From an uncultured Bacteroidales bacterium (GTDB lineage Bacteria; Bacteroidota; Bacteroidia; Bacteroidales; UBA932), in the NCBI GenBank assembly GCA_944322715.1, contig CALUPT010000004.1, positions 62,001-126,000 of the forward strand: a DNA stretch of 64,000 nt, given 5' to 3'. A program made the position numbers and the translations under genes. The notes under the pieces are model-generated. The model was not told the origin of the DNA. It searched no databases and worked only from the letters and a program-made list of their open reading frames with translations. Of the stretch, positions 1-64,000 are shown piece after piece (within the stretch, counting starts at the first letter, position 1; each line of letters starts with the position of its first letter).

Positions 1-7
1 AATCTGA

Positions 8-1696
8 ATGGACAAGCCTATCATATATCAGGTGCTCCCGAGGCTGTGGGGCAACATGAATGCATCAAACATAAAGGACGGTACATTGGACCGGAACGGG
101 ACCGGCAGATTCTCCGACATGGACTCTGCCAGTCTTGATTATTTCAAGTGGCTGGGCTGCAGCCATGTATGGTACACAGGCGTAATCCGCCATGCGACCA
201 GGGAGTCCACACACGGATGCATGCCGTCCAATCCACAGTTCGTCAAAGGGAATGCAGGTTCTCCGTATGCGATAGTCGATTATTATGATGTAAATCCATA
301 TCTTGCTGACAATCCTGACAATAGGATGGCCGAGTTCGAGGAACTGTTGAGAAGGACGCATGCGGCCGGGCTGAAGGCGATAATCGACTTCGTGCCCAAC
401 CATGTCTCCAGGGATTACGGGAAGGTGAACCCGGTTGTCGGCCATCCCGTGCTCGGACAGGATGATGACAGGACAGTGCACTGGAAGCAGGAGAATGACT
501 TCTATTATTATCCCGGAGAGGAACTTAAACTGCCTGTCCCTCCGGTACCGGGACATGGACCCTACCATGAATATCCTGCAATGGCGACAGGGAACAACTG
601 TTTCTCTCCCGAGCCGGGGATCAACGACTGGTACGAGACCGTCAAGATCAACTATTGCGATACATGGTCGCCTACATGGGACAAGATGTACGACATAGTA
701 CGGTTCTGGGCGGAGAAAGGGGTCGACGGCTTCCGCTGCGACATGGTGGAGCTGGTACCTTCCTCTTTCTTCAAATGGCTGATTGACAGGATACACAAGG
801 ATTTTCCGGACATCATATTCATTGCCGAAGTTTACCAGAAAGACCTGTACCGGAAATATGTCCGGGAAGTCGGATTCGACTTTCTCTATGACAAGTCAGG
901 CCTGTATGACACGCTGCGTGCGATAGTGGCCAAGAATGTGGATGACAACGGGATGCCGGTCGAACTGTGGCAGTCGGCAGAAGGGATTACCCGCAACTGG
1001 CAGTATCTCGGAGACATGCAGCCGTATATGCTGAACTTCCTTGAAAACCACGATGAACAGAGGTTCGCTTCGGACTTCTTCGGCAAGGATGGAGCGAATT
1101 CGTATGCCGCGCTCAATGTTGCGCTGTATCTCAATCCTGCCCCGTTCATGCTCTATATGGGAGAAGAACTCGGGGAAAGGGGAATGGATGAGGAAGGATT
1201 CAGCGGCCGGGATGGCAGGACAAGCATTTTCGACTGGTGGAGCGTAGAGTCTTTGCGCAAATTGAATGTAATAATTCACAAAGGATTATATAAATCTATC
1301 GAAAGCGGTACTATAGGCCAATCCGTTCTTGATGAAAACGGCATATCCGCAAATGAAGCGGCTGTTTTCCGCAGGTATGCCCTGGCATTGAGATTGGCGG
1401 CAAAGAGCGGCGCGGTCCGGAAAGGGATGTCATACGACCTGTGCTACTGCAACGCTTCATCCGAAGGATTCGACAGGACAAGGCATTTTGCATGGCTCAG
1501 GGACTACGGCAATGAGACCCTGCTTTTTGTGGCCAATTTCTCCGGCACCGAAGCGCGGATGGAACTGACGATTCCGGAACATGCCTTCGAATGGATGGAA
1601 CTGCCGATAACTCCGATGCTCAATCCCCAGACGAGAATCAGGGTGAATGTCCCGCCCATGGATGCCACAATGTTCATCCTCTCTGAACCGGAATAG
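8..1696 (+). CDS. GH13 alpha-amylase-family glycosidase
   Basis: This 562-residue enzyme carries all four conserved GH13 regions in order. Region I is DFVPNH near residue 127, region II is GFRCD with the nucleophile about D245, region III is IAEVY with the acid/base about E274, and region IV is LENHDEQ with the transition-state stabiliser about D349. A beta-sandwich C-terminal region follows. There is no signal peptide, so it should act in the cytoplasm on alpha-glucans or maltodextrins, but exact specificity (alpha-amylase, trehalose- or sucrose-type) cannot be read. Only seven bases precede the ATG, so its upstream neighbours and promoter lie outside the window. It converges on the 1702-4683 gene, leaving five bases between the stops. 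Confidence 0.88.
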   Translation: MDKPIIYQVLPRLWGNMNASNIKDGTLDRNGTGRFSDMDSASLDYFKWLGCSHVWYTGVIRHATRESTHGCMPSNPQFVKGNAGSPYAIVDYYDVNPYLADNPDNRMAEFEELLRRTHAAGLKAIIDFVPNHVSRDYGKVNPVVGHPVLGQDDDRTVHWKQENDFYYYPGEELKLPVPPVPGHGPYHEYPAMATGNNCFSPEPGINDWYETVKINYCDTWSPTWDKMYDIVRFWAEKGVDGFRCDMVELVPSSFFKWLIDRIHKDFPDIIFIAEVYQKDLYRKYVREVGFDFLYDKSGLYDTLRAIVAKNVDDNGMPVELWQSAEGITRNWQYLGDMQPYMLNFLENHDEQRFASDFFGKDGANSYAALNVALYLNPAPFMLYMGEELGERGMDEEGFSGRDGRTSIFDWWSVESLRKLNVIIHKGLYKSIESGTIGQSVLDENGISANEAAVFRRYALALRLAAKSGAVRKGMSYDLCYCNASSEGFDRTRHFAWLRDYGNETLLFVANFSGTEARMELTIPEHAFEWMELPITPMLNPQTRIRVNVPPMDATMFILSEPE

Positions 1697-1701
1697 CGCC
1701 T

Positions 1702-4683
1702 CTATATGCCGATGATGGCGCGTGAGGACGAGCGGTCAATGAATGCCACAAGGTCGGCGGGAGTCCGGTAGACGGTCACATAGTCCGTCTGTTCCTCTAT
1801 ATCGAGGCCTGCAAGGGCTTCCGTATCGAACGATTCCGGACTGATGACCGTATCAATGTTGAGATATCCTATTCCGAGAGATGTTATGTTCTGGAAGAAA
1901 TGCGTGCCCTGGCTCGGTTCTATGCGGAATCCAGGAATGGCGCATTCCACTATCATTCTGGCCTCGGATATGTCGCTCCAGAGCACCGGTATTCCCAGCC
2001 ACGGGTCGGATGAGCCCCAGCGTCCGGGACCAATAAGGAGATAAGTCTGTCCGGCAGCCCTCATGCCTGCATTGATGCGGGATATCTCTTCGGCCATTTT
2101 CCTGGTATGCGCACTGTCGAACCTGTCGGCAGGGACATAGACTATATGTCTCATCCCCTCTATCCTGCCGCACCCGAGCGCCTTGTCGGATGTGATGATT
2201 GTCCGTCCGATCTCTTCCCGTACCTGTTCCATAGTCTGGCCGCCATCGGCGGAAAATTCGCTTATAGGTCTGACCTGCAACAATTTCAGTACGCATCCCG
2301 TCCCCTGGCTTTCAGGAATGATGTCCGCTGCAAATTCTATCTCCACATCGCTCATCAACTCTCTTTTGCAGATATCCAGAACATCCCGGAGTATCAGAGG
2401 CAAAGGGAACTTGCCGTATTTGAGGATGGCATCGAACGAGATGATCCTGCTTCCATCTTCGCTCACGCCGGGCACTATCCTGTTGTCGGATGCCCTGTAT
2501 GTAGATGCCACGATTTCCGGATGGTCGTATTCCCCGAGCACTTCCGTGACCGGTCTGAGGGCAAGATTGATGCTGTCGTTTTTCGATATCTTGAATGCTC
2601 CCGGACGAAGGTCGAGGGCATACATTGTCTTCTGGGTGTCTCGCAGGGCAAGTTTCGGATCGGACAACTGCAGGATCTTGCGCGGATATCTTGGAGAGAA
2701 ACGCAGCGTGTTGCCTCCATCCACCACGGTCTTGCCGAGTCCGAATGCCAGGTTCACTATGCCGTCCTGCGGTTTCTCGCCTCCGATAGGGTAGAAGTTG
2801 ACTGAACGTGCCACTCCGGAGAGCATGGGATAGTAGAAACCGTTGTGCCCGCTTCCGCAGATACTTTGGATGACAACTGCCATCTGCTCTTCGCTCAACA
2901 GGTTGCCCGTAGTCTGGAGATATGCCCTGCTCCCGCTGAAAAACACGGATGCATACACGCTTTTGATGGCTTTTTCCAGCATTCTCTGCATCTGCCCCCT
3001 GTTCTCGATAAGCGGGATCATATAGGTTGAATAGACACCTGCGAACGGCTGATAGTTGCTGTCCTCGAGCTTGGAACTGGAGCGGACGGCAAGAGGAGAA
3101 TCGACAGTCGCTATGAATACCTTCAGCTCATCCACCAGCGCAGACGGAAGTCTGGAGGCCACGAAGTCGGAAAGTATCTCATCATCGCTGATGTCCGAGT
3201 CTATCACATACTGGAGGTCGTTTTCGATAATGAACCGCTCGAAATATTCCGTAGCCACGACTGCCGTCCTCGGGATGGATATCTTCACATTCTCGTATTT
3301 CTTGGACAGGTCGTATTTCTTGATCAGGGAATTGAGGAATCCGAGTCCGCGGGCCTTCCCTCCGAGCGAACCGTCACCCATTCTTGCGAACCAGATGTAT
3401 TTCTCGTATGTCTCCCTGTCGAAATGCGCTATGATACCCCTGCCCGTAAGTACGTGGTAGTCATGTATCTGCTGCGTAATGTATGCCCTGAGTTCCTCCA
3501 TTGTGGAGAAATGGCTGTCCTGGACGGCCTTGAAACTGTGGGCGAGGGTAAACAGGCCCCTGGAGAAGAACCATTTGGAGAACTTGTCCCTGGATGTGTT
3601 GTACAGAAGCACATTGTCAGGAATGCCGTCGATGATGTTCTCCAGATCCTTGAGGCTGGATGCCCTGCCGTACTCGTACCGTTCCGCATCCCTGAACACG
3701 AAATCCCCGAAACCGAATTCGTCGCTGATGTATTCGGACAGCTGGAGCATGAGGGTCTTGGAATATTTCCTCAGGAATCCGGCTCCGAGACTGCGGGCAA
3801 TTTCGGCCACGCTTGCCTGGGAAGACTGCAGCAGGACAGGCATGTTGGGGTCATCTGCCTTGATTGTACGCACGAGATCTATCCCGGCATCCAGTTTCTC
3901 CGTGTCGGGGGAGTCTCCCTTGTGCAGGACAAAGCCCACATCCGATATCACCCCGAGAAGATTGTGCTTGTATTTTTCATACAGACGCATCGCATCTTCA
4001 TAGTTGGTCGCAAGCAGTATCTTCGGCCTCGAACGTTTGCGCACCTTGCGGTACTGTTCATTGAACGTGTCCTTGAGGAACTCCACGCTCTGTTTGAGAA
4101 CGAGTTTGTAGAGTTCGGGGAGATATGTGGAATAGTAGCGTACGGAGTCCTCCACAAGGAGTATGGCCTGGACTCCCACCCCGAGGATGTCATCATCGGC
4201 ATTCGCCTGGTCCTCGAGCAGTTTGATTATGGCCACGATCAGGTCCGCATTGCCGTGCCAGCTGAATATATAGTCTACGCTCGAAGTGTCCTGCATCGAG
4301 ATATTCCTGTATATCTCTCTGGAAAAATGTGTCAGGAGGACGAAAGGTATCGAAGCCGCCTTCTTCTTGAGCCGGGCAGCAAAGGAGAACACGTCCCTGT
4401 CGCCTGCATTGTACATGCAGATGACCATGTCGATGTCCTCATTCTGTCCGGAAATAACCTCGGCTTCAGCTGAAGTGGTAGCCCAGATGAAGCGCGGCGG
4501 ATTGCTGATATTCAGATCAATATACTCGCGATATATCTGGCTCTCTATCTGTCCGTCCTCCTCGAGAATGAATGCATCGTAGTTGCTGCATATAATCAGG
4601 ATCTTCCTTATCCTGTGCTTGATGAGGGAGGCATAGTCCGGGGTTTTCAGCTCCTTGAGGCTGACCGGTTCAATAGTATTCAT
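1702..4683 (-). CDS. receiver-like domains fused to a PEP-synthase ATP-grasp domain
   Basis: This 993-residue protein has two response-regulator-like alpha/beta regions at its N-terminus (about 25-160 and 170-330). From about residue 430 it has a pyruvate phosphate dikinase/PEP synthase N-terminal nucleotide-binding domain, with motifs GDGSLGGKARGLG and AVRSSSKLEDS and a closing LQVRPI near 805. A distinctive C-terminal region follows, containing GPGRWGSSDPWLG. It lacks the swivelling phosphohistidine domain and the PEP-binding barrel of true PEP synthase, so full PEP synthase activity is unlikely. Such proteins are common in Bacteroidales and of unknown role; a signalling or phosphotransfer function is inference. 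It lies 16 nt downstream of an RNA methyltransferase gene, probably in one transcript. Confidence 0.85.
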   Translation of the reverse strand: MNTIEPVSLKELKTPDYASLIKHRIRKILIICSNYDAFILEEDGQIESQIYREYIDLNISNPPRFIWATTSAEAEVISGQNEDIDMVICMYNAGDRDVFSFAARLKKKAASIPFVLLTHFSREIYRNISMQDTSSVDYIFSWHGNADLIVAIIKLLEDQANADDDILGVGVQAILLVEDSVRYYSTYLPELYKLVLKQSVEFLKDTFNEQYRKVRKRSRPKILLATNYEDAMRLYEKYKHNLLGVISDVGFVLHKGDSPDTEKLDAGIDLVRTIKADDPNMPVLLQSSQASVAEIARSLGAGFLRKYSKTLMLQLSEYISDEFGFGDFVFRDAERYEYGRASSLKDLENIIDGIPDNVLLYNTSRDKFSKWFFSRGLFTLAHSFKAVQDSHFSTMEELRAYITQQIHDYHVLTGRGIIAHFDRETYEKYIWFARMGDGSLGGKARGLGFLNSLIKKYDLSKKYENVKISIPRTAVVATEYFERFIIENDLQYVIDSDISDDEILSDFVASRLPSALVDELKVFIATVDSPLAVRSSSKLEDSNYQPFAGVYSTYMIPLIENRGQMQRMLEKAIKSVYASVFFSGSRAYLQTTGNLLSEEQMAVVIQSICGSGHNGFYYPMLSGVARSVNFYPIGGEKPQDGIVNLAFGLGKTVVDGGNTLRFSPRYPRKILQLSDPKLALRDTQKTMYALDLRPGAFKISKNDSINLALRPVTEVLGEYDHPEIVASTYRASDNRIVPGVSEDGSRIISFDAILKYGKFPLPLILRDVLDICKRELMSDVEIEFAADIIPESQGTGCVLKLLQVRPISEFSADGGQTMEQVREEIGRTIITSDKALGCGRIEGMRHIVYVPADRFDSAHTRKMAEEISRINAGMRAAGQTYLLIGPGRWGSSDPWLGIPVLWSDISEARMIVECAIPGFRIEPSQGTHFFQNITSLGIGYLNIDTVISPESFDTEALAGLDIEEQTDYVTVYRTPADLVAFIDRSSSRAIIGI

Positions 4684-4699
4684 TATATGTTCCTTTTAG

Positions 4700-5464
4700 T
4701 CAGTGTCCTGTTGCCATGCCGGACTGCACGTTTATTCTGCGCCTGAATTCCGCAACGGTGACGGCGGCCGCTACCGCCACATTCAGGGATTCGGAACCCG
4801 TACCATCCGGCGGATAAGGCGGTATGTACAGTCTGTCGGAAACCTTTGCGGCTACGCCTGCCGATATGCCTTCAGACTCGTTGCCCATGATGACAAGGAC
4901 AGGGGAGTCCTCTCCGGCAGCAAGATCACGGCAGTATATGTTCTTCCCATCTAAGAAAGTCCCGTAGACTTTCCCTCCGTGCGACAGGAACCCTTCCGCT
5001 GTCCGGGCGAGATCGCAGTAATGGAACCCGACCCTGAAAATCGCCCCCATGGTAGCCTGGACAACCTTGGGATTGAACACATCCACGGTATCCCTGGAAG
5101 CAAAGATAGCATTTATTCCGAACCAATCGGCTATCCGTATCAGAGTTCCGAGGTTTCCGGGATCGCGCACCGAGTCAAGACCGAGATACAGACCTTTGTC
5201 AGGGATTCCGCCCGGGCCATCTTCCGCAGGTTTCCTTACCACCGCGAGGACCGGCGATGGGGAGTTCAGCTGCGAGATACGTGACATTGTATCTTCTCCG
5301 ATGTCATCGCGGCGGTAGACCGCCTCTACTCCGAATCCTGACTTCACCGCCTCTTCCACCAATTTTTCCCCTTCCACGACAAAAAGTCCGTATCCATCAC
5401 GGAATTTCTTCTGTGACAGAGATTTTATCCTCTTTATCTCATTGTTTGATATAGATGTCTTCAT
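4700..5464 (-). CDS. SpoU/TrmH-family RNA 2'-O-methyltransferase
   Basis: This 254-residue protein has an N-terminal substrate-binding domain containing SLSQKKFRDGYGLFVVEGEK. A SPOUT methyltransferase domain follows with the three family motifs: LDSVRDPGNLGTLIRIADW, VIMGNESEGIS and IPPYPPDGTGSESLNVAVAA. The last motif holds the usual Asn of SpoU enzymes. It should use SAM to methylate a ribose 2'-hydroxyl in rRNA or tRNA, but the target nucleotide cannot be assigned. It precedes the ATP-grasp fusion gene by 16 nt on the same strand. A second SpoU protein (rlmB) lies at 60574-61335. Confidence 0.92.
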   Translation of the reverse strand: MKTSISNNEIKRIKSLSQKKFRDGYGLFVVEGEKLVEEAVKSGFGVEAVYRRDDIGEDTMSRISQLNSPSPVLAVVRKPAEDGPGGIPDKGLYLGLDSVRDPGNLGTLIRIADWFGINAIFASRDTVDVFNPKVVQATMGAIFRVGFHYCDLARTAEGFLSHGGKVYGTFLDGKNIYCRDLAAGEDSPVLVIMGNESEGISAGVAAKVSDRLYIPPYPPDGTGSESLNVAVAAAVTVAEFRRRINVQSGMATGH

Positions 5465-5477
5465 TGGCTTGTTTTTG

Positions 5478-5583
5478 CAGATCCTTCGCTGCGCTCAGGA
5501 TGACATTCGTTGTTTTCAGATCCTTCACTCCGTTCAGGATGACAACTTTTGTCTGCAGATCCTTCGCTGCGCTCAGGATGACA
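5478..5583. repeat. three tandem 28-nt repeats, 39-nt period
   Basis: Units start at 5478, 5517 and 5556, each beginning CAGATCCTTC and ending CAGGATGACA. Units 1 and 3 are identical (core CCTTCGCTGCGCTCAGGA) and unit 2 has a few substitutions (CACTCCGTT). The 11-nt gaps differ in sequence. A perfect inverted fourth copy lies at 31828-31855. The array sits between the stop of the decarboxylase gene and the start of the RNA methyltransferase gene, both on the minus strand. It is an intergenic repeat family, possibly mobile or REP-like. Confidence 0.9.
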
Positions 5584-5627
5584 GGTAGGATGATATGTGT
5601 CGGTCCGGCAGGCGTGCCGGGAATCTA

Positions 5628-7022
5628 TCAATACCCGAGGATTTTCAGCATCGACTTGTATGTCTGTTCCTTGCTGAAAAGCTTGGTATAGTATTCCCCA
5701 TCCTCATCCTTGTCGATGATTATGTGTTTCGGCGCAGGCTGCAGGCAATGCTGTATCCCTCCATAGCCGGATATCGACTCCTGATATGCTCCCGTATGGA
5801 AGAAGCCTATGTACAGCGGATCTTCCCTGTTCTCGATTTTCGGGAGGAAGATGGCGTTGGCATGAGCATCCGCATTGTAATAGTCCTGGCTGTCGCATGT
5901 CAGCCCTCCGAGGAAGACCCTCTGGTATTTCTCGTTCCACTTGTTGATGGGGAGCAGGATGAAGCGCTGCTTGATGCCCCATGTGTCCGGAAGGGTAGTC
6001 ATGAAGGAGTTGTCTATCATGTACCATCTCTCCCTGTCGTTCTGCTGCTTGACATCCAGTATCTGGAATATCGTGGCTCCGGATTCTCCGACGGTGAAAC
6101 TGCCGAATTCCGTGAATATGTTCGGTTCCTGGATATCCCTCGCATTGCACATGGTCTTGATCTGGCTGATGATTTCCTCTGCCATGTATTCGTAGTCGAA
6201 GTCCATCGCAAGGGAATTCTTGATGGGGAATCCTCCTCCTATGTTCAGGGAGTCGAGTTCAGGACAGATTGCCTTCAGGTCGCAATAGACATTGACGCAC
6301 TTGGAGAGTTCGTTCCAGTAGTATGCGGTGTCCTTGATGCCTGTATTGATGAAGAAATGCAGCATCTTCAGATGGAACTTGCTGCTCTTGCTTATGACAT
6401 TCTTGTAGAAAGGCACTATGTCGCTGTACCTGATGCCGAGTCTGGATGTATAGAAGTCGAATGTAGGCTCCTCCTCCGATGCGATCCGGATACCCAGGTT
6501 AATGGGCAGGTCTATAAGGTCGTTCAGCTGGTCGAATTCGTACATGTTGTCCAGCACCGGGATGATGTTCCTCCATCCGGCATTTACCAGATTCGATATG
6601 TTGTCTATATAGGAGAGTTTCTTGAATCCGTTGCATATTACAAAGAGATCCTTGTTTACCACCCCCTCGGCTTCAAGGGCTTCGATGAGATTGAGGTCGA
6701 ATGCGGATGATGTCTCGAGATGGATGTCGTTCTTCATGGCTTCCCTGAGCACGAATTCGAAATGGGAACTCTTGGTGCAGTAGCAATAGTGGTACGAGCC
6801 TTTGTAGTCCGCCTTTGCCATCGCCACGTTGAACATCCTCTTCGCCCTCTGTATCTGCGAGGATATTTTCGGCAGATACGTTATCTTCAGCGGAGTCCCG
6901 TACTGGTTGATTATGTCCATCATGTTGATGTCGTGAAAATAGAGTTTCCCATCCTCTACATGGAACTCATCCTGCGGAAATTCAAAGGTCTGCTCAATCA
7001 GATCGATGTACTTGTCTTTCAT
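5628..7022 (-). CDS. fold-III PLP decarboxylase, arginine-decarboxylase-like
   Basis: This 464-residue enzyme belongs to the alanine-racemase-fold PLP decarboxylases. The Lys in YCYCTKSSHFEF, early in the barrel, is the expected Schiff-base residue. GGGFPIKN is the glycine-rich loop and FTEFGSF lies before the C-terminal beta domain. It is annotated in relatives as arginine decarboxylase, feeding polyamine synthesis through agmatine, but it is clearly shorter than the roughly 630-residue SpeA, so related diamino-acid substrates remain possible. The ATG at 7022 was chosen because AGGGAGAA sits directly upstream, unusually good for this phylum; an in-frame upstream ATG at 7064 lacks such a site. 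The minus-strand -7 box at 7096-7103 fits this start. Confidence 0.72.
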   Translation of the reverse strand: MKDKYIDLIEQTFEFPQDEFHVEDGKLYFHDINMMDIINQYGTPLKITYLPKISSQIQRAKRMFNVAMAKADYKGSYHYCYCTKSSHFEFVLREAMKNDIHLETSSAFDLNLIEALEAEGVVNKDLFVICNGFKKLSYIDNISNLVNAGWRNIIPVLDNMYEFDQLNDLIDLPINLGIRIASEEEPTFDFYTSRLGIRYSDIVPFYKNVISKSSKFHLKMLHFFINTGIKDTAYYWNELSKCVNVYCDLKAICPELDSLNIGGGFPIKNSLAMDFDYEYMAEEIISQIKTMCNARDIQEPNIFTEFGSFTVGESGATIFQILDVKQQNDRERWYMIDNSFMTTLPDTWGIKQRFILLPINKWNEKYQRVFLGGLTCDSQDYYNADAHANAIFLPKIENREDPLYIGFFHTGAYQESISGYGGIQHCLQPAPKHIIIDKDEDGEYYTKLFSKEQTYKSMLKILGY

Positions 7023-7095
7023 TTCTCCCTGTCCGGTTTTGTTACATTGGTAAAAATCCGGCAATCCGTCTCATGCGGATATGCTTTTCGGAGCG

Positions 7096-7103
7096 CAAAT
7101 ATA
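7096..7103 (-). promoter_or_regulatory. Bacteroidetes -7 box for the decarboxylase gene
   Basis: The minus strand reads TATATTTG, matching TAnnTTTG, about 75 nt upstream of the start at 7022. No clear -33 TTTG is seen at the right distance. Confidence 0.45.
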
Positions 7104-7164
7104 TTACATAAATTCGTTATTCATGCGGCATATCCGTTTTTTTACATTAATATTTACCTAAAAT

Positions 7165-7195
7165 TTTGAGGTTACGGCATAAAAGGATACTTTTG
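7165..7195 (+). promoter_or_regulatory. full Bacteroidetes promoter for the tamL-like gene
   Basis: TTTG at 7165-7168, a 19-nt spacer and TACTTTTG at 7188-7195 match the TTTG-N19-21-TAnnTTTG consensus. The expected transcription start, near 7200, falls on the first in-frame ATGs and so favours translation from 7215. Confidence 0.72.
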
Positions 7196-7214
7196 CATGA
7201 TGTTTCAGAAGGCG

Positions 7215-9401
7215 ATGAAAGGTTTCGGAAGGATTGCGGCAACAGGCTTTTTGCTGCTGATGGCGCTTTCCTGCAGCACTACGCGGGTCCTGCAGGAAGG
7301 GGAGTACCGTCTGGCCCGGAACAGGATTGAAGTCATCAATGACAACAGGTTCAGTCTGGGCGAGATCGAACCGTATCTGAAACAGAAGCCCAATTCCTAT
7401 TTCATTTTCGGATGGAATCCGTTTCTCAATGTCTATAACTGGCAGAACGGCAAGGGAGGAGGCTGGGACAGGTTCGTAAAGAAGATCGGAGTGGCTCCCG
7501 TAGTCTATGATCCCGAACAGGTGGAGAATTCCATCGAGAACGTGAAGGACCATCTCGAATATCTCGGATATTATGGGTCGGACATCAGCGCAAGGGTGGA
7601 TGTCAGAAGGAGGAATGTTACGGTAAAATATGAGGTAAGGCTCGGCAAAAGGTATCCTGTCAGCAGGATAACCTATCATCTTCCTGACGGCGAACTTGCG
7701 GAGGAGTTCCTGCGGGATACGGCAAACGTCACAATAAGGACAGGCGCTTTCCTGTCGGAAAGCGCGCTGGAGGCTGAAAGCGAGCGTTCGAGCAGGTATC
7801 TGCGTGACAAGGGCTTCTATACCTTCTCGAAAAGCTATTTTTCATTCGAGGCGGACACTCTGTCGGTGCCGGGATATGCCGCCCTCGATTTCCGCATCAA
7901 CGAATATACGAGGAACGAGACTCCGGAAGAAGCAAGGCCGTTCTACCGTTTCAGGATCAACGATGTGACCATATCTTATCCCAAACGTCTCAAAATCAGG
8001 GAAGAGGTGCTGCGCAATCTCAATACCATAAGGCCCGGGGCCATCTATGACGGGACCGACATCAGCAATACGTACTCGAGAATGTCTTCGCTGAGGATGT
8101 TCAACGGTATCAACATAGAAATGGAGAAGGTCGACTCCAACCTCGTGGACTGTTCGATAGACCTTTCGCAGTCGAAGCTGCAGGGGTTCAAGGTGAATCT
8201 GGAAGCGTCGGTCAACTCGACCGGGCTTTTCGGGATTTCTCCGCAGCTGTCCTACTATCACAAGAACATATTCCGGGGCGGGGAATGGCTCAACCTGAGC
8301 TTCATGGGAAATTTCCAGATGATGTTCAACAGCCATGTCAGGTCCAATGAATTCGGAGTGTCGGCAGGTCTCAGCTTCCCGAAATTCCTCGGGCTTCCCT
8401 ACAGGCTCTTCAAGGGCCCGGCAATCCCGAGGACGGACATCAACCTTTCGTACAACTACCAGAGCCGCCCAGAATACACAAGGAACATAATTTCCACATC
8501 CTACGGATACAACGGCAGTGCCGGAGGCAGGTTCTACTACCAGGTTTATCCCATACAGCTCAACATAGTGCGGCTCTTCGACCTCGACCCCAACTTCTAC
8601 AGTTCGCTTGCCTCCGACCCTTTCATGAGAAACGCATACCAGAACCACTTCGACCTCGGATTCGGAAGTACGTTCTATTATACCACCAATGCGGATGTCA
8701 ACCCGAAGACATCGTATTTCTATACCAGACTGCAGTTCGACATTTCGGGCAATGTCCTGAGTGCGTTCAAATCCCTGATGAACACGGATGAGAACGGCGC
8801 CGGCATGATATGGAATACCCCGTTCTCGCAGTATGTCAGGGCCGAACTGACTTTGGGAAAGACATGGAGATTCGGCAGGGAGAACGGGCAGGCGATAGCC
8901 GCGAGACTGCTTGCCGGAGCAGGATATGCATACGGGAATTCCTCCGCCCTTCCGTTCGAGAAACATTTCTATGCGGGAGGCTCCAACAGCCTCAGGGGAT
9001 GGCAGGCAAGGACAGTAGGTCCCGGACTGGCTCCAATGGAAGAAAGTTTCCTTATCCCGAACCAGACCGGCGACATGAAACTTGAAGCCAATGTAGAATA
9101 CCGCTTCCATCTGTTCTGGAAACTTGCGGGAGCCGCTTTTGTGGATGCTGGCAATGTCTGGACATTCAAGGAGTCAGGACCGGACGGGCGGTCATCAAGG
9201 CTTACGGCGGATACTTTTGCCAGGAGCATCGCCGCCAACTGGGGACTCGGAATCAGGCTCGACCTGGATTTTCTCGTCATACGTGTCGACATGGGCATGA
9301 AGATTCATGATCCGGTCAGGGACCGGCCGTGGATAGGGCCATCCGGATGGCTCCGGAGGGATGGATATGCCGTGCATTTCGGAGTCGGATATCCTTTCTG
9401 A
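7215..9401 (+). CDS. TamL-like BamA/TamA-family outer-membrane lipoprotein
   Basis: This protein of about 728 residues has a lipoprotein signal (GFLLLMALSC, with the lipidated Cys near residue 20). POTRA-like modules follow over roughly residues 20-330, then a C-terminal surface-antigen (D15) 16-strand beta-barrel. The barrel includes GGSNSLRGWQARTVGPG, the conserved lid-lock motif region, and the protein ends in an aromatic residue (GVGYPF). Lipid-anchored TamA homologues of Bacteroidetes are called TamL and act with TamB in outer-membrane biogenesis; no tamB is adjacent here. In-frame ATGs also occur at 7197 and 7200, but they overlap the predicted transcription start. AGAAGG lies just before 7215. 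Confidence 0.85.
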   Translation: MKGFGRIAATGFLLLMALSCSTTRVLQEGEYRLARNRIEVINDNRFSLGEIEPYLKQKPNSYFIFGWNPFLNVYNWQNGKGGGWDRFVKKIGVAPVVYDPEQVENSIENVKDHLEYLGYYGSDISARVDVRRRNVTVKYEVRLGKRYPVSRITYHLPDGELAEEFLRDTANVTIRTGAFLSESALEAESERSSRYLRDKGFYTFSKSYFSFEADTLSVPGYAALDFRINEYTRNETPEEARPFYRFRINDVTISYPKRLKIREEVLRNLNTIRPGAIYDGTDISNTYSRMSSLRMFNGINIEMEKVDSNLVDCSIDLSQSKLQGFKVNLEASVNSTGLFGISPQLSYYHKNIFRGGEWLNLSFMGNFQMMFNSHVRSNEFGVSAGLSFPKFLGLPYRLFKGPAIPRTDINLSYNYQSRPEYTRNIISTSYGYNGSAGGRFYYQVYPIQLNIVRLFDLDPNFYSSLASDPFMRNAYQNHFDLGFGSTFYYTTNADVNPKTSYFYTRLQFDISGNVLSAFKSLMNTDENGAGMIWNTPFSQYVRAELTLGKTWRFGRENGQAIAARLLAGAGYAYGNSSALPFEKHFYAGGSNSLRGWQARTVGPGLAPMEESFLIPNQTGDMKLEANVEYRFHLFWKLAGAAFVDAGNVWTFKESGPDGRSSRLTADTFARSIAANWGLGIRLDLDFLVIRVDMGMKIHDPVRDRPWIGPSGWLRRDGYAVHFGVGYPF

Positions 9402-9530
9402 TACGCTTCAGGCGATGCGGACAGGACTATTCCGGAATGTTTTATTGCATCCGCTGCACGTTTTTCAGGATAAATCCCTATATTTGTAATGATTGACATA
9501 TCCAGTAATAACCATATAAACGCTTTTGAA

Positions 9531-9953
9531 ATGTCTCTGATCAATTGCAAGGAATGCGGGCAGCAGATTTCTGATGCCGCAAAGACATGCCCTCATTGCG
9601 GGGCACCGGTCGTGAAGGATGTCTATTGTCCGAAATGCGGGACCAAGGTACCGGAAAACGTAAAGTTCTGTCCTGCATGCGGAAGCACTATCGTGCCATC
9701 TGCGGCAATCTCACGCGGAGGAAAGGACAAGACAGTGGCCGGACTGCTGGCCATCTTCCTCGGGGGATGGGGGATACAGTATTTCTACCTCGGCAAGACC
9801 ACAGCCGGAATACTGACGATCGTCATAAGTCTCTGTTCATGCTATATATGGGGTCTGCTGATGCTCATACAGGGAATATTGATGCTCACAATGTCGGATG
9901 AGGCATTCAACGAAAAATATGTCGATAACGACAAGATGTTCCCTCTTTTCTGA
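9531..9953 (+). CDS. double zinc-ribbon TM2-domain membrane protein
   Basis: This protein of about 140 residues has two N-terminal zinc ribbons, built from CKECG/CPHCG and CPKCG/CPACG. A TM2 domain follows, with GLLAIFLGGWGIQYFYLGK and two hydrophobic hairpin helices ending near the C-terminus. TM2 proteins are small inner-membrane proteins of unclear function; the ribbons should face the cytoplasm. The start at MSLINCKECG (9531) places the first Cys close to the N-terminus; an in-frame ATG at 9489 would add 14 unconserved residues. It is followed after eight bases by another zinc-ribbon membrane protein, suggesting co-expression. Confidence 0.85.
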   Translation: MSLINCKECGQQISDAAKTCPHCGAPVVKDVYCPKCGTKVPENVKFCPACGSTIVPSAAISRGGKDKTVAGLLAIFLGGWGIQYFYLGKTTAGILTIVISLCSCYIWGLLMLIQGILMLTMSDEAFNEKYVDNDKMFPLF

Positions 9954-9961
9954 TTCATGCC

Positions 9962-10399
9962 ATGTATTGTAGAAACTGTGGTTCAGTGCTTCCCGATGGG
10001 GCGAAATTCTGCACCAATTGCGGTTGTGGCCTGACAGCGGATCCGGGCCAGGCCTCTGCAGGATATTCCTGCGGAAACGTTTCCGGCAGGCGCGGACGGC
10101 CGGCTTCATATCTTGCACTGTCGATAATCGTCACCCTGTTCTGCTGTATCCCGTTCGGGATAGTGTCCATAGTATATGCCTCGAAGGTGGATTCATGCTG
10201 GAACAACGGACTTGAGGATGAGGCGCGGGAAAACTCGCGCAAGGCAAGGAACTGGGCTCTGTGGGGCATGGGACTGGTTGTCCTGTTTTACGTGATATAC
10301 CTGTTGCTGATAGCATTGGGCGTTGTCGCCGCATTCTGGACAGAAGACTTCTTCAGCAGCGACATTTATGATGTAATGACAGCGTACCGTAATTTCTGA
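9962..10399 (+). CDS. zinc-ribbon CD225/dispanin-family membrane protein
   Basis: This 145-residue protein begins with a zinc ribbon (CRNCG and CTNCG). It continues with a CD225-like module: a first helix with CCIPFGIVSIVYASKVD, an amphipathic linker rich in charged residues and Ala, and a second helix (LWGMGLVVLFYVIYLLLIAL). CD225 is the fold family of eukaryotic interferon-induced transmembrane proteins; bacterial members are uncharacterised. The start at 9962 makes the ribbon begin at once (MYCRNCG). Its stop overlaps the ATG of the next gene (TGATG), so the two are probably translationally coupled. Confidence 0.82.
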   Translation: MYCRNCGSVLPDGAKFCTNCGCGLTADPGQASAGYSCGNVSGRRGRPASYLALSIIVTLFCCIPFGIVSIVYASKVDSCWNNGLEDEARENSRKARNWALWGMGLVVLFYVIYLLLIALGVVAAFWTEDFFSSDIYDVMTAYRNF

Positions 10400-10851
10400 T
10401 GGGGGCCGGCAATGGTAGAAGATCCTGTACGGCAGGCATGACAGTCATGCTTGCCGTACTTGTCTTTGCCGGAACGGCACTTTATCTGACGGTCGATCCG
10501 GAGTCATCCGCCCTTTTCCCGAAATGCCCTTTCCATCTGCTTACCGGGCTTGAATGTCCCGGATGCGGGTCACAACGGGCGATCCACAGCCTGCTGAACG
10601 GAAAGATAGGACAGGCGCTCCATTACAATCTTCTCGTTGTCATCGCCATTCCCTATCTCGGACTTCTTGCGTCACTTGAGATATTGCGTCATATACTGCT
10701 GCATGCCAATGTTTCAGACAAGACAAGGAACAAATGGACAGCATTGGTTTCCAGGACGGTATCCGTGCTCTATCACGGCCGGGCGCCGTGGATTATCCTG
10801 TCTGTCGTCCTGCTTTTCTGGATTGTGCGCAATCTGACTCCTGCTTTCTGA
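10399..10851 (+). CDS. DUF2752 small membrane protein
   Basis: This 150-residue protein has an N-terminal hydrophobic helix, then the DUF2752 signature FPKCPFHLLTGLECPGCGSQ and RAIHSLLNGKIGQAL, and two further membrane helices. The CPxCGxxR-type motif suggests metal or lipid binding, but no function is known for the family. It overlaps the CD225-type gene by one base. The three-gene run 9531-10851 looks like one transcript of small Cys-rich membrane proteins. Confidence 0.85.
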   Translation: MGAGNGRRSCTAGMTVMLAVLVFAGTALYLTVDPESSALFPKCPFHLLTGLECPGCGSQRAIHSLLNGKIGQALHYNLLVVIAIPYLGLLASLEILRHILLHANVSDKTRNKWTALVSRTVSVLYHGRAPWIILSVVLLFWIVRNLTPAF

Positions 10852-10862
10852 AACGGAGCGAT

Positions 10863-10890
10863 CCCGCCTGCATGATATGGGCAGGCCGGG
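10863..10890. terminator. hairpin between convergent genes
   Basis: CCCGCCTGC and GCAGGCCGGG pair around a short loop, between the DUF2752 stop at 10851 and the rarA stop at 10896. No long T-tract is present, so termination strength is uncertain. Confidence 0.45.
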
Positions 10891-10895
10891 AAGCC

Positions 10896-12212
10896 TTACT
10901 TTCCGTAATATTTCGGCCACAGGCCGGCAAGCCTGTCCGCCATGTTCTGCTCCGGCCTGCCGGTATCGGCCGGTTCGTACAGAGTCGTGCCTGCAATCTC
11001 TTCCGGCATGAATTCAAGATCCGTCCAGTGTCCCGGATAATCATGGGCATATCTGTAGCCATCTGCATAGCCGAGATCTTCCATTAGTTTTGTGGGGGCG
11101 TTTCTCAGATACAGCGGAACCGGTGCGGCCGGCGTCTCCCTGGCAAGGGCCATTGCCCTGTCTATAGCGAGATATGCAGAATTGCTTTTGGCGGATGATG
11201 CAAGATAGATCGTGGTCTCAGAAAGCGGTATCCTGGCCTCCGGCATCCCTATGTTGTGTACAATCTGGAAACAGGCGTTTGCCAGAAGCAGGGCGTTAGG
11301 ATTGGCCAGTCCGATGTCTTCGGCAGCAAGGATGCACAGTCTCCTGGCTATGAAGAGGGGATCTTCTCCTCCGTTGAGCATCCTTGCAAGATAATACACG
11401 GCGGCATTGGGATCAGAACCCCGCACGCTCTTGATAAAGGCGGAAATTATGTCGTAGTGCATTTCCCCGCCCTTGTCGTAGATGGCAATGTTCTCCTGTA
11501 GACAGGAAGTCACGGTCCTGTTGTCTATGACTATCTTTTCGTCCGCACCGAACGATCCGGTAACAATCTCCAGAATGTTCAGCAGCTTGCGCGCATCCCC
11601 TCCGCTATGGCGGAAAAGCGCGCCTGTCTCGGCCACCGTGACATCCCTTGTGCGCAGAATCTCATCCGTATGGATCGCCCTGTTCAAGAGTTCCTCGAGG
11701 TCGGCAGGCTCAAGCGGCTTGAGTACAAAGACCTGGCAACGTGACAGAAGGGGAGTGATGACCTCGAATGACGGGTTTTCCGTAGTGGCTCCTATCAGCA
11801 CCACGGTGCCATCTTCCACGGCCCCGAGCAGGGCATCCTGCTGCGATTTGCTGAAACGGTGTATCTCATCTATGAAAAGTATCGGAGCCTGTCCGGAAGA
11901 GAAGAGAGAAGAGTTTCTTGCCTTGTCTATGACCTCCCTCACTTCCCTGACTCCCGCGCTCACTGCCGACAATGTATGGAATTCCCTTCCCGTGGAATGC
12001 GCGACAATGCGGGCGAGCGTGGTCTTGCCTACTCCAGGAGGCCCCCAGAGGATGAACGATGACAGGTTGCCGGTATGTATCATATTCCACAATATGCTGC
12101 CTTTGCCGACCAGATGTCTCTGTCCCACATACTGGTCCAGGGTGCCAGGCCTCATCCTTTCAGGGAGAGGCGGGAGCATCCTGTTCACTACGTTGCTGTC
12201 TGTCATTGCCAT
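10896..12212 (-). CDS. rarA: replication-associated recombination protein A
   Basis: This 438-residue AAA+ ATPase matches RarA/MgsA. It has Walker A GPPGVGKTTLARIVA near residue 55, Walker B LFIDEIHRFSKSQ near 110, sensor GATTENPSFEV and a box VII arginine region, then the C-terminal tetramerisation domain with SLSETTIYLASSAKSNSAY-like helices. Length equals the family norm. RarA acts at stalled replication forks in the cytoplasm. It is divergent from pyk with an intergenic gap of about 110 bp. A minus-strand TAAATTTG at 12272-12279 is a candidate -7 box. Confidence 0.95.
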   Translation of the reverse strand: MAMTDSNVVNRMLPPLPERMRPGTLDQYVGQRHLVGKGSILWNMIHTGNLSSFILWGPPGVGKTTLARIVAHSTGREFHTLSAVSAGVREVREVIDKARNSSLFSSGQAPILFIDEIHRFSKSQQDALLGAVEDGTVVLIGATTENPSFEVITPLLSRCQVFVLKPLEPADLEELLNRAIHTDEILRTRDVTVAETGALFRHSGGDARKLLNILEIVTGSFGADEKIVIDNRTVTSCLQENIAIYDKGGEMHYDIISAFIKSVRGSDPNAAVYYLARMLNGGEDPLFIARRLCILAAEDIGLANPNALLLANACFQIVHNIGMPEARIPLSETTIYLASSAKSNSAYLAIDRAMALARETPAAPVPLYLRNAPTKLMEDLGYADGYRYAHDYPGHWTDLEFMPEEIAGTTLYEPADTGRPEQNMADRLAGLWPKYYGK

Positions 12213-12271
12213 ATCCGATAAAACTGCGTCGAAAGCTGCCTGAAAGCGGTCTTATGCCGTAATCAAACAGA

Positions 12272-12279
12272 CAAATTTA
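12272..12279 (-). promoter_or_regulatory. candidate -7 box for rarA
   Basis: The minus strand reads TAAATTTG, matching TAnnTTTG, 60 nt upstream of the rarA ATG. No matching -33 element was found. Confidence 0.4.
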
Positions 12280-12323
12280 CGATAATTTTTGCTAAATTCG
12301 CGGCGGTAAACGGATTTTGGATT

Positions 12324-13727
12324 ATGTTTGAAAAGAAGACCAAGATAATATGCACCATCTCGGACATCAACTGCGATGAGGAATTCATAAGGAAACTGTA
12401 TGAAAGCGGAATGAACGTAGTCAGGATCAATTCCGCGCATGCGACTCTCGAAGGGGCGCAGAGAATCGTGGACAATGTGCGTGCGGTGTCCGACAGGATA
12501 GCGATACTCGTAGATACGAAAGGTCCCGAAGTCAGGCTTACTGCCATGGAGTCGGCAGTCGGTTTCGTGGTGAATGACGGTGACTGGATAGAGATACATA
12601 ACGGACCCGACAGGCAATGCACATCGAAAGTGCTGTACACTACATGCAGGAATTTCGTGTGCGATGTCCCCGTGGGGGCGCATGTTCTCATAGATGATGG
12701 CTCGATAGACCTTTTCGTCACGGGAAAGGAGGGAGACAAGCTCCTGTGCGAGGCTCAGAACAGCGGGGTGATCAAGGGCAGGAAGAGCGTGAATGTCCCC
12801 GGAGTACACATATCCCTGCCCGCCCTGACGGAAAAGGACAGAAGATTCGTGAACTGGGCCATAGATGCCGACATCGATTTCATAGCCCATTCGTTCGTAA
12901 GGGGCAAGAATGACCTTCTGGAAATACAGCAGATCCTGGATGAACGCGGCAGCCACCTCAAGATAATCTCCAAGATAGAGAACCAGCAGGGCATAGACAA
13001 CATAGAGGAAATACTGACTCACAGTTACGGGGTGATGGTGGCAAGGGGAGACCTCGGAGTCGAGATCCCGGCCGAAAGGATACCTATCATCCAGAAGGAT
13101 ATCATCCAGATATGCCGTGCAAGGAAAAAGCCGGTGATCATAGCCACCCAGATGCTCCACAGCATGATCGAAAATCCGCGCCCGACAAGGGCGGAGGTGA
13201 CTGACGTCGCGAACGCCATCTTCCAGAGCACGGATGCGATAATGCTCAGCGGAGAGACTGCAAGCGGCAAATACCCCGTCGAGGCGGTAAAGACCATGAG
13301 CAGGATTGCCAAGGAGATAGAGAAATCCATCGACATCTCGCTCGACCTGCACCTTGAAAAGGTACACAAGCCTATTGCCGCCGTTCTCGCCAGGTCACTG
13401 GTCGCCTCCACGAAGGAACTGCCCGTAAAGGCCATCATATTCGATACCTGGACAGGCCGCACGGGACGGTATTTAGCCGAATCGCGGCCTAAAGTGCCGA
13501 TTTATGCAATGTGCTATAACGCCTCCACAATGAGGGAGTTGAATCTCACCTACGATATATATGCCTATAAGTTCGACATCCAGAAAAGCAAGGAAGACAT
13601 GGTGAAGAATTCCATAAGGATACTCGTAGAGGATGGTCGTCTGCAGAAAGGCGATCTCGTAGGGTTCATCGGAGGCAGTTTCAACGATGAGTTGGGCGCC
13701 ACCTATCTGGAATTCAAATACATATAA
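12324..13727 (+). CDS. pyk: pyruvate kinase
   Basis: This 467-residue enzyme converts PEP and ADP to pyruvate and ATP. Visible motifs are MNVVRINSAHA near the N-terminus (a variant of the usual RLNFSHG), LVDTKGPEVR, ISKIENQQGIDNI with the catalytic Lys, VARGDLGVE, and the PKM signature region ATQMLHSMIENPRPTRAEV with MLSGETASGKYPVEAV. It ends after the allosteric C domain with no added PEP-utiliser domain. It is followed six bases later by an outer-membrane protein gene. Confidence 0.96.
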   Translation: MFEKKTKIICTISDINCDEEFIRKLYESGMNVVRINSAHATLEGAQRIVDNVRAVSDRIAILVDTKGPEVRLTAMESAVGFVVNDGDWIEIHNGPDRQCTSKVLYTTCRNFVCDVPVGAHVLIDDGSIDLFVTGKEGDKLLCEAQNSGVIKGRKSVNVPGVHISLPALTEKDRRFVNWAIDADIDFIAHSFVRGKNDLLEIQQILDERGSHLKIISKIENQQGIDNIEEILTHSYGVMVARGDLGVEIPAERIPIIQKDIIQICRARKKPVIIATQMLHSMIENPRPTRAEVTDVANAIFQSTDAIMLSGETASGKYPVEAVKTMSRIAKEIEKSIDISLDLHLEKVHKPIAAVLARSLVASTKELPVKAIIFDTWTGRTGRYLAESRPKVPIYAMCYNASTMRELNLTYDIYAYKFDIQKSKEDMVKNSIRILVEDGRLQKGDLVGFIGGSFNDELGATYLEFKYI

Positions 13728-13733
13728 TCCGCA

Positions 13734-14861
13734 ATGAGATTGTCCGGGGTCATAGCGGCAACTTTCATCTTCATGCTGGCGGTATGGGAGTCGGACGCCC
13801 AGACCAAGAGCATGGGGACATTCTTTGCTCCGGACAGGACCGGATTCAGCCATCAGCGTTTCCTGCATGATGGCACTTTCTGGAACATTGACCTGGCTGT
13901 AGACTACGGCGCCTGCGTACTCCGGCAGGGGGACCGTCCGGGAGGGAGGCTCTCGTTGGGATACAATTTCATAGTATGGGAGAAAGACCATCCTGAAGGA
14001 CATTCGAGAATATACGCCGGACCGGGAGTCAGCGTAGGATATGTAACAGACAAGGATTCCGGTTACGGAGGGATGGCAGGGATTTCGGGAAATGCAGGAT
14101 ACGAATACGACTTCGGCTTCCCGATCACGGTGTCTGTGAGCCTCTCTCCCATGCTGGGCATCCATATTCACAATACCGACAGGGGACTGCAGCTCAATAC
14201 ATACATCAACTCTCTTCTGTGGTCGCTGTCACCGCAGCTCGGCATCCGGTACAGGGTAGGGGAACGGAGAAACGCTCCGGCCAGGGCTTCCGGCGCTGAC
14301 GGTATCCCGGAATATAAAAGGAAATTTCCGAGACTTACATTCGGCGTGGAATGGGGGTACACGGCAACCTTCCTCTGTACATTCCATCACAACTACCGGG
14401 CAGAGGACAGATACAGGGTCAATGACAAAGGTACAAAAGCGATGTATGAGGGGAACGGCCATATACTCGCCCATCTCGGAGCCAATTTGGGCAGACACTA
14501 CAACCTGTCCTTCTATACCGGATACGAAGGGATAGCCGACGGGTTCTGCGTGATACCGATGACTTTGAGACACACATGGCTGTTCGGGGACAGGGCGGAA
14601 AATTCCAGATGGCTATGTTTTGCGGATGCAGGTTACGGACTGAGAGCCGAAGGCGACAGCAACTGTTTCATTGCCAAGGCCGGAGGCGGATACAGAGTGT
14701 CCTTTTCGAGAAGCGTGAAAATGGATTTTCTTCTGACATACAGGTTTGCGTATGCGGAAATACCGTTCTCCGATGAGTCGGGAACCGTACCGCAGGACAG
14801 GATAAACAGAAACAACAATTTCCTGAACGCCATCAGCATAGGAATAGGATTAACTTTATAA
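13734..14861 (+). CDS. predicted outer-membrane beta-barrel protein, unknown function
   Basis: This 375-residue protein has an N-terminal signal peptide (LSGVIAATFIFMLAVWESDAQ, cleavage near residue 22). Alternating amphipathic strands rich in Gly and Tyr follow, such as GYEYDFGFPITVSVSLSPM and MDFLLTYRFAYAEI, and the chain ends ISIGIGLTL. This pattern indicates a secreted beta-barrel in the outer membrane. No named family was recognised. It lies six bases after pyk and 11 bases before the flavodiiron gene on the same strand, so it may share their transcript. Confidence 0.75.
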   Translation: MRLSGVIAATFIFMLAVWESDAQTKSMGTFFAPDRTGFSHQRFLHDGTFWNIDLAVDYGACVLRQGDRPGGRLSLGYNFIVWEKDHPEGHSRIYAGPGVSVGYVTDKDSGYGGMAGISGNAGYEYDFGFPITVSVSLSPMLGIHIHNTDRGLQLNTYINSLLWSLSPQLGIRYRVGERRNAPARASGADGIPEYKRKFPRLTFGVEWGYTATFLCTFHHNYRAEDRYRVNDKGTKAMYEGNGHILAHLGANLGRHYNLSFYTGYEGIADGFCVIPMTLRHTWLFGDRAENSRWLCFADAGYGLRAEGDSNCFIAKAGGGYRVSFSRSVKMDFLLTYRFAYAEIPFSDESGTVPQDRINRNNNFLNAISIGIGLTL

Positions 14862-14872
14862 CGGAACATATC

Positions 14873-16072
14873 ATGAAAATTACTGACAGGATCAGGTATG
14901 TGGGAGTGAACGACCACTGCAAGACATTGTTTGAGGGGCTTTGGCCGCTGCCGTTCGGAGTCTCATACAACTCATATCTTGTATTCGGAGACAGGATAGC
15001 CCTTATCGATACCGTCGAGGAGGAATTTGGAGAAGAATATATGGGGAAGATAAGGGAAGAGACAGGGGACAGGCCGGTGGACTACCTCATTGTGAACCAC
15101 ATGGAGCCTGACCATTCCTCCAGCATGGATTTCATCAGAAGGGAATATCCCGGCATCAGGATAGTCACCAATGCCAAGGCTGTCCCGATGATTGCCGGCT
15201 ACTACGGGATAACTGACAATATCATCACCGTGAAGGATGGAGACACTCTCGATCTGGGTAACGATACGGTCCTGAAATTCTACATGACCCCAATGGTCCA
15301 CTGGCCGGAGACAATGATGACATGGCTCATCGGGGAGAACACCCTGTTTGCCGGAGATGCATTCGGGACATTCGGAGCAGTCGATGGCCCGGTAACCGAT
15401 ACCGGAGGCGCCCGTCTGTGCGGCTGGTTGGATGCTCATGCAGACACTTTTCCCGAATTCAGGAGCGAAATGACAAGGTACTATTCGAATATCGTCGGAA
15501 AATACGGCATCCCCGTCCAGAACGCATTGAAGAAACTGTCGGCTCTGCCCGTTTCCAGAATCTGCAGCACTCACGGTCCGGTATGGGAAAGGCAGATTAC
15601 CGAAGTCGTGTCCCTCTATGACAGGCTCAGCCGGTATGAAGGGGAACACGGCGTATGCATAGTGTATGCATCGATGTACGGGAACACGGCTAAGGCAGCC
15701 AGGGCACTCGAGTCCGAACTGGCCGCAAGGGGAGTGCCTTATGCGATCCATGATCTTGCGCAGGAGAATGTCTCGTATGCATACAGGGATGCATTCAGGT
15801 TCGACACCATAGCTGCAGGTTCTCCTACATACAACAACTGCATATTCCCTCCGGTGGCAGCATTCATGGCGGGACTTTGTGCAAGGACACTGAAGAACCG
15901 CAGATTCCTTGCCTTCGGGTCATACACTTGGGCAGGAGGAAGCGTGAGGCTGCTTAACGGAGAAGCCCAAAACCTCGGTTTTGAGCTTCTTTCAGAGGGC
16001 TTTGCATTCGCCCAGGGATATTCCGCTGAAAAATGCGACATGTCTGCAGCGGCAGACCTCCTTGCCAGATAA
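14873..16072 (+). CDS. flavodiiron protein (FprA-type A flavoprotein)
   Basis: This 399-residue protein has an N-terminal metallo-beta-lactamase-fold diiron domain with ligands in NHMEPDHSSSMD, TPMVHWPE, FAGDAFG and CSTHGPVW. A flavodoxin domain starts near residue 255, with the FMN loop YASMYGNTAKAA and GSPTYNNCIFPP. Such enzymes reduce O2 to water or NO to N2O in the cytoplasm using electrons from rubredoxin or NAD(P)H systems. No rubredoxin domain or gene is attached. The role fits an anaerobe protecting itself against oxygen or nitric oxide. Confidence 0.93.
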   Translation: MKITDRIRYVGVNDHCKTLFEGLWPLPFGVSYNSYLVFGDRIALIDTVEEEFGEEYMGKIREETGDRPVDYLIVNHMEPDHSSSMDFIRREYPGIRIVTNAKAVPMIAGYYGITDNIITVKDGDTLDLGNDTVLKFYMTPMVHWPETMMTWLIGENTLFAGDAFGTFGAVDGPVTDTGGARLCGWLDAHADTFPEFRSEMTRYYSNIVGKYGIPVQNALKKLSALPVSRICSTHGPVWERQITEVVSLYDRLSRYEGEHGVCIVYASMYGNTAKAARALESELAARGVPYAIHDLAQENVSYAYRDAFRFDTIAAGSPTYNNCIFPPVAAFMAGLCARTLKNRRFLAFGSYTWAGGSVRLLNGEAQNLGFELLSEGFAFAQGYSAEKCDMSAAADLLAR

Positions 16073-16090
16073 ACATACACAGGCAGCACG

Positions 16091-16114
16091 GACAGGAGGA
16101 ACTTACCTCCTGTC
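16091..16114. terminator. hairpin between convergent flavodiiron and DUF5723 genes
   Basis: GACAGGAGG at 16091-16099 and CCTCCTGTC at 16106-16114 form a perfect 9-bp stem with a six-base loop. The stop of the minus-strand DUF5723 gene lies inside it. No strong T-tract follows. Confidence 0.5.
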
Positions 16115-17527
16115 TCCGAGATGCCTGAGCTTGCTCAGGTTGAATGTCAGTCCGAAAGTGAAGTTGACATTTGCTTTTCCGTACGGTAGTCCTACAGCAA
16201 TACCCCCTATATTCAAAGGACTGGTCACATTCCAGAAGATATTGTCTGTCCCGAGGAAGATTCCGATTCCAGGGAAATCGAGGCCGAGAGCCGCGCCCCA
16301 GGTCGAACCGTGGTTGCTTATGCCATAGTTAGTAGAAAACTCGAACCACTTGACCGGATGGATATTCACAAAGAACCGGCCTTCATATTTTGAGTACGCC
16401 CGGGCGAACCTGTTCGAATACAGGAAACCGGCCGAGAGTTTTTCATAGAACGGCATCTTGTATTCAGCACCGATATTCAGGGTCGCAGTCAGCATCTCCA
16501 GCCTGCGGCGGCTTCCATCCTCCTTGTACATTACCAGAAGGTTTTCCAGGTCCTTCCCCATAGCATCCAGCTGGCTGTCAATAGTGTTCTCGCTTTCCGG
16601 ATTGTTGACCGCTATATTGTCGAATCCGTCGAACACCCACGCTGTATTGTCAGTATAGGCGTTTATGGTCCTGCCCCATGACATAAATCCAAGGTCGAGG
16701 ATTGCGGCTGACACCGTAAGCCCATCAATGACCTCGTAGGTTGCTCCCAGATCTATCGCTCCTCCAAAGCCTATTCCGTTGAAAATGTCCTGGACTCCGT
16801 TCTCCAGAAAAGAAATCTGGTTGAAATCCAACTGGTTCGTTCCGGCCTTTGTCCCTATATCCACGATACTTGTTGCATAGAGGGAACCATCGGCATTGAC
16901 ACTCCACTGGTCTCCGTTCATATTGATATTCATATTGTCGACCTTGACTTCCGCATTGAAAAGCCCGACAAGGAACTTCACTTTCGCTCCGATATTAAGC
17001 CGCTCCGTGATGCTGTGCGAGTGTCCTATTGCCAATTCAAGACTGTTCCTCGTCCTCACTCCGAGATTGCTGATGTCGTATGACTGCTTCTGCCCGGCAT
17101 TCTTCATGAAATCGAACAGGTCACGCGGAAGATTGAGCGCATTGCTGGACTTCAGGTTCAGTTCTACCGTAGTGAATCCGTGCTTGCCCCAAGTACCTAC
17201 TGAAATCAGGTTTTCCGAGATGTCCAGACCTAAAATATTCTGTCTGTTGAGTTTTCCAAGAAATTCATCAGAGCTCACAGCCCCGTTCATAAAAGTTGTC
17301 AGCTGGCCGTTTCGCGGATACAGGAACGTGCTGATACCCATATTGCTTCTCAGATCTAAATTCACATTGCCTACGCCCAGGGAGAGGTAGCTCCTGGAAC
17401 TGGCAAAAGCCGGATTGAGCTGGTGCCTGAACTTGTAGCTTTCCATAAAATATGCAGAATTGGTCTGCGCAGAGGCTGCAAGTCCGGATGCTATTGCTAA
17501 AAACAGTATTATATATATCCTTTTCAT
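16103..17527 (-). CDS. DUF5723-family outer-membrane-associated protein
   Basis: This 474-residue protein has a signal peptide (RIYIILFLAIASGLAASAQ). It then shows DUF5723-type features: an N-terminal HQLNPAFASSRSYLSLG segment and long stretches of barrel-like strands ending in FTFGLTFNLSKLRHLG. Members are Bacteroidetes-specific and unstudied; the strand pattern suggests an outer-membrane barrel like PorV/FadL relatives. It starts 12 nt downstream of the stop of a 638-residue lipoprotein gene on the same strand, so the two are probably co-expressed and may work together. Confidence 0.8.
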   Translation of the reverse strand: MKRIYIILFLAIASGLAASAQTNSAYFMESYKFRHQLNPAFASSRSYLSLGVGNVNLDLRSNMGISTFLYPRNGQLTTFMNGAVSSDEFLGKLNRQNILGLDISENLISVGTWGKHGFTTVELNLKSSNALNLPRDLFDFMKNAGQKQSYDISNLGVRTRNSLELAIGHSHSITERLNIGAKVKFLVGLFNAEVKVDNMNINMNGDQWSVNADGSLYATSIVDIGTKAGTNQLDFNQISFLENGVQDIFNGIGFGGAIDLGATYEVIDGLTVSAAILDLGFMSWGRTINAYTDNTAWVFDGFDNIAVNNPESENTIDSQLDAMGKDLENLLVMYKEDGSRRRLEMLTATLNIGAEYKMPFYEKLSAGFLYSNRFARAYSKYEGRFFVNIHPVKWFEFSTNYGISNHGSTWGAALGLDFPGIGIFLGTDNIFWNVTSPLNIGGIAVGLPYGKANVNFTFGLTFNLSKLRHLGDRR

Positions 17528-17539
17528 AATTCTTCCAGG

Positions 17540-19456
17540 TTAAAGTTGTGTGCTTATCCCTCCTTTGATGTTTACACTGATATCTGTAAGCTGGATACCC
17601 TGCCGGCTGTTCAGGGCAACTCCGGCGAAATCGCTGTCGCAGCTTCCCTTGAGATTGAGCCTGAACCCATCCAGACGCTTGAGACTTTCAAGATCGGCAT
17701 TGATATGTATGACAGCGGGAGTCGCGGTGGCAGAGCCTGTATCTCCGCCTTTGACAGTCACTGGAGATGCTCCAGAAGCATCTGATAGAGAGACTTCAAC
17801 ACCAGAGTCAATCACGTTGCCATCCACATCGATAGGGGAGGCCGAGACTGCAAGCGTCAGTGGAATCTCATTGACAAATGTCATATAGACAGATGCTTCC
17901 GTAAGATGTATCTGCAGATTTCCGTCGGATGTTTCGCCCTGCTGTCCGTCACTGTCCTCATCTGAAGAGTTGAGGGTGTCGTTCAGCCCGGTGATATCGT
18001 ATGGATATTCGATGGAAAGATTCTCGCCGAAAGCAAGAGGGGCATCTATGCTGTAGTTGAAAGAGAATGAATACTGCGCATCAGGCTCGTCAGGAATGTC
18101 TACCTCGAGCATCTCCTGAAGCACCGCAACATTCACATCAGTCACCTCTATCCTGTCCGGCATTGTGGCGACAAGCTCCGCAAGGTCATCTTTAACAATG
18201 ATTACCGGATCGTTGGTGGCGGTGACTGCCCCCTGAGACACATCTTCCGCTCTCCTTACTATATATACCGGGGTGACACCCTTACGGATGACTATGGCAT
18301 CCCCGGAAGTCTGATCCGGACTGCCTATCTGCAGGGACTTGACAACATTGTCGCCTGAATATGATGTGATATCGGCAGAGAAAGTCACAGATACCGGGGA
18401 AGTATTGGTCACAAGCATCGAAATCACAGGGCTGTAGATGTCGATTGTGGTATTCTCTCCCGAAAGGAATTCCGGCATCTCGCCGAGCTCGACCGGTTCG
18501 ATTGTCCCGACCTCTATTTCAGGATTGAATTTCATCTGTACTGTCCTGACAGCTATATCGCTGACAGTCATATCTATGTCGATTGCAAGACTTTGAGGGA
18601 GATCGGATGTATATGTCCCGAATGTATTCGGAATCGCACTGATGGTCACATAGTCCATAACGATAGCATCCTCTATCTGTATCTTGTTTCCGACAAGTCC
18701 CTGGCCTTCAGGAATCTGGTTAAAGTCTACGGATATAATGGAAAGCACGATAGGTCTTGGCTCTTCCACTTTCAGATTGACATCCTGAATGAATTTCACG
18801 ACATGTCCATCTTCCACTGCATAGAAACCGTCTCCAGAAGCACCAGCAATTGTTATATAGTCAGGGAATTCGAGTGTAAATCCCTTGGCTATTGTTATTT
18901 CACCTCTGGTATCCTCATCGTTTCTCGAAAGTGTGAGCGATATCGCGAGCGAAGCCTGCAGATCAATCCTGCCGATTTCGGAGACATAATCAGGCACATC
19001 CTCTGAAATCAGTATTTCGGTTTCTCTGCTGCCATCTACTTTAAAATCATATCTCTCTGCAGTAATCGGAAACTGTCCGACCTGCTCTTTATTCGGAATA
19101 TCCATTGTCACCTTGAATCCGCCCGGATTGTCATCATTTCCGATCTGGATATCCGAGAATTCGATTGACGGTACATCTATGTTCTGCGTTATCTCGTCAC
19201 CGGACACAGACAGCAGATAATTTCCGTCAGCATCCTGTGTGATCACTGAATTTTCAGTGTCATCGAGCTTGAGGAAATCACCTATCAGAATCTTCTGGGT
19301 GCTGCCGACCGGAGCGCTGATGTCTCCGTTGACATCGATGGTCAAGTCGATGCCTTTGCTGAGATCGTACGCCTCATTTACGCACGAAACGCCTCCAATG
19401 ACCATCCCGGCCACAAGAGCCGGCATTGTCATCCTTGACAGTTTTTCAAGGTTCAT
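17540..19456 (-). CDS. large acidic lipoprotein, unknown function
   Basis: This 638-residue protein begins with a lipoprotein signal (MPALVAGMVIGGVSC, lipidated Cys about residue 25). The rest is rich in Asp, Val, Ile and Thr with repeated beta-sandwich-like segments, for example SPVISMLVTNTSPVSVTFSADI and near-repeats built around EVTDVNVAVLQEMLEVDIP. No catalytic motif was seen. It is the first gene of a pair with the DUF5723 protein, suggesting a surface-exposed complex. The family is seen in Bacteroidales but has no known role. Confidence 0.75.
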   Translation of the reverse strand: MNLEKLSRMTMPALVAGMVIGGVSCVNEAYDLSKGIDLTIDVNGDISAPVGSTQKILIGDFLKLDDTENSVITQDADGNYLLSVSGDEITQNIDVPSIEFSDIQIGNDDNPGGFKVTMDIPNKEQVGQFPITAERYDFKVDGSRETEILISEDVPDYVSEIGRIDLQASLAISLTLSRNDEDTRGEITIAKGFTLEFPDYITIAGASGDGFYAVEDGHVVKFIQDVNLKVEEPRPIVLSIISVDFNQIPEGQGLVGNKIQIEDAIVMDYVTISAIPNTFGTYTSDLPQSLAIDIDMTVSDIAVRTVQMKFNPEIEVGTIEPVELGEMPEFLSGENTTIDIYSPVISMLVTNTSPVSVTFSADITSYSGDNVVKSLQIGSPDQTSGDAIVIRKGVTPVYIVRRAEDVSQGAVTATNDPVIIVKDDLAELVATMPDRIEVTDVNVAVLQEMLEVDIPDEPDAQYSFSFNYSIDAPLAFGENLSIEYPYDITGLNDTLNSSDEDSDGQQGETSDGNLQIHLTEASVYMTFVNEIPLTLAVSASPIDVDGNVIDSGVEVSLSDASGASPVTVKGGDTGSATATPAVIHINADLESLKRLDGFRLNLKGSCDSDFAGVALNSRQGIQLTDISVNIKGGISTQL

Positions 19457-19489
19457 AATCCAATTATTTTGAGTTAATTAAAATCCCTG

Positions 19490-19497
19490 CAAATATA
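19490..19497 (-). promoter_or_regulatory. candidate -7 box for the lipoprotein/DUF5723 pair
   Basis: The minus strand reads TATATTTG, a perfect TAnnTTTG, 34 nt upstream of the ATG at 19456. A -33 element is not obvious. Confidence 0.5.
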
Positions 19498-19639
19498 GAC
19501 AAAAATTTCTTAATCCCATAACGGCCCGCGGCCTGCGCTCCAGGAATTTCACGAATTACAGACTTTCGTATTTTTGTCATACAATTTATATTATGTTAAG
19601 TAGCGCAAATCTGCATCTCTCCCGTTAAATAAATTTTAT

Positions 19640-19647
19640 TATCTTTG
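19640..19647 (+). promoter_or_regulatory. candidate -7 box before a small secreted protein
   Basis: TATCTTTG matches TAnnTTTG six bases before the GTG at 19653, which would imply an almost leaderless message. A second match, TATTTTTG, lies at 19569-19576. Confidence 0.35.
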
Positions 19648-19652
19648 CTGCC

Positions 19653-20069
19653 GTGAAATTCAGAATCTACATATTCGTCGCTATCCTCGCTGCAGGGCTT
19701 TCCTTTACTTTGGACCGCTTCCTGCAGACGGACACGGATGGAAAGGCCGCAGTTCCGACGCAGCATGCGGACACGCTCAAAGGCAACGGACAGACTTCGG
19801 ACAGGTATGTAGACTACAATTACGCATTCTGTGCCGGTTCTGGCACAAGCATAACCGCCCAGCGGACAAACGGCGGCAGCAGCATTCCGAGAAATCCGGG
19901 GACATGGAAAAGATGCCATGAATCCGACAGCCAGACAATCCTGCTGCATTCGGGAAAAGCATGCAGCGTATCGGCCGTCAACAGTTTCCTGTCGACGATA
20001 ATGCTGCACCCGTCCGGACTGATGTCCGACAGCCACAGGTTTATCCAGCTGTGCCGGCTGACAGTCTGA
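19653..20069 (+). CDS. small secreted or membrane-anchored hypothetical protein
   Basis: This 138-residue protein starts at GTG. It has a short hydrophobic N-terminal helix (FRIYIFVAILAAGLSFTLD), then a polar, low-complexity segment with several Cys and His residues. No family was recognised. The overlapping antisense frames look less plausible because they lack a consistent signal or domain. Support comes from the signal-like helix and the upstream -7 box, but it could be a decayed or non-coding stretch. Confidence 0.45.
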   Translation: MKFRIYIFVAILAAGLSFTLDRFLQTDTDGKAAVPTQHADTLKGNGQTSDRYVDYNYAFCAGSGTSITAQRTNGGSSIPRNPGTWKRCHESDSQTILLHSGKACSVSAVNSFLSTIMLHPSGLMSDSHRFIQLCRLTV

Positions 20070-20201
20070 TATGCACCCGGATGCATTTTCCAGCCTGCAT
20101 GTCCGCAGGATGGACTTTCGGGACCGGAAGGCACAAGGTCTCCCCTGCCCTGTGTGGCTATTATAACGTAATTATCAGACTGACAATAATTTAATACTAT
20201 C

Positions 20202-20648
20202 ATGAAAAAGGAATTCACGCGCGTTCGCAGCGCACTCGACTGGACAATATCACTGATACTTCTGATTGCAGGTTGCGTGACGGTAGCAATACCTACGCCT
20301 GCATCGGTAAACATAGCGGCTATCTTCGTAATCTTCGCCGGAATACTGCTGATCGTGGTTCTCAGATCCGCATGGAAAGACAAGGAAACGGGAGAGAAAT
20401 TCCACAAGAAGGAATTCTACTTTCCGCAGAGCTGCCGCGACAGGATCATAAAGGCCGTGTCGGATGATATCGGGAGCATCGACATGCAGGAGGAAGACAA
20501 AGGGAACGGACTGAGGCTCGACCTTTTCTACAACAGGCACACCGGAAAAGCATACCTCCAGGTTTTCGAATACATTCCATACAGGTATGAACCCGCTACG
20601 GAATTTTTCGAGCAGCCTGTCTCCAAGATAGGTAAACTTCTGAAATAA
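20202..20648 (+). CDS. small two-helix membrane protein, unknown function
   Basis: This 148-residue protein has two adjacent transmembrane helices (ALDWTISLILLIAGCVTVAI and NIAAIFVIFAGILLIVVL), separated by PTPASV. A cytoplasmic domain follows, ending near EFFEQPVSKIGKLLK, with the segment KAYLQVFEYIPYRYEPATEF typical of a compact alpha/beta domain. No named family was recognised. It is followed by a strong hairpin and stands alone between a small hypothetical gene and the convergent malic enzyme gene. Confidence 0.7.
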   Translation: MKKEFTRVRSALDWTISLILLIAGCVTVAIPTPASVNIAAIFVIFAGILLIVVLRSAWKDKETGEKFHKKEFYFPQSCRDRIIKAVSDDIGSIDMQEEDKGNGLRLDLFYNRHTGKAYLQVFEYIPYRYEPATEFFEQPVSKIGKLLK

Positions 20649-20670
20649 AGGATATTGCATTATAAAGTAA

Positions 20671-20714
20671 GGCCGGCTCAAAAGGTACTGGAAATTTTAC
20701 CCTTTGAACCGGCC
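20671..20714. terminator. strong bidirectional hairpin terminator
   Basis: GGCCGGCTCAAAAGG pairs with CCTTTGAACCGGCC around an A/T-rich loop, giving a stem of about 15 bp with G-U pairs. It is followed by TCTCGTTTTCTCC. It separates the plus-strand gene ending at 20648 from the minus-strand malic enzyme gene ending at 20761. Confidence 0.72.
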
Positions 20715-20760
20715 TCTCGTTTTCTCCGGCCTGCGGCGTCTGCCGCAAGCATACGCTCCG

Positions 20761-22032
20761 CTATTCTTTCGGCAGCCTTTTCAGATATTCCTTATATGCA
20801 TCCCAGTCCGTCACAGGCCTGCGGGCGACACCTGAATCCATGGCTGCCTTGGCCACGGCTATGGAGACAGTCTCCAACAGGCGGGCATCCAAAGCCTTGG
20901 GGATAATGTAGTCCGGTCCGAAGGACAGGCTTTCCACATTATACGCATTCAACACATCTTCCGGCACAGGGGACTTGGCAAGCCCGGCTATGGCATATAC
21001 TGCAGCCAGCTTCATCTCTTCGCTGATCTTTCTCGCCCTTGTATCGAGTGCCCCCCTGAAAATGTACGGGAAACCGATCACATTGTTGACCTGATTAGGA
21101 TAGTCGCTCCGGCCTGTAGACATGAGTGCATCCGGGCGGGCTTCAAGCGCATCTTCATAGCTGATTTCAGGATAAGGGTTGGCAAGTGCCATAATTACAG
21201 GCTTGTCTGCCATCGTCTTGACCATCTCCTTGCTCAACACATCCGCCTTGGAGAAGCCGGCGAACACATCGGCATCACGTATGGCCTCCTCCAAAGTATG
21301 CAGATCCCTTGATGTGGCGAATTTCCTTTTATACTGGTTCAGGTCTGTCCTGTCCTCCCTGACAACGCCTTTGCTGTCGCACATTACAATATTCTCCGGC
21401 TTCACCCCTACCTTGATATACAGGTCTGTACACGCAATGGCAGCAGCACCTGCACCGTTTACAACCATCTTCACATCTTCCGCCTTCTTGCCGGCCAGTT
21501 CAAGGGAATTTACCAGGGCAGCGGCAGTTATTATCGCCGTACAGTGCTGGTCATCATGCATTACAGGAATATCCAGCTCCTCAATCAGCCTTTTTTCTAT
21601 GTCAAAACACTGGGGAGCCTTTATATCCTCGAGATTGATGCCCCCGAAAGTAGGGGCAAGACTCTTCACAGTCTGGATAAATATCTCAGGATCAGAGGCA
21701 TCCAGCTCTATGTCGAATGCATTCACCCCTCCCAGGATCTTGAACAGCAATGCCTTGCCTTCCATCACAGGCTTTGCTGCATAAGGGCCGATGTTACCGA
21801 GTCCCAGGACAGCCGTTCCGTTGGAAATCACTGCAATAAGATTGCCCCTGTTCGTATAGTCGTAGGACTTCTCCCTGTCATCTGCGATGGCCTCCGCCGG
21901 AGCCGCCACACCGGGAGTGTATGCCATTGCCAGGTCATGCTGGGTGGCAGTCGGCTTTACTGGACTGATGCCGGTCTTGCCGGCCGGAAAGCTTCTGTGG
22001 TACTCCAGAGCTTCTTGATCTGATTTTTTCAT
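20761..22032 (-). CDS. NAD(P)-dependent malic enzyme, single-domain form
   Basis: This 423-residue enzyme decarboxylates malate to pyruvate. It shows the malic N-terminal domain (AMAYTPGVAAPAEAI, NGTAVLGLGNIGPYAAKPVMEGK, IELDASDPEIF), the metal-binding DDQHCTAIITAAAL segment, and the Rossmann domain with VVNGAGAAAIACTDLY. Many Bacteroidetes and proteobacterial MaeB enzymes carry a C-terminal phosphotransacetylase-like domain and reach about 760 residues; this one stops after the malic domain, as in shorter NAD-type enzymes. Cofactor preference is not certain. A minus-strand TAAATTTG lies at 22097-22104. Confidence 0.93.
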   Translation of the reverse strand: MKKSDQEALEYHRSFPAGKTGISPVKPTATQHDLAMAYTPGVAAPAEAIADDREKSYDYTNRGNLIAVISNGTAVLGLGNIGPYAAKPVMEGKALLFKILGGVNAFDIELDASDPEIFIQTVKSLAPTFGGINLEDIKAPQCFDIEKRLIEELDIPVMHDDQHCTAIITAAALVNSLELAGKKAEDVKMVVNGAGAAAIACTDLYIKVGVKPENIVMCDSKGVVREDRTDLNQYKRKFATSRDLHTLEEAIRDADVFAGFSKADVLSKEMVKTMADKPVIMALANPYPEISYEDALEARPDALMSTGRSDYPNQVNNVIGFPYIFRGALDTRARKISEEMKLAAVYAIAGLAKSPVPEDVLNAYNVESLSFGPDYIIPKALDARLLETVSIAVAKAAMDSGVARRPVTDWDAYKEYLKRLPKE

Positions 22033-22096
22033 AATTATCCTTTCTAACTACTAACTTCTGTGACTGCATCCCCCTGTCCGGAAGACGCGAATTATG

Positions 22097-22104
22097 CAAA
22101 TTTA
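22097..22104 (-). promoter_or_regulatory. candidate -7 box for malic enzyme
   Basis: The minus strand reads TAAATTTG, 65 nt upstream of the ATG at 22032. The divergent rlmD box begins only 15 nt away. Confidence 0.42.
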
Positions 22105-22118
22105 CGAAATTTTTTGCG

Positions 22119-22126
22119 TATGTTTG
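22119..22126 (+). promoter_or_regulatory. candidate -7 box for rlmD
   Basis: TATGTTTG matches TAnnTTTG about 40 nt upstream of the ATG at 22166. Confidence 0.42.
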
Positions 22127-22165
22127 CAGCCTGTTTGAGAAAAAATTCTACAAAAACCGGCCTTT

Positions 22166-23578
22166 ATGTCAAGAAAACATCAGGAAACGATACTCGAGAA
22201 TGTGGTTGTTGAATCCGTAGCTGCGGAGGGGAAAGCCCTTGCCCATATAGATGGGGCAGTACTCTTTCTGCAATTCGCTGTGCCCGGGGACATCGTTGAT
22301 GTCAAGGTGACGAAAAAGCGCAAGAACTATATGGAAGGGTATATCCTGCGGATTGTCAAACCTTCGGAATACCGTCTGGAACCTTTCTGCAGACATTTCG
22401 GCGTATGCGGAGGCTGCAAATGGCAACCGCTTCCATACAGGATGCAACTTGAGGCCAAGCAGCAGCAGGTATATGACCAGCTTGTGAGGATAGGCCATCT
22501 CGAAGTGCCGGAGGTCTCCCCTATCATCCCTTCCGAAAAGACGGAACACTACCGCAACAAGCTGGAATTCACATTTTCGGAAAGGCGCTGGATAGAGACC
22601 TGGGAAAACCCGGATGAAATCGCTCCCGAAGACAGGGTCGGACTCGGGTTCCATGTCGGACGTTTCTTCGACAAGGTGCTGGACATAAAGCATTGCTATC
22701 TGCAGAAAGAGCCATCTGACAGCATCAGGCTGTTCATAAGGCGCTATGCCGTATCTCACGGCCTCTCTTTCTTCAACATCAGGGAACACCGGGGGCTTCT
22801 GAGGAATATGATAATCCGGACGACCGAAGCAGGAGCCACGATGCTGATAATGTGTTTCTACTATGATGATCCCGAGGCGAGAAAAGGTCTGCTCGATGCT
22901 GTGGCGGAAGCCTTTCCGCAGATAACATCCATCTATTATGTGATAAACGGCAAGGCGAATGACTCGATTGCCGACAGGGAATGCATATTATATAAAGGAG
23001 AGGAAACAATCTGCGAGGAAATGGAGGGGCTGAAGTTCCGGATAGGGCCTAAATCCTTCTACCAGACAAACACTCTCCAGGCATACAGGCTCTACAGCGT
23101 GGTCAGGGATTTTGCCTGTCTGCAGGGGAACGAAACCGTATATGACCTTTACACCGGTACGGGAACCATAGCCCAGTTCGTCTCAGGCAGGGCAAGGAAG
23201 GTGATAGGCATAGAGTATGTGCCCGAGGCAATCGAGGATGCAAAGGCGAACGCCAAGGCAAACGGCATCGCCAACTGCGAATTTTTCGCGGGCGACATGA
23301 AAGATGTCCTGAATGCGGACTTCATCGCGCAGCACGGACATCCTGATGTGGTGATACTCGATCCTCCGCGTGCCGGAATCCATCCCGATGTGGCTGAAGT
23401 AATACTTGAGGCTGCACCAGACAGAATCGTATATGTCAGCTGCAATCCTGCATCACAGGCCAGGGACCTTGCCCTCCTGGGCGAGAAATACAGGATAACC
23501 GCCGTCCAGCCTGTGGACATGTTCCCGCACACGCATCACGTCGAAAACGTGGCTGCCCTTGTCAGAAAGGGAATATGA
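22166..23578 (+). CDS. rlmD: 23S rRNA uracil-C5 methyltransferase, RlmD/RumA type
   Basis: This 470-residue enzyme starts with a TRAM RNA-binding domain (VVESVAAEGKALAHIDGAVLF). Next are the Fe-S cysteines in FCRHFGVCGGCKWQ, and then a class I SAM domain with DLYTGTGTIAQF. The catalytic loop is DPPRAGIHPD and the nucleophilic Cys lies in VYVSCNPASQARDL. It should methylate a conserved uridine (1939 type) of 23S rRNA; Bacteroidetes versions may act on related tRNA or rRNA sites. Its last 17 bases overlap the 3' end of the convergent permease gene. Confidence 0.92.
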   Translation: MSRKHQETILENVVVESVAAEGKALAHIDGAVLFLQFAVPGDIVDVKVTKKRKNYMEGYILRIVKPSEYRLEPFCRHFGVCGGCKWQPLPYRMQLEAKQQQVYDQLVRIGHLEVPEVSPIIPSEKTEHYRNKLEFTFSERRWIETWENPDEIAPEDRVGLGFHVGRFFDKVLDIKHCYLQKEPSDSIRLFIRRYAVSHGLSFFNIREHRGLLRNMIIRTTEAGATMLIMCFYYDDPEARKGLLDAVAEAFPQITSIYYVINGKANDSIADRECILYKGEETICEEMEGLKFRIGPKSFYQTNTLQAYRLYSVVRDFACLQGNETVYDLYTGTGTIAQFVSGRARKVIGIEYVPEAIEDAKANAKANGIANCEFFAGDMKDVLNADFIAQHGHPDVVILDPPRAGIHPDVAEVILEAAPDRIVYVSCNPASQARDLALLGEKYRITAVQPVDMFPHTHHVENVAALVRKGI

Positions 23579-25409
23579 GAGGAAGGACAAAGACCATTAC
23601 CGCCCCCATGATGAGCTGCAGCGGAAGGCCGACCTTGACATAGTCTCCGAACCTGTATTCTCCCGCGCTCATTACCAGGGCATTCGGCGGAGTAGAGAAC
23701 GGAGAGGCGAAACACATGCTTGCGGATACGGCCACTGCAAACAGGAACGGATAAGGACTCACGCCCATATTTACTGCAGCGCTCATCGCTATTGGAGTGA
23801 ACAGCACTGCCGTAGCCGTATTGCTCAGGAACATTGTCACGAGGGATGTGGCAAAATAGATGATGGCAAGCAGGCCTCTCGGACCGACATCCCCGAATCC
23901 ATTGAGCAGAAAACCAGATATTTCCGCCGTTATGCCCGTCTTCTCGAAGGCGACTGACATCGGGATCATGGATGCGATCAGCACCACGCTGCTCCAGTTG
24001 ATGCTCGAATAGGCCTCCTCCATATTGCGCAGGCAGCCGGTAATGACCATAAGTACGGCAGCCACGAGTACGGCAGCCACGGAAGGTATGATCTCCAGCA
24101 CCATTACCGTCACCATTGCCAGCATTATGCAGGCGGCAAGAGGCGCCTTGCTGTCCAAAGTGACCTTCGCCAGCCTTTTGCCGGGCTGGCCCACGAGCAC
24201 GAAGTCATCCGTGAAATCCTCCAGAGAGGTGATGTTCTTCCATGTACCCTGTATGAGCAGGGCATCTCCCGAGTGGAGCTTTATATCCTTGATGTCATCG
24301 TCTATGTTGTACTCCCCGGACCTCTTGATGCCAAGCACATTCACCCCGTAATGCTCCCTGAAACTGCTGTCCGCTATGGTATGGTTTATCAGATGCGACC
24401 CCGGGATGATATAAAGTTCTGCATAGCCTGTTTCGGCGGTATTCGCCTCCGCCCTGAAATCGAGCCTGTCGAACCCGAGGGCCTTCTCGCTGACGAATCT
24501 TTCAGCATTTTCCTTCTTCCCGTACATGATGAGGATATCCCCTGCCCTTACTACGCTGCCCGGACCGGCCACTTCCTCGGTGCTTGTCCTGCTGAACCTC
24601 CTTTGCGGCGCGTGTATTATACGTCCCACGCTCAGATCGTATTCCGACCCTATCCTGAGCTGATGCAGGGTCTGTCCGACGAGCGATGAACCTTCGGGAA
24701 CCAGCACTTTGAAACTCTGGTGGGCCAGATTGTATTCCTCCACGACCTCTGCTGCCGACTTGCTTTTCCTTTTGCCTTTCCCGGCAGCAGGATCTTCCTT
24801 GCGGACAAGCAGACGGCTCAGGAAAAACAGGACCGCGATGCCGACCGCTACGGCTACCGCACCTACGGGAGCGAACGAGAAGAATCCCAAGGGTTCGAGA
24901 CCTTCTGCCACCACCGCATCCTGGATGACAAGGTTCGGCGGGGTGCTGATCAGGGTGAAAAGCCCCATGCTGCTCGCAAACGCCATCGGCATCAGGTATC
25001 TTCTCGCGCTGATTCCCGAAGCGGATGCCATGCTCATGACAATCGGCATCATTACGGCCACCGTTCCGGTGTTGCTGACAAACCCGCCTATGGCCGAGGT
25101 GACGAGCATTACGAGAATGAAAAGCACGTTTTCGTTGCTGCCGCCGACCTTCATTATCCTGCCGCTGATCATCTTTGCGAGTCCTGTCCTGAAAATCCCC
25201 GCCCCCACGACAAAAAGCCCTACCATCATAATGACGACAGAACTCGAGAATCCGGAAAGCGCCTCTTCCGGAGTCAGCACTCCGGTGAGCAGAAGCGCCA
25301 GCAGAGAGCCGAGCGCCACGACATCGGAACGTATCTTGCCGCTTACGAACAATATACAGGAAAGGGCAAGCACAATGAGAGTAATCGCAGATGGAGACAT
25401 TATTGACAT
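23562..25409 (-). CDS. SLC13/DASS-type permease with two TrkA_C domains
   Basis: This 615-residue transporter has about ten to twelve membrane helices split into two bundles. Conserved loops include SNTGTVAVMMPIV and ISTPPNLVIQDAV in the first half and LSNTATAVLFTPIAM and SPFSTPPNALVMSAG in the second. Two cytoplasmic TrkA_C (RCK_C) domains lie between them (about 235-315 and 330-400). The family moves dicarboxylates, sulfate or related anions with Na+; some eukaryotic relatives with TrkA_C domains carry sulfate. The substrate here is unproven, but the shared divergent promoter with an Hdr-like/cysteate-synthase operon makes a sulfur oxyanion attractive. Its stop overlaps rlmD. Confidence 0.88.
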   Translation of the reverse strand: MSIMSPSAITLIVLALSCILFVSGKIRSDVVALGSLLALLLTGVLTPEEALSGFSSSVVIMMVGLFVVGAGIFRTGLAKMISGRIMKVGGSNENVLFILVMLVTSAIGGFVSNTGTVAVMMPIVMSMASASGISARRYLMPMAFASSMGLFTLISTPPNLVIQDAVVAEGLEPLGFFSFAPVGAVAVAVGIAVLFFLSRLLVRKEDPAAGKGKRKSKSAAEVVEEYNLAHQSFKVLVPEGSSLVGQTLHQLRIGSEYDLSVGRIIHAPQRRFSRTSTEEVAGPGSVVRAGDILIMYGKKENAERFVSEKALGFDRLDFRAEANTAETGYAELYIIPGSHLINHTIADSSFREHYGVNVLGIKRSGEYNIDDDIKDIKLHSGDALLIQGTWKNITSLEDFTDDFVLVGQPGKRLAKVTLDSKAPLAACIMLAMVTVMVLEIIPSVAAVLVAAVLMVITGCLRNMEEAYSSINWSSVVLIASMIPMSVAFEKTGITAEISGFLLNGFGDVGPRGLLAIIYFATSLVTMFLSNTATAVLFTPIAMSAAVNMGVSPYPFLFAVAVSASMCFASPFSTPPNALVMSAGEYRFGDYVKVGLPLQLIMGAVMVFVLPLIFPF

Positions 25410-25421
25410 CAGACCATGTTT

Positions 25422-25454
25422 TTTGCAAAATTAACATTATATTTTATAACTTTG
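25422..25454 (+). promoter_or_regulatory. strong promoter of the Hdr-like operon
   Basis: TTTG at 25422-25425, a 21-nt spacer and TAACTTTG at 25447-25454 fit the Bacteroidetes consensus fully. The start codon follows at 25474. It interleaves with the opposite promoter at 25426-25458. Confidence 0.78.
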
Positions 25455-25458
25455 CAAA
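25426..25458 (-). promoter_or_regulatory. promoter of the SLC13 permease, interleaved with the Hdr promoter
   Basis: On the minus strand TTTG (25455-25458), a 21-nt spacer and TAATTTTG (25426-25433) fit the same consensus. Palindromes TTTGCAAA at 25422-25429 and 25451-25458 each supply elements to both directions. Confidence 0.72.
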
Positions 25459-25473
25459 GATTTGACTGTATGT

Positions 25474-26181
25474 ATGGGGAAACTTTTTGACGAACTCAGC
25501 AAGGATTACAGGGTCAGGGAAGGGCTCAAGACCTGCATAAACTGCGGCACCTGCACGGCTATCTGTCCGGCTGCGGAATTCTACAGGTATGACCCGCGCA
25601 AGATTGTCGACACAGTCCAGAGCAAGGATGAGGAAGAGATAGAGAAACTCCTGAAAAGCGACACTATATGGTATTGCGGGGAATGCATGTCCTGCGTGAC
25701 GAGATGCCCGCGCAAGAACGGACCCGGACTGGTGATCATGGCACTGAGGAACCTGTCGGCCAGACTCGGGTATTTCGTCTATTCCGAAAAGGGCCGCCAG
25801 CTCTATCCCCTGACGAAAATCCTCACAGGCAACATACTGAATTACGGATACTGCGTCTACCCTGAGACATTCAAGTGGGAAGACCACGTGGAATCAGGCC
25901 CTGTATGGAAATGGCACACGCAGCATCTGAAGGACAATTTCGACAGGCTCGGGGCCAATTATCAGGGCGATGGACCCGGCGTGCTCAGGAAGATTCCGCA
26001 GGAATCCCTCGACGAACTGAAAAGCATCTTCGATGTGACAGGGGCGACAGAGAGGATAGAGACGGTCAACAGATGTTCCGAAGAAGTCGCAAAAAGGATG
26101 GGACTCACGATGGAGGAATATTTCCGCAAGACATTCGAAGAGGCTTCCCCGGGTCATCTCAACTCCGAAACGGAAGAATGA
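25474..26181 (+). CDS. HdrC-like 4Fe-4S dicluster subunit
   Basis: This 235-residue protein carries two ferredoxin-type motifs, CINCGTCTAICP near residue 23 and CGECMSCVTRCP near residue 68. A helical C-terminal half follows. It resembles HdrC/QmoC-type soluble electron carriers that link HdrA to HdrB. The ATG at 25474 was chosen over a TTG at 25462 because it sits at the usual distance from the -7 box. It opens an operon whose next gene, the HdrB-like subunit, follows after 57 bases. Confidence 0.86.
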   Translation: MGKLFDELSKDYRVREGLKTCINCGTCTAICPAAEFYRYDPRKIVDTVQSKDEEEIEKLLKSDTIWYCGECMSCVTRCPRKNGPGLVIMALRNLSARLGYFVYSEKGRQLYPLTKILTGNILNYGYCVYPETFKWEDHVESGPVWKWHTQHLKDNFDRLGANYQGDGPGVLRKIPQESLDELKSIFDVTGATERIETVNRCSEEVAKRMGLTMEEYFRKTFEEASPGHLNSETEE

Positions 26182-26238
26182 TCCTGCCGGAATCCGGGAC
26201 ACCGGCCGGAAATCACATTTGACAGCACAATCGAACTT

Positions 26239-27309
26239 ATGATATATCAAGGCAAACAGAAAATATGGTCCGAATACCAGAAAGAGATTCCGGATGACCA
26301 CTGGTTCTATGTCCGGAGCTGCATCAGGCAGAATTTCTTTCCCGGGGCCGAAGTGATGTTCATGAAGATATGCAGGGAAGAGCTTGGCAAGGACATATAC
26401 GAGACTCCTTACCACACCACATGCGGAGGAATCGCATACCACTGCGACACTATCCCTCAGGAGACAGTGATGACAATCGTTGCCCGGCAGTTCTCCCTCA
26501 TGACCGAGGCCGGATACGAGAACTACGCCGCAAGCTGCATAACTTCATTCGGGAACTACATTGAGATTCTCGAGACATGGAACGAATTTCCCGAAGTCGA
26601 GACGAAGATAAGGGAACTGCTGTGGAAAGCCTGCAGGAGAGAGTTCGTCAAGCCTAAATATGTGGCCCATGCCAGCGACCTGATATACAAGTTCCGCAAT
26701 GACATAGCCGCCCGGGCAAAATACCGTCTGGTGAACAGAAAGACGGGCGAACCGCTCAGGGTCGTGGAGCACATCGGATGCCACTACTCGAAAATGTTCC
26801 CTTCAAAGGGGGTCGGCGGAGCGGAATACCCTTACGTGCTGTGCGGAATGATCGAAAGCTGGGGAGGAAACGTGATAGACTATCCGGAACGCCGCCACTG
26901 CTGCGGATACGGATTCCGCCAGTACCATGTCAAGGCCAACAGGGGATATTCCATCGCCAACACGCACAAGAAGTTCGAATCGATGGAGCCTTATCACCCC
27001 GACATGATCATCACCAACTGCCCGGGCTGTCCGTATTTCATGGACAGGTGGCAGTATGCCATATCGGAGATAGAAGGCAAGACATACGGGGAGAACGGCT
27101 ACGGCATTCCGGTCCTTACCTACGAGGAGGTCGCTTCCTTAGTGCTCGGATACGACCCGTGGGACATCGGCCTGCAGCTGCATCAGGTAGCCGTGGAACC
27201 TCTTTTGGACAAGATGGGGATTCCATACAACCCTGACGAGAAATACAAAGGACTGAACCATAAGGACATCATGAGGCCTGAACTGCCGGGCGTGCTGAAA
27301 TGCTGCTGA
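26239..27309 (+). CDS. HdrB-like CCG-domain subunit
   Basis: This 356-residue protein resembles heterodisulfide reductase subunit B. The second CCG motif is intact: C181, C221-C222-G223 and C261-P-G-C264. The first is altered: C28, then T61-C62-G63-G64 in place of CCGG, and C100-I-T-S103 in place of CxxC. In archaeal HdrB both motifs bind noncubane 4Fe-4S clusters that cleave the disulfide; here only one site looks complete. It lies between HdrC- and HdrA-like genes, so it is expected to be the catalytic soluble subunit, with unknown substrate. Confidence 0.85.
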   Translation: MIYQGKQKIWSEYQKEIPDDHWFYVRSCIRQNFFPGAEVMFMKICREELGKDIYETPYHTTCGGIAYHCDTIPQETVMTIVARQFSLMTEAGYENYAASCITSFGNYIEILETWNEFPEVETKIRELLWKACRREFVKPKYVAHASDLIYKFRNDIAARAKYRLVNRKTGEPLRVVEHIGCHYSKMFPSKGVGGAEYPYVLCGMIESWGGNVIDYPERRHCCGYGFRQYHVKANRGYSIANTHKKFESMEPYHPDMIITNCPGCPYFMDRWQYAISEIEGKTYGENGYGIPVLTYEEVASLVLGYDPWDIGLQLHQVAVEPLLDKMGIPYNPDEKYKGLNHKDIMRPELPGVLKCC

Positions 27310-27330
27310 TGTCCCCTTAAACCCGAACCG

Positions 27331-28347
27331 ATGAAAGAGAACATAGTGATCATAGGAGGAGGGGCGGCAGGGCTCGAGGCGGCCGGCCAGCTTATCAGGC
27401 TGGGATACTCCCCTATCATTGTAGAAAAGGAGGATCATCTTGGGGGGCATCTTGCCGAATGGCACTGTCTTTTCCCTGACATGACCCCTGCATCCGATAT
27501 CGTCGGCAGGCTTGCCGGCGCAGTCTCCGATGCGAACATTTTCACCAATACGGAAATCCTGTTCATAAACCACCTGAAGGACAGCTACAATGTGATGTTG
27601 TCCAACGGAGTCTCCATAATCGCCAGGGTTATCCTCTTCACTACCGGATTCAGGCTTTTCGATGCCGCCAGAAAGGAAGAATACGGCTATGGGATATACA
27701 ACCAGGTAATCACGAACAGTGACCTGGAGCACTGGTTCAGGACCGGAGATGACGACAGGATAGGCTCTGTTCCGATGGAGGCCGTAGGATTCGTCCACTG
27801 CGTCGGGTCGAGAGATGAGAAGGCTGGCAATGCGCAATGCTCCAAGGTCTGCTGCATTACCGCCGTCAAGCAGGCCATCGAAATGAAAAAGAGGTTCCCC
27901 GATGCCATGGTGTACTGTTTCTACATGGACCTGAGGATGTTCGGGAAGAAATACGAGGATTTCTACATCTCCGCCCAAAGGGACTACGGGGTACGTTTCA
28001 TAAGAGGCAGGGTCTCGGAAGTGAGCGAAAACATCGAGGGCAAGGTAGTCGTCAAGGCAGAGGATACCCTTGCCGGAAAACCGGTCAGGGTGACTCTCGA
28101 CCTGCTTGTCCTGATGGCGGGAATGGTCTGCAACCCTGACAGTACCAAGGTGGCATCCATGATACCGCTCCAGACGGACAGCGATGGCTTTCTCAAGAGC
28201 AAGGACAATATACTGGAGATCACGTCCTCATCCCGCAAGGGCATTTTCTACGCAGGAGCCTGCACCGGTCCCAAGACAGTACCGGAAACCCTTGCCGAAG
28301 CACGCTCGGCGGCCCTCGACATCCATAATTTCATTGAATCCCTGTAG
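27331..28347 (+). CDS. HdrA/QmoA-like FAD subunit, short form
   Basis: This 338-residue flavoprotein opens with a Rossmann FAD motif (IVIIGGGAAGLEAAGQL) and the HdrA-type EKEDHLGGHLAEW. It carries the hallmark FVHCVGSRD followed by CSKVCCITAVKQA and ends with YAGACTGPKTVPETLAEA. Full HdrA is about 650 residues with extra ferredoxin domains at both ends; none is present here, so it is closer in build to QmoA. It should distribute electrons among the Hdr-like subunits; bifurcation is possible but not shown. The next gene starts two bases after its stop. Confidence 0.86.
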   Translation: MKENIVIIGGGAAGLEAAGQLIRLGYSPIIVEKEDHLGGHLAEWHCLFPDMTPASDIVGRLAGAVSDANIFTNTEILFINHLKDSYNVMLSNGVSIIARVILFTTGFRLFDAARKEEYGYGIYNQVITNSDLEHWFRTGDDDRIGSVPMEAVGFVHCVGSRDEKAGNAQCSKVCCITAVKQAIEMKKRFPDAMVYCFYMDLRMFGKKYEDFYISAQRDYGVRFIRGRVSEVSENIEGKVVVKAEDTLAGKPVRVTLDLLVLMAGMVCNPDSTKVASMIPLQTDSDGFLKSKDNILEITSSSRKGIFYAGACTGPKTVPETLAEARSAALDIHNFIESL

Positions 28348-28349
28348 CC

Positions 28350-28682
28350 ATGGATTTCGGATTCGGCATAGCACCAAGTTCCACGATCAATCTCGACAAG
28401 GTTGACCGCAGCAGATTCACGCGGCTCCACGAACTCGAACCGGATGTGTACAAGTGCATGGCGTGCGGCTCGTGCAGTTCGACATGCCCGGCAGGAAGGT
28501 TCTCCGGGATGAGCGTGCGCAAAGTGATCCTTGCCCTCCAGAGAGGCAAGGAAAAGGAGGCGGTCAGGATGCTCAAGGGCTGCATGCTCTGCGGGAAATG
28601 CAGCATGGTATGCCCGCGAGGCATAAACACGAGGCATCTGATACTGTCGATATGTAGGATATATAATGAAGAGCAGCAGTGA
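28350..28682 (+). CDS. second HdrC-like small 4Fe-4S protein
   Basis: This 110-residue protein has two complete ferredoxin motifs, CMACGSCSSTCP near residue 36 and CMLCGKCSMVCP near residue 76. The N-terminus is DFGFGIAPSS. It is a minimal HdrC-type electron carrier. Its stop overlaps the GTG start of the membrane subunit (GTGA), which suggests translational coupling. Having two HdrC-like genes in one operon suggests one pairs with the soluble HdrAB part and the other with the membrane protein. Confidence 0.86.
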   Translation: MDFGFGIAPSSTINLDKVDRSRFTRLHELEPDVYKCMACGSCSSTCPAGRFSGMSVRKVILALQRGKEKEAVRMLKGCMLCGKCSMVCPRGINTRHLILSICRIYNEEQQ

Positions 28683-30499
28683 GAGAGAGGTTTCTGACAG
28701 GTTATAACGATTTCGTGCTGCCGTTCATGTTCGGAATGGCATTCATCCTTATATGGTGTCTTGTGGGCATGATAAGAATCATTGCGCAGCTGCCGCGTGA
28801 GGACAGGCGCCGTTTCTTCCTTTCCTTCCTCAATCCCAGGATACTTCTGAAGGACATCAAGGACATCTTCTGCGACTGCCTGTTCCATGTCAAGCTGTGG
28901 AAAAGGAACAAACTGCTGGGATACATGCACTCCAGCATCGCTTTCGGCTGGTTCATGCTCATAGTCATCGGACACATCGAAGTCTTCTTCTATGCACCCC
29001 ACAGGGCGAAACTGCTCTATTTCCCGATTTTCTTCCGCTATTTCATGGCCGAGGATGACAGCACGATGGGAGGGGCCTTCTTTTTCTTCCTGATGGACTT
29101 CTTCCTGCTTGTGGTTCTCAGCGGCATAGCGCTGGCAATGATAAAGAGGATCCATTCGAGGTTCTTCGGCATGAGGAGGACAACGAACCCGAGCTTCATG
29201 GATCTTGTAGGGCTGTATTCGCTCTGGTCCATTTTCCCGTTGAGGCTTCTGGCGGAAGGCTTTACGGCAGACATCAGCGGCGGGTCGTTCCTGACCAAAT
29301 CCCTGAACACCGTATTCCACGCTTTCCTCGGCAACCACGTGAACATGCTGCCGACATGGTGGGCCTATTCGCTCGCCCTGTGCGTATTCTTCTGCGCCCT
29401 GCCGTTCACAAGGTACATGCACATACCGACGGAAATACTTCTGATACCGCTCCGCAATGCAGGTGTGAAGATACGGCATCCGCGCAAGGGATATGCGGAA
29501 GCGGAAGTCTATGCCTGCCCGAGCTGCGGGGTATGTATCGATGCCTGTCCGATGGGCGTGATGAAGACCCATATCAAGGACACCACCGTATATCTCAACC
29601 GCCAGCTCCGCAGGCACAACGAAGAACGCATCGAAGAGATCAGCGACAAATGCCTGCTGTGCGGGAAATGCACAGCGGTCTGTCCGGTAGGAGTCGAGGG
29701 AGACAGGCTCAGAATCGCCCAGAGATCTCTCAGGCAGTACAATATCACTCCGGACTATTCCCGGATCGATACCGGGGAACTCGTCAGGGAATGTTCCTTC
29801 AGCGGCCCGACCGGCGGCAAGGTGCTGTATTTCGCGGGCTGCATGACCGCCCTTACCCCGCAGATACGCAAGGCTGTGGAATCTGTCCTGACGAAAGCCG
29901 GTATCGGATATGAAATGATGGACAGGGATGGCGGCATCTGCTGCGGCAGGCCGATGCTCATGGCGGGGAGGTTCGCTCCGGCAGAGGAAATGATAAGGAA
30001 GAACACGGAGATAATAAGGGCAAGCGGAGCCTCTACCCTGCTGCTGAGCTGTCCTATCTGCTACAGGATATTCAGGGAAAACTACAGTCTGGACGGTATT
30101 GAAGTCATACATCATACTGAATACTTCGACAGGCTGATAAGGAGCGGGGCCATCAGCCTCGGACATACGGCGACAAGATACGTGTATCACGACCCGTGCG
30201 AACTCGGCAGGGGCTGCGGCATATATGACGAACCGCGTGCAGTGATAGCCGCGGCGGGAGAACTTGTAGAGGCGGACAAGCACCATAAGGAAAGCATCTG
30301 CTGCGGAGGCAGCCTCGGAAGCCTGACTCTCGGGTTCGACAAGCGTCAGGCAATGACAGCCAATGCGCTGAACAACCTGACAAAGGCTTCACCGGACTCG
30401 ATAGTGACGGCCTGCCCTCTGTGCCTGAGCACTTTCCACAGGTATGCAGACAGACCTGTCGAAGACATTGCAGAAATTGTGGACAGAAATATGAACTAA
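28679..30499 (+). CDS. membrane HdrE-HdrD-type fusion (DsrMK-like)
   Basis: This 606-residue protein starts at GTG. Its first 250 residues hold four or five membrane helices (for example FVLPFMFGMAFILIWCLVG and FFLLVVLSGIALAMI) with His residues that could bind haem b, as in HdrE/DsrM. Two ferredoxin motifs follow (CPSCGVCIDACP near 280, CLLCGKCTAVCP near 325). Two CCG domains come last, with intact GICCGRP near 420 plus CPIC, and SICCGG near 540 plus CPLC. This is the HdrD/DsrK arrangement on one chain with its membrane partner. It should exchange electrons between menaquinone and a thiol-disulfide or sulfur substrate at the inner membrane. Confidence 0.87.
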   Translation: MRERFLTGYNDFVLPFMFGMAFILIWCLVGMIRIIAQLPREDRRRFFLSFLNPRILLKDIKDIFCDCLFHVKLWKRNKLLGYMHSSIAFGWFMLIVIGHIEVFFYAPHRAKLLYFPIFFRYFMAEDDSTMGGAFFFFLMDFFLLVVLSGIALAMIKRIHSRFFGMRRTTNPSFMDLVGLYSLWSIFPLRLLAEGFTADISGGSFLTKSLNTVFHAFLGNHVNMLPTWWAYSLALCVFFCALPFTRYMHIPTEILLIPLRNAGVKIRHPRKGYAEAEVYACPSCGVCIDACPMGVMKTHIKDTTVYLNRQLRRHNEERIEEISDKCLLCGKCTAVCPVGVEGDRLRIAQRSLRQYNITPDYSRIDTGELVRECSFSGPTGGKVLYFAGCMTALTPQIRKAVESVLTKAGIGYEMMDRDGGICCGRPMLMAGRFAPAEEMIRKNTEIIRASGASTLLLSCPICYRIFRENYSLDGIEVIHHTEYFDRLIRSGAISLGHTATRYVYHDPCELGRGCGIYDEPRAVIAAAGELVEADKHHKESICCGGSLGSLTLGFDKRQAMTANALNNLTKASPDSIVTACPLCLSTFHRYADRPVEDIAEIVDRNMN

Positions 30500-30512
30500 A
30501 ACCTGATAAATC

Positions 30513-31799
30513 ATGAAATTCACACCGACCAAGTACTCCCTGGTGAACTATTCGGACGGGAGACGGTTCGAGGATACCGGCTGGCTGCTGGCCGATCCTC
30601 AATGCAATGAACCATCGCTTGTCAGAGCGGAATACGAGAATACGGAATACACTCCCCGCGAAGACCTGGACGGATTCTACAGATATGCCGGGTGGCTTCC
30701 GATAAAAAGGACTCTCGCACATTCGCACAGACCGGTCACATACAGGAGCGAAGGCCTTGCAGGGTATCTCGGACTCGAAAACCTCTACATAACGTTTTCC
30801 GGGTATTTCCCGAAGATAGGGGCAATGATGGAGACATGCTCGTTCAAGGAGACGGAAGCGTATTCGGTATGTGCAAGGCTTCCTGAAGGCAACGAAAAGG
30901 TGCTGGTCCTGGCTTCTGCAGGAAATACCGCCAGGGCATTCGCCAAAGTATGCTCCGACAACAATATACCGGTGGTGATTTCCGTGCCTGAAGACAACAT
31001 CGGAGCCCTGTGGTTCCACAGGCCGCTCAACAGCTGCGTGAAGATAATAGCGGCCCCTGCCGGAAGCGACTATTTCGATGCCATCGCGCTTGCGGACAAA
31101 CTGAACGAATCTCCGAAATATCTTGCTGAAGGCGGAGCGAAGAATGTGGCAAGACGCGACGGTATGGGCACTACCCTTCTGTCTGCCGTGGAAGTCATCG
31201 GCAGGATACCGGATGCATATTTCCAGGCTGTCGGAAGCGGAACAGGCACGATTGCCGTATGGGAAAACAATCTGAGGCTCATTAGGGACGGGCGTTTCGG
31301 GTCGCACAAGATGCGTCTTTATCCATCGCAGAATGCCCCGTTCACGATCATGTATGATTCCTGGAAGGCGGATTCCAGAAAACTTGTGCCGCTGAGTGCC
31401 GTCGAGGCAAGGGAACAGGCTGCGGAGATCAAGGCGAAAGTGCTGTCCAACAGAAAACCGCCGTACTCCATCGCCGGAGGTCTGTACGATGCCATGAAAG
31501 ATGCGGGCGGAGACATGTACAGGGTAACGAACGATGAAATAGATTTATGGAAGGCCAAATACCATGAACTCGAAGGGATAGACATCTACTCCGCTGCGGC
31601 GGTTGCGGTATGCAGCCTGGCAAAGGCCGTGGAGGAAGGAGCAGTCAGAAAAGACGAAGTGATAATGCTTAACATCACCGGTGGAGGGGAATCCCTAACA
31701 AAGGAGCATCACGATGTCTGGTATGCAAAGCCTGATGCCGTAATAGATTCCTTCCTCCCGGCAGAAGATGTCATTGCCAGAGTCGACAGCCTCTTCTGA
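30513..31799 (+). CDS. probable cysteate synthase (threonine-synthase fold)
   Basis: This 428-residue PLP enzyme has the Schiff-base Lys in TCSFKETEAYSV (about K112), the substrate loop LASAGNTARAF, the phosphate-binding AVGSGTGTIAVWE near residue 240 and a C-terminal LNITGGGESL. The segment VTYRSEGLAGYLGLENLYI and the overall length agree better with cysteate synthase than with ordinary threonine synthase. Cysteate synthase makes L-cysteate from O-phosphoserine and sulfite, for coenzyme M in Methanosarcina and for sulfonolipids in some Bacteroidetes. It lies 13 bases after the HdrDE-like gene, as the last gene of the operon. Threonine synthase activity remains the main alternative. Confidence 0.72.
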   Translation: MKFTPTKYSLVNYSDGRRFEDTGWLLADPQCNEPSLVRAEYENTEYTPREDLDGFYRYAGWLPIKRTLAHSHRPVTYRSEGLAGYLGLENLYITFSGYFPKIGAMMETCSFKETEAYSVCARLPEGNEKVLVLASAGNTARAFAKVCSDNNIPVVISVPEDNIGALWFHRPLNSCVKIIAAPAGSDYFDAIALADKLNESPKYLAEGGAKNVARRDGMGTTLLSAVEVIGRIPDAYFQAVGSGTGTIAVWENNLRLIRDGRFGSHKMRLYPSQNAPFTIMYDSWKADSRKLVPLSAVEAREQAAEIKAKVLSNRKPPYSIAGGLYDAMKDAGGDMYRVTNDEIDLWKAKYHELEGIDIYSAAAVAVCSLAKAVEEGAVRKDEVIMLNITGGGESLTKEHHDVWYAKPDAVIDSFLPAEDVIARVDSLF

Positions 31800-31827
31800 C
31801 GGGACTACGCCCGAAATGTCTATAAAC

Positions 31828-31855
31828 TGTCATCCTGAGCGCAGCGAAGGATCTG
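31828..31855 (-). repeat. inverted distal copy of the 28-nt repeat
   Basis: This is a perfect reverse complement of units 1 and 3 of the array at 5478-5583. It lies in the gap after the cysteate synthase gene. Confidence 0.92.
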
Positions 31856-31895
31856 CTACAGTGACAACGGCAAGCATCGATTCCTTTCCAACATT

Positions 31896-31912
31896 TTATT
31901 GATTAACAATAA
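31896..31912. terminator. A/T-rich hairpin after the Hdr operon
   Basis: TTATTG and CAATAA pair around ATTAA. It is weak and is about 100 nt beyond the operon's last stop, so a terminator role is tentative. Confidence 0.25.
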
Positions 31913-31935
31913 ATAAAACAATAAAGTTATAAGTT

Positions 31936-31951
31936 ATAACATAAATGTTAT
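31936..31951. promoter_or_regulatory. ATAACA-N4-TGTTAT dyad upstream of mscS-like gene
   Basis: The perfect palindrome extends to TATAACATAAATGTTATA (31935-31952), ending 9 nt before the ATG. The same half-sites with the same spacing recur before the EamA transporter at 57814-57829. Confidence 0.5.
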
Positions 31952-31961
31952 ACAACAGATT

Positions 31962-32900
31962 ATGATAAAATCGCCCCTCCAGATCAGCGTCACACCCGAA
32001 GACACCGCCGCTGTCAGCAAAATAGAGCAGACGGCAAGGGAGACCATAGAACATATAGCCACCACCCCTCTCGAAGAACTCATACCGGAGTTGATGCGGG
32101 AAGCAGTCAACTTCGGCATCAAGGTGCTTGCCGCCTTCCTCATATACATCATTGGAGCATGGCTCATAAAGAAGATCAGGAACATGCTTCACAGGATTTT
32201 CGAGAAAAGGAAGACGGAAAAGGCCATCTCATCTTTCGTCGAAAGCCTCACAAGCATATCCCTCACGATAATCCTGATCATCATCACGGTCGGAGCCCTC
32301 GGAGTGAACACCACTTCCCTTGCGGCCCTGCTTGCCGCAGGAGGTATGGCGATAGGCATGGCCCTGAGCGGAACCGTACAGAATTTCGCCGGAGGAATAA
32401 TGATACTCGTCTTCAAGCCGTTCAAGGCAGGTGACTTCATCGAGACGGAAAACGGCTACTCGGGTACGGTATCGGATGTCAACATTTTCAGCACCAAACT
32501 TACCACTACGGACAACCGCCTTATCATCATTCCTAACGGAAGTCTCTCCAACGGAACCATCAACAACTATTCCCAGAACAAGATGCGACGCGTGGAATGG
32601 CTTGTCGGAGTGGAATACGGCACGGCTGCAAAAGATGTCAAGGCCGAACTGCAGGAAATCGTGGATTCGGAGAAAAGGGTGCTGTTCATATCCACCGGAG
32701 CGCCTGCCGACCCTCTCATTGCGGTGAATGCTCTCAAGGACAGCGCAGTGGAATACGTGGTCAGAGTCTGGGTCAGGTCAGAAGACTATTGGGATGTCTA
32801 CTACACCCTCAATGAAAAGATCTACACCCTCCTGCCTCAGAACGGCATCGGCTTCCCGTACCCGCACCTCGATGTCACCCTCTCCCGCCAGGACTCCTGA
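31962..32900 (+). CDS. MscS-family mechanosensitive channel
   Basis: This 312-residue protein has about three membrane helices. The pore helix region TSLAALLAAGGMAIGMALSG is followed by TVQNFAGGIMILVFKPFKAGDFIE, the classic MscS signature. A beta domain (TKLTTTDNRLIIIPNGSLSNG) and an alpha/beta C-terminal domain follow. It should open under membrane tension to release solutes during hypo-osmotic shock. An extra amphipathic N-terminal region of about 40 residues precedes TM1. An A/T-rich palindrome lies just upstream. Confidence 0.94.
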   Translation: MIKSPLQISVTPEDTAAVSKIEQTARETIEHIATTPLEELIPELMREAVNFGIKVLAAFLIYIIGAWLIKKIRNMLHRIFEKRKTEKAISSFVESLTSISLTIILIIITVGALGVNTTSLAALLAAGGMAIGMALSGTVQNFAGGIMILVFKPFKAGDFIETENGYSGTVSDVNIFSTKLTTTDNRLIIIPNGSLSNGTINNYSQNKMRRVEWLVGVEYGTAAKDVKAELQEIVDSEKRVLFISTGAPADPLIAVNALKDSAVEYVVRVWVRSEDYWDVYYTLNEKIYTLLPQNGIGFPYPHLDVTLSRQDS

Positions 32901-32915
32901 TTGCCGTAACGGATG

Positions 32916-34631
32916 TCAATGCAGCCTGTCGAGCCACGGAGGAAGATATCCGAGCCTGCGTTCCAGCTGGGCTTCATAAAGTGACTGCGGACAGACCGGA
33001 TAGCCGTGGCTTTCGTCAAGTTTCACCTGCCCCGGAGAGAAAACGACATCCGTCCCGTGGAATCCCGCTATTGTCGGAGGCAGGACTGTCCATGCGCCAT
33101 CCGGATCCCACCATAGCAGATTATCCGTCACGGATGCACCGGTAGCGTTGAAATTCCACAATGTCAGGTCATCAAGATGATTCGGGAGCTGGCTTGTGTC
33201 TCCACCGGCATGATATAGCTGGAACCCTCCCGTACAGCAATCGAAGAGGGTTGCGCGCGGCTGCGTGGCATGTGCCTCGAAATTCGTCCCTGTCCCCCAG
33301 TTGCAGCGCCATATTACCGTACCTATTGACGGCTTGGCGACTCCGCATGAGTGATGCTGCCCGTAATTCCCGATTCCGGCGTATGAACTCATGTCCGAAA
33401 CTTTTCCGATAAAGGTTCTTGATGACCTGGAAGCGTACACGGCATGATGTCCCTTGTTTCCGTCAATCGTGATGTCATACACGGAGACATTGGCACAAGA
33501 AGTTACTGAAACTGCGCTGGAGACACTATTGAATCTGCACCGTCTGACCCAGCCGTCAGCAATTCTCATCATTGCAATCATCGTATAGGCGGAATTCCCG
33601 GCCCATTGTCCGTGGATAAATTCAGGAGATGCGTTGCCTTTGAATGTAATGTCTTCTATCCCTACTTTTTCATAGCAAGAGAATTTATACAGATGCCATC
33701 CCCATTTGCGGTCGACTGCATGCATCAGAGGTTCCTTAAAGCGGACTATGTTTCCGTTGACCGATTCTATGCAGTGCAGATCCTCCACCGTCACTCCTTC
33801 ATCCGTGATCTGTGTCCATTCCGGCTCGGCAGAATACGGATAAAGTTCTTCCGCAATGACTGACGGATCATTGTTCTCGACATTCAATGATACTCTCATC
33901 CCCTCATAAAGGCCGGCCGCGGAACTCACTTCCACCGTATGACTGCCTTTGGGAGAATCTCCGACAATATCGCAAAGAGGTTCATTCAGTCCTGTCCAAT
34001 GTTTCAGGGACAGCAGTGCCGGGGCATAATCTGTCGGACTTCCGGAAAACGGTTCGTATGGATCGGACATGATTACAGTTGTCCTGTCCATGCCTGCCCC
34101 GGCAATGATAAAATGTCCTGCACGGATTTCCATTGTATATGATTTTCCGTTGACCGGATCGGGAAGCCCGTCAGAATCCAAGGCATCGCTCTCCTTGTCG
34201 TACAGGATATACTCTCCCGGAGGAAAATAAATGATGGCATTGGCTTTCTCGACGGACTGTGTACTGTACGTACCTCCGACTGTCCAGCCTTTCCGGCCAA
34301 GCGCATCATCAACGGCATCGAGAAATGCCTGCCTGTCGGATCTTCCGTCATCGGGGATTGCCCCATAATCATTCACGTTATAGACCCTGTATCCTGGAAT
34401 GCCATAGATGTCAGGAGGTTCGGATTCTCCGTGGTCATATCCCGCATAGGAGAAATCCAGAAGGACGTTATCGGCGCTTCCGTCTATGAAATCTGTCCAA
34501 GCCTGCGAGAACCCGCGACCGGTATCCGGTTCCGGATCAGGTATGGGATCGTTTTCAGCAACCGGTCTGGAACAGGATACGCAGAACAATGTCACAAACA
34601 ACAGATACTGTATATGAATACGGAACCACAT
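32916..34631 (-). CDS. beta-helix lipoprotein, DUF4955-type, of a PUL
   Basis: This 571-residue protein has a lipoprotein signal (LLFVTLFCVSC). A pectate-lyase-superfamily N-terminal element follows (VNDYGAIPDDGRSDRQAF, IIYFPPGEYILY), then right-handed beta-helix turns. The C-terminal part matches DUF4955-like proteins (DGAWTVLPPTIAGFHG, SLYEAQLERRLGYLPPWL). It is a likely surface or periplasmic glycan-binding or glycan-cleaving protein; catalytic residues could not be placed. It is the last gene of the polysaccharide-utilisation operon, six bases after the PL8-like lyase. Confidence 0.8.
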   Translation of the reverse strand: MWFRIHIQYLLFVTLFCVSCSRPVAENDPIPDPEPDTGRGFSQAWTDFIDGSADNVLLDFSYAGYDHGESEPPDIYGIPGYRVYNVNDYGAIPDDGRSDRQAFLDAVDDALGRKGWTVGGTYSTQSVEKANAIIYFPPGEYILYDKESDALDSDGLPDPVNGKSYTMEIRAGHFIIAGAGMDRTTVIMSDPYEPFSGSPTDYAPALLSLKHWTGLNEPLCDIVGDSPKGSHTVEVSSAAGLYEGMRVSLNVENNDPSVIAEELYPYSAEPEWTQITDEGVTVEDLHCIESVNGNIVRFKEPLMHAVDRKWGWHLYKFSCYEKVGIEDITFKGNASPEFIHGQWAGNSAYTMIAMMRIADGWVRRCRFNSVSSAVSVTSCANVSVYDITIDGNKGHHAVYASRSSRTFIGKVSDMSSYAGIGNYGQHHSCGVAKPSIGTVIWRCNWGTGTNFEAHATQPRATLFDCCTGGFQLYHAGGDTSQLPNHLDDLTLWNFNATGASVTDNLLWWDPDGAWTVLPPTIAGFHGTDVVFSPGQVKLDESHGYPVCPQSLYEAQLERRLGYLPPWLDRLH

Positions 34632-34637
34632 AGCATA

Positions 34638-37091
34638 TTATTCCAGATCCACACTTACTGCCTTGCCGCATAAGGCGCCCTGCGGCATAGGGACAGAAAT
34701 CCGTCTTCCGTTGTAGATGACCGATATTTCCTCCAGGCCGAAATCCATTGCGGCATCGGTCACACACAGTCTGCCCCTGTCTATCATTACTGCACACGGG
34801 TTCGACACCGACAGTTCCACACCTTCGGCGACAAGGGGCGAGTCAGCAGTGTAGAATACGGCCTCGATCGTTTGCCTGTCTTTGGTAGCTGCCGCCTGTA
34901 CGGAAGTGTCGTTCCGTAATACATCGAAAGGCAGTTCCTCTGATGGCAGCCCTTCTCCCGCATATACCACATAGCCGTATGTCCCGTCCTTGATATTCCT
35001 GCCGTGGTCAATCCAAAGCCTGAGCGCATCTGCTGTTTCCGGCAGATTCTCTTTCCCCGCATTGACGGCATTGTACCTGTCCCACCGGGTTTTGAGGGTC
35101 TCCTGACAGAAATAGGCATTTTGTGTGTATTCCGGCAATACGGTATATGCGAATTTGCCTTTCTGAATCACCCACACAGGTTTCCCACCGACGTAGAAGG
35201 ACCATGTACCGGCACCCACGCCAATCTGTTTCCCATCCTGCATTGCAGTGACTTCATTTTCGTGCCACGTATTGTCTATTGTCGTCCGTATAGTGCCATC
35301 AAGGTCTGAAAGGGAATTTGTGATGCCGGCTCCGAGAGCAAGCATATAGTCTCCGAAGAAAAACCAGGACTTGTATGCCTGCACTCCGTAAAGGGAAGGA
35401 TTCCTGCATTCTCCGCCATTTTTCTTTTCCGCACTGTCCTTTTCGGAAGCATCCGTCTTTTCAAATATGAATCCTGCGACCGCGTTTTCCCCGCCGGATG
35501 TCGCTCCCGCAGCGAAATTGTGCAGACTGCAGAACCCTCTCCAGTTTGTCACCGGTTCCAGCCTGTCCATCCCCTCCCGGGCAGTCACACCAGGAGTAGC
35601 TGTCAGATCCCATGCACCGGTGAGATGATAATATTCATTCCCTGACTTCTGGAACAGGGTCATGCCATCCGTAGGAAAGAAATTGTACCCATCGGCAGAC
35701 CCATCCGCGCTCTCCAATCCGTCACAGCGAATGGAGGACATGTTTATCATTATATGGTATTGCGGAGTCTTCTTAATGAGGTCATCATTGTTGAAAAACC
35801 ATCTTGTCCCCGAATAGACTCCTTCCGGATAACCGTCCATATTTATCGAACGTGTCTCTGCTTCTTTCCGGAACCGGGCCAATTCCTGCCTTTCTCCGGC
35901 ATCAAAGGAATTTGCCCAGTTTTTGAGCAATGTATTCACTATCGGAAGGGTCCTGGGATCTTTCGGTTCCGATTTGCCGTATTCTGCGGTCATCCTGTCG
36001 AGGAAAGGAAGCACATATCCTTTATAATAATACCAGTTGCTTCCCCTGATATAGCCAAGCAGGGTTGTCTTGTTGTCTTCACTCAGCCTGGTCTCCCACG
36101 GACTGTCCTGCAATGAAGTCAGCATGTTGAGGGCGTTTATGTTTCCATCTATCGGATACCCCCAGACAAGACATTGCTTCCCGTGGCCCCAACCGGCGCC
36201 ATCTTCCGTACAGCCCTCTGTCCAGAATGCCGAATCGTATGTGTATTGGGATGTCCGTCCTATGCCTTTCCGTGCCACTTCCTTTAGCAGACTGATCATT
36301 TCCGATGACCTGTACATTGCCGCCACAGGAAGCAGGGAACGGTATGCAAGGGCATTTCCTCCCACCCACCAGACATGATGACGGAAACGGTCCGGCTGAA
36401 CCACATCCATGTCCGTCTCATCGTTTCTCAAAGGCTGTGTCCATGCCTGAAGTCCGACTGCCATGAGCATATCGTGGGTGTCATTCAGCAACTGATCCCT
36501 GCTCTTTCCGGATTCTACCTTTTCCATCTGGCTGTAGAAACAGAAGTAGATGTTTGCCGCTGCCGTAGGAATAGCGAAACACGATGCATGGAAACGATGT
36601 ACCTTATTGCTGCGGCTCACCTCAAGATCCCCGTAATGAAGGATTGCCTTCTGTAATTTCTGGAACACTTTCCTGTCGAGCGAGAAACCGTATCTGTCAG
36701 CGCGGAACTCCTCGGCGACTTTCCACACTCTGAAAAATGCCTCTTTGATGAAAAGTCCTATGGCCTGCTGGTCCGTTCCGGTCATTATCGCTTCTTCCCT
36801 GACATCCAAATCCCTGAAGTGTCCATCATCATCCAAAAGACCGTCTATCTCTTCCACGGACATTTTCACTCCCCTCACTTCCCATCCCCTGTATTGATTC
36901 TGATAGAAATATTCACGAAAATGTCTTATTCCGTCTTTCTCTTCCCTTGACATTACTGCCTCGGATGCTTCTGCGGAATAACGCCTGAAATTATCGAATG
37001 CGTACTGTCTGAATTCGTTCTGTGCCTTGCAATAGGGCGATACGGCTGATATCAGGATAAACAGCCCCAGAATTTTGCCTGAAATTCCCAT
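34638..37091 (-). CDS. polysaccharide lyase family 8-like enzyme
   Basis: This protein of about 817 residues has a signal peptide (ILGLFILISAVSPYCKAQ). The (alpha/alpha)-toroid N-terminal half contains FRHHVWWVGGNALAY and FWTEGCTEDGAGWGHGKQ, and the latter region carries catalytic His/Tyr-type residues. The beta-sandwich half includes the family-typical GAWDLTATPGVTA. PL8 enzymes cleave uronic-acid-containing polymers such as hyaluronan, chondroitin or xanthan by beta-elimination. Specificity cannot be read. A GTG at 37100 overlaps the previous stop, but ATG 37091 has GAAAGG upstream at good distance and starts the signal peptide properly. Confidence 0.82.
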   Translation of the reverse strand: MGISGKILGLFILISAVSPYCKAQNEFRQYAFDNFRRYSAEASEAVMSREEKDGIRHFREYFYQNQYRGWEVRGVKMSVEEIDGLLDDDGHFRDLDVREEAIMTGTDQQAIGLFIKEAFFRVWKVAEEFRADRYGFSLDRKVFQKLQKAILHYGDLEVSRSNKVHRFHASCFAIPTAAANIYFCFYSQMEKVESGKSRDQLLNDTHDMLMAVGLQAWTQPLRNDETDMDVVQPDRFRHHVWWVGGNALAYRSLLPVAAMYRSSEMISLLKEVARKGIGRTSQYTYDSAFWTEGCTEDGAGWGHGKQCLVWGYPIDGNINALNMLTSLQDSPWETRLSEDNKTTLLGYIRGSNWYYYKGYVLPFLDRMTAEYGKSEPKDPRTLPIVNTLLKNWANSFDAGERQELARFRKEAETRSINMDGYPEGVYSGTRWFFNNDDLIKKTPQYHIMINMSSIRCDGLESADGSADGYNFFPTDGMTLFQKSGNEYYHLTGAWDLTATPGVTAREGMDRLEPVTNWRGFCSLHNFAAGATSGGENAVAGFIFEKTDASEKDSAEKKNGGECRNPSLYGVQAYKSWFFFGDYMLALGAGITNSLSDLDGTIRTTIDNTWHENEVTAMQDGKQIGVGAGTWSFYVGGKPVWVIQKGKFAYTVLPEYTQNAYFCQETLKTRWDRYNAVNAGKENLPETADALRLWIDHGRNIKDGTYGYVVYAGEGLPSEELPFDVLRNDTSVQAAATKDRQTIEAVFYTADSPLVAEGVELSVSNPCAVMIDRGRLCVTDAAMDFGLEEISVIYNGRRISVPMPQGALCGKAVSVDLE

Positions 37092-37096
37092 ATCCG

Positions 37097-38053
37097 TCAC
37101 CTTTCTTTAACCTCTATGACTGTCTCCCTGACAATTTCTTTCATATTCCAGGCATTTGCATTGCGCGCCGAAAAAGATACCGTGTATATACCCGGCGTAC
37201 TGTAGGAGTATGTCCACGAATCGGCCGGAGTCGACAGGCTGCGGACCGGCTCCCCTTTGTCAGGAGCTATTGCTCCCGGATCCAGAAGATTGCTGATACA
37301 CCAGTCTTCCACATACCGGAATCCTGTTTCCGACGGATTTGCAATGCCTGGAGATCCATCGTCATTGGCCGGCTGGAACAGTATCGTGGAGGCGTCAACC
37401 GTAAATTTCGCTGACGGGCCTTCTGCCAGAACGTGCCGGAACCCGAAATCATCCTGAGGGTTTCCGGTCGTGATGCGCTGTCCATCCGATGTCCTGGAGA
37501 GAGACAATGTGACATCCACTCTCGGGTGCTGGACATAGTCATCAAGTCTTTCTGAAGTCCTGTAACGGAATGCAAGTACGAATTTGCCGTCCTTATAGTC
37601 ATTCAGACTGCCTGTACCTGCCAAGGTTTCGGAACTGGAACTTTTTTCCGGAACAGCCCACTCTTCCGAACTCCCATCCGAAAGTTCGATCCACGTCGCG
37701 GATGCTATCCCCTCTTCTGTATACGGTCCTGTGAAGTCTTTCGAGATCAATATATCCATGACATTGTCCGACTGAACCCGTCCATACTGCTGCTTCATGG
37801 TGTAGGAAAGTGTCATATCATCGATTGAAGATAGAACCGTCCTGTCCCTGTTTGCATATTTATGCCCATCTTCACCCGACCAGAATACGATATAGTCGGG
37901 ATCTCCGGTAAAGGTGAATGTCACTTCATCACCGGCATATATTTCACCGGGATTGTTCACCAGTACTATTTCAAAATCCATGTCGCTGACCTTGTCAGTG
38001 TTACAGGCAGCCGCAAACAGCAGCAATGCCAATATATACGCTGTCTTTTTCAT
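37097..38053 (-). CDS. DUF5017 surface glycan-binding lipoprotein candidate
   Basis: This protein of about 318 residues has a lipoprotein signal (YILALLLFAAAC). The DUF5017 region follows (NPGEIYAGDEVTFTFTGDPD, IVFWSGEDGHKYANRDRT), then a domain with WISNLLD-type segments and a C-terminal Ig-like tail. DUF5017 proteins commonly sit directly after susD in polysaccharide loci and are thought to bind glycans at the cell surface. The start at 38053 was chosen because it gives the signal peptide; in-frame starts further upstream lie inside susD. Its stop overlaps the GTG upstream of the lyase. Confidence 0.85.
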   Translation of the reverse strand: MKKTAYILALLLFAAACNTDKVSDMDFEIVLVNNPGEIYAGDEVTFTFTGDPDYIVFWSGEDGHKYANRDRTVLSSIDDMTLSYTMKQQYGRVQSDNVMDILISKDFTGPYTEEGIASATWIELSDGSSEEWAVPEKSSSSETLAGTGSLNDYKDGKFVLAFRYRTSERLDDYVQHPRVDVTLSLSRTSDGQRITTGNPQDDFGFRHVLAEGPSAKFTVDASTILFQPANDDGSPGIANPSETGFRYVEDWCISNLLDPGAIAPDKGEPVRSLSTPADSWTYSYSTPGIYTVSFSARNANAWNMKEIVRETVIEVKER

Positions 38054-38055
38054 GA

Positions 38056-39699
38056 TTACCATCTTATATTCTGACCACAGGTCGGGTTGGTATTGAGTTC
38101 TGACTGAGGTATAGGGAAATAGACATGTCTGGCAGCAACGTTCTGCCCGGCAAGCCATTTGTAATTGACCGAATTCTGCTGATATCCGACAATGTATTTG
38201 CGGCCGTCCTTGTCCGTGATTTCCTCTTCCCTCCCCATGCTTTGCACCTGTTGCATGAAATATTCCTCGCCGAACCGCCTCAGTTCCATTCTTCGCGGGA
38301 CTTCAAAACAAAGTTCACGGGTGCGTTCATCGCGCACAAGACTGCGGAACTGTCCCACACTCGAATACGCCTCAATGGAAACAGGAGAAGCTCCGGCCCT
38401 TTCCCTGACTTCATTCACAGCTTCAACCGCTTCTTCTGTTGGACCTCCGTTCACTTCATTGGCACATTCTGCAATCATCAGCAACACATCCGAATAACGC
38501 ATGACAGGAAAGTTAATGGAAGAATTGTTCCTTGCCCAGGGACGCACCGGATCATATTTGGCCCTCCATTTTCCGGGGTTGCCGTCATCTGTCTTTTCCT
38601 TGTCTACAGGTACCTCCACAGCCTTTCCATCAACAGTCTCATACCTGTAGTCGGCAATATTCCACCACCGGCGTGCATCTCCCGGCTCATAAAGATGGAA
38701 AAGATAGTTCGTGGCATCGTACCATGCATAGGCGAAAGGCACATCCTCATCTGTCTGGAGCCCCTGCATCACTCCGAGATACAATCCGACCACACCGGCC
38801 TCGTCTGATCTGTCCGAAACGCCGTTGCCGTAGAATTCCACTTCAAACATGCTTTCGCGATATGACAGGTCATACAGATTCGAACACATATTTTTGAACA
38901 ATGCGCAGTATCCGTTCATCCCATCCTCATCCCGATATAGACGATGCAGTCCGCTGTCCCTTACCTGTCTGGCCCAGTACAGCGCATCGTCCCAGGTATC
39001 CGCATAGACGGGATATCCGGCTTTCCACATATAGGCCCTGGCCAGCAGAGCCTGGGCGGTCGTTTTTGCGATCCTGCCGGGGGAATCAAGTTCATCGGCT
39101 GGGAGACAGCCTGCCTCCGCGGCAAGGAGATCATCGATGATCCGGGCATAGATATCTTCCTGGGAAGCCCTCGGCTTTTGTTGCACCGAAAGATCCTGTG
39201 TCGGTTCGGTTCTGAGCGGAACTTCGCCCCAGAATGCGACAAGATTCATATAAAACAAAGCCCGTAAAGCCTTTGCCTCTCCGAGAAACATGGATTTGTT
39301 CCGCGCACTGCCGCACTCTTCATCCGAACGCTGTTCCAAAAGCGATATGTAATCATTGGCGCGGTTTATTCCTTCATACAGATCTGTCCAGCTCTTGTCG
39401 AGAGCAGAAAGCGTATTGTTGTAATTATACAGGCATATCTTCGGTTCATTCGCCCCATATCCGCGATTCCAGACCAGAATATCTGTCCCGGCATCGAGAT
39501 CAGCCCACAGATTGCATCCGTACGCCCCTTCCGACTGAAGTTTGTCATATATTCCATACAGGCCCGCCGTACAGGATTTTTCATTTCTATACAGGATATC
39601 GGTGTTCAGATTCCCGTACACATCAGTGTCAAGGAAACTGCATGAATACGACATGGCAGCCGTCAATAACGCCGGCAATATCTTTTTTATCATTGTCAT
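38056..39699 (-). CDS. SusD/RagB-family outer-membrane lipoprotein
   Basis: This 547-residue protein has a lipoprotein signal (LLTAAMSYSC). The SusD N-terminal region with tetratricopeptide-like helices follows (FLGEAKALRALFYMNLVAFWGEVPL), then a C-terminal region with NFPVMRYSDVLLMIAECANE and VREREGA-like AVNEVRERAGA. SusD proteins cap the SusC transporter and capture oligosaccharides at the cell surface. Its ATG overlaps the susC stop by one base (TGATG). It precedes the DUF5017 gene without a gap. Confidence 0.95.
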   Translation of the reverse strand: MTMIKKILPALLTAAMSYSCSFLDTDVYGNLNTDILYRNEKSCTAGLYGIYDKLQSEGAYGCNLWADLDAGTDILVWNRGYGANEPKICLYNYNNTLSALDKSWTDLYEGINRANDYISLLEQRSDEECGSARNKSMFLGEAKALRALFYMNLVAFWGEVPLRTEPTQDLSVQQKPRASQEDIYARIIDDLLAAEAGCLPADELDSPGRIAKTTAQALLARAYMWKAGYPVYADTWDDALYWARQVRDSGLHRLYRDEDGMNGYCALFKNMCSNLYDLSYRESMFEVEFYGNGVSDRSDEAGVVGLYLGVMQGLQTDEDVPFAYAWYDATNYLFHLYEPGDARRWWNIADYRYETVDGKAVEVPVDKEKTDDGNPGKWRAKYDPVRPWARNNSSINFPVMRYSDVLLMIAECANEVNGGPTEEAVEAVNEVRERAGASPVSIEAYSSVGQFRSLVRDERTRELCFEVPRRMELRRFGEEYFMQQVQSMGREEEITDKDGRKYIVGYQQNSVNYKWLAGQNVAARHVYFPIPQSELNTNPTCGQNIRW

Positions 39700-42600
39700 C
39701 AGAATGTAACTTTAACTCCTATCGTGTAAGACCTCGTCTTCGGATATGAAGAGTAGTCAAACCCTTTTGTAAGTGCGGAATTTCTGGTGGACACTTCAGG
39801 ATCATACCCCGTATATCTTGTCCACGTAAACAGGTTCTGCCCGCTTAGATAGATCCGCATTCCGCTGATTTTCATCCTCCTGAGGAGTTTTTCAGGAAAC
39901 GTGTAGCCTATCTGGACATTCTTTATCCTCAGGAAAGAGGCATCTTCCACTACCCTGTCCGTATTAATGCCTCTGAGATCCCCTTCGGCACCCCACAGGT
40001 AGTTTGTATAGTTGCCCTCGGTGTATGTTCCATCGCCATTGTCCGTCCTCGGGGTCCAGTGGTCCAAGGCAGAAGCCAGTCTGTTCGCATTGCGCGATGT
40101 CATATCTTCCAGCTGCGCCCTGTTGTAGTTGATGACATCATTCCCGTATGACCACTGCAGGAATATGCTCAAATCGAATCCCATATACTCGAAATCATTG
40201 GTAAATCCGCCTGTATGTACAGGCAGTCCGTGTCCGATTACGGTCTGGTCCTCCGGAGTCACCTTCCCGTCACCGTTGATGTCCTTGAGTTTTATGTCTC
40301 CGGGCTGGATCTGGCTGCGTTCATTGGTATTGTCAGGCACATCATCCCTAAGCACGAATACATTCGGAGAGACCTCATTGAAATCGGAATACTGGTACAC
40401 CCCATCATAGACATATCCATACATTTCCGACAAAGGATGGCCTACCCTGGCAATATACAGATTGCTGACAGTAGGATACTGTACTCCGGAAATCCAGAAA
40501 TCCTGATCACCGGAAAGAGCCGTGACCGTGCTTCTGTTGAAGGATATGTTAAAACTGCTCCTCCATTCGAGCCTTCCCCGTCCTCCCTTGAGATTCACCG
40601 TATTCACGGTAAATTCAAGTCCACGGTTACGGATGCTTCCGATATTCTGCTGCACTTTGGTGAAACCTGTGGATGGAGGCACTTCGGCATCAAGGAGAAG
40701 ATCTTCCGTATCCTTCCGATATATGTCGATTTCTCCATTGATCCTGTTCCCGAAAAAGCTGTAATCCAGTCCTATGTTTGTCTGATACGTAGTCTCCCAT
40801 TTCATGTCTCTGTTGGCCATCTGTGCATAATATATGGCCGGGTTATTGTCCACATCCCCGTTCACCGGATAGCTCTGGTCTGAGTTGTATAACCTGATTG
40901 ATGGATAGTTCCTGTATGTGTTGCAGTTGCCTGTAGCTCCCCAGCCGATTCTGAGTTTCAATACGGACAGCCAGTTTCCTGCACCGCTCATAAACGGCTC
41001 ATCCGATATTTTCCATGCAAAGGAAGCGGATGGGAACCAGCCCCAGGTATGATAGGGAAATCGGGATGTCCCATCAGCCCTTATCGTCGCTGTCAGGAGA
41101 TACCGCGACTTCCAGTCATAATTCAACCTGGCAAATCCCGATGCTATGCGGTCCGTGAAATTGATTGCATCTATACCGTACGGTGTCCCGCCCGATATGC
41201 CCCAGAAACCCAGTTCATCCCAGGGTACCATCGAAGCATAGGCTCCGAGAGTGGAAACGGTCCTGCTGTTGATGGAGGCTCCGAGCATTGCGTTGATATT
41301 ATGTCCATTCACTTTCCTGTGATATGTCAGCGTATATTCATTCGACCACTGATTCCATTCCTTGTACCTGAATTCCCCGTTCGAATGCTTTGCCTGATAT
41401 TTAGGGTCTCCCCAGTATGTCTCCCCGCTGTTGTAGATTCCGCTTCTGTCATTCCTCCAGTTATAGGAGAACGTGCCGCGCAAAATCAGATCCTCCCGGA
41501 TATTCCATGTGAGATATGCATTCATCGTCAATGACTTGCTCTTAATCCGGGAGTACTGGTTCCGTATCGTCTTTATCGGATTGTACGGATAGTTCGGATC
41601 CGTTTCCGTCAGTTCCGTCTCCATCGACTCTTCATCGGCATACTGTACAGGCAGATAGGCAAGTACCTGATATAGGAAATATTGTGTGGAACCGCCTCCT
41701 CCCTGCGAAGGAGCCGAACCGATGGAAGTATTGTCGGAAAAGTTTATCGTCAGGCCTCCTTTGAGATTCCTTGCAATCTGCTGGTCAAGAGTAGCCCTTG
41801 CCTTCAGGCTTCCGTATGAAGAATTGATGATGATTCCCTGCTGATTATAGTATGACACGCTCGCGCTGTACTTCGTTGTCCTGGTGCCTCCGGTCAAGGA
41901 CAAATGATGCGATGTCATCGGAGCGGCCCGGAAAACCACATCCTGCCAGTCCGTATATGGCAGACTTCTGTAATCTTCCAGCGTCCGGCATCTTCCGAGA
42001 TCAGGATCGAAACGGTAGTAGGTCCTCCGCAGTTCATCCGCCCCCTGAAGCTCCTCCTGCCATGAGACAAACTCGTAGCCATCCATCAGCTCCATAAACC
42101 GTGGCTTTTCCTGATATGATATATAACCTTCGTATGTAACGCGTGGAGCGCTTTCCGAGCCTCGCTTCGTTGTGACGATAATGACCCCGTTGGCACCTCT
42201 CGCTCCATAGATTGCAGTTGCCGATGCATCTTTCAGAATATCGATTGACTCTATATCATTCGGACTTATCGAAGCGAGACTCACATCATCGGATGCAAAG
42301 CCATCGATCACATAAAGCGGAGAGCCATCCGATGTCTCGGAAATGGTGTTGCTTCCCCGTATCACGATATTTGCCTGCGCTCCGGGCTGTCCGTCGCTTG
42401 TCACGACATGGACTCCTGCCACACGGCCTCCAAGCGCCTGGTCGAATGAAAGTGTCTGTGCCTTGTTCAACTCATCCATGTCGACTTTTGCGACAGAACC
42501 TGTAAGATCGCTTTTCCTGACTGTCGCATAGCCTATCGCCACCACCTCATCGAGAGTCTGCGCATCCACCTTGAGGACTATAACGAGATTGTCCCTGTCT

Positions 42601-42863
42601 CCTACCGGCACTTCCTGCTCAATGAAACCGATGCATGAAATGCCCAGCACAGACTTGCTGTCCGGAACATCGATTTCAAATGTTCCATCCTCCGCCGTCA
42701 CTGTACCTTGCGTGGTTCCCTTGAGCAACACCCCGACTCCGACAAGCGGATTGTGTTCCTCATCAATGACTTTTCCGGACACCCGTATCTGCGCATGCAA
42801 TACGGGCATCCAGAAAAGAAGGAACGACAATAACATTATATGTCTGATATTATGAGTTCTCAT
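39699..42863 (-). CDS. SusC/RagA-family TonB-dependent transporter
   Basis: This 1054-residue protein has a signal peptide ending near AQIRVSG. A carboxypeptidase-regulatory-like domain comes first (GKVIDEEHNPLVGVGVLLKG). The TonB box/plug region follows (EVVAIGYATVRKSDLTGSVA, VIRGSNTI, IYGARGANGVIIVTTKRG), then a 22-strand barrel ending YTIGVKVTF. It should import oligosaccharides across the outer membrane using TonB energy, paired with the adjacent SusD. Its ATG overlaps the stop of the fimbrillin-like gene (ATGA). Confidence 0.96.
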   Translation of the reverse strand: MRTHNIRHIMLLSFLLFWMPVLHAQIRVSGKVIDEEHNPLVGVGVLLKGTTQGTVTAEDGTFEIDVPDSKSVLGISCIGFIEQEVPVGDRDNLVIVLKVDAQTLDEVVAIGYATVRKSDLTGSVAKVDMDELNKAQTLSFDQALGGRVAGVHVVTSDGQPGAQANIVIRGSNTISETSDGSPLYVIDGFASDDVSLASISPNDIESIDILKDASATAIYGARGANGVIIVTTKRGSESAPRVTYEGYISYQEKPRFMELMDGYEFVSWQEELQGADELRRTYYRFDPDLGRCRTLEDYRSLPYTDWQDVVFRAAPMTSHHLSLTGGTRTTKYSASVSYYNQQGIIINSSYGSLKARATLDQQIARNLKGGLTINFSDNTSIGSAPSQGGGGSTQYFLYQVLAYLPVQYADEESMETELTETDPNYPYNPIKTIRNQYSRIKSKSLTMNAYLTWNIREDLILRGTFSYNWRNDRSGIYNSGETYWGDPKYQAKHSNGEFRYKEWNQWSNEYTLTYHRKVNGHNINAMLGASINSRTVSTLGAYASMVPWDELGFWGISGGTPYGIDAINFTDRIASGFARLNYDWKSRYLLTATIRADGTSRFPYHTWGWFPSASFAWKISDEPFMSGAGNWLSVLKLRIGWGATGNCNTYRNYPSIRLYNSDQSYPVNGDVDNNPAIYYAQMANRDMKWETTYQTNIGLDYSFFGNRINGEIDIYRKDTEDLLLDAEVPPSTGFTKVQQNIGSIRNRGLEFTVNTVNLKGGRGRLEWRSSFNISFNRSTVTALSGDQDFWISGVQYPTVSNLYIARVGHPLSEMYGYVYDGVYQYSDFNEVSPNVFVLRDDVPDNTNERSQIQPGDIKLKDINGDGKVTPEDQTVIGHGLPVHTGGFTNDFEYMGFDLSIFLQWSYGNDVINYNRAQLEDMTSRNANRLASALDHWTPRTDNGDGTYTEGNYTNYLWGAEGDLRGINTDRVVEDASFLRIKNVQIGYTFPEKLLRRMKISGMRIYLSGQNLFTWTRYTGYDPEVSTRNSALTKGFDYSSYPKTRSYTIGVKVTF

Positions 42864-44500
42864 AGAGCACCTGCCGCGGCATTGAATTCATCCTCCGTTA
42901 TCTTTACGAGACTTGCTCCCTTGATATCCAGAGCGTTGACGGCTCCAACAGGAAAGAATGCGACATCGAAACAGCCATACTCGAAATCTACGTTCTCCAC
43001 AAGGTTTCCGCTGTCGTATGCGGAATCACGGGCGCGGTTGAAATTGAAGTACATCTTGAATTCCGTCCATTCGTCCGTCGGGGCAAAACCTTGTTTCGGC
43101 TCGTCTTCCGGACCGAGAATAAACAGACCATTCTGGGCATAGTCGGAATCAGCCGTGCGGATGAACACCTGCGGCTGCTGCATCTGGGTATCTTCCGCTG
43201 ACTTTCTTGCCTTGAAAACGAGCCTGTAGTACCCTGTTCCGAAATTCTCCGGACTGACGCAATGGTACACCAGAGCGCTGCGGTAATAACTGAACGATCC
43301 GAATGTACCCGATATCGAGATGTACTGTCCATCCTGCCCGCTTTCAAGCGTAGCGCTGATATCGGCATTGTCACTGCCATATTTGGAAAAGGCCCAGCAG
43401 GTCTTGTCTACATAATAGGCCCCGTTAGGGTCGTAAAGGCTGGATGCGGCATTGGCCACCTGCATGAAAGTCTCTGCTGTCAGGTCCTCTATACCGTATC
43501 CATCCATAAGGTCTACGGTCTTCTCCTCTCCGGGGACAGGATCGAGTTCTTCTGAGGGCTCCCATGAATCTATACTTCCGGAAGGGAATGTCAGACTGGC
43601 CTTGCCTTCACCGACAGTGGCTTCGATACGGCGATATCTGCCCTGCTCGTAGGTCACTCCCGATGCCGGTGTCCTGAATACGTATGTGCCGACATCTCCG
43701 ATTCCATCGATTTCGAGAAGGGTATTGCCGGCGGCAACGGTCTGTGCCGGCACGATGGCACGATACAGATAACGGCCTTCCGCCACACCTTCCGGAGCGG
43801 CAATGGCGCACATCCTTATGTCGGTTGAGACGGCTGCCTCATCCAGAGTGACGGTTCTGGACATCATGTCAACCGTAGCGGTCGGTTTCACATTACGAAG
43901 CCTTACAGCTTCCGGAGCATTCACTACATCACTGCCAGAAACAAGGACTTCTACCATTGCGAATGCATGTGAATAGTCAAGTCCTACACCGGAAACAGCC
44001 TGATCGTAATCCACTCCGGTCACGGAAGCATAGAGGACATCACTCATGTCATATCCAGAATTGCCTGTTTCCGCATACCTGGAATTCTGGTCGGCAAGAA
44101 CAGTTGCCGTCAGGATGAATCCGTCTGCCGTCACTATGTCCGTACAATAAGGATAGTATGCAGAAAAATCATATACCTGTCCGGCCGCTGCGTATATCGC
44201 ATCTTCTGCCGAAGCCTCTTTCCACACGCCATCACCCTGCACATCGTACACATACTGATGGACAACGGCTTCATCTCCTGCAAAAATTCCTACGGCATCC
44301 CCATCCCTCCATGTTACCGCACGGGAACCATCTGTCCCATCATCAGTCATTGTCTTGGATACCGGCATTCCGCCGACCGTCATATCGAACCGTACCGGAA
44401 CACCGTTCATGTCGGTTTCCGGCATTGCCTTCTCCGTATTACATCCGGCAGCAATCGCCGCTGCGGCTGCAAATGCAGCCAATTGTCTTGTGGTTTTCAT
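42860..44500 (-). CDS. fimbrillin-like lipoprotein at the head of a PUL
   Basis: This protein of about 546 residues has a lipoprotein signal (LAAFAAAAAIAAGC). Fimbrillin/Mfa-like features follow: VRFDMTVGGMPVSKT, AVTWRDGDAVGIFAG, VYDFSAYYPY, DVLYASVTG and LDYSHAFAMVEVLV. The C-terminal 200 residues (about 340-546) look like a carbohydrate-binding beta-sandwich (YYRLVFKARKSAED, EFKMYFNFNRARD). I therefore suggest a surface glycan-binding protein rather than a pilus subunit. The start 44500 gives the signal peptide; the longer frame from 44587 overlaps the previous gene. Confidence 0.8.
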   Translation of the reverse strand: MKTTRQLAAFAAAAAIAAGCNTEKAMPETDMNGVPVRFDMTVGGMPVSKTMTDDGTDGSRAVTWRDGDAVGIFAGDEAVVHQYVYDVQGDGVWKEASAEDAIYAAAGQVYDFSAYYPYCTDIVTADGFILTATVLADQNSRYAETGNSGYDMSDVLYASVTGVDYDQAVSGVGLDYSHAFAMVEVLVSGSDVVNAPEAVRLRNVKPTATVDMMSRTVTLDEAAVSTDIRMCAIAAPEGVAEGRYLYRAIVPAQTVAAGNTLLEIDGIGDVGTYVFRTPASGVTYEQGRYRRIEATVGEGKASLTFPSGSIDSWEPSEELDPVPGEEKTVDLMDGYGIEDLTAETFMQVANAASSLYDPNGAYYVDKTCWAFSKYGSDNADISATLESGQDGQYISISGTFGSFSYYRSALVYHCVSPENFGTGYYRLVFKARKSAEDTQMQQPQVFIRTADSDYAQNGLFILGPEDEPKQGFAPTDEWTEFKMYFNFNRARDSAYDSGNLVENVDFEYGCFDVAFFPVGAVNALDIKGASLVKITEDEFNAAAGAL

Positions 44501-44534
44501 GATAATATGGTAATTGTTATGAATACTGGACAAA

Positions 44535-45443
44535 TCATTCGGCTTCACCTGACACTTCGACCGTACCGCTCTCATGCCATCCTGCAATAGGAGCGGAAGA
44601 AACGGCTATATCAAGGGATGAACGGTTGACGGTAACGGTAAAGTCATATTGCATGCCTCTCTCGAAACCGGAAATGTATCCGTCTATCCTGAAAGACCTT
44701 GCGACCGGTTCCCCCGGGACTGAAATCTCTGCGACATAGCCATCCGTCCGTGCATAGGGTAACACCAGGGCATCTGCGGCATGCTCATCCCCGGACATGA
44801 CCATGTCAATCCTGCCGGAGGAATTCCCGTCCGCAGTGAAATGACATGTGCTGAGATCGAAATTACCTATGGTCGGAAATCCGGAAAGCCATGCAGACAT
44901 TCCTGAAAGGGATTCTACCCCGACACCCGCTTCAAACACGAAATGCAGTTTGCTCAAAGCCGGAGCAAGATTCAACCACGCGGTATTGTTCGAATAGTCG
45001 AGACCTGTCACTCTGGCATATAGCAAATCGGTCTCTTTCAGGCGTGACTGATCGGACACTGACACGACAATATATCCTTCCATATCCTCCTTGTATGGAT
45101 AATATGCCCATACTGTCCACTTCCTTCCGTCATTTTCTGAAAAAAACGGGATGCAGCCATAATCATCGGGATTGAAATATTCATCATAGGTACCGTATGT
45201 GGCTGTATATCCGAGATTCGAATATGCGATTCTTCCGGCAGACGGATATTCTTCCATATAGACGCCTATATGTTCGCTGCCGTGCAATATGCCGGAATCA
45301 GTCCCATCGTATCCGTACAGACGACCGGCGACAAGAAGCGGGACAGAGCCGCCATCACCTGAAAGACCGGTATCCGCCTTTTCCGTGCATCCGGCAAGAA
45401 AAAGGAATACCGGCAGTACAGCCTTGTAGATTCCATTTGTCAT
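44535..45443 (-). CDS. fimbrillin-family lipoprotein, first gene of the PUL
   Basis: This 302-residue protein has a lipoprotein signal (AVLPVFLFLAGC) and a fimbrillin-like N-terminal domain (HIGVYMEEYPS, WTVWAYYPYKEDMEGYIVV, DLLYARVTGLDYS, LNLAPALSKLHFVFEAG). It shares this pattern with the next gene, suggesting duplication. It is the first gene of the seven-gene minus-strand operon that runs to 32916, behind a -7 box at 45469-45476. The role is probably surface glycan binding or assembly; no pilus genes are present. Confidence 0.8.
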   Translation of the reverse strand: MTNGIYKAVLPVFLFLAGCTEKADTGLSGDGGSVPLLVAGRLYGYDGTDSGILHGSEHIGVYMEEYPSAGRIAYSNLGYTATYGTYDEYFNPDDYGCIPFFSENDGRKWTVWAYYPYKEDMEGYIVVSVSDQSRLKETDLLYARVTGLDYSNNTAWLNLAPALSKLHFVFEAGVGVESLSGMSAWLSGFPTIGNFDLSTCHFTADGNSSGRIDMVMSGDEHAADALVLPYARTDGYVAEISVPGEPVARSFRIDGYISGFERGMQYDFTVTVNRSSLDIAVSSAPIAGWHESGTVEVSGEAE

Positions 45444-45468
45444 AAATATGCGGTTAAAATCAACGGTA

Positions 45469-45476
45469 CAAAAATA
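45469..45476 (-). promoter_or_regulatory. candidate -7 box of the PUL operon
   Basis: The minus strand reads TATTTTTG, matching TAnnTTTG, 25 nt upstream of the first fimbrillin-like gene. The -33 element is not apparent, as expected if the hybrid regulator activates it. Confidence 0.5.
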
Positions 45477-45616
45477 ACGTACAGCATATATACGGACATG
45501 TCGGATACATACATTTTCCCGGCTGTCGCAGTCCGGACGCCGCCTGTGCCTGCCGCCTGTACGATAAAGTCACATAAATGTACCTGCAAGGCATATCGGA
45601 ATGCACTGATAATATC

Positions 45617-45624
45617 TATATTTG
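45617..45624 (+). promoter_or_regulatory. -7 box of the hybrid two-component gene
   Basis: TATATTTG matches TAnnTTTG perfectly. A transcript beginning near 45630 would exclude earlier in-frame codons and supports starts at 45639 or 45648. Confidence 0.55.
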
Positions 45625-45647
45625 CGGGACAAGACCGCATGACACCG

Positions 45648-48600
45648 ATGAAACGATTTCTGCTGTACATACTGCTCCTCCTGCCGGCTGCCGGTCACAC
45701 CTGTGGCCGGGAATTCAGGCAGTTCACTACAGAAGATGGACTTTCCGACAACGCTGTGCTGAACCTGTATCAGGATGAATACGGAATGATCTGGGCCGGT
45801 ACAAGGAACGGGCTGAACCAATATAACGGCAATGGCTTCAAAGTCTACAAATACCGTAAAGGGGACAGGGATGGCATCCAGGATAACCATATCAGAGGAA
45901 TTACGGGAAACAGGGACGGGAAAATATTCATAATCACATTCGGCATCTCGGAACTTGACATAAAGACAGGCATATTCAGGACAATCACGGAAAAAGAAAC
46001 GAATGCCATTTTCTGGCACGGAGCGCTGTATGCCGGCATCGGCAGGAAAGTGCTGAAATACGATGGGGAAAAATTCGAGGAGATATGCGAAATCCCGGAT
46101 GAGGCACTTGGCATAACTTCTCTGGGAGTTGATGATGAGTTCATGCTCATCGGTACGGAAGCGCACGGACTGTATCTGTACGACAGCAAATCAGCCCCTG
46201 TAAACATCATTAGGCACGACAGGATTTCTTCAGTATTCCACGACAGGAACGGACGCTGGTGGGTAGGGACATGGCATAACGGCGCATACATCATCGATGG
46301 AAACAGCATACGTAATATCCGCAGTTCGGATTCCGCATCTTCAGGATTGAGTTCAGACTTTGTGAGAAGTTTCTGTCAGGATGTAAACGGAGACATTTGG
46401 ATAGGAACATTCAACGGAATAAACGTCTGTAATCCTGAAACAATGGAATTCACAATGTACACGGACAACAATGCCGCCGCAGGCTATTCGTCCGTCTGGA
46501 GTCTGTTGTGTGATATACAGGGAAACATCTGGGCCGGAACATATTTCGATGGAATATATCTTTATCCTGAAGATGAAGATGTCTTCAGACACTGGAAAAA
46601 GTCTCAGGATGAAAGTACCGGATTGCGCTCCAACATGGTACGCGAATTCATCGAGGACAGGTACGGTAACCTCTGGATAGCCACGGATGGCGGCGGGCTC
46701 GGAATGCTTGACAAAAAGCGGCAGACATTCAGATGGTACAGCCATGACAGTCCTGCCGGATCCGTCACGCACGATAATATTACATCTCTGTATTACGATG
46801 ACATTTCAGACAGACTGTGGATAGGCACTCATCTCGGCGGGCTGAACTGTATGGACATTGAGACCGGTAAATTCACATATTATCACGGATATGAAAATGA
46901 TTCTTTCGTAAACTCCGATGTAATAAGAGATGTGGAGAGATTCAATGACAGATTATTGATAATCACGGATAAGGGGATATCCGTCAGCGATCCTGCCACA
47001 GGGATGTCCGAACCGCTGTTTGCAGATAACCGGGAGTTGATAAACGATGCCAAAGGCTGTACCGTCGATTCGGACGGGAATGTATGGATTTATGGAGGAG
47101 GATTCGGAATATATGTCTGGAATCCTGACAATGACGAATTCAGGAGATACAGCAGCGAGCCAGGCACGCCGCACGGCATCTGCAGCAATTCGGTCAATAA
47201 GGTATTCCAGGACAGCAAAGGCAGGATATGGCTTTGCAACAGGAAGGATGGCATAGACCTGTATGATCCTCAGACCGATGGCTTCACGAATATTGATGAA
47301 GCCCACAACTCCTTGGCGGACAACTGCGTCTACAATGTCGCGGAACTTCCTTCAGGAAGACTTGTATTCACTACTGATTCCGGATTCTCGATTCTCAATG
47401 ACACAACATTTACCTTTACGAATTACGACAGGGGCAACGGCGTCCCGTTGTCGGCCATCAACGAAACGGCCCTGTATGTCACGGCTGAAAATGAAGTCTT
47501 CATCGGCGCGGACAACGGCATGGTGTCTTTCCGCGAAGAAGACCTCAATTCCACTCCATCATACTGTCATATCCATCCATTCAGACTGACGGTCCTTGGA
47601 AATGAAATAAATGCCCGGGGAGAAGACGGGATATTGGACAAACCCCTTATGGAGACAGAGCGGCTCGTCTTGAAATCATCTCAAAGCATGTTCAGTATAG
47701 AATATGTGACTTCAGACTATGTTTCGGACGATGAGAAAAATCTCGAATACTTTATGGATGGGCTGTCAACGGAATGGACAGACATGAACGGCATGCCGAT
47801 AGTGACATTCACCCATCTTAACAGAGGAAAATACACTCTCTCCGTCCGTCAGAAAAACAGCAGGTCGGATGCCGGTCTTTCAATGCTAAGGATAATCGTA
47901 TTGCCTCCGGTATGGCAAAGCTGGTGGGCGATTCTGCTATATGTGACTGCAGGGTCGGCAATCCTGATCTATATTGTAAGAAACTATAGGAACCATGTCC
48001 ATCTGATGGAGACTCTGAAATATGAAAAGTCCAGGAATGAGGATATAGAAACACTCAACAAATCCAAAATCAGATTCTTTACAGGGATATCCCACGAATT
48101 CAGGACTCCGCTCACTCTGATTGCCGGCAATGCGGAAATGCTGATACAGGCAGACGATTTTTCACCTGAATCGTACAGCAAGATATCCGCTATCTACAAA
48201 AACAGCAGACAGATGCTCGGACTCATTACCGAACTGCTTGATTTCAGCAAACTGGGGAACGGGCACATGAAGATCAAGGTCTCCGAACATAATCTCGTAA
48301 AGTTTTCCTACGAGACATTCCTTATGTTCAAGGAATATGCCCGCTACCGTGACATCGCCTTCGATTTCGTGAAAACGGAAAGCGATATCAATGTGTGGTT
48401 TGACTCCCGTCAAATGCAGAAAGTCATCAACAACCTGATTTCAAATGCATTCAAGCATACAAAGAACAACGGAAGGATTTCAGTCATCGTCCGCAGGGAT
48501 GGTCCATCAGCAGTCATAGAGGTCAATGACAACGGCAGCGGGATTCCCCAAAAGGATATTTCCAGAATATTCGACCGCTTCTACCAGAGCGAATACCAGC

Positions 48601-49643
48601 AGTCCAACAGATATACGGGTACCGGGATAGGGCTGTCGCTCTCCAAAGGGATAGTCGAGCTTCATCACGGCCACATAGAAGTGTACAGCGTACCCGGTGA
48701 AGGCTCTTCTTTCAAAGTGTTCCTGCAGACAGGCAATACCCATTTCTCTGCCGAAGAACTGGACAACACACCTGAAGCGGAATCTCCGATAATCGAGGAT
48801 GCGGTTTTTCCGGAAAATCCGGATGCTGTAATGAGCGAACCGGCAGGCGAGACCGGAAATATCCCGGAAAACAATGTAAAAGCAAAACACAGGATGCTCA
48901 TAGCGGAAGACAATGATGCCCTCAGAGAGATGCTTGTCAGGATATTCGATACGATGTACGATGTGATTCCGGTAACGGATGGAGATAAGGCATGGGAGAC
49001 CATACAGGCCAGGATGCCGGATATTGTCATAAGCGATATCATTATGCCCGGATTGTCTGGGATCGATCTGTGCAGAATGATAAAGACCGATATATCTACC
49101 TGTCACATTCCCGTAGTGCTGCTGACTGCAAAGACCGGTATCCGGCAGAATCTCGATGGCCTGTATGCCGGAGCAGATGACTATATCAGCAAACCGTTCA
49201 ACGTGAAGATACTGGCGGCGCGCTGCAACAATCTGATGAATAACAGAATAATGTTGCGGAACAAATTCAGCCATGAAGTGCTGACAACGCCGCAGATCCT
49301 TGCGACGAATCCAATGGACAAAAAACTGCTCGACAAGGTGACAAAGGCCATTGAAAACCATATTGACGATACCGGTCTCAATGCAGAAACACTGACATCT
49401 GAAATAGGCATTTCGAGAACAAAGCTGTTTTTAAAGCTGAAATCCATCATCGGCATGACTCCTTCCGATTTCATTCTTACCGTCAGACTTGAACATGCCG
49501 CCACCATGCTGACGGAAAATCCCGAACTCAACATCTCGGAAATTGCCGACAGGCTCGGATTCTCCTCCCCACGGCAGTTCAGCAGGTTTTTCAAGGCAAA
49601 ATACGGCATCATTCCCAAACAGTATCGGGAGAACAATGCATGA
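45648..49643 (+). CDS. hybrid two-component system regulator (HTCS) of the PUL
   Basis: This protein of about 1331 residues has a signal peptide (RFLLYILLLLPAAGHTCG). The periplasmic two-propeller sensor is built of Reg_prop repeats (for example FTTEDGLSDNAVLNLYQDEY, GIWAGT-like DIWIGTFNGI), followed by a Y_Y_Y domain. A membrane helix lies at about 760-780. HisKA follows with ISHEFRTPLTL (H about 817), then HATPase with NLISNAFKHTKN and GTGIGLSLSKG. A receiver with VISDIIMPG (D about 1127) precedes an AraC HTH over the last 100 residues. It should sense an oligosaccharide and activate the divergent PUL. ATG 45639 is an equally possible start. Confidence 0.94.
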   Translation: MKRFLLYILLLLPAAGHTCGREFRQFTTEDGLSDNAVLNLYQDEYGMIWAGTRNGLNQYNGNGFKVYKYRKGDRDGIQDNHIRGITGNRDGKIFIITFGISELDIKTGIFRTITEKETNAIFWHGALYAGIGRKVLKYDGEKFEEICEIPDEALGITSLGVDDEFMLIGTEAHGLYLYDSKSAPVNIIRHDRISSVFHDRNGRWWVGTWHNGAYIIDGNSIRNIRSSDSASSGLSSDFVRSFCQDVNGDIWIGTFNGINVCNPETMEFTMYTDNNAAAGYSSVWSLLCDIQGNIWAGTYFDGIYLYPEDEDVFRHWKKSQDESTGLRSNMVREFIEDRYGNLWIATDGGGLGMLDKKRQTFRWYSHDSPAGSVTHDNITSLYYDDISDRLWIGTHLGGLNCMDIETGKFTYYHGYENDSFVNSDVIRDVERFNDRLLIITDKGISVSDPATGMSEPLFADNRELINDAKGCTVDSDGNVWIYGGGFGIYVWNPDNDEFRRYSSEPGTPHGICSNSVNKVFQDSKGRIWLCNRKDGIDLYDPQTDGFTNIDEAHNSLADNCVYNVAELPSGRLVFTTDSGFSILNDTTFTFTNYDRGNGVPLSAINETALYVTAENEVFIGADNGMVSFREEDLNSTPSYCHIHPFRLTVLGNEINARGEDGILDKPLMETERLVLKSSQSMFSIEYVTSDYVSDDEKNLEYFMDGLSTEWTDMNGMPIVTFTHLNRGKYTLSVRQKNSRSDAGLSMLRIIVLPPVWQSWWAILLYVTAGSAILIYIVRNYRNHVHLMETLKYEKSRNEDIETLNKSKIRFFTGISHEFRTPLTLIAGNAEMLIQADDFSPESYSKISAIYKNSRQMLGLITELLDFSKLGNGHMKIKVSEHNLVKFSYETFLMFKEYARYRDIAFDFVKTESDINVWFDSRQMQKVINNLISNAFKHTKNNGRISVIVRRDGPSAVIEVNDNGSGIPQKDISRIFDRFYQSEYQQSNRYTGTGIGLSLSKGIVELHHGHIEVYSVPGEGSSFKVFLQTGNTHFSAEELDNTPEAESPIIEDAVFPENPDAVMSEPAGETGNIPENNVKAKHRMLIAEDNDALREMLVRIFDTMYDVIPVTDGDKAWETIQARMPDIVISDIIMPGLSGIDLCRMIKTDISTCHIPVVLLTAKTGIRQNLDGLYAGADDYISKPFNVKILAARCNNLMNNRIMLRNKFSHEVLTTPQILATNPMDKKLLDKVTKAIENHIDDTGLNAETLTSEIGISRTKLFLKLKSIIGMTPSDFILTVRLEHAATMLTENPELNISEIADRLGFSSPRQFSRFFKAKYGIIPKQYRENNA

Positions 49644-49654
49644 CCCTGCCGGGG

Positions 49655-49970
49655 TCAATTCCTTATGCGGTATTCCTTCGGGGTGCAACCGACTTCCTTT
49701 TTGAAAAAACGCTGGAAATGCTGCGGATACTGGAATTGGGAGACAGGCATATCCTGTCAGCAAAATATTTTACGGAAGGCAATCCGTGCTGTTCTGCCAT
49801 CCCTGAATCACAATATTCGTTCAGCAACTGTTCGAAACGTATGAGCACATCATTGTTAAGTTCTTCCCGGGTAATGAACTGGCGTTCGTATTCCGGTACA
49901 GGGCCGTGCTCGATACGCTGAATGCCGACGGTCTGAAGATGAATTTTTTTTGAACGGACGGGAACTGGAA
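49655..49970 (-). pseudogene. remnant of an AraC-family regulator with an internal deletion
   Basis: The minus strand encodes a continuous segment from about 49970 with HLQTVGIQRIEHGP, YERQFITREEL and GLPSVKYFADRICLSPN. After CLSPN the reading shifts frame and continues as QFQYPQHFQRFFKKEVGCTP before a TGA at 49655. The middle of the AraC DNA-binding domain, about 40 residues between its two helix-turn-helix units, is missing. There is also no N-terminus; an in-frame TAA lies near 49976. The gene is therefore truncated at the front, deleted inside and frameshifted. Confidence 0.8.
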
Positions 49971-49993
49971 TTCGGATTAAGGATAAAAATCGC

Positions 49994-50001
49994 TATATTT
50001 G
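49994..50001 (+). promoter_or_regulatory. -7 box of trpS
   Basis: TATATTTG matches TAnnTTTG and lies 22 nt before the ATG at 50024. This argues against the TTG at 50009. Confidence 0.55.
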
Positions 50002-50023
50002 TCTCCGTTTGAAAATACAGAAG

Positions 50024-51112
50024 ATGAAGAAGAAAATCATACTTACGGGAGACAGGCCGACGGGACGGCTGCATCTCGGACACTATGTTGGTTCCCTGAA
50101 AAGAAGGGTGGAGCTCCAGAATTCCGGAGAATTCGACAGGATATTCATTATGATCGCCGATGCCCAGGCGCTCACGGACAATGCCGACAACCCGGGCAAG
50201 ATAAGAGACAATATCATAGAGGTTGCCCTGGATTATCTGTCCTGCGGACTCGACCCATCCAGAAGCACCATATTCATCCAGTCGCAGATAGCCGAACTGT
50301 GTGAACTGACATTCTACTATATGAATCTTGTGACGGTATCGAGACTGCAGAGGAATCCTACGGTCAAGTCGGAGATTCAGATGCGCAATTTCGAAACCAG
50401 CATTCCGGTAGGATTCTTCACATATCCTATCAGCCAGGCATCGGACATAACGGCTTTCAAGGCCACGACAGTACCGGTAGGAGAAGACCAGGAGCCGATG
50501 ATCGAGCAGACAAGGGAGATAGTCCGGAAATTCAATTCCGTATATGGAGAGACCCTTGTAGAGCCGGAAATCCTGCTCCCGGACAATTCCGCCTGCCTGC
50601 GTCTGCCGGGGACCGATGGAAAGGCAAAGATGAGCAAGTCACTCGGGAACTGCATCTACCTGTCCGATACTCCGGAAGATGTCCGGAAAAAGGTGATGGG
50701 CATGTTCACGGACCCGGGACACATAAAGGTCGAAGACCCGGGGAAGGTCGAAGGGAACACGGTGTTCACGTATTTGGATGCATTCAGCAGGCCGGAACAT
50801 TTCACTGAATTCCTGCCGGATTACGCCGGTCTGGATGAACTGAAGGAGCATTACCGGAGAGGAGGCCTTGGAGATGTGAAGGTGAAGAAGTTCCTTAACG
50901 CCATACTGCAGGCAGAACTGGAACCTGTCCGTCAGCGTAGAAAGGAATTCGAGAAAGACATCCCGGGAGTGTATGAGATGCTCAGGAAAGGGACAGAGGC
51001 AGCCCGGACAGTAGCGGCGCAGACTCTTGCAGAGGTGCGGAGTGCTATGAGAATCAATTATTTCGATGACGAAGAACTTATCCGCTCTCAGGCCGAGAAG
51101 TTCGGCAAATGA
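50024..51112 (+). CDS. trpS: tryptophanyl-tRNA synthetase
   Basis: This class I synthetase of about 362 residues begins with [18 protein letters not shown], which holds the HIGH-type motif (HLGH). It carries [12 protein letters not shown], the KMSKS loop, and the Trp-binding region around [16 protein letters not shown] and [15 protein letters not shown]. It charges tRNA-Trp with tryptophan. The ATG at 50024 is preferred over TTG at 50009 because the latter lies at the predicted transcription start. It stands in its own transcription unit. Confidence 0.95.
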
Positions 51113-51195
51113 CATAGCAGTCCTTCACCTGGTCCCGAGAACCCAGTTCAGGACGACAAGAGGAAGAAAAGTCATATAAATCTCAATTCGGAAAT

Positions 51196-51726
51196 ATGGA
51201 AAACAGTACGATAGAATGTCTGAAGACCAGACGCAGCATAAAGGCATACGATCCGGACAGGATGCCGTCACGGGAACAGTTGGACGCGATACTCGAGGCC
51301 GGCATGAACGCCCCGACCGGACGGGGACTCCAGTCCCCGGTCATCGTAGCGGTCACTGACAAGGACACGAGGGATATCCTGTCAGGGATGAATGCAGCCG
51401 TGCTCGGCTCAAACGGAGATCCGTTCTACGGTGCGCCGGTTGTCCTTGCCGTACTTGCAGACAAGACCGTACCGACCCACATATACGACGGCTCCCTTGT
51501 AATGGGCAATCTGATGAACGCAGCACATGCACTCGGTGTAGACAGCTGTTGGATACACCGGGCCAGGGAGATTTTCGATTCCCCCGAAGGCAAGGCTCTT
51601 CTTGACAAATGGGGAGTCAAAGGAGACTACGAAGGCATCGGCTTCTGCATCCTCGGTTTTGCCAAGGATGGACACTCCCCTGTAGCCAAACCGAGAAAAC
51701 CGGGATATATCATCCGCGTAGAATAA
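51196..51726 (+). CDS. nitroreductase-family flavoprotein
   Basis: This 176-residue protein shows the FMN-dependent nitroreductase pattern. The N-terminal TRRSIKAYDPDRM binds FMN phosphate, LEAGMNAPTGRGLQSP follows, and the central region is VLAVLADKTVPTHIYDGSLVMGN. The closing segment LGFAKDGHSPVAKPRKPGYI is typical. Members are cytoplasmic NAD(P)H oxidoreductases acting on quinones, nitroaromatics or flavins; the physiological substrate is unknown. A structured inverted repeat follows its stop. Confidence 0.92.
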   Translation: MENSTIECLKTRRSIKAYDPDRMPSREQLDAILEAGMNAPTGRGLQSPVIVAVTDKDTRDILSGMNAAVLGSNGDPFYGAPVVLAVLADKTVPTHIYDGSLVMGNLMNAAHALGVDSCWIHRAREIFDSPEGKALLDKWGVKGDYEGIGFCILGFAKDGHSPVAKPRKPGYIIRVE

Positions 51727-51734
51727 TAATACGG

Positions 51735-51838
51735 ATATAATACAGCGGCAGTGCTTTCTGCAGATCCTCCCCACTTCGTGGGTCCCCTCCCTTTTCGGGA
51801 GCCAATGTCTGCCAAAAGCACTGCCGCCGTTATATTAT
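51735..51838. repeat. branched inverted repeat between convergent genes
   Basis: The outer arms CGGCAGTGCTTT and AAAAGCACTGCCG extend into A/T-rich flanks and into CTGCAGA/TCTGCC, giving an imperfect stem of about 27 bp. Inside are two perfect hairpins: CCCAC-TTC-GTGGG at 51770-51782 and CTCCC-TTTTC-GGGAG at 51787-51801. The result is a three-way-junction fold. It could serve as a bidirectional terminator for the nitroreductase and acyltransferase genes, or be a REP-like or RNA element. Confidence 0.75.
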
Positions 51839-51845
51839 ACTGGAA

Positions 51846-53018
51846 TTATCTGTTCCAGGCAGGGAGATCCTTCTTAGCATAGAGCATCTCCTTGGATACC
51901 ACAGGGTTGGCGTAGATGTGCAGGAAAATGTCATTCAGCGCGGCCCTGTCGAGTTCCGGTTCCACGGTATCGAGCTGATGCTCCTTGTAATCGATGAACC
52001 ACTGTACATCCTCTGCCGAATAATGCTCCCTGTACTTGTCTCCCGGATTGAGCATGTCGTATGCGATATAGTTCGTCTTCCATAGCCGGTATCCATCTAT
52101 GACGCGCAGGTCCACCGCATGACGGATCAGCTGATACCTGTCATTCTTGTCGCAGAGGGATGCCTGAGCAATCTCCTCATCCGTAAGCTGCTCGCCTATA
52201 TGCAGATGGATATTCCCCTTCTGCTGCTTGATACCGGTTATGATGCTGTGGAGGTCCTCTCCATCCGCCTTGACATATTTCTGCGTGCGGGAGATAAGCA
52301 GTTCGCGTGCCTTGAGCACATCGCACGGCTCGATCTCGTACGAGATGCTGAGCGGAATGATATTCAGTTCCTTGAAATTATGGAGAAAGTCCTCCTTCCC
52401 GCTCATGTCCAGCATTTTGAGCAGTCCCTGTTCCGTAATGTCGGCCCCGTCCTTGGTTCTGCCCTGCCTCTGCGCCAGCCAGATCGAACTCTTGCCGGTC
52501 GTAATGTTAAGCCTTATATATTCGGAAAGCAGCTGCGAGGACAGATAGAGTTCTCTGGCAGATATGCCCCGCACGACCTTGATCATCCGGTTGGACCGGA
52601 TAAGGTATTCAATGAACGGATTGGTCAGCAGGTTGTCCCCTACGGCAATCTCGGTCATCGGAATATTGTTCCTGTAAAGTACGAGCTGGGTTATGGCCGG
52701 GTCAAGGATAATGTCCCTGTGATTGGACATCGCAAGGAATTTCCTGGATGGGTCGATATGCTTGATGCCATCGTATGAGAAATTGTGCGCGGTATGTGCC
52801 AGCACCCATTCGACTACCTTCGACATCACCAGTATCTGGAACTCATCCACGCTTTTGACATTTTTCAGGAGTCCGGTCAGGAATCCCGGTTCCTTGTCAG
52901 GAAAGAAATACTTTGAAACCTGTGACACAAGAGGATTGTCTGCCACCTTTGACAAAGCTTCCACCGCCTCCGCATCAGTATACGGACTGATGCTCTCGAA
53001 TTTAGACAAATCGACCAT
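51846..53018 (-). CDS. PlsC/PlsB-type glycerolipid acyltransferase
   Basis: This 390-residue protein contains an acyltransferase core: FLAMSNHRDIILDPA (the NHxxxxD-like catalytic motif), IAVGDNLLTNPFIEYLIRS, and SIWLAQRQGRTKDG (the glycerophosphate-binding region). It continues with NIIPLSISYEIEPCDVL. It probably acylates a lysophosphatidate or glycerol phosphate at the inner membrane, though no clear membrane helix is present. The N-terminal 100 residues and a helical C-terminus exceed the usual PlsC length and are typical of the Bacteroidetes version. Confidence 0.85.
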   Translation of the reverse strand: MVDLSKFESISPYTDAEAVEALSKVADNPLVSQVSKYFFPDKEPGFLTGLLKNVKSVDEFQILVMSKVVEWVLAHTAHNFSYDGIKHIDPSRKFLAMSNHRDIILDPAITQLVLYRNNIPMTEIAVGDNLLTNPFIEYLIRSNRMIKVVRGISARELYLSSQLLSEYIRLNITTGKSSIWLAQRQGRTKDGADITEQGLLKMLDMSGKEDFLHNFKELNIIPLSISYEIEPCDVLKARELLISRTQKYVKADGEDLHSIITGIKQQKGNIHLHIGEQLTDEEIAQASLCDKNDRYQLIRHAVDLRVIDGYRLWKTNYIAYDMLNPGDKYREHYSAEDVQWFIDYKEHQLDTVEPELDRAALNDIFLHIYANPVVSKEMLYAKKDLPAWNR

Positions 53019-53095
53019 ATTCTTTCATGTTGTTCCGCCACGGCTGTCCGGGCGGAAAATTGTCATGAATTCCCATTGGGGAATGTTCACGATTA

Positions 53096-53103
53096 CAAAT
53101 ATA
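53096..53103 (-). promoter_or_regulatory. candidate -7 box of the acyltransferase gene
   Basis: The minus strand reads TATATTTG, about 78 nt upstream of the ATG at 53018. Confidence 0.45.
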
Positions 53104-53162
53104 GCACAAATTTTCAAAAAGCCGTTTATAATCTCAGGCTTATTCCGGATACGAGTCCCGCA

Positions 53163-54377
53163 TCAGCCGTCCTGCCGGAACAGCAGAGAACTGTCTCCAT
53201 AGCTGAGAAAACGGAATCCATGCTCCAGGGCATAGCCGTACACGGGTCTCCAGCCGCCGCCGACAAATGCGGAAATCAGCAGCAGCAACGTACTCTGAGG
53301 CTGATGGAAATTGGTCACGAGCACATCCACGACACGGAACCTGTAGCCCGGTACGATTATTATCTTCGTACCTGCAATATATGTATCTATCCCTTCCGCA
53401 TCCATATATCCGAGCAATGCATTCATAGACTCCGCCAGAGTATAGCCATATTCCCTGCCATACGGCTCCCACTGGCCGGTTTCGTCCGGATGTCCCTTTT
53501 CAATGCATTCCACGCCGGCAAAATACAGGGACTCCAAAGTCCTGACAGATGTTGTCCCCACAGCAACCACAGGCCGTCCTCCATCACGGAGTTTCCCTAT
53601 AAGTTCTCTGGTCACCGCGAAAGGCTCCCTGTGCATGGTATGTTCCGCCACATCGGAGGTTTTCACCGGCAGGAAAGTCCCGGCGCCGACATGCAGGCAG
53701 ACCGTAGCCGTTTCGATGCCCCTCTCCTTTATCGCATTAAGCACTTCTTCCGTAAAGTGAAGCCCTGCGGTAGGAGCTGCCACGGAACCTCTGTAATGCG
53801 CATAAAGCGTCTGGTACCTTTCCTTGTCAATCTCCTCCGTCTCCCTGTTGAGATAGGGAGGGATAGGCACCGAGCCGCAGAGCTCCAGCACCTTAGAGAA
53901 GGGAATATCACCGTTCCAGGAAAATTCCACAACAGATGTCTCCCCGGTCCGTTCCACAAGGCACGCCTTCAGTCCGAGCGCGGTGATTTCCGGTGCGTTC
54001 CCGGGATTATAGAGAGAAAGCACATCGGATTTCCAGCGTTTGACATTACCTATCATACATTTCCACCTGCATTTTTCCGTAACGGAGAACATGCTGGCGT
54101 ATTCGGCAGGCTCTACAGGTTCAAGACAGAAAATCTCGATATGAGCCCCGGTAGGCCTGCAGAAATGGAGCCTTGCAGGAACGACCTTGGTGTCATTGAA
54201 TATCATCAGGGCATTCTCCGGCAGAAGGGCAGGGATATCGTAGAAATGATGTTCGGATATCTTCCCGTCACGGTATTCAAGCAATCTGGATGCGTCCCTT
54301 CGCTCCAGCGGATATCTGGCTATCCTGTCATCAGGAAGAGGATAGTCGTAGTCTTCGATTCTGATATGAGGTATCAT
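53163..54377 (-). CDS. queA: S-adenosylmethionine:tRNA ribosyltransferase-isomerase
   Basis: This 404-residue enzyme matches QueA, which transfers and isomerises the ribosyl part of SAM onto 7-deazaguanine tRNA to make epoxyqueuosine. Motifs include DYDYPLPDDRIARYPLERRD, ALMIFNDTKVVPARL, YRGSVAAPTAGLHFTEEVL, CLHVGAGTFLPVK and TNFHQPQSTLLLLISAF. It is some 50 residues longer than classical QueA, with the excess in the middle and near the end. A longer paralogue is known in this phylum, so the exact role could differ. Confidence 0.92.
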   Translation of the reverse strand: MIPHIRIEDYDYPLPDDRIARYPLERRDASRLLEYRDGKISEHHFYDIPALLPENALMIFNDTKVVPARLHFCRPTGAHIEIFCLEPVEPAEYASMFSVTEKCRWKCMIGNVKRWKSDVLSLYNPGNAPEITALGLKACLVERTGETSVVEFSWNGDIPFSKVLELCGSVPIPPYLNRETEEIDKERYQTLYAHYRGSVAAPTAGLHFTEEVLNAIKERGIETATVCLHVGAGTFLPVKTSDVAEHTMHREPFAVTRELIGKLRDGGRPVVAVGTTSVRTLESLYFAGVECIEKGHPDETGQWEPYGREYGYTLAESMNALLGYMDAEGIDTYIAGTKIIIVPGYRFRVVDVLVTNFHQPQSTLLLLISAFVGGGWRPVYGYALEHGFRFLSYGDSSLLFRQDG

Positions 54378-54740
54378 TACATATAAAATAACGCTGCGAA
54401 TTTACAGACATATTCCGACTAATGCAATTTACTTTTGTTAATTACATGTTTTATCAATGTAGAATACAAATGTAAATTACCAATACAAAATCAAGTTAAA
54501 ACGTTATATGTTGGGTACCGATGCAAACTTGTATCATAATTGCTTCTTATAACGATATTTTTGCGTGCGGCTATGCTTTGGAAATCAGATATTTATCACC
54601 AATAAACTAAAGTTCTTGTACGGTCAATGGGAGTAAATTCGGGCAGTATTGCCGGTACAAGTGGGTGGACGTCTGTTTATATTATATATAACAGCGAAAA
54701 AATAAGATAATTGGATAACTCCATATAAAATATCACTGTA
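54378..54740. other. A/T-rich intergenic region with operator-like motifs
   Basis: No gene is supported here. The region is much richer in A and T than its surroundings. It holds TACAAATGTA at 54465-54474, an inverted copy of a motif at 54818-54827, and a TATTTTTG -7-like box at 54556-54563 with no nearby gene. A short minus-strand frame at 54624-54833 lacks any coding support. Confidence 0.6.
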
Positions 54741-54768
54741 ATGTTTTTCTTTCACGCCGTAGGGCTTT

Positions 54769-54830
54769 TTACAAATGTTACCGGCAATGCATTTACATTT
54801 GTTAAAGATATTTTCACTACATTTGTAAAT
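54769..54830. promoter_or_regulatory. cluster of ACAAATGT/ACATTTGT motifs before the HTH gene
   Basis: TTACAAATGTTA (54769-54780), TTACATTTGTTAA (54793-54805) and TACATTTGTAAAT (54818-54830) repeat one core in both orientations. The last two also contain TAnnTTTG (54794-54801 and 54818-54825). This looks like an autoregulatory operator overlapping a promoter. Confidence 0.55.
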
Positions 54831-54845
54831 CAAATGTCAACAATC

Positions 54846-55370
54846 ATGAACACTCGTCTTCAACAGTTTCTGGCGGCGGAAAACCTCACGCAGGCCCAGT
54901 TCGCAGATTCCATCAATGTGGCGCGGGCAAGCGTATCGCATATCATCGCGGGAAGGAACAATCCCGGGTATGATTTCATCATCAATACAATGAAACGCTA
55001 CCCCGACCTGAATGTAGAGTGGCTGCTGCTGGGAAAAGGCAAGATGTACAGATCGGTGAAACAGGACAGCACCGATACGATCCGGAAAGACACCGTTCCG
55101 GAAATGCCGTCATCCATCCCGGACCTGGACCTCGGGCTTTTTCCGGAGCCGCAGGAGGAGACTCCTGACAATGCCGCACCTCCTCGCCGCGAAGTACCGG
55201 CAGACGCTCCACAGTCCGATATTGCCGTACATGACACGGCCACGGTCCCGGATATCGCAGCCCCGTCCGACATGGATACTGCAGGTAAGCCATCCCAATC
55301 CGCTGCAAGACAACGTAAAGCAATCAAAATTATCGTATTTTACGATGACGGCACATATCAGGAATTCTAA
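54846..55370 (+). CDS. HTH (Cro/C1-type) transcriptional regulator
   Basis: This protein of about 174 residues has an N-terminal helix-turn-helix (RLQQFLAAENLTQAQFADSI, NVARASVSHIIAGRNNPG). NVEWLLLGKGKMYR closes the domain near residue 65. The remaining 110 residues are Pro- and Asp-rich and disordered, ending in a conserved-looking basic/hydrophobic tail (AIKIIVFYDDGTYQEF). This architecture is typical of Bacteroidales regulators. ATG 54834 is a second possible start; both follow the -7 box at 54818-54825. The repeated motifs upstream suggest self-regulation. Confidence 0.85.
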   Translation: MNTRLQQFLAAENLTQAQFADSINVARASVSHIIAGRNNPGYDFIINTMKRYPDLNVEWLLLGKGKMYRSVKQDSTDTIRKDTVPEMPSSIPDLDLGLFPEPQEETPDNAAPPRREVPADAPQSDIAVHDTATVPDIAAPSDMDTAGKPSQSAARQRKAIKIIVFYDDGTYQEF

Positions 55371-55410
55371 GATGTCCGCGGTTTCTTGCATGGAATTCTC
55401 GGATTTTGAT

Positions 55411-55418
55411 TAAGTTTG
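55411..55418 (+). promoter_or_regulatory. candidate -7 box of pyrD
   Basis: TAAGTTTG matches TAnnTTTG 24 nt before the ATG at 55442. The longer in-frame opening at 55406 would lie upstream of the transcript start. Confidence 0.5.
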
Positions 55419-55441
55419 CAGTCGATTTGAAAGACCGAGCC

Positions 55442-56485
55442 ATGTACAAGCATCTATTGAGACCTCTGCTTTTCAGGTTCAACGCAGAGACAGCACATAA
55501 CATGATAATGTCCGCCCTGTCCGTCATCAAACGCATCCCGTTTGCACGGGCGGTCATCCGGATGGTCTACAGTCGCGAGACTCCGGAACTGGAGCGCGAG
55601 GTGTTCGGACTCAAATTCAGGAATCCGGTCGGGCTGGCAGGAGGACTGGACAAAAACGGGGAATACTACAACGACCTGGCGAATTTCGGATTCTCCTTTG
55701 TCGAGATAGGCTCCCTTACCCCGGAACCGCAGGGAGGCAATCCCAAGCCGCGAGTGTTCAGGGTCGTCGATGACAGGGCGATCATAAACAGGATGGGCAT
55801 CAACAACAAAGGCGTGAAAAACGCGGTCGAACATCTTAAAAAAGAGCATCCCCATGTCATAGTGGCGGCCAACATCTCCAAGAACAGTTCAAGCATCAAC
55901 GATGAGGCCGCAAAGGACTACGAATCGGCGTTCGCCCTGCTGTACGATTTCGTGGACATGTTCGTCATCAACATATCATGTCCGAACGTCGTAGGACTCA
56001 CCGACCTGCAGGATATTTCCTTTCTGTCCGACATCCTTGACAAGCTGATCAGCCTGAGGATGTACTTCGATGAATACCGGCCGGTTCTGGTGAAGCTCTC
56101 CCCCGACATCCACCAGTCGCAGCTGGATGAGATATTGGACTACTGCATGATGTCTGGGATAGACGGAGTCGTGGCATGCAACACGACACGCAGCAGGGAT
56201 GGCCTGACCCTGGACCCGGAAAAGGTGGAGGCCATCGGGGCAGGCGGCATGTCCGGTGCCCCGCTTTTCTCCAAAAGCCTGAAAATGGTGAAATACATAC
56301 ACGACAAGACAGGAGGCAACCTGCCGATCATAGGAGTCGGAGGCATCATGTCTCCGCAGCAGGCAGCGGAAATGTTGGATGCCGGGGCATCTCTGATAGA
56401 GATCTATTCAGGCTTCATATACGAGGGTCCGGCCATAATAAAGAAAATTCTGAAATATCTCCAGAAAAGGAATACAGACAGATAA
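55442..56485 (+). CDS. pyrD: dihydroorotate dehydrogenase, class 2
   Basis: This flavoenzyme of about 347 residues shows the class 2 pattern: a helical N-terminal membrane-association segment (YKHLLRPLLFRFNAETAHN), GLKFRNPVGLAGGLDKNGEY, VEIGSLTPEPQ, VAANISKNSS with a catalytic-type Ser/Asn region, INISCPNVVGL and GVGGIMSPQQAAEMLDAGA. It oxidises dihydroorotate to orotate with quinone as acceptor at the inner membrane, in pyrimidine synthesis. Its TAA overlaps the ATG of cinA (TAATG), so the two are probably coupled. Confidence 0.95.
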   Translation: MYKHLLRPLLFRFNAETAHNMIMSALSVIKRIPFARAVIRMVYSRETPELEREVFGLKFRNPVGLAGGLDKNGEYYNDLANFGFSFVEIGSLTPEPQGGNPKPRVFRVVDDRAIINRMGINNKGVKNAVEHLKKEHPHVIVAANISKNSSSINDEAAKDYESAFALLYDFVDMFVINISCPNVVGLTDLQDISFLSDILDKLISLRMYFDEYRPVLVKLSPDIHQSQLDEILDYCMMSGIDGVVACNTTRSRDGLTLDPEKVEAIGAGGMSGAPLFSKSLKMVKYIHDKTGGNLPIIGVGGIMSPQQAAEMLDAGASLIEIYSGFIYEGPAIIKKILKYLQKRNTDR

Positions 56486-57780
56486 TGGTACAGGCATCAA
56501 TATGTACAATCGGGGATGAAATCCTCATCGGCCAGATTGTCGACACGAATTCATCGAAAATCGCATCCGCCCTCGAAGACATCGGCGTAAAGGTGACGAG
56601 AATGGTTTCCTTCGGGGATGTCCGGGAAGAGATCATCCGTACGCTGGAATCGGAACTCAGGCAAAATGAAATAGTCGTGGTGACCGGCGGTCTCGGACCG
56701 ACAAAGGATGACATCACCAGGTCCGCGCTGGCGGAACTGTCCGGAAGCACGCGGTATGTCGAAAACAGGAAACAGTCAGAGATAATAGAGAGGATACTGC
56801 ATTCCAGAGGGCTTGATGTTCTGGATATCAACAGGGCCCAGGCCCTTGTGCCCGACAGGTGCGAAGTCATCCTGAACAGACTCGGGACTGCACCCGTCAT
56901 GGTGTTCCGGTTCGCAGGAAACGATTTCGGGCATCCATGCACTCTGTATTCCCTTCCTGGAGTACCGTACGAAGCGGAAGGCGCGCTGCCCGATATCATC
57001 GATGACATAAGAAGACATCACAGTCTGACGGCAATCCATCACCGCAGCATCATGACATGCGGGGTTGCCGAATCGGCGCTGGCAAAAAAACTGGAAGACT
57101 GGGAAGACAGCCTGCCGGAAGACATGCATCTTGCCTATCTTCCAGATCCCGTCAAAGGGGTAAGGCTCAGGCTGTCGATATACGGAGGCGTGCGGGAAGA
57201 TGAAGAGAAAAGAATCGGAAATGAATTCGCGAAACTCGGACTGCTGCTCGGAAACATTGTTTATGCCGACTATGACACTACCCTACAGGAAGTCATCGGG
57301 AAACTGCTGAAAAGATCTGGAAAGACCGTAAGCGCTGCGGAATCATGTACCGGCGGGACGATATCCCAGCTGCTTGCTTCCGTGCCGGGTGCATCCGCGT
57401 ATTATCTCGGTTCCGTCACTTCATACGCTGCGGAGGTCAAGGAAAACATACTCGGGGTCTCCCCTTCCATCATCGGAAAATACGGTGTGGTCAGCAGCGA
57501 ATGCGCCGCAGCAATGGCCGAAGGTGTCAGAAGGATTACCGGCAGCGACTTCGCCATCTCTACAACGGGCATTGCCGGTCCGACAGGCGGGACCGGGGAG
57601 AATCCGGTCGGGACGGTATGGGTCGGAGTATCCTCCGGGACAGGTACTGAAACCGTACGGTTCAGGTACGGAAATGACCGCATCCGCAATATCGAACGGT
57701 TTGCCTCATCCGCTCTCGATGTTTTGAGAAAAAAGATAGAATCGGATACAGGCAACAGTGAATCAAATCTAAACAAATGA
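56485..57780 (+). CDS. cinA: CinA-family nicotinamide mononucleotide deamidase
   Basis: This 431-residue protein has an N-terminal molybdopterin-binding-like domain (SICTIGDEILIGQIVDTNS, VVTGGLGPTKDDITRSALA, LYSLPGVPYEAEG). The C-terminal CinA deamidase domain carries VSAAESCTGGTISQLLASV and STTGIAGPTGGTGENPVG. The family hydrolyses NMN to NaMN in pyridine nucleotide recycling and also has an ADP-ribose pyrophosphatase module. The start at 56485 overlaps the pyrD stop; a longer open frame from 56176 lies inside pyrD and has no family match. Confidence 0.92.
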   Translation: MVQASICTIGDEILIGQIVDTNSSKIASALEDIGVKVTRMVSFGDVREEIIRTLESELRQNEIVVVTGGLGPTKDDITRSALAELSGSTRYVENRKQSEIIERILHSRGLDVLDINRAQALVPDRCEVILNRLGTAPVMVFRFAGNDFGHPCTLYSLPGVPYEAEGALPDIIDDIRRHHSLTAIHHRSIMTCGVAESALAKKLEDWEDSLPEDMHLAYLPDPVKGVRLRLSIYGGVREDEEKRIGNEFAKLGLLLGNIVYADYDTTLQEVIGKLLKRSGKTVSAAESCTGGTISQLLASVPGASAYYLGSVTSYAAEVKENILGVSPSIIGKYGVVSSECAAAMAEGVRRITGSDFAISTTGIAGPTGGTGENPVGTVWVGVSSGTGTETVRFRYGNDRIRNIERFASSALDVLRKKIESDTGNSESNLNK

Positions 57781-57813
57781 ATATCAATAAATATAACAAA
57801 TTGGTTTTGATTA

Positions 57814-57829
57814 ATAACATTTTTGTTAT
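57814..57829. promoter_or_regulatory. ATAACA-N4-TGTTAT dyad upstream of EamA transporter
   Basis: ATAACATTTTTGTTAT is a perfect palindrome ending 27 nt before the ATG at 57857. It shares half-sites and spacing with the site upstream of the MscS gene. A wider pair TATAACAAA/TTTGTTATA overlaps it (57792-57830). Confidence 0.5.
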
Positions 57830-57856
57830 ATTATAAAATAACGAGAATTCGAGGGA

Positions 57857-58759
57857 ATGAACAGACTGAAAGGCAAGACAAGAGGGATAGTGGATGCGGT
57901 CATATCCTCTTCTTCATTCGGGTTCTCCCCTTTTTTCAGCGTATCGCTTCTTGCCCTCGGGTTGGGGACCATGGATATCCTTTCATACAGATGGGGTATC
58001 GCTGCACTGGCGCTGTGCATCATAGCGGCCGCCGGCAGGAAATCGCTTAAAGTGAGCGGCAAGGAATTCGGAAAGATTTTTCTCCTGAGCATATTCAGGG
58101 CCCTGACCTCCTTCACCCTGCTGATAGGCTACGCGAACATTGCAAGCGGGGTGGCATCCACAATACATTTCACGTATCCTGTCGTGGTAGCCTTCTGCAT
58201 GATGTTCATTTTCGGAGAGAAGAAGTCCCCGGTCATCATCGTTGCCATCATACTTTCTGTCATCGGAGCATACTGCCTTGCGGCTGGAGACACTGCGGAA
58301 GTCCCGGACGGAGACAAGACCAAAGGGATACTGGCATCCGCCGCATCAGTCCTCTGCTATGCAGGATATGTCATATTGCTCCGAAAGACCGGAGCCGACA
58401 GCATTGAATCCACAAAACTTACAATATATGTCCTGGGACTGAGCGCAGCATACTTCATTGCCGCCGGAAGCATGACAGGAGGGATACGGATAGTGACGGA
58501 GCCAGAAGGCTGGCTATACATACTCGGTATCAGCATAGTCTGCACTATGGTATCCAATTACTTCCTGGTCAATGCCGTCAGGAATGCCGGCCCCACGCTT
58601 GCCTCGGTATTCGGCGCCCTGGAGCCTCTCACCGCCGTACTGACAGGCGTACTGTTCCTCAATGAAAGGCTTTCCCCCATCAATATCGCCGGCATCGCAC
58701 TGATATTATGCACGGTGACAATCGTGGTGGTATATCAGAAAAGGCAGGGGAACGCCTGA
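57857..58759 (+). CDS. EamA-family (DMT) transporter
   Basis: This 300-residue inner-membrane protein has ten predicted helices in two EamA repeats. The first repeat runs to about residue 140 (FGFSPFFSVSLLALGLG, ASTIHFTYPVVVAFCMMFIF, ILSVIGAYCLAAG). The second ends with SVFGALEPLTAVLTGVLFLNERLSP and IVVVYQKRQG. Members of the drug/metabolite superfamily export or import small metabolites; the substrate is unknown. A perfect palindrome lies upstream, and a hairpin separates it from the convergent dipeptidase gene. Confidence 0.9.
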   Translation: MNRLKGKTRGIVDAVISSSSFGFSPFFSVSLLALGLGTMDILSYRWGIAALALCIIAAAGRKSLKVSGKEFGKIFLLSIFRALTSFTLLIGYANIASGVASTIHFTYPVVVAFCMMFIFGEKKSPVIIVAIILSVIGAYCLAAGDTAEVPDGDKTKGILASAASVLCYAGYVILLRKTGADSIESTKLTIYVLGLSAAYFIAAGSMTGGIRIVTEPEGWLYILGISIVCTMVSNYFLVNAVRNAGPTLASVFGALEPLTAVLTGVLFLNERLSPINIAGIALILCTVTIVVVYQKRQGNA

Positions 58760-58772
58760 CCGGGCCAGAAGA

Positions 58773-58787
58773 TGCCGGACTCCGGCA
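58773..58787. terminator. short palindrome between convergent genes
   Basis: TGCCGGACTCCGGCA is a perfect inverted repeat between the EamA stop and the dipeptidase stop at 58796. No T-tract follows. Confidence 0.35.
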
Positions 58788-58795
58788 AATGCCAC

Positions 58796-59875
58796 TCATA
58801 CAGAAAGGATACTGTCCCAGACACGCAGGAAATTGCCTCCGGCAATCTTCGCGATATCCCCCTCACCGTATCCCCGCATCCTGAGTTCATCGAATATCCG
58901 GCTGAAGCAGCCTGCATCCTCCATGCCGGCAGGCGTCACCTCTATGCCATCGAAATCCGAACCGAGACCGACATGGTCGATGCCGGCGACTTCCACGGCA
59001 TGGTCGATATGGTCCGCAATCCTTCTGTATGAAGGTCTCGGCAACGCTGCGAGCTCATCCAACACCGAATACCAGGCCGCCCTCCTTGCAGGATCCGACG
59101 GATCCGATATGAAATCCGCCTCGACAGGCTCTCCTTTTTCCGACAATCCGCTTCCGGACAGGACCTTAGCAAAGCCGTCATCGAGAAACACCGGGAAAAA
59201 GTTGATCTGCACCACCCCTCCCTTGCCGGCAAGAGCCCTTATCATGTCATCAGTGAGATTGCGAGGATGAAAAGCCAATGCCCTGCAGCAGGAGTGCGAG
59301 GCCACTACGGGAACTTCGGAACACCTTATGATATCGTAGAACGATTCATCCGAAGCATGCGAGACATCTACCATCATCCCGAGCCTGTTCATTTCGCGGA
59401 TGACCTCTTTCCCGAACGGACTGAGACCGTGCCATGTATTTCCCTGGGCGCAGGAATCGCAGATAAGATTGTCCATAGAATGACAGAGCGTCATATACCT
59501 GACTCCGCTGCGGAAGAACTCGCCCAGCAAAGATAGGGACCGCCGTATAGGCGTGCCGTTCTCCATCCCCATGCAGACGGCGAATTTCCCGGCAGCCTTG
59601 CACGAGACTACTTCCTGCGGAGATGCAGCCAGTGCAGCCACATCGCTGTTGGAGCGCACGGCATCCCTGACTTCCGACAGCAGTTGCCGGGCATATCCGG
59701 TTGCCTTGTCCGGAGACATTGCCGCCGGAGTATAGATGGCAAAGAAAGCCGCATCCACTCCCCCTCTGCGGAGCTTCGGGAAGTCTACCTGGGCATGATG
59801 ATCATTGTCGGCAGCGAGATCCCTCAGCCGATGTATCTGGGATGGTGTGTCGCAATGGGAGTCGAGAACAATCAT
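58796..59875 (-). CDS. membrane-dipeptidase-type peptidase (M19)
   Basis: This 359-residue zinc enzyme carries the renal dipeptidase pattern: VLDSHCDTP with the first metal ligands, CMGMENGTPI with the bridging Glu, DVSHASDESFYDI, VVASHSCCRALAFHPRNL and GLGSDFDGIEVTP. No signal peptide is visible, unlike several relatives, so it is probably cytoplasmic. It should hydrolyse dipeptides, including D-amino-acid or Cys-Gly types. Its start is one base from the stop of the GIN-domain gene, suggesting a shared transcript. Confidence 0.92.
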   Translation of the reverse strand: MIVLDSHCDTPSQIHRLRDLAADNDHHAQVDFPKLRRGGVDAAFFAIYTPAAMSPDKATGYARQLLSEVRDAVRSNSDVAALAASPQEVVSCKAAGKFAVCMGMENGTPIRRSLSLLGEFFRSGVRYMTLCHSMDNLICDSCAQGNTWHGLSPFGKEVIREMNRLGMMVDVSHASDESFYDIIRCSEVPVVASHSCCRALAFHPRNLTDDMIRALAGKGGVVQINFFPVFLDDGFAKVLSGSGLSEKGEPVEADFISDPSDPARRAAWYSVLDELAALPRPSYRRIADHIDHAVEVAGIDHVGLGSDFDGIEVTPAGMEDAGCFSRIFDELRMRGYGEGDIAKIAGGNFLRVWDSILSV

Positions 59876-59876
59876 G

Positions 59877-60563
59877 TCAATCCCTGTCGTGTCCCTCCAA
59901 TGATATCTTCGAACTGCCTTCCGTCGATACGGTCATTTTGACGGCATTGCCGAACAGTTCTACCGAAGCGAAGCCGTCCGCATAGACTGCGAGGTTCCGG
60001 ACATCTATCCTGAGTTCCGCCATTGTGTTGTGCGAACTCTGTACATTCAGGGACTCCGCCTCCACGGACATATAGGCCTGGGACCTGTTGTCGAGGTCGA
60101 GCATGACTTTCCCTGCCCGTACATCCAGTTTCTTTACCGCCGCAGTCTTGGAGAGCGCGAGACTGAAGGAATCGGCCACAAGGACCGAATCGCAGTCGAT
60201 CACCGAATTCCCGGTTATGCTGACGGACCTGGGGGCAGGAGAATATATCTCCACATGCGGAATGGCAAGAACAGGATTCTTGGCCTTGAATATCCGCCTG
60301 ACATCAGACGGCATGGCCTTTTCATCGACATCCAGATACAGTGTTCCCTCCTTGGCGTACGCCAGGATATAATTCTCTATCATGGAATCGGTTACTATCC
60401 TGACCCTGTACTCATCCGATGGGATGAAGGATATTTCGAAAAAGCTGCCAGCCTGGACGGAGGAGAATCCTGCATAGCTGTGCTCGACCGCTATCTGCTT
60501 CTGGGCAAAGGCAGATGACACTGCCAGAAGCGAAAGTACGAAAAATGCTGCAATCCTTTGCAT
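59877..60563 (-). CDS. secreted GIN-domain (DUF2807-like) protein
   Basis: This 228-residue protein has a signal peptide (AAFFVLSLLAVSSAFAQ). The rest is a right-handed beta-helix-like repeat region typical of DUF2807 (YAGFSSVQAGSFFEISFIPS, PAPRSVSITGNSVIDCDSV, LSLALSKTAAVKKLDVRAGKV, ADGFASVELFGNAVKMTVS). Such proteins are putative periplasmic or surface auto-transporter-like adhesins; the function is not known. It sits ten bases downstream of rlmB and one base before the dipeptidase gene. Confidence 0.82.
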   Translation of the reverse strand: MQRIAAFFVLSLLAVSSAFAQKQIAVEHSYAGFSSVQAGSFFEISFIPSDEYRVRIVTDSMIENYILAYAKEGTLYLDVDEKAMPSDVRRIFKAKNPVLAIPHVEIYSPAPRSVSITGNSVIDCDSVLVADSFSLALSKTAAVKKLDVRAGKVMLDLDNRSQAYMSVEAESLNVQSSHNTMAELRIDVRNLAVYADGFASVELFGNAVKMTVSTEGSSKISLEGHDRD

Positions 60564-60573
60564 GACTGTATCT

Positions 60574-61335
60574 TTATTTGACGTTTCCTTTTGCCTGTCT
60601 CTGCCTTACAGCCTCGAAGAGGACCACGGCTGCCGCGGCAGACACGTTGAGTGAAGAAATCTCTCCGGACATCGGGATGGATGCCCTTACATCCGCAAGA
60701 GACAGGACCGACTGCGAGATTCCCCTGCCTTCCGACCCCATGATTACGGCACACGGGCCCGTCATGTCCGCATCGTAGATACTCCCATCGGCCTTCTCCG
60801 TCGCCGCCACAATGCTGAATCCGCTCTGTTTCAGATAATAGACTGCATACCTCAGATTCGGGACCTTGGATATTCCTATCCTCATCAATGCACCGGCGGA
60901 TGACTTGATCGCATCCGCATTGATGGCCGCACCGCCCTTTGCAGGAACAATGATGCCGTTGCCTCCGGCACATTCAAGGGTTCTGGATATTGCACCGAGG
61001 TTCCTCACATCGCTGACTCCATCCAGAATCGCTATCAGCGGACTCGGGGTCACTGCAAGGGCCGTATCCACCATCTCTTCAATGGAAATGTAGTCGATGG
61101 AGGCGATGCATGCTATGACACCCTGATGGGCGCCTCTGACGGTATGGTTAAGTTTCTCTACGGGAACGAACTGGTACGGTATTCCGTTCTTCTGGAGAAG
61201 TTCCATCAGTTCTCGGAACTGAGGGTTCTCGAGTCCCTGTCTGAGAAGGACCTTGTCGAACTTTTTACCGGCCCTGACCGCCTCGAGCACGGGATGCATC
61301 CCGTACAGATATTGCCTTTTCGTATTCTCTTCCAT
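60574..61335 (-). CDS. rlmB: 23S rRNA guanosine-2'-O-methyltransferase
   Basis: This 253-residue protein has the RlmB/TrmH N-terminal domain (YLYGMHPVLEAVRAGKKFDK), then the SPOUT motifs ILDGVSDVRNLGAISRTLECA, CAVIMGSEGRGIS and ASIPMSGEISSLNVSAAAAVVLFEA. It methylates G2251-type 23S rRNA using SAM. The order and lengths match the family. It follows the ABC-F gene by 15 bases, in the same transcriptional direction as tatA and the thioesterase gene, so the whole set 58796-63991 may form one long operon. Confidence 0.93.
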   Translation of the reverse strand: MEENTKRQYLYGMHPVLEAVRAGKKFDKVLLRQGLENPQFRELMELLQKNGIPYQFVPVEKLNHTVRGAHQGVIACIASIDYISIEEMVDTALAVTPSPLIAILDGVSDVRNLGAISRTLECAGGNGIIVPAKGGAAINADAIKSSAGALMRIGISKVPNLRYAVYYLKQSGFSIVAATEKADGSIYDADMTGPCAVIMGSEGRGISQSVLSLADVRASIPMSGEISSLNVSAAAAVVLFEAVRQRQAKGNVK

Positions 61336-61350
61336 TATCGTATATGCAGA

Positions 61351-63285
61351 TTATTCATCCAATGTCTCAACGAGAGATGCCCATTCCCCGGTCCAGGCAT
61401 CCAGATCGCGCTTATGTTCAAGATATGTCCTTGTCAGCTCCATTATGTCATCCTTCTCCCCCGGATTCGCCAGGACCTTTTCGATTTCCTTCATCTTTGT
61501 CTCGGCATCGCCTATGCACTTCTCCAAATATGCGATCCTGTTCCTTGTCCTGCGCTCTTCCTTGGAGACGAATTTCTTCGTCTGATATTCCTCCTTTGCA
61601 GCTGATTTTCTCTCCGTCTGCTCCGGGGACGGCTTCGTCTCTGTCTTGATGTGCCGTTCCAGTTCATTGAGATTCTCGATCCGGCGGCTTTCAAGGAACT
61701 CCCTGATGCCTCCGAGATGCTCCTTCACACGGCCATCCCTGAACTCGTACAGCTTGTCCACGAGACCGTCCAGAAAATCCCTGTCGTGGGAGACTACGAC
61801 AAGCGTGCCATCGTAGGCCTTCAGAGCCTGTTTCAGTATATCCTTGGAACGGATATCCATGTGGTTGGTAGGCTCGTCCAATGCCAGAAGATTGTACGGC
61901 TTGAGCATCAGCTTGGCCATTGCAAGCCTTGCCCGTTCTCCGCCGCTCAATACACCCACTTTCTTGTCTATGTCCTCACCCCTGAACAGGAACGCCGCTA
62001 GGATATCCCTCAGCTTTGTACGTATGTCTCCTACCGCAATCCTGTCGAGCGTACCGAAGACAGTGTCATTCCTGTCCAATATGTCTTCCTGATTCTGGGC
62101 ATAGTATCCTATATTCACATTATGTCCTGTCCTGGCCTCGCCAGCCATCGGTTCCAGTTCTCCCGTTATCACCCTCATCAGCGTCGTCTTGCCCTCGCCG
62201 TTGCGGCCCACAAGCGCCACCTTCTCTCCCCTGCGGACCTCTATGTCCGCATCCGAGAACACAACCTTGCTCCCGTACCCGACCTTCAGACCGGAAGCCT
62301 TGAAAGCGACATCCCCGGAGCGGGGGGCAGGAGGGAACTTCACGCTCAGTGCCGCCTTGTCCTCATCATCCACCTCTATCCTCTCCAGTTTCTCCAAAGC
62401 CTTGACCCTCGACTGGACCTGATTGGACTTGGTAGGCTTGTAGCGGAACTTCTCGATGAACTCCTCGGTCTTCTCGATCATCCTCTGCTGGTTCTCGTAG
62501 GCGGCCTTCTGCTGCGCTATCCTCTCCTTGCGCAGTTCCATGTATCTGCTGTACGGCACCTTGTAGTCATGGATGTGCCCCAGCATTATCTCCACTGTCC
62601 TGTTCGTCGTATTGTCCAGGAACTTCCTGTCATGGGAAATGAGCACCATGGAGCCGCGATAATCCTTCAGGTATGCTTCAAGCCATTCTATGGACTCTAT
62701 GTCAAGGTGGTTCGTAGGCTCATCGAGCAGAAGGACATCCGGCCTGGAAAGCAATATCTTTGCAAGCTCTATACGCATGTTCCAGCCCTGGCTGAATGTC
62801 TCGGTCGCCCTCCCGAGTTCCTCGTATCTGAACCCGAGTCCCATCAGCGTCCGCTCCGCCTGCACACGGGGAGATTCGGTCTGTCTCACCGCAAGGGCAT
62901 CGTTCAGGTCGTTCAGCCTTATAATGAGAGCCTGGTACTCCTTCGATTCATAGTCTTCCCGCGATGACAGCTCCTCCGTTATCCTGCGTATCTCGTCCTC
63001 CATCCCGAACAGTTCGGAAAAGGCCGTCATGGCTTCATCTATGACACTCCGGCCCTTGTGGTGCTCCATGATCTGCGGCAGATATCCTATCCTGGTTCCG
63101 GAAGTCATGGCTATCTTGCCCGAAGTCGGAGACTGCAGTCCGCAGATCAGCTTCAGGATGGTCGACTTGCCGGCGCCGTTCTTGCCGACAAGACCGATTC
63201 TGTCGTTTTCACTGATATGGAAATTGATGTCGTCCAGCAGGGTAAACCCTCCATAGGCGACAGTCAACGAATTGATCGATATCAC
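61351..63285 (-). CDS. ABC-F family ATPase
   Basis: This 644-residue cytoplasmic protein has two ABC domains without membrane helices. Walker A motifs are GLVGKNGAGKSTILKL and ALVGRNGEGKTTLMRV, signatures are TFSQGWNMRIELA and VLSGGERARLAMAK, and Walker B motifs are LLDEPTNHLD and ALDEPTNHMD. A linker near residues 230-300 and a C-terminal coiled coil (560-644, Uup/EttA-like) are visible. ABC-F proteins act on ribosomes in translation or ribosome protection; this one is closest to the housekeeping type. It starts at GTG overlapping the tatA stop (TAGTG). Confidence 0.93.
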   Translation of the reverse strand: MISINSLTVAYGGFTLLDDINFHISENDRIGLVGKNGAGKSTILKLICGLQSPTSGKIAMTSGTRIGYLPQIMEHHKGRSVIDEAMTAFSELFGMEDEIRRITEELSSREDYESKEYQALIIRLNDLNDALAVRQTESPRVQAERTLMGLGFRYEELGRATETFSQGWNMRIELAKILLSRPDVLLLDEPTNHLDIESIEWLEAYLKDYRGSMVLISHDRKFLDNTTNRTVEIMLGHIHDYKVPYSRYMELRKERIAQQKAAYENQQRMIEKTEEFIEKFRYKPTKSNQVQSRVKALEKLERIEVDDEDKAALSVKFPPAPRSGDVAFKASGLKVGYGSKVVFSDADIEVRRGEKVALVGRNGEGKTTLMRVITGELEPMAGEARTGHNVNIGYYAQNQEDILDRNDTVFGTLDRIAVGDIRTKLRDILAAFLFRGEDIDKKVGVLSGGERARLAMAKLMLKPYNLLALDEPTNHMDIRSKDILKQALKAYDGTLVVVSHDRDFLDGLVDKLYEFRDGRVKEHLGGIREFLESRRIENLNELERHIKTETKPSPEQTERKSAAKEEYQTKKFVSKEERRTRNRIAYLEKCIGDAETKMKEIEKVLANPGEKDDIMELTRTYLEHKRDLDAWTGEWASLVETLDE

Positions 63286-63500
63286 TATTTGTCTTCCTTT
63301 TTATCCGTAATCCGGTGGCTTGCATCATCCTGCACCGCTTCATTGTCACCCTCCTTGATGCCTTCCTTGAAATTCCTGACACCTTTTCCAAGACCTTTCA
63401 TGAGTTCAGGAATCTTCGCTCCGCCGAATATCAGCAGAATCACCAGGGCTATTATAAGGATCTCCCAACCGCCCAGACCGAAAACCATTGGCTGTATCAT
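63285..63500 (-). CDS. tatA: twin-arginine translocase subunit TatA/E
   Basis: This protein of about 71 residues has the TatA pattern: an N-terminal membrane helix ([19 protein letters not shown]) with the FGG/KxPE hinge ([19 protein letters not shown]), then a charged amphipathic tail. It forms the pore of the Tat pathway, which exports folded proteins. The ATG at 63500 was chosen because translation further upstream adds an unrelated segment. No tatC is nearby. The stop overlaps the GTG of the ABC-F gene, so the pair is likely coupled. Confidence 0.92.
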
Positions 63501-63544
63501 AATCAATCGTTTTATTTGGATCCGCAAATGCGGATTCCGTGTTA

Positions 63545-63991
63545 TCAAATGTTTTTACCGACGGTGCTGTCCGTGTCTTTCCCGTCCGTTTCCATGCTGG
63601 CTCTGATTACGGCCGCCAGTTTTTCCGGACACCGGACCGGATGCCTGGTCTCGGCATCTATGAATCCGAGCGTCACCGACCCATCCGCCAGCAGTTCCCC
63701 GCGCTGGTTGTAGACTTCGTTCCTGACCACTAATTTTGCAAGGGGGACCTTGTCTATCCTCGACACGATCCTGACGGTATCTCCCATGACGGCCGACTTC
63801 CTGTACCGGCATTCGACAGCCACCACTGGAAGCATGACGCCTTCCGCCTCAATCCTTTCTATCGGAAGTCCGTACTTCGCCATCATGTCGGAACGTCCGC
63901 ATTCGAAATACCTGATGTAGTTCGAATGATGGACTATCCCCATCTGGTCCGTCTCATAATACCTCACTGCAAGTTCCAGTTCCGCGCGCAT
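63545..63991 (-). CDS. hotdog-fold acyl-CoA thioesterase (YbgC-like)
   Basis: This 148-residue protein has the 4-hydroxybenzoyl-CoA thioesterase pattern: [21 protein letters not shown], with the catalytic Asp in [17 protein letters not shown] and [17 protein letters not shown]. It hydrolyses acyl-CoA or acyl-ACP thioesters. It is the first gene of the tatA/ABC-F/rlmB run on the minus strand, 44 bases upstream of tatA. The ATG sits nine bases from the end of the window, so its promoter is not visible. Confidence 0.93.
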
Positions 63992-64000
63992 GTATGACAG

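Follow-up and report, generated by a model that had tools for sequence, protein, structure and literature searches.

The sulfur-oxidizing sHdr system of Hyphomicrobium denitrificans, whose subunits are related to heterodisulfide reductase (Hdr), is encoded by genes in the order hdrC1B1A-hyp-hdrC2B2 (PMC6067878). Its substrate is sulfane sulfur bound to protein, which it oxidizes with release of sulfite (PMC6067878, PMC12423496). In methanogens, HdrABC and HdrDE act as reductases of CoM-S-S-CoB, and QmoABC and DsrMK are further systems in which quinone-connected modules of the Hdr type lie near sulfite chemistry. The enzymes of sulfonolipid synthesis were named only recently; the capnine pathway of Alistipes and Chryseobacterium comprises Cys, SulA/CFAT, and KCR. 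The sulfonolipids that Alistipes and Odoribacter make have been discussed as gut lipids with immune activity (PMC9304779).

Our analysis concerns a window of 64,000 nucleotides from the genome of an uncultured bacterium of the family UBA932 (Bacteroidales); among named organisms, it is closest to Candidatus Cryptobacteroides and other uncultured Bacteroidales. Its genome, of 2.5 Mb, is 99% complete. The window carries six genes on the forward strand, separated by 57, 21, 2, -4, and 13 bases, that encode five Hdr-like proteins and a pyridoxal phosphate (PLP) enzyme. A preliminary description, made from the window alone, had presented them as an Hdr-like operon ending in a cysteate-synthase-like gene; the positions and gaps that it gave are correct, and profile hidden Markov models bear out the family identities. 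We consider it fairly probable that the six genes are a sulfonolipid-pathway operon, in which a menaquinone-linked, sHdr-like complex converts reduced sulfur to the sulfite that cysteate synthase uses.

The first gene, hdrC1-like (positions 25474-26181), encodes a ferredoxin-type protein with two [4Fe-4S] motifs, C21/24/27/31 and C68/71/74/78, that are invariant among 77 sequences. Its start is taken as the ATG at 25474, and a TTG upstream at 25462 is a possible alternative. The hdrB1-like product (26239-27309) retains an intact C-terminal CCG motif (C181, C221-C222, and C261-x2-C264), and its N-terminal CCG motif is reduced to three cysteines (C28, C62, and C100). The top match of its AF2 model is HdrB (5odc_B, TMt 0.86). 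The hdrA-like gene (27331-28347) specifies a short FAD subunit of 338 amino acids with invariant cysteines at C157, C170, C174, and C175, and it is without the N-terminal domain and the ferredoxin domain of methanogen HdrA. The best full-length match in the PDB is 6tjr_A (349 amino acids), presumably the sHdrA-type protein of Hyphomicrobium, which aligns with it end to end at 212 bits, whereas methanogen HdrA chains reach at most 202 bits and align mainly in the core. The hdrC2-like protein (28350-28682; Fer4_8, 45.6 bits) has two [4Fe-4S] motifs, whose eight cysteines are all invariant.

The fifth gene (28679-30499) is a fusion of hdrE-like and hdrD-like parts, here called ED, that scores 75.9 bits against the CCG Pfam model. 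Its membrane part is cytochrome-b-like, with invariant H70, H84, and H248, and this domain is followed by two ferredoxin-type (Fer4) cluster motifs and a pair of complete CCG motifs. The AF2 model of ED (pLDDT 90) has as its top PDB fold the EtfD protein of Mycobacterium smegmatis (9ojn), matched over the whole chain (TMq 0.71, Foldseek E=1e-20); EtfD has the same arrangement of membrane domain, Fer4, and CCG. However, the fusion described here is part of a five-gene Hdr operon, and this operon contains no ETF gene. All the Hdr-like proteins score under the cut-offs of the NCBIfam equivalog models (HdrA, 245 bits with a cut-off of 1100; HdrB, 129 with 450; HdrC, 82 with 350 for the first gene). 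They are therefore called Hdr-like, and not methanogen Hdr.

The likeness to sHdr lies in the succession of C1, B1, a short A, and C2, followed by a B-type protein, and in an HdrA without N-terminal domains. Because sHdr releases sulfite, this gene order and the short HdrA support a sulfite-making function. Differences are also evident. There is no hyp gene, the gap between A and C2 being just 2 bases, and instead of a separate HdrB2 there is an HdrD domain joined to a membrane HdrE domain. Known sHdr systems go together with lbpA, but no GcvH/LbpA-like gene was found in the window or the loci examined, and a search for TusA-like genes near the operons gave no match. Moreover, the role of sHdr is dissimilatory, whereas the one proposed here is biosynthetic. 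With methanogen HdrABC and HdrDE, the proteins share subunit families and CCG motifs, but equivalog cut-offs are missed, HdrA is truncated, the N-terminal CCG of HdrB1 is degraded, and HdrE and HdrD are fused. Judged by these sequence features, the complex falls outside sHdr, HdrABC, and Qmo proper.

With its two CCG motifs complete, ED resembles disulfide-reducing HdrD and would suit a reductive complex of the methanogen or DsrMK kind. In such a complex, menaquinol would reduce a disulfide or an S-sulfo adduct; thiolysis of thiosulfate or S-sulfocysteine would free sulfite, and the disulfide would be recycled. Sulfite would still be supplied, consistent with both the synthase link and the replacement by CysH described below. 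However, sHdr, to which the complex is similar in gene order and in its short HdrA, oxidizes sulfur, and no gene specific to thiosulfate or S-sulfocysteine was recognized among the recurring neighbors. We therefore regard a reductive role as unlikely.

The sixth gene (30513-31799) encodes a PLP enzyme of the PALP type that matches the cysteate synthase model TIGR03844 (cysteate_syn) at 447 bits, above the cut-off of 324.9, over profile positions 19-395 of 398. Its highest score against any threonine synthase model is 52 bits. Similarly, its closest relative in the PDB is the bacterial cysteate synthase 9k3c, at 572 bits, and the best threonine synthase (2zsj) is matched at 43 bits; these values rule out that the gene encodes a threonine synthase. 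The resemblance to cysteate synthase proposed at the outset thus proves to be true membership of the TIGR03844 family, and sequence comparison indicates that the last gene is a cysteate synthase (CS).

The next enzyme in the pathway was sought with the SulA protein of a related locus (L058). The nearest solved chains to this query are 7u7h (545 bits), which we take to be the SulA of Alistipes, and the cysteate acyltransferase 28eh (529 bits); serine palmitoyltransferase scores 236 bits. A homologue with 73% identity to the query is present in the host genome (G000:C11:107204-108436) and has a lysine at position 281. Lys281 is reported to tell SulA from serine palmitoyltransferase (PMC9304779), and this lysine is kept in all 21 SulA-type proteins checked. 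Directly downstream of the host gene lies a short-chain dehydrogenase (SDR) gene, a candidate for 3-ketocapnine reductase. The host thus resembles Alistipes and Chryseobacterium in its complement of capnine-pathway genes, with CS in the operon and SulA and the SDR elsewhere in the genome, and relatives of the host have all three in one cluster.

Profile searches of the host genome gave no match for PF01507 (CysD, CysH; E<=1e-12) and none for PF01077 (sulfite reductase), and thus neither assimilatory sulfate reduction nor a sulfite reductase is in evidence. The preliminary description had named host genes that would bear on its proposal; among them, cysteate acyltransferase is found as the SulA homologue with Lys281, and the PF01507 and PF01077 families go unmatched.

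The operon is conserved within UBA932. Among 200 genomes of this family, 105 encode a synthase above the cut-off, 92 encode ED, and 78 encode both (Fisher p=5e-18 for co-occurrence). The two genes are adjacent on the same strand in 70 of the 78, where 15-138 bases lie between the end of ED and the first base covered by the synthase profile; in two others they are no more than 4 kb apart. Wherever a related UBA932 locus extends far enough to reveal it, the order C1-B1-A-C2-ED recurs, and the synthase gene mostly follows immediately on the 3' side. The co-occurrence of the Hdr-like genes and the synthase, which the preliminary description had proposed to test, is thus borne out in UBA932, with the order kept across many genera, and these comparisons indicate that the six-gene arrangement is not due to chance. 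Some genomes encode transporters akin to sulfate carriers next to the operon.

There are exceptions within the family. ED occurs without a TIGR03844-level synthase in 14 genomes, most of which have a divergent synthase-like enzyme, termed CS'. In two genomes of one genus (G085 and G190), SulA, synthase, and ED are missing together. The synthase occurs without the complex in 27 genomes, and 19 of the 23 sampled among these have no PF01507 match, which is a weak point of the sulfite-making model and suggests that other sulfite sources exist. No complementarity between the complex and CysD/CysH is visible inside UBA932, because nearly all of the sampled genomes lack PF01507 whether or not the complex is present.

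In some genomes, the complex and the sulfonolipid genes share a cluster. In four loci (L056, L058, L060, and L062), genes for a VOC protein and SulA precede an operon of the type found in the window, and in three of them the SDR gene does so as well; the full order is VOC-SulA-SDR-C1-B1-A-C2-ED-CS. In five others (L149, L154, L173, L174, and L191), the complex accompanies SulA and CS', mostly together with SDR, VOC, or both, in differing gene orders. When the A, B1, and ED sequences were concatenated for a tree, L149, L154, and L174 formed one clade (support 1.0) far from that of UBA932, and thus the linkage with SulA clusters arose more than once.

CysH, a sulfite-producing reductase, is found instead of the complex in the SulA/CS' neighborhood of seven other genomes (L179, L180, L181, L182, L184, L185, and L186), and in all seven the protein exceeds the phosphoadenylyl-sulfate reductase cut-off. 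No PF01507 match was obtained in three genomes (G235, G272, and G296) whose cluster includes the Hdr complex. One genome (G344) has a CysH-bearing cluster, yet it encodes the complex too, on another contig. A sample of 79 genomes that have SulA and a synthase of either type (CS or CS') was also compared. CysD/CysH is absent from 15 of the 32 that have ED and from 5 of the 47 that do not (p=5e-4; median p=0.007 with one genome per family); this sample was hand-chosen from the order draw, not random, and the test is not fully corrected for phylogeny. This pattern of absence, coupled with the exchange of CysH for the Hdr complex in pathway clusters, is our main reason to assign sulfite supply to the complex.

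Sulfite would likewise be the product if the complex were a Qmo-like donor to a dissimilatory-type APS reductase, in which case electrons from menaquinol would reduce APS to sulfite for the synthase. Qmo is made of parts resembling HdrA, HdrC, and HdrE, and the presence of sulfate-carrier relatives beside some operons would suit such a role. However, the qmoC model gives 48.8 bits with a cut-off of 300, and the DsrK cut-off is missed as well. The operon includes no AprAB or Dsr partner, and neither AprAB nor Sat was recognized in the conserved neighborhoods. A function of this kind is therefore very improbable.

Outside UBA932, the comparison set comprised 290 genomes from about 108 other families, with ED in 99 and SulA in 213. 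SulA is present in 95 of the 99 ED-positive genomes and in 118 of the 191 that are ED-negative (p=1e-11). With one genome per family, the corresponding values are 34/35 and 49/72 (p=4e-4). ED shows no association in this set with the synthase (p=0.49), or with CS or CS' taken together (p=0.32; p=0.84 with one genome per family). The simple hypothesis of direct pairing between ED and the synthase outside UBA932 was therefore dropped. Because ED is tied to SulA and not to the synthase, the complex appears to follow the sulfonolipid pathway more than it follows the known synthase. Many ED-positive genomes in the set have CysD/CysH and no recognized synthase. SulA occurs without either synthase type in 85 genomes, which presumably must obtain cysteate by a route not recognized here.

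These distributions also bear on whether the complex has a general function in menaquinone-linked electron transfer, comparable to that of EtfD, and shares an operon with the synthase by ancestry only. The EtfD fold of ED would fit this function, as would the wide occurrence of the complex in Bacteroidales, its neighbors outside sulfonolipid clusters, which are not conserved, and the lack of synthase association outside UBA932. Against it stand the association with SulA, which persists when each family is represented by a single genome, the independent origins of the linkage to SulA clusters in different clades, and the fact that G085 and G190 lack SulA, synthase, and complex alike. We consider a general function of this type quite unlikely, and, as judged from genomic context, the link of the complex to the sulfonolipid pathway is strongly supported.

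We infer the substrate of the complex, its sulfite-making direction, and its menaquinone acceptor. Under the sulfite-making model, C1, B1, A, and C2 would sit on the E-D anchor to form a membrane complex of five Hdr-like proteins. This complex would oxidize reduced sulfur at non-cubane [4Fe-4S] sites, the probable substrate being a persulfide bound to protein or sulfide, and the electrons would reach menaquinone by way of FAD, [4Fe-4S] clusters, and the cytochrome-b-like domain. The sulfite would be used at once by cysteate synthase, which would convert O-phosphoserine to cysteate, and SulA would condense cysteate with acyl-ACP. The potentials of the sulfite/sulfide couple and of menaquinone are about -116 mV and about -74 mV, respectively. 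Menaquinone-linked oxidation of sulfide is therefore expected to be slightly downhill, and the synthase would pull the reaction.

The preliminary description had proposed a quinone-linked complex of the Hdr type whose task would be to produce or handle sulfite for the synthase. This idea gains support from the TIGR03844 match, the conserved gene order, the host SulA with its Lys281, the tracking of SulA by the complex, the clusters shared with SulA, and the occurrence of CysH in such clusters elsewhere. Its comparison with coenzyme M and heterodisulfide recycling, in which a sulfonate thiol would be handled, does not carry over, since the end product is expected to be a sulfonolipid.

In the literature searched, which left most subscription journals outside its coverage, sulfonolipids and heterodisulfide are not mentioned together. 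Publications with both "cysteate synthase" and "heterodisulfide reductase" concern, as far as their titles indicate, methanogenic or methanotrophic archaea, and the sulfonolipid papers examined do not discuss the source of sulfite or an Hdr complex. An oxygen-free sulfite source for sulfonolipids thus seems not to have been described.

The operon would give an anaerobe without sulfate assimilation its own source of sulfite. We lean toward the view that the complex carries out biosynthetic, and not respiratory, oxidation of sulfur, which would provide sulfate-independent sulfite for the sulfonolipids of strict gut anaerobes and would replace CysH in pathway clusters. If true, this would name the missing sulfite source in anaerobes that lack sulfate assimilation, and it would widen the idea of a sulfite-producing Hdr system from dissimilatory sulfur oxidation to lipid biosynthesis. 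It would also give a testable role to a five-gene complex that is present in about a third of the sampled Bacteroidales genomes.

SulA, the cysteate acyltransferase that follows cysteate synthase in sulfonolipid synthesis, is found beside the gene for a divergent synthase-like enzyme, termed CS'. This fold-type-II PLP enzyme is encoded at L149:14453-15670 (minus strand), at L172:6386-7588 (plus strand), and in loci L158 and L191. In profile matches, CS' scores 114-120 bits against the cysteate synthase model TIGR03844 and misses all threonine synthase cut-offs. No genome carries both CS' and the standard synthase (p=2e-9; with one per family, p=4e-4). It is likely that CS' represents a second type of cysteate synthase.

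Clusters containing SulA repeatedly encode a double VOC-domain protein (L058, L149, L154, L161, L165, L172, L173 and L176; for example, L058:1697-2764, plus strand, ~356 aa), for which the top model, glyoxalase I, scores only 31 bits. MarR-like proteins, identified by eye, adjoin SulA at L161:11237-11668 and L176:7680-8102. A similar MarR-like regulator, also recognized by eye, adjoins the Hdr operon in 11 loci (for example, L090:529-1050).

In the window and its closest relatives, the operon is divergent from a gene for a DASS/CitMHS transporter with TrkA_C domains (window 23562-25409, minus strand). Four relatives have a SulP family transporter gene 3' of the synthase gene (for example, L091:11429-13138, plus strand). 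The cargo of the DASS/CitMHS or SulP transporter might be a sulfur oxyanion. Downstream of the operon, in the same orientation, lies a gene for an MscS-type channel (window 31962-32900, plus strand), which is conserved in 25 related loci.

With regard to sulfite supply, the sulfite-producing reductase CysH is encoded near SulA and CS' in sulfonolipid gene clusters L179, L180, L181, L182, L184, L185 and L186, in some of which CysD accompanies it. Within UBA932, genus g23 includes genomes that have the synthase and SulA and lack the Hdr complex and CysD/CysH (G022, G041, G058, G072, G084, G096 and others). In the order sample, outside UBA932, both the standard synthase and CS' are missing from 85 of the 213 SulA-positive genomes; thus, there may be a third way of obtaining cysteate.
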